From Candidatus Delongbacteria bacterium (GTDB lineage: Bacteria; UBA4055): DNA of 30,705 nucleotides. This document shows positions 1 to 30,705 of the stretch, piece by piece. The DNA is taken from positions 1 to 30,705 of the forward strand of contig JAFGVM010000035.1 in assembly GCA_016937995.1 (NCBI GenBank), written 5' to 3'. Below the pieces are notes generated by a model, which made no database searches, had not been told where the DNA came from, and saw nothing but the letters and a program-made list of their open reading frames with translations. A program made the translations under genes and the position numbers. Position 1 is the first letter of the stretch; every line of letters begins with the position of its first letter.

Positions 1-165
1 AAAGTATCTTTCTGTTCTGCAGTTTTTTATCACTGGTTCGATAAAGGTATTCCGTACTTCTGGAAGCCTTTTGCATTTTTTGATCTTGGATTCATGATCC
101 TCTTTTTCTGGGCTTTTGCTGTCTTAAAAAGGGAAAGAAGAGAAAAACCGAGGTTGGAAATTTAA
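1..165 (+). CDS. C-terminal end of a membrane protein (5' truncated)
   Basis: An open frame enters from the window edge and stops with TAA at 163-165, giving the last 54 residues of a protein. It contains one hydrophobic segment (about residues 25-44 of the visible part, rich in Phe, Leu and Trp) followed by a short basic tail (KREKR-like then EKPRLEI), as expected of a last membrane helix with a cytoplasmic tail. The frame has no stop and reads like coding sequence, but the family cannot be recognised from this fragment. The neighbouring selenium operon begins more than 350 bp downstream with its own leader, so there is no reason to link the two functionally. Confidence 0.6.
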   Translation, partial: KVSFCSAVFYHWFDKGIPYFWKPFAFFDLGFMILFFWAFAVLKRERREKPRLEI

Positions 166-175
166 TAATTTTTTG

Positions 176-204
176 TTGACAAATCATATATTAAAAAATA
201 AATT
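176..204 (+). promoter_or_regulatory. Possible sigma-70-like promoter far upstream of the selenium operon
   Basis: TTGACA at 176-181 is separated by 17 nt from TAAATT at 199-204. The -35 box is perfect, the -10 box matches 4 of 6 consensus positions. If used, it gives a leader of about 315 nt that includes the foldable element at 230-300. Confidence 0.35.
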
Positions 205-229
205 TGTAATATATGAAAATCTATACATA

Positions 230-300
230 CGAAAACAATACAGACTTTTTTTTAATAGGTTACAGTTGAGGTAGCTCAAAGCCTGTATTGGTGTCTTTCG
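230..300 (+). other. Nested inverted repeat; possible structured leader RNA
   Basis: Arms 236-248 and 278-290 are complementary over 13 positions with one mismatch (core CAATACAG/CTGTATTG). They are flanked by CGAAA (230-234) and TTTCG (296-300), and enclose a second small hairpin TTGAG-GTAG-CTCAA (266-279), which shares two bases with the main arm. The element sits between a TTGACA-type promoter and the yedE start, so it could be a cis-acting RNA. It could equally be a dispersed palindromic repeat. No known riboswitch class is recognised. Confidence 0.35.
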
Positions 301-369
301 TGTAAAGATTAATTTTATATATGACAAATTTTGTACTTCATCGTCATAAAATAATTTTCTGCATGATAC

Positions 370-389
370 GGGCATAAAATGTTATGCCC
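370..389. repeat. Intergenic hairpin GGGCATAA/TTATGCCC
   Basis: Perfect 8-bp inverted repeat (370-377 and 382-389) with a 4-nt loop, followed by CCTAC. It has the same design (GGGC stem, 4-nt loop, CCCC flank) as the hairpins at 7240-7259 and 7296-7315, so it probably belongs to one family of dispersed palindromes. No T-tract follows, which argues against a terminator. Confidence 0.5.
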
Positions 390-527
390 CTACAAAAATT
401 ATTTTCTTGAATTACTTTATTTCTCACGATCTAAAATCAATCTTTAATTTTCAAAAACAATTACAATCGAAATGCATTTGATCACACGAATAAATATTTT
501 ATTTTAAACTAAACTATTGGAGAAATA

Positions 528-1595
528 ATGAAAAACTTGTTCAAATCAAGAACCGGGATAATAATCGCAGGTTCTATAATCGGAATCATTGCTGCATTGT
601 TGCAATACTTTGGAAATCCTGCTAATATGGGATTTTGTATCGCATGTTTTGAAAGAGATATAGCAGGGGCTATAGGACTTCACAGAGCTGCAGTTGTACA
701 ATATATCAGACCTGAGATCATTGGTATAATGATCGGAGCATTAGTTATCTCAATGATCAAAGGTGAATTCAGACCAAGAGGAGGTTCATCTACAATTATC
801 AGATTCTTTCTTGGTGTTTTCGCTATGATAGGAGCTCTTGTATTCCTTGGATGTCCCTGGAGAGCTTTTATCAGATTAGCAGGAGGTGACCTAAACGCAA
901 TTACCGGTCTTATTGGGTTAGTAGTCGGTATTGGTATCGGATCGTATTTTATTAAAAAAGGTTATAGTCTTGGGAGAAGTCACAAACAATCTGTAGCCAC
1001 AGGTTATATCATGCCTGTTTTAATGTTGGTATTGTTCCTGATGCTTGTTTTCGGTTTTTCAAAGCTTTTGCTGAGTGAGAAAGGACCAGGTGCTTTGCAT
1101 GCTCCAATTTATATAAGTATAATTGCAGGAATAATTGTAGGATGGTTAGCTCAAAGAAGCCGTTTTTGTACCATGGGATCCATCAGAGATATAATTCTTG
1201 TAAAAGATTTTCATCTTATATCGGGAGTTGGTGCATTTACAGTTGCTGTTTTTGTTCTGAATTTAATACTAGGTCAGTTCAATCCGGGATTTGATGGTCA
1301 GCCAATAGCTCATAATTTACATATCTGGAATTTTTTGGGTATGGCTCTGTCCGGTCTGGCCTTTTCTCTTGCAGGAGGATGTCCGGGAAGGCAGCTCATA
1401 CTTACAGGAGAAGGAGATACTGATTCCGGTATATTTGTACTGGGAATGATAGCCGGAGCAGCATTTTCTCATAACTTTGCTATGGCAAGTTCTCCTAAGG
1501 GCATAGGAGCATTTGGTGCATGGGGAACTATTATAGGTATCGTATTCTGTCTGGTAATAGCTATTTCAATGACTCAAAAAAGAAAAAACGCATAA
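528..1595 (+). CDS. yedE: YedE-type selenium (or sulfur) transporter, inner membrane
   Basis: Multi-pass membrane protein of 355 aa with alternating hydrophobic segments throughout, matching the YeeE/YedE family. The hallmark cysteine motifs are visible: GFCIAC (Cys37, Cys40), FLGCPWR (Cys109), SRFCTMG (Cys214) and AGGCPGRQ (Cys285). In this family such cysteines line the path of a reduced sulfur species, or in selenium loci an uncharacterised selenium compound. The start is supported by GGAG seven bases upstream of ATG 528. The next gene, a TusA-like carrier, starts 11 bp after the stop, and the class V aminotransferase and DUF3343 genes follow, the arrangement typical of YedE in selenium-utilisation loci. 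Selenium as substrate is inferred from this context; thiosulfate or another sulfur species remains possible. Confidence 0.85.
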   Translation: MKNLFKSRTGIIIAGSIIGIIAALLQYFGNPANMGFCIACFERDIAGAIGLHRAAVVQYIRPEIIGIMIGALVISMIKGEFRPRGGSSTIIRFFLGVFAMIGALVFLGCPWRAFIRLAGGDLNAITGLIGLVVGIGIGSYFIKKGYSLGRSHKQSVATGYIMPVLMLVLFLMLVFGFSKLLLSEKGPGALHAPIYISIIAGIIVGWLAQRSRFCTMGSIRDIILVKDFHLISGVGAFTVAVFVLNLILGQFNPGFDGQPIAHNLHIWNFLGMALSGLAFSLAGGCPGRQLILTGEGDTDSGIFVLGMIAGAAFSHNFAMASSPKGIGAFGAWGTIIGIVFCLVIAISMTQKRKNA

Positions 1596-1606
1596 AGGAG
1601 ATAAAA

Positions 1607-1816
1607 ATGGAAACTATTGATACTAGAGGACTTTCATGTCCTCAACCTGTAATAATGGTCACTCGTGCTATAAGTGACGGGAAAGCTGAATTTGAGATAT
1701 TAGCAGATACTGAATGTTCGTACGAGAATGTAACCAGATTACTTGAAAGTAAGAAATATAAATTTGAGATTGAAGAGAAAGAAGATTATAAATTGATAAA
1801 AGCAAAGAATGGGTAA
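1607..1816 (+). CDS. TusA/SirA-like sulfur or selenium carrier (YedF N-terminal type)
   Basis: A 69-aa protein consisting only of a TusA-like fold. The signature DTRGLSCPQP lies at residues 5-14, with the carrier Cys at position 11 in a CPxP motif. Family members carry sulfur or selenium as a persulfide/perselenide on this Cys. The start is ATG 1607, preceded by AAGGAG (1595-1600). A longer frame opening at 1520 lies inside yedE and lacks family similarity, so it is rejected. Full-length YedF proteins carry a second DsrE-like domain (about 200 aa in total), which is absent here. The gene lies between the transporter and a cysteine-desulfurase-like enzyme, its likely donor or partner. Confidence 0.85.
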   Translation: METIDTRGLSCPQPVIMVTRAISDGKAEFEILADTECSYENVTRLLESKKYKFEIEEKEDYKLIKAKNG

Positions 1817-1820
1817 TAAG

Positions 1821-2969
1821 ATGAATAATATTATCTATTTTGATAATGCTGCTACTTCGTTTCCCAAACCTCCATCAGTAACACAAGCAGTGGTGGAATA
1901 TATGACAGAGTACGGTGCAAATCCGGGCAGATCAGGTCATAAACTTTCAGTCAGAGCAGGAGAGACTGTCTTCAGGACCCGTAAGAAACTTGCAGAATTT
2001 TTCGGAGTGAAAAATCCTATGAGGGTGATCTTCGGTTCAAATGCAACAGATTCTCTGAACCTTGCGATAAAAGGAGTTCTGAAGCAGGGAGATCATGTAA
2101 TTACTTCATCTATGGAGCATAACAGCACGATAAGACCTTTAAAGAAAATGGAAGAGAACGGAATTATATCTCTTACAATTCTGAAAGGAGACGAAAAGGG
2201 TAAGATATCTGTTCATGAAATAGATGATGCGATTTTAAAGAATACTGCAGTAGTTGTTGTTAATCATATGTCTAATGTTTCAGGAACTGTTCAACCTATA
2301 AATGAGATAGGTGAAAGATGCCGTTTTAAAGGTATAATGCTTATAGTTGATTGTGCTCAGTCAGCTGGCATAATTCCTATAGATATGAACAGGGATAATA
2401 TAGACATAATTGCTTTTGCCGGACATAAGGGTCTATATGGTCCTACAGGTACAGGTGGTATGGTGATCTCAGATTCATTTGAATTCAGTAGGATAAAATC
2501 TCTGAAAGAAGGAGGAACGGGAAGTCTGTCAGACAGAGAGTATCAACCGGATTTCCTTCCTGATAAATTTGAAAGCGGGACATTGAACGTAGCCGGGATT
2601 GCAGGACTTGGAGCAGGAATTGATTTTATAAACATATATAACGATGGGATCACAGGTATTATTAAGCATAAGAAAGAACTGCAGGATTATTTTCTCACAT
2701 CTGCTAAAAATATCAATGGTATCAAATTCTATTACTCAGATGAAGGTCCCGGTGTAGTATCTTTTACAATTGACGGGATGTCAGTGTCAGAAATAACTAC
2801 TGAACTTTCAGAAAAATACTGTATAATGAGCAGACAGGGTCTACACTGTGCTCCTCTGGCACATAAAAGGATCGGTACTTTTCCTGAAGGTACTGTAAGA
2901 TTCGGTTTCAGTATTTTCAATACCAAGGAACAGATTGATAAAACAGTGAAAGCTTTGAAAGAAATGTAG
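1821..2969 (+). CDS. Class V aminotransferase, cysteine desulfurase / selenocysteine lyase type
   Basis: PLP-dependent enzyme resembling the family described from the Enterococcus selenium locus (EF2568 type). Numbering from ATG 1821: N-terminal YFDNAATSFPKPP, PLP-contacting His in SMEHNS (about H100), Asp in VDCAQS (about D177), Schiff-base Lys in FAGHKGLYGPTG (K203), and a C-terminal catalytic Cys in RQGLHCAPLAHK (C343). Predicted reaction: removal of S or Se from (seleno)cysteine to give alanine and an enzyme-bound per(seleno)sulfide. ATG 1809 would overlap the carrier gene by 8 bp and add four residues. I prefer 1821 because family members begin just before YFDNAAT and GGGTAA lies upstream. 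The order transporter-carrier-lyase-DUF3343 suggests delivery of selenium for selenophosphate synthesis, but selD is not in the window. Confidence 0.85.
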   Translation: MNNIIYFDNAATSFPKPPSVTQAVVEYMTEYGANPGRSGHKLSVRAGETVFRTRKKLAEFFGVKNPMRVIFGSNATDSLNLAIKGVLKQGDHVITSSMEHNSTIRPLKKMEENGIISLTILKGDEKGKISVHEIDDAILKNTAVVVVNHMSNVSGTVQPINEIGERCRFKGIMLIVDCAQSAGIIPIDMNRDNIDIIAFAGHKGLYGPTGTGGMVISDSFEFSRIKSLKEGGTGSLSDREYQPDFLPDKFESGTLNVAGIAGLGAGIDFINIYNDGITGIIKHKKELQDYFLTSAKNINGIKFYYSDEGPGVVSFTIDGMSVSEITTELSEKYCIMSRQGLHCAPLAHKRIGTFPEGTVRFGFSIFNTKEQIDKTVKALKEM

Positions 2970-2979
2970 GAGGTGTAAA

Positions 2980-3201
2980 ATGTCTGAATTTTCAGTTATA
3001 CTTTTTCATTCCAGCAACTATGCAATGTGGACAAAGGATATTCTTTCAGAAAACGATCTCGATTGCAAAATGATCTCTGTACCTAGAGATCTTAGTTCAG
3101 ACTGCGGTTATTGTGTTAAATTTCTAACAGCAGAAAAGGAACAAGTGGAACTGTTTCTTGAAAAAAATGAGATCGAATTCGATAAAATCGTTGATGTATA
3201 A
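2980..3201 (+). CDS. DUF3343 protein, putative selenium/sulfur carrier
   Basis: Small 73-aa protein matching DUF3343: a ferredoxin-like beta-alpha-beta pattern, N-terminal short beta strand (FSVILFHSSNYAMW), a VPRDLSSDCGYC segment with a CxxC pair (Cys42/Cys45 by count), and an acidic C terminus. The family is annotated as a putative Se/S carrier because it co-occurs with YedE, YedF and EF2568-like genes, exactly the neighbours seen here. A near-perfect Shine-Dalgarno (AGGAGGTG, 2968-2975) fixes ATG 2980. It is the last gene of the operon and is followed by a strong bidirectional terminator. Confidence 0.8.
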   Translation: MSEFSVILFHSSNYAMWTKDILSENDLDCKMISVPRDLSSDCGYCVKFLTAEKEQVELFLEKNEIEFDKIVDV

Positions 3202-3213
3202 TCATAAAAAGAA

Positions 3214-3243
3214 AAAAGACCGTTCATATGTAAACGGTCTTTT
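3214..3243. terminator. Bidirectional rho-independent terminator
   Basis: Perfect 11-bp stem AAAAGACCGTT (3214-3224) / AACGGTCTTTT (3233-3243) with an 8-nt loop. The A-tract on one side and T-tract on the other let it work in both directions, between the convergent DUF3343 gene (plus) and the secreted peptidase-like gene (minus). Confidence 0.85.
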
Positions 3244-3261
3244 CTTGATCACAATTGAATT

Positions 3262-4485
3262 TTATTTCGAATCTGATGAAACGATGTAATAGAATAATTT
3301 TGCTTCACTTGATGCAATAATATACTGATTTGTTCCGACCGATGCCTCTAATGTAAAAGATCCATAAGGATCATCTGAGGAGTAAACATTGTAACTTGTT
3401 GCTCCTGTTGGGTACCAAGTTAGTACTACATTTGCACCATCAAAAATAATTTCAACATTTTCAGGTGTAGTCAAAGGTGGTGCCTGTAAATGGATAACAG
3501 ATACAGCATAATGATCCATACCCGAATAGCTGCCGCCCCACTCCATTTGTTCTCCACCCACAGTTCTATCCTGAGTCCATGTATTTCTAAGGTATACTTT
3601 AGGATGTGCTTCATCAGTATTATCATATCCGTATCCGAGCATTGAATGACCTACGACATTTATCAGAACAGGATTTCCGTTATCAATTTCATTTTTATAA
3701 TCTGCAAATGTATAACCTGATGTAATACCATTGTAGCCTAAAATATACTGGCTGAAATTATCTATAACCGTTACACCACATGCTTCATAGAATAATCTAA
3801 TACCGTGGCATCCATCCCTGTCTGCAGGTTCACAGCCTGTATAATCATAAAGTGCTGTTCCGTCCTGATAATTGTAGAATGATGTCGAGCCATCTACGTT
3901 TGAATAATTATACCACTGATTTGTTCCCATAAAATCTGCTGTACATATATTATATCCAGCTTCAATCGGAGTATGTTCAGACCAGTTTTCGTAATAAGGA
4001 TCTCCTTCCTCAAGATAATCTATCCAGTAATCATCTGCATGACCTTTTTTATCTCTAGAGTCAACGTTCTGTGCAGTTGCAGAAACCGGACATTCATTAG
4101 TCCCTGAGTGACTGGCTTGACTGTTCCATACAGCATTCGTCATTGGTTGAACACCACCGTTTGCAGGACCAGTATAAATATTGGGATAATCGGTATTGTC
4201 AAAATATCCTGCCTGCATTGCTATAGTTGTAGCACTACATCCATAACTCCAGTCATAAGAAGGAATTGAATCCAACCAAAATGTTACACCTTTAATTTTT
4301 TCTTTAGGAAGATTTTTACTTGGTTGAGGTAAAACTGCCGGTGGTCTACCGTCAATAATTGTTTCAACGATCTTTTTTCCGTTCTCGTCAATAAGTGTTT
4401 TACCGATCTTCTGCGAAAAAGAAAATGAAACAAATAACATCAAAATTACAGAAATAACGATTCTTTTATTAAATAGATTTTTCAT
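3262..4485 (-). CDS. Secreted C39-like cysteine-peptidase-type protein with Fn3-like tail
   Basis: Protein of 407 aa with a clear signal peptide (MKNLFNKR, then a hydrophobic run to about residue 24, FSFSQ). The central region looks like a papain-fold C39-like domain: candidate nucleophile Cys83 in DWSYGCSATTIAM, candidate His280 in VVGHSMLGYGYD, and Asn301 in YLRNTW as the third residue. A C-terminal fibronectin-III-like module spans about residues 319-407. No T9SS sorting domain is present, so export beyond the periplasm is unclear. ATG 4485 is supported by GGAGG just upstream on the minus strand, and a promoter lies at 4518-4546. Substrate unknown; the catalytic assignment comes from motif spacing alone. 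Confidence 0.65.
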   Translation of the reverse strand: MKNLFNKRIVISVILMLFVSFSFSQKIGKTLIDENGKKIVETIIDGRPPAVLPQPSKNLPKEKIKGVTFWLDSIPSYDWSYGCSATTIAMQAGYFDNTDYPNIYTGPANGGVQPMTNAVWNSQASHSGTNECPVSATAQNVDSRDKKGHADDYWIDYLEEGDPYYENWSEHTPIEAGYNICTADFMGTNQWYNYSNVDGSTSFYNYQDGTALYDYTGCEPADRDGCHGIRLFYEACGVTVIDNFSQYILGYNGITSGYTFADYKNEIDNGNPVLINVVGHSMLGYGYDNTDEAHPKVYLRNTWTQDRTVGGEQMEWGGSYSGMDHYAVSVIHLQAPPLTTPENVEIIFDGANVVLTWYPTGATSYNVYSSDDPYGSFTLEASVGTNQYIIASSEAKLFYYIVSSDSK

Positions 4486-4517
4486 TTATTCCTCCAGTTA
4501 TATTTGTCTTATTTTTT

Positions 4518-4546
4518 AAAATACTTATTTTATTTTTCTGTTGCAA
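4518..4546 (-). promoter_or_regulatory. Sigma-70-like promoter of the secreted peptidase-like gene
   Basis: On the minus strand TTGCAA (plus coordinates 4541-4546) is followed after 17 nt by TATTTT (plus 4518-4523). It lies 33-61 bp upstream of ATG 4485, divergent from the promoter at 4568-4596. Confidence 0.55.
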
Positions 4547-4567
4547 CAAAAAACTAACATAAAATAA

Positions 4568-4596
4568 TTGAAATATTGTAAGTTGTCTTGTATATT
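4568..4596 (+). promoter_or_regulatory. Sigma-70-like promoter of the FlaR-like kinase gene
   Basis: TTGAAA (4568-4573), 17-nt spacer, TATATT (4591-4596). Expected transcription start is near 4603, so the leader before ATG 4620 would be very short. Confidence 0.6.
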
Positions 4597-4609
4597 CAAC
4601 CCAACTTAC
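4578..4609. promoter_or_regulatory. Inverted repeat GTAAGTTG/CAACTTAC across the -10 region; possible operator
   Basis: Perfect 8-bp arms at 4578-4585 and 4602-4609 with a 16-nt spacer that contains the -10 box TATATT. The centre-to-centre distance (24 bp) is somewhat over two helical turns. Position and symmetry suit a dimeric regulator, but the binding protein is unknown and no regulator gene is adjacent. Confidence 0.35.
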
Positions 4610-4619
4610 AGGAATAAAT

Positions 4620-5141
4620 ATGAAAAGAATTCTTATCATAGGCAGCGGTGGTGCTGGGAAATCCACATTTTCAAAACAATTAGCTAAAATTCTTAATATT
4701 CCAATAATTCATTTGGATGTTCATTTCTGGAACCCGGGATGGGTAATGACAGATAGCGAAATCTGGCATAAAACAGTTGATAATCTTATACTAGGAGACA
4801 GCTGGATAATGGACGGGAATTTTAACAGTACGATCGAAAAAAGGGTAAAAAGAGCTGATACTGTATTTTATTTTGATTTTTCCAAATATAGATGTCTCTA
4901 CAATGCTATTAAAAGAATGATAATTGGTAGATATTTTTTCAAAAAAAGATCTGATATGGCTGAAGGCTGCAAAGAGAAATTTGATATGGAATTCTATAAA
5001 TGGATCTGGAATTTCAATAAAGACCACAGAGAAGAATATTATAAGATGCTTAATGATCTTAAAGCAGAGAAAAACGTATATATTATTCGCAGTTATAGAG
5101 AGAAAAAGAAAATTTTAAAGCAACTGAGAATTGAAAGTTGA
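4620..5141 (+). CDS. P-loop NTPase, FlaR/topology-modulation (adenylate-kinase-like) family
   Basis: A 173-aa adenylate-kinase-like P-loop protein. Walker A is GSGGAGKST (residues 8-16), followed by LDVHFWNPGW, a motif typical of proteins annotated as DNA topology modulation protein FlaR-related or AAA family ATPase. The middle holds a basic, aromatic region (lid-like, RMIIGRYFFKKR) and the C terminus has VYIIRSYREKKK, typical of small nucleoside/nucleotide kinases. The true substrate of this family is not established; the name FlaR comes from an early genetic study and should not be read as a proven role in supercoiling. It is monocistronic by appearance, with its own promoter and a possible operator. 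Confidence 0.75.
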   Translation: MKRILIIGSGGAGKSTFSKQLAKILNIPIIHLDVHFWNPGWVMTDSEIWHKTVDNLILGDSWIMDGNFNSTIEKRVKRADTVFYFDFSKYRCLYNAIKRMIIGRYFFKKRSDMAEGCKEKFDMEFYKWIWNFNKDHREEYYKMLNDLKAEKNVYIIRSYREKKKILKQLRIES

Positions 5142-5149
5142 TGCAATAG

Positions 5150-5170
5150 GGAACGATTTCAAACCGTTCC
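5150..5170. repeat. Hairpin GGAACG/CGTTCC with GTTTGAAAC-like centre
   Basis: Six-bp stem (5150-5155 and 5165-5170) with a partly paired ATTTCAAAC loop. The centre resembles those of the hairpins at 7336-7359 and 7378-7396. No T-tract follows on the plus strand, so it is weak as a terminator for the upstream kinase gene. Confidence 0.45.
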
Positions 5171-5320
5171 GATCAAAAAACAGAAGAAACGCGATTTATA
5201 GCATCTCTTTTTTTAAATCATTTATTATTTACTTTTTTCCATTGAAGCAAAAAGTAACAAAAAGTTCTAGGCAATCATGATCCCCTTGGCAATGTACTAC
5301 TTTTAACTGTCCCGGTCTGT

Positions 5321-5434
5321 CCCCTTACCTTATGATTGCCGAACTTAATTTTCTTCCATGACATATTAAAAGTCACACTGAGTCAATCGAAGTGTTAGAC
5401 TTTTCAATGCCGGTCAGAAAATTAATGTAAGGGG
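5321..5434. repeat. 114-bp nested inverted repeat
   Basis: Successive arms pair in order: CCCCTTAC (5321-5328) with GTAAGGGG (5427-5434), TTAATTTTC (5345-5353) with GAAAATTAA (5417-5425), TGAC (5359-5362) with GTCA (5413-5416), AAAAGTC (5368-5374) with GACTTTT (5398-5404), and CACT (5376-5379) with AGTG (5391-5394). Four to five co-linear arms suggest a decayed foldback element or a structured RNA. The inner part resembles dispersed CACTGAG...CGAAGTG repeats known from many bacteria. Confidence 0.5.
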
Positions 5435-5578
5435 TTGGCTGACGCGAGATCTGGGAATTCAAGAAATTTAGTTTTTCTAAATCTGACTTATCAATTCAAA
5501 ATTTATATTTATCTTAATAAGTTTTGCCATGTTTATAGCGAAAACTAGTCCCTAAAACCTAGCCCCTTATCCCTAATA

Positions 5579-5607
5579 TTGACATTGTCAACTATTTCGC
5601 TTATTTT
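5579..5607 (+). promoter_or_regulatory. Sigma-70-like promoter of prfC
   Basis: TTGACA (5579-5584), 17-nt spacer, TATTTT (5602-5607). The -35 box lies inside a perfect palindrome TTGACATTGTCAA (5579-5591). The TTG that would open the longest prfC frame is this -35 box, so a start there is unlikely. Confidence 0.65.
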
Positions 5608-5641
5608 TGCACCTGAATTAAATATACAGATCAAGGAAATC

Positions 5642-7225
5642 ATGGACAGGATCAAAGAAATAAAGAGAAGAAGAACTTTTGCAATTATAAGTCATCCTGA
5701 TGCAGGGAAGACGACACTAACAGAGAAATTATTGCTCTTCGGTGGAGCGATCAGAGTAGCGGGTGCTGTTAAATCGAATAAAATAAAAAAGACCGCAACA
5801 TCTGATTTTATGGAAATTGAAAGGCAGAGAGGTATCTCTGTTGCAACTTCTGTAATGGGTTTTGAATACGGTGATCACAAGATCAACATACTCGATACTC
5901 CGGGACACAAGGATTTCGCAGAGGATACTTTCAGAACTCTTACAGCTGCAGACAGTGTGATAGTTGTGATCGATGTTGCAAAAGGTGTCGAAGAACAGAC
6001 TGAAAGACTTGTTGAAGTTTGTAAAATGAGAAAGATCCCTATGATGTTCTTTATCAACAAGCTTGACAGACCGGGTAAAGATGCTTTTGAACTTCTTGAT
6101 GAGATAGAGCTTAAACTTTCCTGCAAAGTGACTCCGTTAAGCTGGCCTATAGGCATGGGGATTGACTTTAAAGGAGTTTACAATAAATATGAAGGTAAAC
6201 TTGACATTTTCGACAGAAATTCACAGGTTGTAAATGATGAAGGTGCCTCTATTTCAGTAGAATCTACTGATGATAAGATATTTGATGACAAACTCGGTGA
6301 TATTGCTGAAAAATTCAGGGGAGAGTACGAACTGATATCAGGAGTTTATGAAGAATTTGACCGGTCAGAATATCTTGATGGTAATATATGTCCGGTATTC
6401 TTTGGAAGTGCTTTGAATAATTTCGGTGTAAGGGACCTGTTAAACTGTTTTACGGATATTGCACCTCATCCTCAACCTGTTGAATCTGATATTAAAGAGA
6501 TCATTCCCGAAGATGAAAAATTTTCAGGTTTTGTATTCAAGATACACGCAAATATTGATCCAAATCACAGGTCGAGAATAGCTTTTGTTAAAATAGTCTC
6601 AGGTATGTTTGAAAGAAATAAAAACTATTATCATACAAAACTGGACAGGAATTTTAAGTTCAGTAACCCCACTTCATTTATGGCTTCAAAAAAAGAAATA
6701 GTTGAAGAAGCTTTTCCCGGTGATATCGTGGGTATTCCCGATACCGGGAACTTTAAGATTGGTGATACTTTGACAGAAGGAGAAAAATTCAATTTTACGG
6801 GAATCCCAAATTTTGCTCCTGAAACATTTCAGTATATCGAAAATGCTGATCCGCTTAAATCAAAACAGCTGAATAAAGGTATAGTTCAGCTCACCGATGA
6901 AGGAGTAGCTCAACTATTTATAAGAACTGCAAATAATAAAAAGATCATCGGTACTGTTGGGAATCTTCAGTTCGAGGTTATTAAATACAGACTGGAACAT
7001 GAGTATTCAGCTTTAAGCAGATTTGAACCTTTGTCTTTGTATCGGGCATGCTGGATCACTTGTGATGATCCTAAGAAGCTTAAAGAATTTAAGGATAAGA
7101 ATCATTTTTTCATTGCTGAGGATAAAAGAGGAAATCCGGTTTTCCTTGCTGAAACTTCCTGGAGTTTGCAGCGAGCTCAAGAGAAATTTCCGGATGTTAA
7201 ATTCCATTTTAAGTCAGAGTTTTAA
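5642..7225 (+). CDS. prfC: Peptide chain release factor 3 (RF3), translational GTPase
   Basis: RF3 is the class II release factor that uses GTP to recycle RF1/RF2 from the ribosome after termination. From ATG 5642 the product is 527 aa, matching E. coli RF3 (529). Motifs: G1 HPDAGKTT (18-25), switch I RQRGISVATS, G3 DTPGH (85-89), G4 NKLD (139-142), and SWPIGMGIDFKGVY typical of RF3. The C-terminal half carries the RF3-specific domains (FKIHANIDPNHRSRIAF, GIPDTGNFKIGDTLTEG). ATG 5642 has AAGGAAATC directly upstream and aligns with family N termini. The frame can be extended to TTG 5579, but that TTG is the promoter -35 element. Monocistronic, flanked by palindrome-rich gaps. Confidence 0.95.
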   Translation: MDRIKEIKRRRTFAIISHPDAGKTTLTEKLLLFGGAIRVAGAVKSNKIKKTATSDFMEIERQRGISVATSVMGFEYGDHKINILDTPGHKDFAEDTFRTLTAADSVIVVIDVAKGVEEQTERLVEVCKMRKIPMMFFINKLDRPGKDAFELLDEIELKLSCKVTPLSWPIGMGIDFKGVYNKYEGKLDIFDRNSQVVNDEGASISVESTDDKIFDDKLGDIAEKFRGEYELISGVYEEFDRSEYLDGNICPVFFGSALNNFGVRDLLNCFTDIAPHPQPVESDIKEIIPEDEKFSGFVFKIHANIDPNHRSRIAFVKIVSGMFERNKNYYHTKLDRNFKFSNPTSFMASKKEIVEEAFPGDIVGIPDTGNFKIGDTLTEGEKFNFTGIPNFAPETFQYIENADPLKSKQLNKGIVQLTDEGVAQLFIRTANNKKIIGTVGNLQFEVIKYRLEHEYSALSRFEPLSLYRACWITCDDPKKLKEFKDKNHFFIAEDKRGNPVFLAETSWSLQRAQEKFPDVKFHFKSEF

Positions 7226-7233
7226 ATTATAAC

Positions 7234-7321
7234 CTGCAGGGGCGTATCACAATACGCCCATTTACATATCCCATTAATATTAATGATCATTTAACGGGTG
7301 AATGATTATTCACCCCTGCAG
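7234..7321. repeat. Composite palindromic element (two hairpins inside CTGCAGGGG inverted ends)
   Basis: CTGCAGGGG (7234-7242) and CCCCTGCAG (7313-7321) are perfect inverted ends. Inside are hairpin GGGCGTAT-CACA-ATACGCCC (7240-7259) and hairpin GGGTGAAT-GATT-ATTCACCC (7296-7315). Each half has an 8-bp stem and 4-nt loop, the same design as 370-389, so the unit looks like two related hairpins arranged head to head. Confidence 0.6.
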
Positions 7322-7335
7322 CATGTTACTATATT

Positions 7336-7359
7336 AGCACTGGGTTTCAACCCGGTGCT
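7336..7359. repeat. Long hairpin with GGGTTTCAACCC core
   Basis: An 11-bp stem (7336-7346 with 7349-7359, including one T-G wobble) around a 2-nt TC loop. It is followed by ATTTGTTTTGT, so weak terminator activity for prfC is possible. The core matches the neighbouring 7378-7396 hairpin in inverted orientation. Confidence 0.5.
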
Positions 7360-7377
7360 ATTTGTTTTGTGTTAATC

Positions 7378-7396
7378 CCTGGGTTGAAACCCCAGG
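7378..7396. repeat. Hairpin CCTGGG/CCCAGG with TTGAAAC loop
   Basis: Stem 7378-7383 with 7391-7396, loop TTGAAAC. The GGGTTGAAACCC core is the reverse complement of the core at 7341-7353, so the two hairpins probably derive from one dispersed repeat. Confidence 0.45.
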
Positions 7397-7503
7397 TTAT
7401 GTACAGGTCACTCCGCTGGGGTTATTCAAATAATTTTATATTTTGTTAAAATTACAAATTTAACTTACCTTTCCAACGAATTGCTGTAATAACAAGGAAT
7501 TAA

Positions 7504-9444
7504 ATGATTAATGTTTCTAACATATCTCTAAGTTTTGCGGATAAGGTCATTTTCAAAGATGTTAATATTTTCATCAAGGAAAAGAGCAGGATCGGTATTG
7601 TCGGGATCAACGGTTCCGGGAAAACGACTTTTCTTAGGTCTATTCTGGATGAAGTATACCTGGACAAAGGTAAAATTGAGATAAATCCAAAATTCTCAAT
7701 TGCATATCTTTCCCAGGAATCAGTGGATATGCCGGATGTTAATATTATCGTGTTCCTTAGAGATGTTACGGGAGTTTCTGTCGTTGAGAAAAGAATGAAA
7801 GAGCTGGAAAAACAGTTCGCATACATGGACCATGAATCACAGGAATACAATCAGGCATTGAAGGAATACGAAGATGAGACACATAAATTTGATGTTCTTG
7901 AAGGTTATTCCTTTGACCATCTAGCTAAAAGAGTTTTAAAAGGTCTCGGTTTTAAAGAAAGTGATTTTGAAAAAAAATGTACGGAGTTCTCAGGAGGATG
8001 GAAAGTCAGAATAAATCTTGCTTCAGTTCTTCTTCAAAAACCTGATATAATGTTACTTGACGAACCTACGAACCACCTGGACTCAGAAAGTATGGAATGG
8101 CTGGAGAATTACCTTAAGGATTATCAGGGAACGATCCTGACTATTTCACATGATAGAAGATTTTTAGATAAAACAGTGAAAAAGATAATTGAATTCGATA
8201 AAGGCAAACTATACACATACTCGGGAAATTATTCCTCATATGAAAAAGAGAAGCAGAGAAGAAAAGAAGCATTGTTAAAAGAATATGAGGCACAACAGTC
8301 AGAGATAAAAAGAATAAGGGAATTTATTGAAAGGTTCAGGTCAAAAGCTTCAAAAGCTCCTCAGGTCCAAAGCAGGATCAAAATGCTTGAGAAGTTCGAT
8401 CTTATCGAGCTCGAAAGAGATAATAGAAAGATAAAGATCAGTTTTCCTGAAACTACAAAGAGCGGTAACGAAGTACTTAAACTTAAAAATATATCAAAAT
8501 CCTACGGTTCGAATCAGGTGTTCTCTAATGTTAATTTCACTGTGTTCAGAGGTGACAGGTCTGCTGTTGTAGGTCACAATGGAGCAGGTAAGTCCACATT
8601 GTTCAGATTGCTTAGCAGGGTAGAAAAGCCAACTTCAGGTGAACTGATCCATGGACTGAATGTTGAACCTGCATATTTTTCTCAGGAGAACAGTGAAAAT
8701 CTTTCAAGTGAAAATACTGTTTTTGAAGAAGTGATCAATTGCGGTTCGGGTGAAACAGAAGCCAGACTTAGAACTATTCTGGGAACATTTTTATTTTCGG
8801 GAAATGATGTATTTAAAAGTGTTTCAGTTCTCTCAGGTGGTGAAAAGTCCAGACTGGCACTGCTTAAGATACTTTTGCAAAAGAGCAATCTTCTTATTCT
8901 CGATGAGCCAACAAACCATCTTGATAATATCACAAAAGATATTTTTCAACAGGCACTTCTAAAATATGATGGAACGATCATTATAGTATCACATGACAGA
9001 TACTTTCTTGATAAGCTGGTTGAAAAGGTTTATGAGATCAAGGATGGAAAATTAAATATTTTCGAAGGCAACTACAGCTACTATATCGATAAAAGAGCTG
9101 AGCTGGAGGATTTAGAAAAGTCAAATGTCGAAGAGGAAGAACCTGAATCAACGGGTTATAAGTCAAAAGACCAGAAGAGAATAGAGGCGGAAAAAAGAAA
9201 CGCACAATACAAGGAAACTAAAGTTTACAAAGATAAATTGTCAAAAGTTGAGAAAGAAATTGAGAAACTCGAGCTTAGAAAAACCGAGATCGAAGGAATA
9301 TTGTCTTCTCAGGAATATACAGAAATGGAGAGGACAATAGAGTTAAGTAAAGAGATAGGGCAGATAGAAGTGGACCTGTCTTACAAAATGATGGAATGGG
9401 AAGATCTGAATGAGAAGTTGGATGCGATTGAGAATAGTGATTAG
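7504..9444 (+). CDS. ABC-F family ATPase (ribosome-associated, YheS/Uup-like)
   Basis: Tandem ABC protein of 646 aa without membrane segments, the ABC-F layout. Domain 1: Walker A GINGSGKT (34-41), signature FSGGWK (162-167), Walker B LLDEP (184-188). A charged inter-domain linker (about 230-322) corresponds to the P-site-tRNA interaction region. Domain 2: Walker A GHNGAGKS (357-364), signature LSGGEK (443-448), Walker B LILDEP (464-469). A basic/acidic coiled coil occupies about 555-640. ABC-F proteins bind the ribosomal E site and rescue or tune elongation; some give antibiotic resistance. The FSGGW first signature is reminiscent of the YheS subgroup, but the subgroup cannot be fixed by reading. 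Start supported by AAGGAA before ATG 7504. Confidence 0.9.
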   Translation: MINVSNISLSFADKVIFKDVNIFIKEKSRIGIVGINGSGKTTFLRSILDEVYLDKGKIEINPKFSIAYLSQESVDMPDVNIIVFLRDVTGVSVVEKRMKELEKQFAYMDHESQEYNQALKEYEDETHKFDVLEGYSFDHLAKRVLKGLGFKESDFEKKCTEFSGGWKVRINLASVLLQKPDIMLLDEPTNHLDSESMEWLENYLKDYQGTILTISHDRRFLDKTVKKIIEFDKGKLYTYSGNYSSYEKEKQRRKEALLKEYEAQQSEIKRIREFIERFRSKASKAPQVQSRIKMLEKFDLIELERDNRKIKISFPETTKSGNEVLKLKNISKSYGSNQVFSNVNFTVFRGDRSAVVGHNGAGKSTLFRLLSRVEKPTSGELIHGLNVEPAYFSQENSENLSSENTVFEEVINCGSGETEARLRTILGTFLFSGNDVFKSVSVLSGGEKSRLALLKILLQKSNLLILDEPTNHLDNITKDIFQQALLKYDGTIIIVSHDRYFLDKLVEKVYEIKDGKLNIFEGNYSYYIDKRAELEDLEKSNVEEEEPESTGYKSKDQKRIEAEKRNAQYKETKVYKDKLSKVEKEIEKLELRKTEIEGILSSQEYTEMERTIELSKEIGQIEVDLSYKMMEWEDLNEKLDAIENSD

Positions 9445-9497
9445 TGATTAGTAGGTGTTGTCCTTGCGACTAACCAATTAACAAAATATCCAATATC

Positions 9498-9529
9498 TCC
9501 CGATAAATCGGGACAGTCACGGAATGTCC
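9498..9529. repeat. Two small overlapping inverted repeats in the ABC-F/EamA gap
   Basis: TCCCGAT-AA-ATCGGGA (9498-9513), and GGACA (9511-9515) paired with TGTCC (9525-9529). Part of the 205-bp spacer 9445-9649, which otherwise contains the 29-bp repeat unit at 9573-9601 and no gene. Confidence 0.35.
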
Positions 9530-9572
9530 AATAACGAAGTAAGGGTATAATTTATTACACCCACAAAAAGAA

Positions 9573-9601
9573 TGGATCCCCGGATCAAATCCGGGAATGA
9601 C
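9573..9601 (+). repeat. 29-bp dispersed repeat unit, copy 1
   Basis: Unit starting TGGATCCCCGGATCAAATCC and ending GGGAATGAC, with an internal CCCGGAT/ATCCGGG hairpin. Two further copies in opposite orientations lie at 30212-30240 and 30252-30280. Such TGGAT...AATGAC units are common intergenic palindromes in many bacterial genomes. Confidence 0.6.
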
Positions 9602-9616
9602 ACAAAATAATATAGC

Positions 9617-9641
9617 CTTAGTGCCTTTGTGGCTCTGTGAG
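9617..9641 (+). repeat. Degenerate copy of a CTTAGTGTCTTTGTG-type repeat
   Basis: Contains CTTAGTGCCTTTGTGG and CTCTGTGAG, close to the reverse complement of 30173-30198. It directly precedes the EamA start codon, so the ribosome binding site of that gene (GAGAG) derives from repeat sequence. Confidence 0.4.
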
Positions 9642-9649
9642 AGAGTATT

Positions 9650-10534
9650 ATGAAAGATCAAAAGAGGGCATATATTTTCGCATTGATAGCGGTATTCTTC
9701 TGGTCAACTGTTGCAGTAGCTTTCAAGCTTACTTTAGCAGCTTTGCATCATGATCAGATTCAGATGCTGTTCCTGGCATCAGTATCATCATTGTTCATAC
9801 TTTTCACAGCAATAATTTTTCAGAAGAAATTACACTTGTTTAAAAGCTTAACTTTTAAAGATTACTTGTTCTCAGCTTTCCTGGGATCTCTTAATCCGTT
9901 CTTCTATTATCTGATACTTTTTAAAGCATACGACCTTTTACCTGCCCAGGAGGCACAACCTCTGAACTTTACATGGTCAATTATGCTTGTATTACTATCG
10001 ATACCGATACTTAAGCAAAAGATATCATGGAAAAGTTTTGCTGCTATATTGATAAGCTTCTTCGGAGTATATGTAATTTCGTCTCATGGAGATATTACAA
10101 GTTTCAAGTTCAGTAATCCGTTAGGAGTTGCTTTAGCTTTAAGCACAGCGACTATCTGGGCATTGTTCTGGATATACAATGCTAAAGATGACAAGGATGA
10201 AGCTGTCAGACTTTTTTTGAATTTTCTTTTCGGAAGTGTGTATATAACGGTAACAGTTCTGATATTCTCTGATATTTCAAGTATATCTTTCAAAGGATTG
10301 ATCGGAGGAACATATATCGGTTTCTTTGAAATGGGATTAACATTCCTTCTCTGGTCTAAAGCCCTTAAACTTTCTGTCACTACTGCTAAAGTCAGCAATT
10401 TAATATTCCTCGCACCATTTTTATCTTTAGTTCTTATTCACTTCATTGTTCCGAATGAAGATGTGTTATTGTCAACTTTCGTCGGATTGATCTTTATCGT
10501 AGCAGGAATTTTACTGCAGAGAAAGCTGAAATAA
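9650..10534 (+). CDS. EamA/DMT-superfamily transporter
   Basis: Protein of 294 aa with about ten hydrophobic helices in two homologous halves (roughly residues 7-137 and 150-290), the EamA drug/metabolite transporter layout. The opening YIFALIAVFFWSTVAVAFK is the family hallmark: a small residue-rich first helix with FWS/T. The second half begins after a short hydrophilic loop near KFSNPLGVALALSTATIWALFW, the repeated version of the same motif. Family members export or import small metabolites such as amino acids or nucleotide precursors; the substrate cannot be read from sequence. The only ribosome-binding-like signal is GAGAG before ATG 9650, inside repeat sequence, so expression may be weak. 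Confidence 0.85.
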   Translation: MKDQKRAYIFALIAVFFWSTVAVAFKLTLAALHHDQIQMLFLASVSSLFILFTAIIFQKKLHLFKSLTFKDYLFSAFLGSLNPFFYYLILFKAYDLLPAQEAQPLNFTWSIMLVLLSIPILKQKISWKSFAAILISFFGVYVISSHGDITSFKFSNPLGVALALSTATIWALFWIYNAKDDKDEAVRLFLNFLFGSVYITVTVLIFSDISSISFKGLIGGTYIGFFEMGLTFLLWSKALKLSVTTAKVSNLIFLAPFLSLVLIHFIVPNEDVLLSTFVGLIFIVAGILLQRKLK

Positions 10535-10590
10535 AATTAAACTGAAATATTGCAAAAATACTATACTTAGTAAAATAATTTATTTATATC

Positions 10591-10619
10591 TTGACAAATC
10601 CTGTCCGATCAGTTATATT
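10591..10619 (+). promoter_or_regulatory. Strong sigma-70-like promoter of the T9SS cargo/lipoprotein operon
   Basis: Perfect TTGACA (10591-10596), 17-nt spacer, TATATT (10614-10619). Expected start near 10626, giving a leader of about 40 nt before ATG 10665. The best promoter match in the window. Confidence 0.75.
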
Positions 10620-10664
10620 GAAAATATCAGATTTGCTATTAAGTCAATCAAAATGGGAAATATT

Positions 10665-13600
10665 ATGAAAAAGTTAATGTTTTTACTGTTTGCATTTACA
10701 ATTTTTTATCTGCAAGCAAGAACAGCTTATGAGAATCAGAAAACTTGGGATAACGATTTTTCAAGTGATATTACCAAGACCATAATTCCACAACCTCAAA
10801 ACAGAGTTCATAGAGCAGGTCTGTTGTGGCTGAACACTACAAATATGGGTTATTTAGGCAATCCTGACACTTATGACGACCCATGTACTGGACAAGTAGC
10901 TGAATCGGGTGAGATGCCCGGTGGGAGCGGGATGGACTTTATTTTTGTCAGTGGATTGATGTTCGGTGGATATAATGATTCTGAAGTTGTGAATGTTAAT
11001 GGCACCGATGCTACTGTTTTTGAAGGTCCCTATGTTACAACAGCTTACGAAGGTTGGTCCGGAAATCCTATGCCAAAAGAAATGTGGCCTGTAATGTTCG
11101 ATGCCGATGAAAGCGGATCTATTCTGGGAAGAATGAATGAAACATCCAACGTAGAAGGAAAGCTGAATTGTCTATTTGAAGAAGTATATAATCCTTCAGC
11201 GACAGCTGAGGAACAGTTCAGTACAATGTTTACGGATAAGTTCGTATTGAGAACACCTTATACTGGTATGGATGAGTATGACAACAGAGAGCACATACCA
11301 TTAGGGATCGAAGTAAAACAGAAAACTTATTCTTGGTCGTATGAATTTGCTCAAAAATTCATAATTGTTGATTATACGATCTATAACAGGCATCCCGGTG
11401 GTAAAGATATTTTTGATTTCTTCATGGGTCTCTATATGGACTGTGATATCGGACCGATAGGAGGAGATATAACTTATAATCATGCAGATGATCTGGGAGG
11501 ATTTATTCAGAAATGGGACGGTTATATAGATCCTGCGTCAGGTGAACAAAAAACAATGGACCTTAATCTTGCATGGGCTGCCGATAATGACGGCAGAAGT
11601 TATACAGGTACAAATTTTTATTCAGCGACGGGAGAGCCAGGAGCCGGATCTGTTCTGGATGGTGCTACAGGAGTGGTAGCGGTAAAAGTCCTCAGGAATC
11701 CTAGTCCTAATATGAGATATGCTTATAATATGTATATAGCATCATCAAATGATGAAGCACAGGACTGGAGTCCTCACTGGAAAACAGGCTTACATTCAGA
11801 CTGGAATTATGACCTTACACCTGAGCAATTAGGTTATGATGATTATAATCAGGACGGTCTAACAAATGGAGGTGGTCAACCTTTAGCGGGAGGTAGAGTA
11901 GAAGGCAGACCTGCTGGTGATAAAGGTAAATATATGGTCATGTCAAATGATGAATTTGATTACAATCAGTATGATATAATTTCAGTTGACAACGGCACAT
12001 ACAGTGATCCTGAATATATGATAGGTTCACCATATGCGCAGGCTGAAAAATGGCAGGAATGGCTTGATCCAACAGAACCATTACCTTCTCCTGCTGATGT
12101 GCATGATGGTGGTTTGGATGATAGAAATGATATAGCTAACGGTGCAGATACAAAAGCTATTCTATCTTTTGGACCTTTAGGAACTCAGAGACAGGTAAAT
12201 ATAGCAGTTGATACAGATGATAATGGTGTAATGGATGACTTTATCAACAATAAATCAGTATGGGAATTCGCTTATGGAGATTCCATCAAACTGACACTGG
12301 CATTCATTGCTGGCGAGAATTTTCACACTTCACTTCAGCAGGACCCAACATACTCAGATCCTGCAGCCAGATTTCCTGTTGACGGACTGGACCCTTCGCT
12401 TTTTGATAAAGGATGGTATGATGTGCTGAACAATGTTATCTGGTGCGAGAGGATGTATGATATTCCTATGTTCGATACTCCTGTAGAAAAATATGGAGAA
12501 AAAAAAGGAGACGGATGGTATGGAGAGGATATCGGAGTTGACGGAATATTTGCAGGTACAGGGATCACTGAATGCTGGTGGACTGATCCTGCGTCAGGTT
12601 ATGCAGGACCTGACGAAGGTGAAAGTAATTTCGAACTGGATAATTTTACAAGTCCGATAACAGATATTTATGGACATAATGCAACAGGTGAAGATAATCT
12701 GTTACCGTTCGGAAGAGAAATTGGTGATTTCGATTTTGGTCATACAAACGATTATGGATGCATGGTATTATATGACAATTTTATAGATCCATATCCGGGT
12801 ATTGCACCCGGGCAATTGGTAAGATACGGTTTTGACAACGGAAGGCTTGATCCAGGAGACGGTGTACCTGATTTTACAGGACCACCACCACCACCTTCAC
12901 CAAAAATAGAAGTTAGATTTGAAGAAAATGATGTAATAGTTGAATGGAATTCAGTTGAATTTTATACTATGGAGGATGAAACTGAAGCATATTCAGGACC
13001 CGAATTATTCATTGATCCATTCACTAGAGAAAAAGATTTCGAATCCTACACAGTGAAAATATCTCCAAATTCAAATGCAAATAATTTTATTGATCTCTTA
13101 ACAGTAGACAATATAAATTATGCTTATCAGAATGTTGCTGACCTGGGAGATTATCTGGATAAACCGATCCATCCTGATTCTATTGCAGCACATCCTGAAA
13201 ATTATCCTGCTTTAATAACTGAATCAGGTAAAATATGGGAGCTTGTTCCGTTCGGTGACAATAAGGACATAGTAGCAAATCATTCAGTTAATGATATTTT
13301 TGAATATACTGTGACACCTGCTGTCGTTACTATAAACGAAGGAACTCCTGCTGAAGAAACAGTAAATTATCATCAGTATGGTTTAAGGCTTTTCAACAAG
13401 TATCTTGAAAATGCATCGTATATCTCTGTTGTTTCAACAGATTTTGGAGATCCAAGAGCAGGTATACCTGCCAATACTTCGAGTATATATACAAATATGA
13501 AAAAGATCGGAGGTGTTGAAGATGAAGAAACTGTTATACCAGGAGTTACGAAACTTTATCAAAACTATCCGAATCCTTTTAACCCTGATACAAAAATAAA

Positions 13601-13805
13601 TTTCATATTAGGAAAAGCAGGTAATGTGAAACTTAACATTTATAATGTTTCAGGTCAGCTGATCGAAAAGCTGATCGATGAAGATCTTGACAGTGGATAT
13701 CACAGTAAAATATTCAAAGCTGATAAACTGAACAGCGGTATTTACTACTATACTTTACAAGCTGATAATAAAAAGATCACAAAGAAGATGGTTTTAGTTA
13801 AATAA
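10665..13805 (+). CDS. Large secreted protein with T9SS type A C-terminal sorting domain
   Basis: From ATG 10665 the product is 1046 aa. It has a signal peptide (MKKLMFLLFAFTIFYLQA), a long aromatic- and Asp/Gly-rich body, a proline run GPPPPPSPK (about 738-746) leading into a fibronectin-III-like module, and a sorting domain from about residue 963. The sorting domain shows NYPNPFNPDTKI, LNIYNVSGQLI, SGIYYYTL and a KKMVLVK end. The sorting domain targets cargo through the outer membrane by type IX secretion. The body resembles large uncharacterised FCB secreted proteins; no enzyme motif was recognised. ATG 10653 would add MGNI, but GGGAAA just after it probably serves as the ribosome binding site for 10665. 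It is co-transcribed with the lipoprotein gene 23 bp downstream. Confidence 0.8.
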   Translation: MKKLMFLLFAFTIFYLQARTAYENQKTWDNDFSSDITKTIIPQPQNRVHRAGLLWLNTTNMGYLGNPDTYDDPCTGQVAESGEMPGGSGMDFIFVSGLMFGGYNDSEVVNVNGTDATVFEGPYVTTAYEGWSGNPMPKEMWPVMFDADESGSILGRMNETSNVEGKLNCLFEEVYNPSATAEEQFSTMFTDKFVLRTPYTGMDEYDNREHIPLGIEVKQKTYSWSYEFAQKFIIVDYTIYNRHPGGKDIFDFFMGLYMDCDIGPIGGDITYNHADDLGGFIQKWDGYIDPASGEQKTMDLNLAWAADNDGRSYTGTNFYSATGEPGAGSVLDGATGVVAVKVLRNPSPNMRYAYNMYIASSNDEAQDWSPHWKTGLHSDWNYDLTPEQLGYDDYNQDGLTNGGGQPLAGGRVEGRPAGDKGKYMVMSNDEFDYNQYDIISVDNGTYSDPEYMIGSPYAQAEKWQEWLDPTEPLPSPADVHDGGLDDRNDIANGADTKAILSFGPLGTQRQVNIAVDTDDNGVMDDFINNKSVWEFAYGDSIKLTLAFIAGENFHTSLQQDPTYSDPAARFPVDGLDPSLFDKGWYDVLNNVIWCERMYDIPMFDTPVEKYGEKKGDGWYGEDIGVDGIFAGTGITECWWTDPASGYAGPDEGESNFELDNFTSPITDIYGHNATGEDNLLPFGREIGDFDFGHTNDYGCMVLYDNFIDPYPGIAPGQLVRYGFDNGRLDPGDGVPDFTGPPPPPSPKIEVRFEENDVIVEWNSVEFYTMEDETEAYSGPELFIDPFTREKDFESYTVKISPNSNANNFIDLLTVDNINYAYQNVADLGDYLDKPIHPDSIAAHPENYPALITESGKIWELVPFGDNKDIVANHSVNDIFEYTVTPAVVTINEGTPAEETVNYHQYGLRLFNKYLENASYISVVSTDFGDPRAGIPANTSSIYTNMKKIGGVEDEETVIPGVTKLYQNYPNPFNPDTKINFILGKAGNVKLNIYNVSGQLIEKLIDEDLDSGYHSKIFKADKLNSGIYYYTLQADNKKITKKMVLVK

Positions 13806-13828
13806 TAAATTCGGATATGGAGAAAATT

Positions 13829-16378
13829 ATGTTGAAAAAGACAATATTAACATTATCAATGGTCATTTTACTTACCATCACAGTTCTTTCATGTTCTGAT
13901 GACAGCAATCCGTCTGATCCGGTTGAATCTTATATTACAATCCTATCTCCTGTGGGTGGTGAAATATTTATGCCTGATTCTACCGAAAGTCTTTTATGGG
14001 AAGATAATATTGATGAAAATGTAAAGATCGATCTTTATAAAAATTCGGTTTTAGATATGGTAATTGCTGAATCTGTTGAAAGCAGTGGATCGTATGACTG
14101 GAAAGTTCCTTCAGGTATTGAAGAAGGTACAGATTATAAAATCAGAATAGCAAGTGTTGAAGATTCAACATTATATGATGAGAGTGGAACTGATTTTAAG
14201 ATCACATCAGTATCTTCTATTATTGTGACTGAACCGAGTGGAGGTGAAATCTGGAATGTCGGAGGTCAAAGGTCTATAAAATGGAATTTCAATTCGAAAG
14301 GTTTGGTGAACATAGATCTTTACAAAAATGATACATTTTACCAGACAATAAAAGATTCAGCTGATAATAATGGTGTTTATGAATGGTACATTCCTGCAGA
14401 ACTTCCACAGGACAATGACTATAAAATAAAAATAACTAATGTGACTGATGAAATTATAACTGATATGAGTGATGAATTCTTCAGCATGGATCTGCCTGAA
14501 GTTTACATATATGATACTTCAGACATTATTGCCAATTCTGAATATAAAGTACAGTGGTATGGCAACAGCAATGACAGTACAAATTTAAGTTATTTTTATT
14601 GTATTTCTACTGATACTGCAATGACAAATACAGAATCTGAAACTGCTCTCACAGGTTTATGGTCAGGTACATCAAATAACTATGCTGAAGTTTCTTTCCC
14701 GATGACTTATCTGAACAGTACAAAACTATTTACCGACAGTATTACATATATTGATAGTGTCCAAGCCATCGAAGTAACAAGAAAGATCGTATGGTCTAAG
14801 TTCTTCGTATACGGTGTTGATGAATTCGGAGCTGTGAGTGATGTTAAGTCCAAAGTTTTTGGAAGAATGAATAATAAACCTAAGCATCCAATGATATATT
14901 CTGAAACATTTGGGATTAATGGCTTTGATCAATACTGGTTCACTATTGGACCTGATTCAGCGAAGATAGTTCTTCCTAATGAAACATCATACTGGAAACC
15001 TCTTGAATTCGGATGGATGGGTGAAGATCCAGACGGTCCTGAAGTAGATCTTGAATTCAGATGGGAATTATGGGCTCTGGATGACCTTGGTGCTGATATC
15101 GAAATAATTGCAGCTTCAAATGATTGGTCAGTAAGTAATATCTCTGTTGAATTTTCAGATGTGATCTATAACTATTCGTCAGAGGGAAATTATTCGTTCA
15201 GGATATGGGTAAGAGATGACGCACTTGAGGAGGCAGAGAATCATGCTACAGTAAATTTTTCTACTTTTTCACCTACATTTGAAAAGGGGATTATTTTTAT
15301 AGATGATACTGATGATGATAAATACAATTCAATGGACTATATGCAGAATACGGGTAACCCTGATGGTGTTGCAGTGAAGGCAATGTATGAACAGTTCCTG
15401 CAGAATGCAGGATATCAGGCTGATGCTGGAGATCCTTTATTGGATTATGATGCAGTTGATTTTGCGGAACCGATACCCGGAGAAGTATATCAACCTGATC
15501 TAAAAACATTGTCTGGTTACAGAATGATAGTTATTACAACAGAAGATAGAAGTACTTCTACAGGTATTTCATATGCAAAATATATGGATCAACTCTCTGA
15601 ATATATGAATATTGGTGGAAAAGTAATGATAATAGGTAACTCAGCAATTTTATTACATGATCTATATGTTAATAATTATGAAGAACCGTTTACTGATAAT
15701 TTTGAAAATGCTTCTTACCTGAACATAGATATGTGTAGATTTTTCTATGAATATTTCGGCATCTATAATTATTCTACACCTGAATCTAAAACATTTTTCT
15801 GTCAGCTTTTATATGATATAGGACACCCTTTACTTCCATCAGATTATTATATGACGGACAATTACGATTTCATAGGAGCTACAAAATATGATCATATATC
15901 AGATCCGGGTATAGGAGAACTTAAAGTTGACAGTACTCAGGTGAATAAATACTGGAAGAACTATCCGGGACCGGGTGGCAGTACTTTTGAATTTACTTTG
16001 AAAGAGAACGGCACTGTACTTACTGGGATCCCTACATTCCAAGCATATAAAGGTGAGATAGTCCTTAAGTACAAATCGATCTATGATCTGCCATTTGAAA
16101 CCGGAAGTGATTCTACAACAGTTGACGGTGACCTTGTACATGATCTGAAATGGAGAAATCCTGTAGCTGATGCAACAGAGAATATTAGTGGGCCTGTTCT
16201 TGAAAAATCAGGTGCAGTTGCTACAAGATATATAAGTACAGGAGATATTTACAGAACTGCTTTTATAGGATTACCACTGATATTCATGGATAATTCAAAT
16301 GGTGAAGTCAGTGACATGTTCAGTGCTATGATCGACTGGTTCGCACTGGAAAACGATCCAGCGGATAACTGGAAATAA
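13829..16378 (+). CDS. Large outer-surface lipoprotein with two Kre9/KNH-like repeats
   Basis: From ATG 13829 (GGAG eight bases upstream; ATG 13817 is less likely) the product is 849 aa. The lipobox VLSC ends at Cys22, followed by SDDSN, similar to the acidic lipoprotein export signal that sends Bacteroidetes lipoproteins to the cell surface. Two tandem repeats of about 90 aa (about 35-120 and 128-215) share SPxGGEIW, IKWNF/LLWEDN, VxIDLYKN, YxWxIPxxL and DYKIKI, the pattern of Kre9/KNH (Ser-Thr-rich) beta-sandwich domains. From about residue 486 a different domain begins (GIIFIDDTDDD, then MIVITTEDR and IGGKVMIIGNS), like the Rossmann-type strands of a flavodoxin/amidotransferase fold. Function unknown. 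The upstream T9SS cargo gene in the same transcript is a natural partner. Confidence 0.75.
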   Translation: MLKKTILTLSMVILLTITVLSCSDDSNPSDPVESYITILSPVGGEIFMPDSTESLLWEDNIDENVKIDLYKNSVLDMVIAESVESSGSYDWKVPSGIEEGTDYKIRIASVEDSTLYDESGTDFKITSVSSIIVTEPSGGEIWNVGGQRSIKWNFNSKGLVNIDLYKNDTFYQTIKDSADNNGVYEWYIPAELPQDNDYKIKITNVTDEIITDMSDEFFSMDLPEVYIYDTSDIIANSEYKVQWYGNSNDSTNLSYFYCISTDTAMTNTESETALTGLWSGTSNNYAEVSFPMTYLNSTKLFTDSITYIDSVQAIEVTRKIVWSKFFVYGVDEFGAVSDVKSKVFGRMNNKPKHPMIYSETFGINGFDQYWFTIGPDSAKIVLPNETSYWKPLEFGWMGEDPDGPEVDLEFRWELWALDDLGADIEIIAASNDWSVSNISVEFSDVIYNYSSEGNYSFRIWVRDDALEEAENHATVNFSTFSPTFEKGIIFIDDTDDDKYNSMDYMQNTGNPDGVAVKAMYEQFLQNAGYQADAGDPLLDYDAVDFAEPIPGEVYQPDLKTLSGYRMIVITTEDRSTSTGISYAKYMDQLSEYMNIGGKVMIIGNSAILLHDLYVNNYEEPFTDNFENASYLNIDMCRFFYEYFGIYNYSTPESKTFFCQLLYDIGHPLLPSDYYMTDNYDFIGATKYDHISDPGIGELKVDSTQVNKYWKNYPGPGGSTFEFTLKENGTVLTGIPTFQAYKGEIVLKYKSIYDLPFETGSDSTTVDGDLVHDLKWRNPVADATENISGPVLEKSGAVATRYISTGDIYRTAFIGLPLIFMDNSNGEVSDMFSAMIDWFALENDPADNWK

Positions 16379-16398
16379 TTTATCAACATTTAATATAC

Positions 16399-16425
16399 AA
16401 AAAAGGTGCTACAGGCACCTTTTTT
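16399..16425 (+). terminator. Rho-independent terminator after the lipoprotein gene
   Basis: Perfect 11-bp stem AAAAAAGGTGC (16399-16409) / GCACCTTTTTT (16415-16425) with a TACAG loop, continuing into ATTTTTG. Starts 20 bp after the stop codon and separates this unit from the next operon. Confidence 0.9.
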
Positions 16426-16442
16426 ATTTTTGTATTGCACAA

Positions 16443-16471
16443 TTGTCAATATTTGTTTATATTTGTATATA
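16443..16471 (+). promoter_or_regulatory. Sigma-70-like promoter of the four-gene unknown operon
   Basis: TTGTCA (16443-16448), 17-nt spacer, TATATA (16466-16471). Lies between the terminator at 16399-16425 and ATG 16509, giving a leader of about 30 nt. Confidence 0.6.
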
Positions 16472-16508
16472 CATATGTCATTAGTTCGTATTAAAATGGA
16501 GATGATGG

Positions 16509-16919
16509 ATGAAAAAAATAAAAGTCAGATCGATAGATCTAATTGATCTGATAGATTTTTTAGAGAACAGAGATTACATAGTTGACGAAATTTCGGAAAA
16601 CCTTTTGTCAGCCAATAAATCAGGCGAAATGACAGTTTATATCAGCATAATTGATGATGTAATGTATTTTTATGTAGACCTAGGTAACGTTAGTGATATA
16701 GCCGACAAAGAAATGTATTTTAAAATACTTGACCTGAATACAGAGATTTTACCAGTGAGTATAGGAATTGACACCACAAAAGAAAACAATCATCGATTGG
16801 TGATCGTAGAGAGCAGAGAAACTGATAATCTGGATGATAATGAATTATTGTACATATTCAATGCTATAGAGATCGCAACAGATAAAGTTGCAATGCTGCT
16901 GGCCGAATATTTGCAATAA
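16509..16919 (+). CDS. Small acidic protein, possible CesT/YbjN/DUF2170-like fold
   Basis: Protein of 136 aa, rich in Asp, Glu and Ile, with no signal peptide or membrane segment. It reads as an N-terminal helix (DLIDLIDFLENRDY), a central beta sheet (MTVYISIIDDVMYFYVDLG), a segment ending LDLNTEILPVSIGID, another strand (RLVIVESR) and a long C-terminal helix. This order is typical of the CesT/YbjN chaperone-like fold, and the LPVSIGI segment recalls the PLSSxGI motif of YjfI (DUF2170) proteins, but the match is remote. ATG 16509 is fixed by GGAG at 16498-16501. First gene of a four-gene operon; a chaperone- or adaptor-like role is inference only. Confidence 0.6.
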   Translation: MKKIKVRSIDLIDLIDFLENRDYIVDEISENLLSANKSGEMTVYISIIDDVMYFYVDLGNVSDIADKEMYFKILDLNTEILPVSIGIDTTKENNHRLVIVESRETDNLDDNELLYIFNAIEIATDKVAMLLAEYLQ

Positions 16920-16935
16920 ATACAGGAGTTAAATT

Positions 16936-17484
16936 ATGGATAATACAAAAAACAAAATATATCTTCCCGCATTGACTGAGTTGTATAACAGAGTTGAAGA
17001 TCTTTCTAGGGTGATAAAAGAAAATGGAGAGGACATTGCATACAATATAAAACTTTATTTTAGAAATGTTGATATTGATCCTGCTGTATGGTGCAGAGAG
17101 AATGATCTGTCTTTTGAAACCTATAAAAACGATCTTAAGAATGAAGATTTTTTTAAGCTGAAAGAATATTTATATCTGATACTCTACAAGAAGAAAAAGA
17201 AATTCTCTATATCAAATGATATAGAAATAGAGGATAGTAACAAGATCGGAGTTAACAACATAATTAAAGCATTAAACTCAAAAAACACGAATAAATTATG
17301 GGCATCGATTAGTTATTACATACTGATGAATCACAAAAATATCAGAACTTTCTGTAAGAATTTTGAAGAAAATAATTTCAATGTAAAATACTCAACTTTT
17401 AGAACAGATAAATATAATCAGGGAATAAATACTGCGATTAAGTACGCAAATATGATACTGGAATATGTAAAAAGGGTGAAGTAA
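16936..17484 (+). CDS. Unrecognised 182-aa soluble protein
   Basis: No family recognised. The protein is predicted to be mostly helical and soluble, with a basic patch (YKKKKKF, about 85-91) and a Lys/Asn-rich composition. There are two helical halves: residues 8-90, containing NIKLYFRNVDIDPAVWCREN, and residues 107-180, ending in AIKYANMILEYVKRVK. No catalytic motif, signal peptide or membrane segment is visible. AGGAG upstream (16923-16927) supports ATG 16936, 16 bp after the preceding stop. The gene abuts the next one: its TAA is immediately followed by the ATG of the coiled-coil gene, implying translational coupling and a shared role in the cassette. Confidence 0.7.
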   Translation: MDNTKNKIYLPALTELYNRVEDLSRVIKENGEDIAYNIKLYFRNVDIDPAVWCRENDLSFETYKNDLKNEDFFKLKEYLYLILYKKKKKFSISNDIEIEDSNKIGVNNIIKALNSKNTNKLWASISYYILMNHKNIRTFCKNFEENNFNVKYSTFRTDKYNQGINTAIKYANMILEYVKRVK

Positions 17485-17874
17485 ATGGGAATATTGAACA
17501 AAATACTGAAAGAGAAAGGTTTAACACCTTACAGCACAGAATTAAAGGAAGTTCTAGATGAAAAGATAAATGAGATCATTTCCATCATTGACAGCAAGGA
17601 ATCTGATCTGAGAAAATTTAAAAATGAGAAGAATAATCTTCTTAACTCTGAAAATAATGTAACAGTTGAGAATAAAGTGCTGATAAATTTGAACAATGAG
17701 ATATCTGATCTGAAGAGCGATATTTTAGATCTGAAGGATGAAATGAATGAAATTGAAAGTATAAATAATATCATCAACTATCAGAATAAGTTATCAGGGG
17801 TAAAAAGGGAAATCGGTAAAGTCAATCAGAATGATGGTTCGGACCTGGTTACAAAATTGAAAAATAAAAAATAA
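17485..17874 (+). CDS. Small coiled-coil protein
   Basis: Protein of 129 aa dominated by a charged coiled coil (about residues 18-108), with heptad-like spacing of Leu/Ile in segments such as LNNEISDLKSDILDLKDEMN. A short N-terminal leader (MGILNKILKEKG) and a Lys-rich tail frame it. The MGI-LxxLKE start recalls the N-terminal helix of PspA-like proteins, but the protein is far too short for PspA and shows no further similarity, so I do not assign it. ATG 17485 directly follows the upstream TAA, with AAGGGTGAAG as the ribosome binding site. It probably acts as an oligomerising scaffold or partner of its neighbours. Confidence 0.7.
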   Translation: MGILNKILKEKGLTPYSTELKEVLDEKINEIISIIDSKESDLRKFKNEKNNLLNSENNVTVENKVLINLNNEISDLKSDILDLKDEMNEIESINNIINYQNKLSGVKREIGKVNQNDGSDLVTKLKNKK

Positions 17875-17878
17875 TTAT

Positions 17879-18406
17879 ATGCCTAACATTGAATTTATCA
17901 CAGATAGAAATATTTACGAAAAAGTAATTTTGGAACGGATACCATTCGCAAAAGAATTTTTATGGATCGGTACCAGTGATATGAAGGACCTTTACGTATC
18001 TAAGAATAAAAAAATGGTGCCTTTTCTGGAGATATTATCTGACCTGATTAAAAAAGGTGTTTCGATCCGGATCATACATGCTAAGGAACCGGGCGAGAAC
18101 TATAAAAAAGATTTTGATAAATATCATGTTTTAATAAAAAATATTGAAATGTTCCTTTGTCCGAGGATACACTTCAAAAGTGTAATTATAGATGGCCGTT
18201 TTGCATACTCTGGAAGTGCAAATTTAACCGGGTCAGGAATGGGTTCAAAGAGTAAGGATAAAAGAAATTTCGAATCTGGTTTTATCACTGACGATCCTGT
18301 TCTAGTCGGCAGTATCATGTCACAGTTCGACCAATTGTGGATGGGTAAACACTGCAAGACCTGCAAAAGAAAAGAATATTGTTTTGAACATAAGAAATTT
18401 TTATAA
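17879..18406 (+). CDS. Single-HKD phospholipase D-like protein with C-terminal Cys/His cluster
   Basis: A 175-aa PLD-fold protein with one catalytic motif, HFKSVIID (H98, K100, D105), followed by SGSANLTGSGMG and NFESGF, the standard end of a PLD half-domain. Proteins with one HKD normally dimerise to build the active site; members include nucleases (Nuc type) and phosphodiesterases. The C terminus adds CKTCKRKEYCFEH (C159, C162, C168, H171), a likely zinc site rarely expected in plain PLD proteins. No signal peptide, so it is probably cytoplasmic, which favours nucleic acid over lipid as substrate (inference). It starts 4 bp after the coiled-coil gene with no visible Shine-Dalgarno, suggesting translational coupling. 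Last gene of the operon; no terminator seen after it. Confidence 0.8.
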   Translation: MPNIEFITDRNIYEKVILERIPFAKEFLWIGTSDMKDLYVSKNKKMVPFLEILSDLIKKGVSIRIIHAKEPGENYKKDFDKYHVLIKNIEMFLCPRIHFKSVIIDGRFAYSGSANLTGSGMGSKSKDKRNFESGFITDDPVLVGSIMSQFDQLWMGKHCKTCKRKEYCFEHKKFL

Positions 18407-18562
18407 CAAAAAAATAAATCTGCTAACAATAGTTTTGACATCATAAATAATATTTTTTAGTTCAGCACTGATGCATAAAGAAGCTATCGTATATCTGATC
18501 CAATGCCTCTGACCATTAAATTAAATATAATGCGCGTTTAAAAGGGTAGTATTAGAAACTAT

Positions 18563-18591
18563 TTGCAATTCAAACAAATATACATTATATT
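18563..18591 (+). promoter_or_regulatory. Sigma-70-like promoter of the rpmH operon
   Basis: TTGCAA (18563-18568), 17-nt spacer, TATATT (18586-18591), 79 bp upstream of rpmH. The rest of the 263-bp gap (18407-18669) holds no gene, no terminator and no DnaA-box cluster; another TTGACA at 18434-18439 lacks a good -10. Confidence 0.65.
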
Positions 18592-18669
18592 CTTCACTCT
18601 TGTATTAGTGCGTAAAAATACAGGAAATGTAATAGTTGACGAGAATCAAATTAATTTGGAGATAAAAAA

Positions 18670-18822
18670 ATGAAAAGAACATTTCAGCCGTCGAATAGAA
18701 AAAGAAGAAATAAGCACGGTTTCAGAGAAAGAATGTCTACAGCAAACGGCAGAAAAGTACTTTCCCGCAGAAGAAGAGCTGGAAGAAAAAGACTGACTGT
18801 AAGTGACGAAATAAGAAGATAA
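18670..18822 (+). CDS. rpmH: 50S ribosomal protein L34
   Basis: A 50-aa strongly basic protein with the L34 sequence pattern: [18 protein letters not shown] at the start, then [21 protein letters not shown]34 is a late-assembling component of the large ribosomal subunit. GGAG lies eight bases upstream of ATG 18670. It is first in the conserved rpmH-rnpA-yidD-yidC order and is separated from rnpA by only 14 bp. The usual upstream neighbour dnaA is absent; a PLD-like gene is there instead. Confidence 0.97.
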
Positions 18823-18836
18823 GCAATGGAGATCCG

Positions 18837-19232
18837 GTGAAAGAGAATTCTTTGAAAAAGAATCTCATTCTCAAAAATAAAGATGACATCACTCAAGCAC
18901 TTAGGAATGGGACTCGTTTTGAGAATGACTCACTAAGGATTATTATTTCGAAAGGAAATGGAGAAAGCAACTTTAAAGTTGCTTTCTTAGTAAGTAAGAA
19001 ACTAGGAAAAAGAGCTGTTCTTAGAAATAAAATCAAAAGATGGTTAAGAGAAATATTCAGGTATAATAAAAACGAATTCCCTATTTCCTATCACGTAATA
19101 TTAACCGTTAAACAAAGATATGATCAAATTAGTTACAAAAGCCTAAAAGAAGATTTCATGGAGATCATTACGAGTGAAAAATTTAATAATTACACTAGTA
19201 AGATTATACCAAAAGTTCCTGGCACCAATTAA
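18837..19232 (+). CDS. rnpA: Ribonuclease P protein component
   Basis: A 131-aa basic protein carrying the RnpA signature KRAVLRNKIKRWLRE (the RNR motif that contacts the RNase P RNA) and the preceding FKVAFLVSKKLGKR strand. It assists the catalytic RNA in removing 5' leaders from tRNA precursors. GTG 18837 is chosen as the start because GGAG lies six bases before it; the ATG at 18825 in another frame stops after four codons. The last 59 bp overlap the yidD gene in a different frame, an arrangement also known from other bacteria. Confidence 0.95.
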   Translation: MKENSLKKNLILKNKDDITQALRNGTRFENDSLRIIISKGNGESNFKVAFLVSKKLGKRAVLRNKIKRWLREIFRYNKNEFPISYHVILTVKQRYDQISYKSLKEDFMEIITSEKFNNYTSKIIPKVPGTN

Positions 19233-19434
19233 AAGAAGTAAATGTACTTTTGTTCCCACATGTTCTAATTATACTATTGAATCTATAGAAGACTACGGAG
19301 CTGTAAAAGGAGCAATACTAGGATTGTGGAGAGTGATCAGATGCAATCCTTTTAATAGAACTTACCACGATCCTCCGGCGAACTGGGAAAAAAAACTTCA
19401 CTTAAAAAAAATCAAACGGAAAATAAATGGATAA
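19174..19434 (+). CDS. yidD: Membrane protein insertion efficiency factor YidD
   Basis: An 86-aa protein of the YidD family: amphipathic start MKNLIITLVRLYQKFLAPIK, then the cysteine motif CTFVPTCSNYTIESIEDYG and RVIRCNPF, ending in a Lys-rich tail. YidD is membrane-associated and helps YidC/Sec insertion. GTG 19174 gives the standard N terminus but overlaps the 3' end of rnpA by 59 bp, and the stop overlaps the yidC start by 8 bp. Only a distant GGAG is present, so translation is probably coupled to rnpA. Confidence 0.93.
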   Translation: MKNLIITLVRLYQKFLAPIKRSKCTFVPTCSNYTIESIEDYGAVKGAILGLWRVIRCNPFNRTYHDPPANWEKKLHLKKIKRKING

Positions 19435-21112
19435 AAATACAAAATTAGCATTTTTCTTGATCGCTCTGGTAATAATCCTGTATCCTTACTTTATGCCTAA
19501 AGAACAAAAAGTACCTGTTACTGAAAAGCCTATCACAACTTATGAATCTAATCTTGATGACAACAAAACTGAATATGCTGAAACAACTACAGTAGCAGAA
19601 CTTAAACCGGCTGAAGATATCTTAGTTGATACAACTCTTTACAGAATGCCTGATATTAAAGATGTCATGATAGAGACTGATCTTTACAAAGCTCTTATAT
19701 CAAACAAAGGCGGTAAAATAAAAAGCTGGAAAATAAAGAAATACAGAAGCAGAGATGACTCTACCAAGCTTATTGATCTTATTTTTGAAAATACTGAAAA
19801 TCTGAAGACAGAGATATTCTTAAATAACGGTCAAACTTTATCAGGTCTCATAGCTGAAACAAATAAAGATAATATTTTGCTCAACAGCTCAAGAACTAAT
19901 GAAGAACTCATAATGCAATATAAAGATGCTTCAGGACAGCTTTTATTTACAAAAAAATATAAATTCTACAACGATAAATACTCATTTGACGTTTCCATAG
20001 ACACTACTCCTATTTATGATGACCTTAAAGATAAGAGCTCAATTGCTGTTAAATGGCTGGACGGACTTCAGTATACAGAAGTATCTGATAACGGTAAAAA
20101 TCTTAACAGGGAGGATTATTATCGTGAGACTTATGTAAAAGTAAAGGACGAAGAGTATCTGGATTTTGACGATAACGATGACAGTGAACTTATTACAGGC
20201 GACATTCAGTGGGGAGCGACCAGAACAAAATATTTTGAATTGTTCATTTTTGACAAAGAAGGATATTTCAATTCATTTCAAAATTTTCCAAGTAATGTTC
20301 CTAAAACGGAACTTTATACAGGAATGGGATTCTCACTTACTCTTGATAAAAACCCTGATCCTGTAAATAATTTCAGTGTTTATCTTGGCCCAATGGATAA
20401 CACTATTTTAAAATCATATGATCTTGATTTTGACTCGACGTTAAACTGGGGCTGGTCAATTATAAAGCCGTTTTCCCTTGCTATCTATTATACCTTAACA
20501 TTTCTTCACAGGTATATTGACAACTACGGTATAGTGATCATATTACTCTCTCTGATCGTGAATACACTTGTACTTCCTTTTACACTTAAAAGTTATAGAA
20601 GCCAGGCACAAATGAAAAAGATACAGCCTTACATAAAAGAATTGAAGGAAAAATATAAAGGTGACATGCAGAAGCAGCAGCAGGCAACAATGGAATTATA
20701 TAAAAAGCATGGTGTGAATCCATTCGGTTCATGTTTACCTACTTTAATACCTATGCCGATCCTTTATGGTATGTTCATTGTGTTTGGTGCAACAATTGAG
20801 TTCAGAGGAGCAAATTTTGCCTTTTGGATCACTGACCTTTCATTACCTGAGGTTATGTTCACCTTACCTTTTTCTATCCCGATGTACGGGGCGAACGTAG
20901 GATTACTTCCTATACTTATGGGAGTTACAATGTTCTATCAGATGAAGGACACTATGAGTGCAGATCCTAATCAGAAGATGATGAAATATTTTATGCCTGT
21001 ATTCCTTCTTGTGCTCTTCAATAATTTTGCTTCAGGTCTGATCTTATATTATACGATCGGAAATGTTTTCAGGATGGTTCAACAAAAATTTACAACGAGC
21101 AGTGATAAATGA
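19427..21112 (+). CDS. yidC: Membrane protein insertase YidC (Gram-negative type)
   Basis: Insertase of 561 aa: N-terminal membrane anchor (about residues 6-23), a periplasmic beta domain (about 60-330), and a five-helix insertase core from about 340 (WGWSIIKPFSLAIYYTLTFLH) to the end. The core includes the cytoplasmic hairpin KIQPYIKELKEKYKGDMQKQ and the NPFGSCLPTLIPMPI segment. It inserts and folds inner-membrane proteins with or without SecYEG. Aligning IVNTLVLPFTLKSYRSQAQM with E. coli and Bacillus homologues puts Asn379 where a basic groove residue (R366 in E. coli, R73 in Bacillus SpoIIIJ) is usual. The stop overlaps the next gene by ATGA. jag and mnmE, frequent downstream neighbours, are missing. 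Confidence 0.97.
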   Translation: MDKNTKLAFFLIALVIILYPYFMPKEQKVPVTEKPITTYESNLDDNKTEYAETTTVAELKPAEDILVDTTLYRMPDIKDVMIETDLYKALISNKGGKIKSWKIKKYRSRDDSTKLIDLIFENTENLKTEIFLNNGQTLSGLIAETNKDNILLNSSRTNEELIMQYKDASGQLLFTKKYKFYNDKYSFDVSIDTTPIYDDLKDKSSIAVKWLDGLQYTEVSDNGKNLNREDYYRETYVKVKDEEYLDFDDNDDSELITGDIQWGATRTKYFELFIFDKEGYFNSFQNFPSNVPKTELYTGMGFSLTLDKNPDPVNNFSVYLGPMDNTILKSYDLDFDSTLNWGWSIIKPFSLAIYYTLTFLHRYIDNYGIVIILLSLIVNTLVLPFTLKSYRSQAQMKKIQPYIKELKEKYKGDMQKQQQATMELYKKHGVNPFGSCLPTLIPMPILYGMFIVFGATIEFRGANFAFWITDLSLPEVMFTLPFSIPMYGANVGLLPILMGVTMFYQMKDTMSADPNQKMMKYFMPVFLLVLFNNFASGLILYYTIGNVFRMVQQKFTTSSDK

Positions 21113-22092
21113 TTATGGACTTTCAAGATAAATTAAATGCTTACAGAGATGAAATAAACAGATCTCTCGATAACATACTTCAAATTCAAGAACCTAAGTT
21201 GCTGTATGAACCGATGAAGTATATAATTGAAATTGGCGGTAAGAGAATAAGACCGATACTTTGTGATATTTTTTACAGAATGTTCGAAGGTAAAAAAGAC
21301 AAAGTTCTTTACCCCGCCCTTGCAATAGAGTTGCTTCACAACTTTACTCTGGTCCATGATGATATTATGGATGATGATGACAAGAGAAGAAATAAGCCTA
21401 CTGTTCACATTAAATGGGATCTGGCGGTCGGTGTCTTGGCAGGTGATGGAGTGGTCAGTCTGGCATATAAAGTTCTGCTAATGGAAAAATTCAGTAGATC
21501 CGATCAGATAATAAATATTTTCACTGACGGTCTTCTGGAAGTATGTGAAGGTCAGGGATTTGATAAAGAGTTCGAGACAAGAGAAGATGTTACAGAGGAT
21601 GAATATATAAATATGATCGATAAAAAAACATCAGCATTATTGGCAGTCTCATCAAAAATAGGAGCTGCATGCGCAAATGCTTCTGACGAACTTATTAATG
21701 TTGCTGATCAATATGGTAGAGCACTTGGAATCGCATTTCAAATACAGGATGATTATCTTGATATTGCCGGAGATGAATTTTTGCTGGGTAAAACATACGG
21801 AAGTGATGTTCAAAAAGGTAAAAAAACTTACTTATACATCAAAGCAAAACAAAAATTAAAAGGAAACGATCTAGATAAGTTCGATGAGATCATTTCAAAA
21901 GAAAATGTCACAAGAGAGGAAATTTTACAGGTAAAAGATATATATGAGAAAAACGGAATATTAGATGATACTAAGATCGAGATCGCACGAAGAATAGACA
22001 TTGCTAAAAATGCGATCGAAGTACTATCAGAAAATTATGATACAAATGAATTAAAAGCATTCACGGAATATATGTTAAACCGAAAATTTTAG
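21109..22092 (+). CDS. Polyprenyl diphosphate synthase (probably C15-C20 product)
   Basis: A 327-aa trans-prenyltransferase. Visible are GGKRIRP (isopentenyl diphosphate binding), the first Asp-rich motif HDDIMDDDDKRR (D84, D85, D88) and the second FQIQDDYLDIAGD (D214, D215). It condenses isopentenyl diphosphate with allylic diphosphates using Mg2+. An aromatic residue (Phe79) at the fifth position before the first Asp motif is typical of enzymes with short products such as farnesyl or geranylgeranyl diphosphate; this is inference. ATG 21109 overlaps the yidC stop (ATGA) and no Shine-Dalgarno is visible, so translation is probably coupled. Thirteen bp separate it from the large ATPase gene. 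Confidence 0.92.
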   Translation: MIMDFQDKLNAYRDEINRSLDNILQIQEPKLLYEPMKYIIEIGGKRIRPILCDIFYRMFEGKKDKVLYPALAIELLHNFTLVHDDIMDDDDKRRNKPTVHIKWDLAVGVLAGDGVVSLAYKVLLMEKFSRSDQIINIFTDGLLEVCEGQGFDKEFETREDVTEDEYINMIDKKTSALLAVSSKIGAACANASDELINVADQYGRALGIAFQIQDDYLDIAGDEFLLGKTYGSDVQKGKKTYLYIKAKQKLKGNDLDKFDEIISKENVTREEILQVKDIYEKNGILDDTKIEIARRIDIAKNAIEVLSENYDTNELKAFTEYMLNRKF

Positions 22093-22105
22093 TTAAAGGT
22101 GTAAA

Positions 22106-25100
22106 ATGAGTACTATAGAATTATTGAGGGAATTGAAGAAATTTTTACCTAATAATACTGCTAATAAATTATTGACAGATGATCTTATTTTCCTTGAAGA
22201 GGGAGTTGTAAATATTGTTAGGTTCAATGTTTTAAATGAATTATTTTCACATCTTAAATCGGATGAAAATTTTACTGATACTTACAAAGAACTCGCGGAT
22301 GATCTGATAGGAAGGTTCCTGTCTGTTATTTATGATAACGGTGGTGTATTTTTAAAAATAAGCGATAATAAGATAAATGTGCTCTTTACCAAGGAGTTGA
22401 TAAAAAAGGAAAAAGAGGATATAATATTACATTCTATCAAATGTTCTATCGGTTTATTGAAAGTTTATAAAGAGTTTGTTGCAGAAATAAAAAATAAATT
22501 TGAACTGGATTTTGAAGAATATATTTCCAGCGGGATGGACTATGGAAAATTTCTTGAAATAATTTTTGGAAATGACAAAAGAAAAGAGAGAATCGTATTA
22601 GGAAAGATCCCTCAAAATGCAATCGAAAATGCTTTTAAAGGTAAAAATGGCGAGATCCTGGTTTCTTCCGGTATTTATAAAAGTGTAAAGGACAATGTTG
22701 TTACATGTAGAACAAAAAACTGTTATTGTGTTTCGGATCTTATTACTGATGTTGAGAATCTTACTTTACCGACAGATGATTACTTAAATCTCAAGACTTC
22801 AATTATCAAATCATTCTTACCGGAATACATTTATTCCGGACTTAAAAATAACGTAAATAACGACTTTAAAGAGTACAAAGAAGGTTCAATGATATCATTA
22901 GAATTTTCAAATATCCATGAGATGGTGGAAGATTATATTGAGAAATATGAAAAATTAGAAGATGAAACAGAGATCAGAGTTTTTACAGATAATTTTTTCT
23001 TTGGAATTAGTAAGCTCTTCAAAAAAGTTTTCAGATTTGCAGTTAATTTTGATGGTGCTATCAATAAAATTGAATTGTCTAAATTTGGACTTCGTATCGT
23101 AATTACTTTTTCATTCCCGAAGGTTTTTGACAATGACCATACAAATAAACTTATCTGTGTTGAAGAATTACATAAAGTTTCGAAAGCGTTTAAAAAATTA
23201 AATTACAGGATGATCCACTTTAAAGATATTATGTTTGCTTCGATCGTAGGAGTTGAAGAAAGAGCAGGATATTTCATCTCATCAGAAACAACTGCAAAGC
23301 TCGATGAAATGATGGAGAAAATACCTAATGGTGAATCGAGAGAAATTGAGATCCTGAAAGCAGGTAACGTTCAAACTCCAAAGATCGCTAAGATTGAAAT
23401 AAAAAACAAAAAGAACACTAAAACAGAAAATGAAAAAATTGTACTCAAAGGTCTGTTCTCTCATAAAGTGATCGGAAGGAACAAAGAGATTATCAATTTG
23501 AACCAGCTTCTAAGAAATGGTGGTAAAATAATAACTGTTACTGGTAGATACGGTAGTGGTAAAACCCGTCTGGTGGAAGAGATCGTAAAACGAATGTCAA
23601 ATGAGAATTTTTATATAATATATTCAAAGGTCGAAGACAGGGACAGCATTATAGATCTTTTCAAGTATATAATTGATGAAAGTGCCGGAATAACGATATT
23701 TGATGATATTGTGACTGTGAAAGCAAAATTAGTTAAATATTTTAAAGATCTTCACAATACATGTCCTGAAAAAAATGACAGGGACCTCTTCAAAAAGAAA
23801 CTGTTCATACTTTACAAAATGATGTATAACATTGACCTTGATAAGAATATTTATGATACACTTTCGCCTGAATTGAGAATGAAAAATCTTAAAGAGGCAC
23901 TAAGTCTTTTTATAATCGTTAATTACTATTGCAATATTAAAGATAATCAGGGTGTTATTTTTATATTTGATGATATTGACAATTTAATGCATGAAGAAAA
24001 AGAGTTAATGCAATACGTTATCCAATACAGTATTTCACATCTGGTAGAGATCGGGAACAGAAGAAATAAAAAAGGTGACATCAACAAAATTTCTTTCATA
24101 CTCACTTATCATAAGTCGAACACTCTGGAGTTCAACAGATTCCTTAAACCTTTCAAGCAGGAATTACCTCCATTAAAAAAAGATACCATGAGGTTACTTC
24201 TTAAAGAAATGACATTTGGTAAAAAAATGTCATCAGAAGTGGAAAAGGTTTTATTAAAACTTGCTTCAGGTAATCCATTTTACCTAGAACAGTTTTTTAA
24301 ATTTGTTTATACGACAGGAATGATAGTTGAAAAAGAAAATGAGCTTGAGAAAACAAGGTATTATAAGAAAAAACTGATACCGACCGATATAGAAGAGATC
24401 GTTAAACTGAATCTTGAAAAACTACCAAAACAGCATCTTGAGATACTTCAGGCTGCATCTGTTATAGGTGTTAAGTTCGATAAGATTATTCTTAAGGAAT
24501 ATTATCCTGAACTGGAATACGAGGATCTTGAACTTATTACACAAAGCAACTTTATTAAAAAATACCATATAGAAAATTATTACATTTTTTCACACCCTAT
24601 CGTAAGCAAGGTTCTTTATAATTCAGCCAGTGAAACGAATAAAATTATTTGGCATAGAGGTGTTGCTGAGTTGCTTGAAGAAACAAAATTAGCTTCGAAC
24701 TTGGCTCATCCAAACTGGTTAGGCCACCATCACCACTTATCAGGAAATGATAAAAAAGCAGCGGAATATTTAGAAGAAGCTTACTTAAGCGCAATGTCAA
24801 AGAATTTTATTGAAAAGGCTTTGATCAATCTACAAAAGCTGATAACCTATTTAGATCCGGGTGAAAAAAAGGATAAACTGATCTTACAAGAGATAAAGAT
24901 CCTTTATATGATGAATGAATTTGCAAAGGCTCGAAAAACTGCATATACACTTGTTAAAAAATACGAGAAATCACAAAATCACAAGTTCTATTTTGATATT
25001 TTGATGACTTTGATCGAGCATACAATAACTTACTCTCCTCTAAAGAAACTCAAAGAGATGCTGCATAAAGCTTCAAAACTTCAAAGAAAGTTTGAAATGA

Positions 25101-26287
25101 AAAATCAGCAAAAAGGTGAGTTATACAAATATTATGCTTTGTATAAAAAACGTGAAGAAAATATCAAATCTTCGGTAGATTATTTAAAGATCGCGATGGA
25201 ATTTACAAAAAAATCGAAAGATAGTGATACAATGTGTTTCTTGCTGAATGAACTAGGCATCATTTATGAAACTCAATTCCGTTTCAACAAGAGTATTTCA
25301 ACTTTTAAAAAAGCACTCAAAATTGCTGAAAAATCGAACAATCTTAAATATCGTTCGATATTACTAGGTAATTTAGGTAAGATCACTTACAAATTAGGTC
25401 AGGTAAATGATTCGATAAAATATTATAATGAAGCTCTTGACATTGCTTCTTTGTTGAGTCTTAAAGATGTCGAAGGTGTATGTGCCGGACAGATCGGAAA
25501 TATCTATCTGGAGATAAAAGATATCACAAAAGCAATGAAGAATTTTGAAAGATCTATAAAGATCTTCAGAGCATTGAATAATCTTGAAGAGACAAGTTAC
25601 CGTTTAGCTGATTTCGGATCGTGTTATATCTTCCATAATAACTCTATTGAAGCTGAAAAAAGTTTTAATAAGTCCCATAAGATAGCAAAGGAAATAAACA
25701 GTAGTTTAGCCAGAGCATATGCTTTAATGAACATCGGTAGATTGAAGATAATGAGAAGACATTATTCTGAATCAGAATCTACCCTGAAAGAAGCTTTGAA
25801 GATCTACAGAGAGAAGAAATTATATAAAAGAATGGGTATGATCTACTATTTCTTATCAGAAATGTATTTCCAGGAAATAGTTGAGTATGATGATGATCCT
25901 TTCAACAAATATAAAAATGAGATCAAGGAAGACATCAGTAAGATACTGAAATATATGAAATATTCGCTTTACTATTCAAAGAAAGCAAAGAATATTCACT
26001 ATATTTCTCTGGGTTATCTGCTCTTGGGAAAGATATTGAACAGAAAAGACCGTACAAAAGAAGCAATCATTAACCTGCAGAATGGCTATACAGCGGTCAA
26101 AATATCAGATTATTCTAAACTGTATATCAATATTACAACCGAGTTGGCGAAAGCTTACGTTAAAGGTTCCAGATCAAGAGATGCTCTTTTACTTCTTAAT
26201 GCCGCAAATAAGCAAGCTATCAAAAATAAAGATATCAGATCAAGAAATTTGCTAAAGGACCTGATAAAAGAGATTCAAAACCGTTAA
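22106..26287 (+). CDS. Soluble-adenylyl-cyclase-like ATPase/TPR protein with degenerate cyclase domains
   Basis: A 1393-aa cytoplasmic protein. Two N-terminal regions (about 1-230 and 255-440) resemble class III cyclase homology domains: the first has DNGGVFLKISDNKINVLF (77-94), the second FDGAINKIELSKFGLRIV (315 on). The metal-binding Asp positions appear lost: FNVLNEL where F-x-D-I is expected, DN where GD is expected, and FSNI in the second domain. Next comes a STAND/AAA-type ATPase, with Walker A GRYGSGKT (480-487) and Walker B VIFIFDDID (617-625). About 15 helical TPR-like units follow (880-1390; clearest at 1045-1250, e.g. ALKIAEKSNN, ALDIASLLS). This is the layout of soluble adenylyl cyclase. 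Predicted to be a signalling scaffold or switch without cyclase activity. RBS AAAGGTG before ATG 22106. Confidence 0.75.
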   Translation: MSTIELLRELKKFLPNNTANKLLTDDLIFLEEGVVNIVRFNVLNELFSHLKSDENFTDTYKELADDLIGRFLSVIYDNGGVFLKISDNKINVLFTKELIKKEKEDIILHSIKCSIGLLKVYKEFVAEIKNKFELDFEEYISSGMDYGKFLEIIFGNDKRKERIVLGKIPQNAIENAFKGKNGEILVSSGIYKSVKDNVVTCRTKNCYCVSDLITDVENLTLPTDDYLNLKTSIIKSFLPEYIYSGLKNNVNNDFKEYKEGSMISLEFSNIHEMVEDYIEKYEKLEDETEIRVFTDNFFFGISKLFKKVFRFAVNFDGAINKIELSKFGLRIVITFSFPKVFDNDHTNKLICVEELHKVSKAFKKLNYRMIHFKDIMFASIVGVEERAGYFISSETTAKLDEMMEKIPNGESREIEILKAGNVQTPKIAKIEIKNKKNTKTENEKIVLKGLFSHKVIGRNKEIINLNQLLRNGGKIITVTGRYGSGKTRLVEEIVKRMSNENFYIIYSKVEDRDSIIDLFKYIIDESAGITIFDDIVTVKAKLVKYFKDLHNTCPEKNDRDLFKKKLFILYKMMYNIDLDKNIYDTLSPELRMKNLKEALSLFIIVNYYCNIKDNQGVIFIFDDIDNLMHEEKELMQYVIQYSISHLVEIGNRRNKKGDINKISFILTYHKSNTLEFNRFLKPFKQELPPLKKDTMRLLLKEMTFGKKMSSEVEKVLLKLASGNPFYLEQFFKFVYTTGMIVEKENELEKTRYYKKKLIPTDIEEIVKLNLEKLPKQHLEILQAASVIGVKFDKIILKEYYPELEYEDLELITQSNFIKKYHIENYYIFSHPIVSKVLYNSASETNKIIWHRGVAELLEETKLASNLAHPNWLGHHHHLSGNDKKAAEYLEEAYLSAMSKNFIEKALINLQKLITYLDPGEKKDKLILQEIKILYMMNEFAKARKTAYTLVKKYEKSQNHKFYFDILMTLIEHTITYSPLKKLKEMLHKASKLQRKFEMKNQQKGELYKYYALYKKREENIKSSVDYLKIAMEFTKKSKDSDTMCFLLNELGIIYETQFRFNKSISTFKKALKIAEKSNNLKYRSILLGNLGKITYKLGQVNDSIKYYNEALDIASLLSLKDVEGVCAGQIGNIYLEIKDITKAMKNFERSIKIFRALNNLEETSYRLADFGSCYIFHNNSIEAEKSFNKSHKIAKEINSSLARAYALMNIGRLKIMRRHYSESESTLKEALKIYREKKLYKRMGMIYYFLSEMYFQEIVEYDDDPFNKYKNEIKEDISKILKYMKYSLYYSKKAKNIHYISLGYLLLGKILNRKDRTKEAIINLQNGYTAVKISDYSKLYINITTELAKAYVKGSRSRDALLLLNAANKQAIKNKDIRSRNLLKDLIKEIQNR

Positions 26288-26293
26288 ACTATG

Positions 26294-26313
26294 AGACGCA
26301 AGATATTGCGTCT
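26294..26313. repeat. Hairpin AGACGCAA-GATA-TTGCGTCT
   Basis: Perfect 8-bp stem with GATA loop, seven bases after the stop of the large ATPase gene. AGACGCAA...TTGCGTCT palindromes are frequent dispersed repeats in bacterial genomes. No T-tract follows directly. Confidence 0.55.
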
Positions 26314-26331
26314 GTACATAGGTTATGATGT

Positions 26332-26357
26332 AAGGGCGTAATTTTACGCCCTTTTTT
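26332..26357 (+). terminator. Rho-independent terminator ending the rpmH-yidC operon
   Basis: Stem AAGGGCGT (26332-26339) / ACGCCCTT (26346-26353) around an AATTTT loop, continued by a T-run to 26357. It sits between the large ATPase gene and the ygiQ-like gene. Its GGGCGTAA core resembles the palindromes at 370-389 and 7240-7259, so it may be a repeat adopted as terminator. Confidence 0.75.
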
Positions 26358-26373
26358 ATGAATAAGGAAGAAC

Positions 26374-28032
26374 ATGTTTCTACCAACGAACATAAGAGAA
26401 ATGGAAGAGCTTGGATGGGATAGTCTTGATGTAATACTGGTCTCTGGTGATGCTTACATTGATCATCCTTCTTTCGGAGTGACTATTGTTGGTAAATTTT
26501 TGATAAAACACGGTTTTAAAGTCGGTATCATAGCACAACCGGATATTAGTTCAAATATAGATTTTAAACTACTACCGATTCCTAGATTATTCATTGGAAT
26601 ATCTTCAGGTAATGTTGATTCATTGGTTAATAATTATACTGCGAGTAAGAAGAAAAGGCGTACAGATGATTATAGCGAAAACGGTGAAGGAGGGAAAAGA
26701 CCTGACAGAGCAGTTATAGCCTATACGAACAAGGTTAAAGAGAACTATAAAGGTGTACCTGTTGTGATCGGTGGTGTTGAAGCTAGCCTAAGAAGAGTTG
26801 CTCACTATGACTACTGGTCTGATAAGATCAGACGTTCCATCCTATTTGATTCCAAAGCTGATCTTCTTGTTTTCGGTCAGGGTGAAAGAACTACACTGAG
26901 AATTGCTGAAGAACTAACATCAGGCAAAAAGATCGAAGACTTAACAGAACTTAGAGGAACTTCATTCATAGCAAAAAAAGATACATTAGAAAAATTCAAT
27001 TCGAATGTAAATTATATATCATTACCAACATTTGAAGAAGTTACATTAAATATGAACGATTTTCTCAAAGCTGAAAAGATCATTCATGATAATAAAAATC
27101 CTTATTTGAATAAAGGATTTATCCAGGAAACCAACAGAAGATTCTTAATAGTAAATCCGCCAACTTTACCCGATGAGAATTTGGATGAAGTTTTTGAATC
27201 AGAATTTGAAAGATCTCCCCATCCAATGTATAAAGGTAGAATTCCTGCGTGGGACATGATAAGAAATTCTATAACTATTCATAGAGGATGCTTCGGTGGA
27301 TGTACATTCTGTTCTATCTCATTACATCAGGGTAACTTTATTCAGAGCCGTTCAGAGAAGAATATAAAAGATGAAATATCCTCTGCAAAGCTTAAGACAA
27401 TAACTGATCTTGGTGGTCCTTCAGCAAATATGTACAAGATGAAAGGTAAGGATACAGAGATCTGTAAAAAGTGTAAGAAACTTTCCTGTATTTTCCCTGG
27501 TATCTGTAAAAATTTAGATATTGATCACAAGAAACTACTTTCTTTGTATAAGGAAATAAAGAAAGATCACAAAGTATTCGTGAATAGCGGTCTCAGACAC
27601 GAACTTGCTCTGACCGATAATGAATATATGAAACAGATAGCTGAACATTATACATCGGGATTGCTCAAAATAGCACCTGAGCATACCGAGAGAAGAATAC
27701 TAGATCTTATGCTTAAACCTTCAATAGATAAATATGAAGAGTTCGTTACATTGTTTAAAAAATATTCGAAGAAAGAGCAGTATGTTCTTCCATATTTGAT
27801 CTCAGCTTTTCCGGGAACAACTCTGACAGATGCAGAAAATATGATGTATTATCTTAAAAGGAATAATATCAGGGTAGAACAGGTACAGGACTTCATACCT
27901 TTACCTATGACCATAGCTGCTGCAATGTATTTTATAGAGAAAGATTTTTTCACCGGAGAGAAGATCCATGTTGCAAAGAGTTATGATGAAAGAAAAAAAC
28001 ACAGACAAATGATGCAATGGTGGAAGCGATGA
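26374..28032 (+). CDS. ygiQ: YgiQ-family radical SAM protein (short form)
   Basis: A 552-aa protein with the YgiQ layout: N-terminal segment MFLPTNIREMEELGWDSLDV, the IGGVEASLRRVAHYDYWSD motif, and a radical SAM core with the CX3CX2C cluster motif GCFGGCTFC (C306, C310, C313). A further Cys group, CKKCKKLSC then C (C364, C367, C372, C378), could hold an auxiliary cluster. The protein is shorter than E. coli YgiQ (over 700 aa) at the C terminus, as in many non-proteobacterial homologues. The reaction is unknown. AAGGAAG precedes ATG 26374. Its stop overlaps the SulP start (ATGA), so the two genes are translationally coupled. Confidence 0.92.
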   Translation: MFLPTNIREMEELGWDSLDVILVSGDAYIDHPSFGVTIVGKFLIKHGFKVGIIAQPDISSNIDFKLLPIPRLFIGISSGNVDSLVNNYTASKKKRRTDDYSENGEGGKRPDRAVIAYTNKVKENYKGVPVVIGGVEASLRRVAHYDYWSDKIRRSILFDSKADLLVFGQGERTTLRIAEELTSGKKIEDLTELRGTSFIAKKDTLEKFNSNVNYISLPTFEEVTLNMNDFLKAEKIIHDNKNPYLNKGFIQETNRRFLIVNPPTLPDENLDEVFESEFERSPHPMYKGRIPAWDMIRNSITIHRGCFGGCTFCSISLHQGNFIQSRSEKNIKDEISSAKLKTITDLGGPSANMYKMKGKDTEICKKCKKLSCIFPGICKNLDIDHKKLLSLYKEIKKDHKVFVNSGLRHELALTDNEYMKQIAEHYTSGLLKIAPEHTERRILDLMLKPSIDKYEEFVTLFKKYSKKEQYVLPYLISAFPGTTLTDAENMMYYLKRNNIRVEQVQDFIPLPMTIAAAMYFIEKDFFTGEKIHVAKSYDERKKHRQMMQWWKR

Positions 28033-29672
28033 TAAAAAACACAATTTTCAAACCTAAATTATTTTCTTTGTTAAAAAGAGGAATAGATAAGAACAGAATA
28101 ACTACTGATATAATGGCAGGTGTGGTCGTTGGTGTAGTGGCACTTCCACTTGCGATAGCATTTGCTGTAGCATCAGGAGTTTCACCTGAAAAAGGTTTAA
28201 TAACTGCAGTGATAGCAGGTTTTTTAATATCTTTTCTAGGCGGAAGCAGGGTTCAGATAGGTGGTCCGACCGGTGCTTTCATTGTAATTGTATACGGTAT
28301 TGTCGAGAATTACGGAATCGACGGACTGATAATATCTACTATTATGGCAGGAGTAATATTAATTGCTTTCGGGTTACTGAAGCTGGGTTCATTGCTAAAG
28401 TATTTTCCTCAACCATTGATCATCGGTTTTACAAGTGGAATAGCTATTGTGATATTTTCTACACAGATCAAAGATGCTTTAGGGCTTGATATCGTAAAAG
28501 TTAGCTCTGAATTTACTCACAAATGGATTCAATATTTTGATCATATTCATACTATAAATTATAGCTCGGTAATTATAACCGCTCTAACAATTATTATAGT
28601 AATATTTTCGAAAAAAATAACAACAAAGGTCCCCGGATCTTTTATTGCAATAATATTGATCACAACACTAGTACAAATTTTAAATATTGATGTAACTACT
28701 ATCAAATCTTTCTTCGGAGAAATACCGAATAGTTTCAGTATTACTATACCTGAATTTAAATTAAGTGATTTACATTTTTATATCGCTCCGGCACTTACAA
28801 TTGCATTGTTAGGCGGGATCGAATCATTACTGTCCGCTGTTGTATCAGACGGTATGATAAGTGGCAAGCATCGTTCGAATACGGAGCTAATTGCACAGGG
28901 TGTTGCAAACATTGTAACTCCATTCTTTGGAGGAATCCCTGCTACAGGTGCTATTGCCCGTACCGTAACAAATGTCAAAAATGGAGGCAGGACACCAATT
29001 GCAGGAATTTCTCATGCTGTCACTTTATTATTGATCATGCTATTCTTCGGTAAATGGGCTGCACTTATACCGATGTCTTGTTTATCCGGTATTCTCATAG
29101 TAGTTGCATATAACATGAGTGAGTGGAGATCGTTCCTTGATACTCTGAGAGGATCATATTTTGATAGTTCGGTACTTGTAATTACATTCCTTCTTACAGT
29201 GCTAGTAGATCTAACAGTTGCTATTGAAGTAGGGGTTATTTTATCTGCAATGTTATTTATGAAGAGGATGTCAGATATCGCTGAAAAGAGAATAGAAGAT
29301 ACAATTGATTCTGACGTTCTTGAAGATTATTCAGATTTACCTGAAAATATATCTATTTATGAGATCAGCGGTCCTCTTTTTTTCGCTTCTGCAAGAACAT
29401 ATTCAGAAGTAATTGAGAACATGGGTTTTAAAAGCAGTATACTTATAATTAGAATGCGCCATGTATCATTTATAGATCATACCGGTATTCATAATCTAAA
29501 AGGTACAATAGAAATATTAAATAATAGGGGAGTGATGGTCGTACTTTCAGGTTTAAATCATGAGATCCGTAGAACTTTTAAGAAAAATAATATCGTTCAT
29601 ACAGATGATAAACTTGAAATATTTGATTCATTTGAAAAGTCTGTAAGTTATGCAAAAAGTAAAATATTGTAA
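28029..29672 (+). CDS. SulP/SLC26-family anion transporter with STAS domain
   Basis: A 547-aa transporter with about 12-14 membrane helices and a cytoplasmic STAS domain (about 435-545; FIDHTGIHNL is the STAS loop). Family motifs: GVVVGVVALPLAIAFAVASG in the first helix, GGSRVQIGGPTGAF, and FGGIPATGAIARTVTNVKNG. SulP proteins move sulfate, bicarbonate or other anions by proton/sodium symport or exchange; the substrate is not evident. I choose ATG 28029 (GGTGGAAG before it; ATGA overlap with the upstream stop) instead of ATG 28017, which would sit within that ribosome binding site. A role in supplying sulfate to the selenium/sulfur operon far upstream is not supported by linkage. Confidence 0.92.
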   Translation: MIKNTIFKPKLFSLLKRGIDKNRITTDIMAGVVVGVVALPLAIAFAVASGVSPEKGLITAVIAGFLISFLGGSRVQIGGPTGAFIVIVYGIVENYGIDGLIISTIMAGVILIAFGLLKLGSLLKYFPQPLIIGFTSGIAIVIFSTQIKDALGLDIVKVSSEFTHKWIQYFDHIHTINYSSVIITALTIIIVIFSKKITTKVPGSFIAIILITTLVQILNIDVTTIKSFFGEIPNSFSITIPEFKLSDLHFYIAPALTIALLGGIESLLSAVVSDGMISGKHRSNTELIAQGVANIVTPFFGGIPATGAIARTVTNVKNGGRTPIAGISHAVTLLLIMLFFGKWAALIPMSCLSGILIVVAYNMSEWRSFLDTLRGSYFDSSVLVITFLLTVLVDLTVAIEVGVILSAMLFMKRMSDIAEKRIEDTIDSDVLEDYSDLPENISIYEISGPLFFASARTYSEVIENMGFKSSILIIRMRHVSFIDHTGIHNLKGTIEILNNRGVMVVLSGLNHEIRRTFKKNNIVHTDDKLEIFDSFEKSVSYAKSKIL

Positions 29673-29714
29673 TAAGGTTAGAAGAGATAGATCTTAAAAT
29701 CACAGGAAGAAACA

Positions 29715-30164
29715 ATGATAAATAAGAAAAAAGAAGTAACGGATAAGAATAAAATAGAAGAAATTTTAAAAAAAGCTATCTGGTGCCAGCTTGCAATGAC
29801 TGATGGTGATCAACCGTACGTTATTCCTCTGAATTACGGATACAGAGATAATGCGTTATATATTCACTGTGCAAAGAAAGGAATGAAGCTTGATATTATA
29901 AGAAAGAATCCTAAAGTAGCTTTCAATGTAACACTGGATGATGAGTATCTGGAAGGTTTATTGACAATGAAATTTCAGAGTATGAATGGGACAGGAAAAG
30001 CTTATATTATAGAAGATGAGGAAGGGAAGAGGGAAGCATTGAATTGTCTTACAGGGCATTTCGGAGCAGAACCGGTTTATCACAGTGCTAAAAGTTTAAA
30101 TACTATTGTAATGATAAAAGTTGAGATTGTAGAAACGACTTGTAAAATTAGCTACATGGATTAA
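29715..30164 (+). CDS. Pyridoxamine 5'-phosphate oxidase-like flavin-binding protein (NimA-like)
   Basis: A 149-aa split-barrel protein. Seen: CQLAMTDGDQPYVIPLNYGY (residues 23-42), LYIHCAKKGMKLDIIRKNPKVAF and GTGKAYIIEDEEGKREALNCL, the regular order of the PNPOx-like/NimA family. Such proteins bind FMN or similar cofactors; some reduce nitroimidazoles or bind heme. The activity cannot be told from sequence, and the C-terminal I-x-GK motif common in this family is replaced by KISYMD. AGGAAG precedes ATG 29715. There is a 42-bp gap after the SulP gene without a terminator, so it may be the last gene of the ygiQ-SulP transcript. Confidence 0.8.
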   Translation: MINKKKEVTDKNKIEEILKKAIWCQLAMTDGDQPYVIPLNYGYRDNALYIHCAKKGMKLDIIRKNPKVAFNVTLDDEYLEGLLTMKFQSMNGTGKAYIIEDEEGKREALNCLTGHFGAEPVYHSAKSLNTIVMIKVEIVETTCKISYMD

Positions 30165-30172
30165 ATGATTAT

Positions 30173-30198
30173 CTCACAAAGACACTAAGACACAAAGG
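30173..30198. repeat. CTCACAAAGACACTAAG-type dispersed repeat
   Basis: Segment with CTCACAAAGACACTAAG and ACACAAAGG. Its reverse complement resembles 9617-9641, and both lie next to copies of the 29-bp repeat unit, so the two repeats appear to travel together. Confidence 0.45.
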
Positions 30199-30211
30199 GA
30201 ATAATAATTTT

Positions 30212-30280
30212 GTCATCTTCGTGCTTGACACGGGGATCCACTAAAAGAATATGGATATCCGGATCAAGTCCGAATATGAC
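30212..30280. repeat. Inverted pair of the 29-bp dispersed repeat unit (copies 2 and 3)
   Basis: 30212-30240 begins GTCATCTTCGTGCTTGACAC and ends GGGGATCCA. 30252-30280 begins TGGATATCCGGATCAAGTCC and ends GAATATGAC. The two are inverted imperfect copies of the unit at 9573-9601, separated by 11 nt, so together they form a long foldback. No open reading frame is associated with them. Confidence 0.6.
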
Positions 30281-30331
30281 ATTTTATGACTTGATTAATT
30301 ATAATGAATTAAATTGAACAAGGAATAAATA

Positions 30332-30705
30332 ATGAAAACAAATTTCAATTCAACATATTACGAAGAACAGCAATTCAGACAGCTTTGGCTTTGGTTATTA
30401 TTGATCGTTACAGGTGGATCATCTGTTGGAGTGTTTGCTTACGGATTTTACGAACAGATAATATTCGGACAGACTTTCGGGAATCAACCAATGTCGGATA
30501 ATGCTTTAAATATTTCTTTTATTGGAGCATTACTGTTTTTCACTTTGATTATTTTATTATTTATTTTTTCAAAATTGACTACTATGATAGATGATACCGG
30601 GATTAATTATAAGTTCTTTCCTTTTCACTTGAGTTTTCATAAAATTGCATGGGAAGAGATCGAAAGTTATGAAGTCATGACTTACAGACCTATCAGAGAA
30701 TATGG
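30332..30705 (+). CDS. N-terminal part of a two-TM protein with possible PH-like domain (3' truncated)
   Basis: An ATG at 30332 with AAGGAATAA upstream opens a frame that runs off the window (124 complete codons). The visible part has YYEEQQFRQLWLW, two membrane helices (about 20-45 and 68-92; the second is ISFIGALLFFTLIILLFIF), then a hydrophilic segment with MIDDTGINYKFFP and HKIAWEEIESYEVM. A short helical hairpin followed by a beta-rich domain with WEEIE is the usual look of bacterial PH-like (bPH) membrane proteins. No specific family is assigned. Confidence 0.75.
   Translation, partial: MKTNFNSTYYEEQQFRQLWLWLLLIVTGGSSVGVFAYGFYEQIIFGQTFGNQPMSDNALNISFIGALLFFTLIILLFIFSKLTTMIDDTGINYKFFPFHLSFHKIAWEEIESYEVMTYRPIREY

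What the first reader, a model, noticed from the sequence alone, without database searches (positions are those of the whole stretch)
16443..18406. Tight four-gene cassette of unknown function ending in a single-HKD PLD with a Cys/His cluster
The genes are separated by 16, 0 and 4 bp, lie behind a dedicated promoter and follow a strong terminator. Their order is a small acidic protein (possible CesT/YbjN/DUF2170-like fold), an unrecognised helical protein, a short coiled-coil protein and a PLD-fold enzyme with C-x2-C-x5-C-x2-H at its end. Seen: order, spacing, motifs. Known: single-HKD PLD proteins dimerise and include nucleases. Inference: chaperone/adaptor, scaffold and PLD effector could form one system, perhaps in DNA/RNA repair or stress defence. 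I know of no described system with this order.
Basis: partly seen in the sequence, partly recalled or inferred. Interest (0 to 1): 0.72.

Follow-up and report, generated by a model that had tools for sequence, protein, structure and literature searches.

The report
Shrunken membrane-stress operon beside a PLD
Four neighbouring genes in a little-known bacterium turn out to be three genes of a known kind of membrane-stress module, in which the usual membrane-coating protein PspA seems to have shrunk to its core hairpin, sitting next to an unrelated, widespread phospholipase-D-fold enzyme.

Summary
The four genes are real, tightly packed and under strong purifying selection, but the order A-B-C-D occurs only in the three sampled species of one Candidatus Delongbacteria genus. 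It breaks into two inheritances. (1) Genes A-B-C form a CesT/Tir-PspA-type (phage-shock) module. A is a CesT_Tir_1 chaperone-fold protein. In two other Delongbacteria genera A and B are followed by a full-length PspA; in the window's genus a 129-aa protein, C, stands in that place and no PspA is found in the genome. C looks like a shortened PspA: its ends align with PspA, it beats nearly all shuffles, and it is predicted as helix 0 plus the helix 1-3 hairpin, without helices 4-5. B is a Delongbacteria-only helical protein, perhaps with a cro/C1-like helix-turn-helix. (2) D is a widespread ~170-aa single-HKD PLD. Elsewhere in the family it sits after an EamA gene at the same chromosomal site without A-B-C; in rumen Bacteroidales it often follows type IV restriction genes. 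The claimed C-x2-C-x5-C-x2-H motif is better read as four conserved cysteines (C94, C159, C162, C168). The CesT-PspA association is published; new are the shortened PspA, protein B and the PLD linkage.

The parts
16399..16425 (+). intrinsic terminator of the preceding gene, separating it from the cassette
   Evidence: 12-pair stem plus T tract; conserved in all three species
16443..16471 (+). probable promoter, TTGTCA-17-TATATA
   Evidence: sequence; surrounding stretch nearly invariant in three species whose coding genes are near saturation at synonymous sites
16509..16919 (+). gene A: CesT/Tir-like chaperone-fold protein, 136 aa, pI 4.17
   Evidence: PF22550 27.5 bits over cut-off 27; orthologue in G007 32.8 bits; followed by B then PspA in G004 and G007
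16936..17484 (+). gene B: Delongbacteria-only helical protein, 182 aa; residues about 30-85 weakly HTH-like
   Evidence: no Pfam/NCBIfam/PADLOC match; found only in 5 Delongbacteria of 386 genomes; AlphaFold2 pLDDT 83.5; VIA best matches POU-specific HTH Z 6.3 and PrgX HTH Z 4.1
17485..17874 (+). gene C: probable shortened PspA (helix 0 plus helical hairpin), 129 aa
   Evidence: occupies the pspA position; hhalign to PspA E 1.8e-4, prob 48.6; shuffle tests; AlphaFold2 pLDDT 88, helices 3-11, 20-53, 59-127; ESCRT-III members among tied structural matches
17879..18406 (+). gene D: single-HKD PLD-fold enzyme, 175 aa
   Evidence: PF13091 E 1.3e-15 and PF00614; widespread orphan family
18170..18223 (+). 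HxKx4Dx6GSxN catalytic motif of D (H98-N115)
   Evidence: sequence; H98, K100, D105, G112, S113, N115 at least 90% conserved
18158..18160 (+). codon of conserved Cys94, candidate fourth ligand of the Cys site of D
   Evidence: at least 90% conserved in the aligned family
18353..18382 (+). C-x2-C-x5-C motif of D (C159, C162, C168)
   Evidence: at least 90% conserved; the following His is not conserved

Best explanation
A-B-C is a divergent CesT/Tir-PspA (phage-shock-type) envelope-stress module in which the PspA has been reduced to a 129-aa protein that keeps helix 0 and the membrane-binding helix 1-3 hairpin but has lost the hairpin tip and helices 4-5, so it should bind the inner membrane without building PspA rods. 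A, the chaperone-fold protein, would hold or deliver C (and/or B); B may be the module's regulator. D is an old, separately inherited PLD-fold phosphodiesterase, now immediately downstream and probably co-transcribed, because the module (or the PLD) came to lie there in this genus. Shown: gene identities of A and D, order, genus-level conservation, purifying selection, presence of A-B-PspA and of D alone in sister genera. Inferred: descent of C from PspA, membrane binding, chaperoning, regulation by B.
For: A is CesT_Tir_1; in 13 of 20 non-Delongbacteria CesT_Tir_1 loci over the Pfam cut-off a PspA ORF lies next to it. In G004 and G007 A and B (41-48% identical) are followed by full-length PspA (124 bits). 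PF04012 finds no PspA in G000-G002. C vs PspA: hhalign E 1.8e-4; global alignment scores beat all 500 plain and all 500 heptad-preserving shuffles in 5 of 6 comparisons and 499 heptad shuffles in the sixth; shared ends 'MG(I/F)(L/F)(N/S)(K/R)(I/L)' and 'SKxSxxKKxIxE...DL(V/I)S(K/R)(L/M)KxK'. AlphaFold2: confident helix 0 plus hairpin; ESCRT-III Snf7 core aligns over 107 residues at 2.0 A, Z 10.4. An isolated helix 1-3 or 0-3 fragment of the PspA relative IM30 binds membranes in vitro and in vivo (PMC12636044). dN/dS in the G001-G002 pair is 0.02-0.06 for all four genes. D without A-B-C in five genomes.
Against: C does not reach PspA_IM30 in Pfam; the hhalign probability is only 48.6; a broad PspA profile scores two of the three C proteins no better than 15-40 of 1000 shuffles. 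Long hairpins match many unrelated folds at equal Z. The window's C hairpin is acidic (pI 5.1), unlike the basic IM30 hairpin, although the two sister species' are basic. The four genes are co-oriented with gaps of at most 5 bp between C and D in all three species, which is compatible with D being a true partner; Ravi et al. report an HKD hydrolase in some CesT/Tir-PspA operons.
Confidence: 0.68

Rival explanations
1. All four genes act together: the PLD works on phospholipids at membrane sites marked by the mini-PspA and CesT-like protein, as a lipid-remodelling arm of an envelope-stress response.
For: Gaps of 16, 0 and 4 bp with a shared conserved promoter; order kept in three species with saturated synonymous sites; an HKD hydrolase is reported in some proteobacterial CesT/Tir-PspA operons (PMC11237479).
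Against: G004 and G007 have A-B-PspA and no D; five genomes have D without A-B; outside the genus no genome searched for both carries D and CesT_Tir_1 on one contig. Whether the published HKD protein is of D's family was not tested.
Confidence: 0.17
2. D is a nucleic-acid nuclease of defence or repair and A-B-C is its accessory defence cassette.
For: D's best family-level matches besides PLDc are nucleases of defence systems (DrmC E 9e-9, DpdK, NucT); in rumen and gut Bacteroidales D relatives lie directly downstream of GmrSD or McrBC genes.
Against: Those loci lack A-C; in Delongbacteria D lies beside EamA or rpmH, at a conserved site and not in an island; A-B go with PspA.
Confidence: 0.08
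3. C is not a PspA descendant but an unrelated coiled-coil protein that replaced PspA in the operon.
For: No Pfam-level match; structural matches of C are not specific; coiled coils align by chance.
Against: Position, co-linear ends, and heptad-preserving shuffles.
Confidence: 0.22

Closest known systems
CesT/Tir-PspA operons of Ravi et al. 2024 (PMC11237479), incl. E. coli yjfI-yjfJ type and the group with a potassium channel
   Same: CesT/Tir-like gene at the head of an operon with PspA; the sister genera even carry an ion-channel gene with an RCK/TrkA domain upstream; an HKD hydrolase occurs in some published operons.
   Different: Here PspA is reduced to a 129-aa protein, an undescribed protein B stands between CesT and PspA, and the usual spermidine, flotillin and DUF350 genes are absent from the cassette.
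bac cluster of Pseudomonas aeruginosa (BacA/PA3732 CesT-fold, BacB/PA3731 PspA; PMC10948618)
   Same: CesT-fold protein directly before a PspA-family protein.
   Different: BacA is DUF2170, A is PF22550; BacB is annotated as PspA; no B-like protein or PLD was compared.
PspA/IM30/Vipp1 (PF04012, ESCRT-III superfamily)
   Same: Predicted helix 0 and helix 1-3 hairpin, similar N- and C-terminal ends of the matched part.
   Different: C lacks helices 4-5 and part of the hairpin and does not reach the Pfam model.
Single-HKD PLD nucleases (NucT, DISARM DrmC, DpdK)
   Same: D has the HKD motif and is nearest to these in NCBIfam and PADLOC, far below the NCBIfam cut-offs.
   Different: D has its own conserved C94 plus C-x2-C-x5-C set and is not in a DISARM or Dpd locus.

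Membership tests
CesT/Tir-PspA (phage-shock) operon | CesT/Tir-superfamily protein | tested here: met
   A: PF22550 27.5 bits, cut-off 27; orthologue 32.8 bits
CesT/Tir-PspA (phage-shock) operon | PspA_IM30 protein over the Pfam cut-off in the same operon | tested here: not met
   In the window's genus none; met in sister genera G004 and G007. So the window locus is called CesT/Tir-PspA-like, not a member.
PspA/IM30 (PF04012) | score above the family cut-off of 33.9 bits | tested here: not met
   C has no PF04012 match
PspA/IM30 (PF04012) | helix 0 plus helix 1-3 hairpin | tested here: met
   AlphaFold2 model of C, pLDDT 88, pTM 0.70; prediction only
PspA/IM30 (PF04012) | at least five helices, including helices 4-5 beyond the hairpin | tested here: not met
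   C ends after the hairpin; definition from PMC12636044
PspA/IM30 (PF04012) | membrane binding and remodelling | not testable with these tools
   needs protein
PLD superfamily, single HKD | HxKx4Dx6GSxN motif and PLDc_2 signature | tested here: met
   residues H98 to N115 conserved
DISARM DrmC, DpdK, NucT | score above the NCBIfam cut-off | tested here: not met
   35.2 of 133, 22 of 100, 24.2 of 297 bits
cro/C1-type HTH proteins (for B) | recognisable HTH domain | tested here: inconclusive
   VIA Z 6.3 and 4.1 to HTH domains, below the level to trust for helical models; scattered HTH rows with E above 5 in BFVD; no Pfam match

The most novel reading that the evidence does not exclude
A natural minimal PspA/ESCRT-III protein (helix 0 plus hairpin only) has replaced full PspA in a CesT/Tir-type operon and works with a dedicated chaperone, a new DNA-binding regulator (B) and a PLD that remodels lipids or cleaves nucleic acid at stressed membranes: a polymer-free phage-shock response.
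Probability: 0.12. Interest if true: 0.75.

Novelty: new variant of a known kind. Interest (0 to 1): 0.45.

Why it matters
If C is a PspA cut down to helix 0 and the hairpin, and still under strong selection, it is a natural experiment on which part of an ESCRT-III-family protein suffices for envelope protection: membrane binding by the hairpin, or polymerisation that involves the later helices. It also adds an undescribed protein (B) to the CesT/Tir-PspA association, and it shows that a tight four-gene cassette can be a join of two inheritances, so spacing alone should not be read as one system.

Tried and rejected
A defence system: PADLOC gives only weak DrmC/DpdK matches for D and chance coiled-coil matches for C; an attempt to scan Bacteroidales neighbours against PADLOC failed on a frame error and was not repeated. 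An internal repeat in B, seen by eye: not supported (hhalign probability 2.4). Homologues of B beyond Delongbacteria: none in 386 genomes, plasmids or viral contigs. Foldseek for B: best E 2.7 and 3.6, nothing significant. PDB sequence search with C hit designed PPR proteins through one short helix, taken as artefact. A-profile hits to DNA primase PriL (E 0.015) were judged chance. Foldseek for C: 457 non-specific hairpin matches. A terminator-like hairpin at 16524-16552 inside gene A is not conserved in form. D in phages: none. First runs of the shuffle test failed for technical reasons and were redone.

Full report
What is there. The window is from a Candidatus Delongbacteria genome: its two nearest relatives are named so in public records. 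Four ORFs, A 16509-16919, B 16936-17484, C 17485-17874 and D 17879-18406, follow a 12-pair terminator (16399-16425) with gaps of 16, 0 and 4 bp. A stretch holding TTGTCA-17-TATATA (16443-16471) is almost unchanged in three species of the genus, although synonymous sites of the genes are near saturation; it is probably the promoter. No terminator was found after D, but rpmH, the next gene, has its own conserved upstream stretch. All four frames are intact in the three species, with dN/dS of 0.02-0.06 in the pair where dS can be estimated. C changes fastest (59-61% identity against 83-90% for the others).

Gene A is a CesT/Tir-type protein (PF22550, just over its cut-off). This family is a marker of PspA neighbourhoods: of 20 loci outside Delongbacteria that pass the cut-off, 13 have a PspA ORF next to the gene. 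In two other Delongbacteria genera, G004 and G007, orthologues of A and B stand in the same order and are followed by a full-length PspA of 229-230 aa (PF04012, 124 bits) and preceded by a response regulator-PAS gene and an ion-channel gene. The window's genus has only a distant paralogue of that channel (24%) and no PspA at all.

Gene C takes the place of pspA. It does not reach the PspA model of Pfam, so it is not filed as a member. Four things point to descent by shortening. First, position. Second, sequence: profile comparison gives E 1.8e-4, probability 48.6, with C 64-128 on PspA 106-175; both ends match (MGILNKIL / MGFFSRLF; QSKLSGIKKEIGE...DLVSKLKNK / QSKASEVKKNIFE...DLISRMKAK), and end-to-end alignment scores beat 500 plain and 500 heptad-keeping shuffles in five of six comparisons, 499 heptad shuffles in the sixth. 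A profile of the two Delongbacteria PspA proteins alone ranks C above 996-1000 of 1000 heptad shuffles; a broad PspA profile does so for only one of the three C proteins. Third, predicted shape: helix 3-11 and a hairpin 20-53 / 59-127 at pLDDT 88. Fourth, ESCRT-III proteins (Snf7, CHMP, Vipp1) are among the structures that cover most of it, at Z 9.6-10.4, but tied with unrelated hairpins, so this last point is weak. What is missing is part of the hairpin and helices 4-5. In IM30/Vipp1 the helix 1-3 hairpin alone, or with helix 0, binds membranes in vitro and in cells, while rods and barrels need the contacts of the assembled protein (PMC12636044). Inference: C may bind membranes without polymerising. 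Against easy binding, the window's C hairpin is acidic (pI 5.1); the sister species' are basic (9.1 and 8.8).

Gene B has no family match and was found in the same five Delongbacteria only, among 386 genomes. Its model (best pLDDT 83.5, but only two of the five models are good) has a long first helix and two groups of short helices. The two best structural matches of residues about 23-86 are helix-turn-helix domains, Z 6.3 and 4.1, and weak phage HTH rows recur. This is a lead for a regulator, not a result.

Gene D is a single-HKD PLD protein. It is inherited apart from A-C. In five other Delongbacteria genomes it is present without A or B, and where the contig shows it, it overlaps or abuts an EamA transporter gene at the same chromosomal place, between an ABC-F gene and rpmH (L021-L024). 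In the window the order is ABC-F, EamA, two secreted-protein genes, A, B, C, D, rpmH; in G002 there is one such gene. So either A-B-C entered upstream of D or D's neighbours were rearranged. Beyond the phylum D's family occurs in scattered genomes (25 of 386 in all at E 1e-15 or better) with no constant neighbour. In rumen and gut Bacteroidales it often lies straight after GmrSD, McrBC or PD-(D/E)XK genes. C94 lies four residues before the catalytic His, so a metal or iron-sulfur site next to the active site is possible (inference).

How it most likely works. A holds or delivers C, and perhaps B, to the inner membrane on envelope stress; C covers membrane through its hairpin; B may link this to transcription; D is an independent phosphodiesterase that now shares the transcript. 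Only the genes, their order, their conservation and the contexts are shown; the rest is inferred.

Relation to what is known. CesT/Tir-PspA operons and their variants were described by Ravi et al. 2024, who also note an HKD hydrolase in some proteobacterial ones (PMC11237479); a P. aeruginosa pair has a crystal structure of the CesT-like member (PMC10948618). New here are the shortened PspA-like protein, protein B and the link to this PLD family in one genus. I rate this a new variant of a known kind, moderately interesting.

Noticed in passing
L040, L044, L048, L049, L054, L056, L058, L061 (rumen/gut Bacteroidales): Relatives of the PLD (mostly 51-61% identical) lie directly downstream of type IV restriction genes (GmrSD, McrBC) or PD-(D/E)XK genes, often within 100 bp; a candidate accessory nuclease of such systems.
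   Followed up: partly
18158-18382 and PLD family: Four cysteines (C94, C159, C162, C168) are conserved across the PLD family, one of them four residues before the catalytic His.
   Followed up: partly
16936-17484 (B), residues about 30-85: Possible cro/C1-like helix-turn-helix in a protein family found only in Delongbacteria.
   Followed up: partly
18670-21112: rpmH-rnpA-yidD-yidC block follows the cassette without dnaA in front of it; rpmH has its own conserved upstream stretch.
   Followed up: no
10653-16378: Two large secreted proteins, the first with a C-terminal sorting-like end, lie between EamA and the cassette; differently placed in sister genera.
   Followed up: no
16524-16552: Terminator-like hairpin with T run inside the first codons of gene A; form not conserved in sister species.
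   Followed up: yes
528-2969: YedE-like transporter gene followed by a NifS/selenocysteine-lyase-like aminotransferase gene, judged from the sequence only.
   Followed up: no
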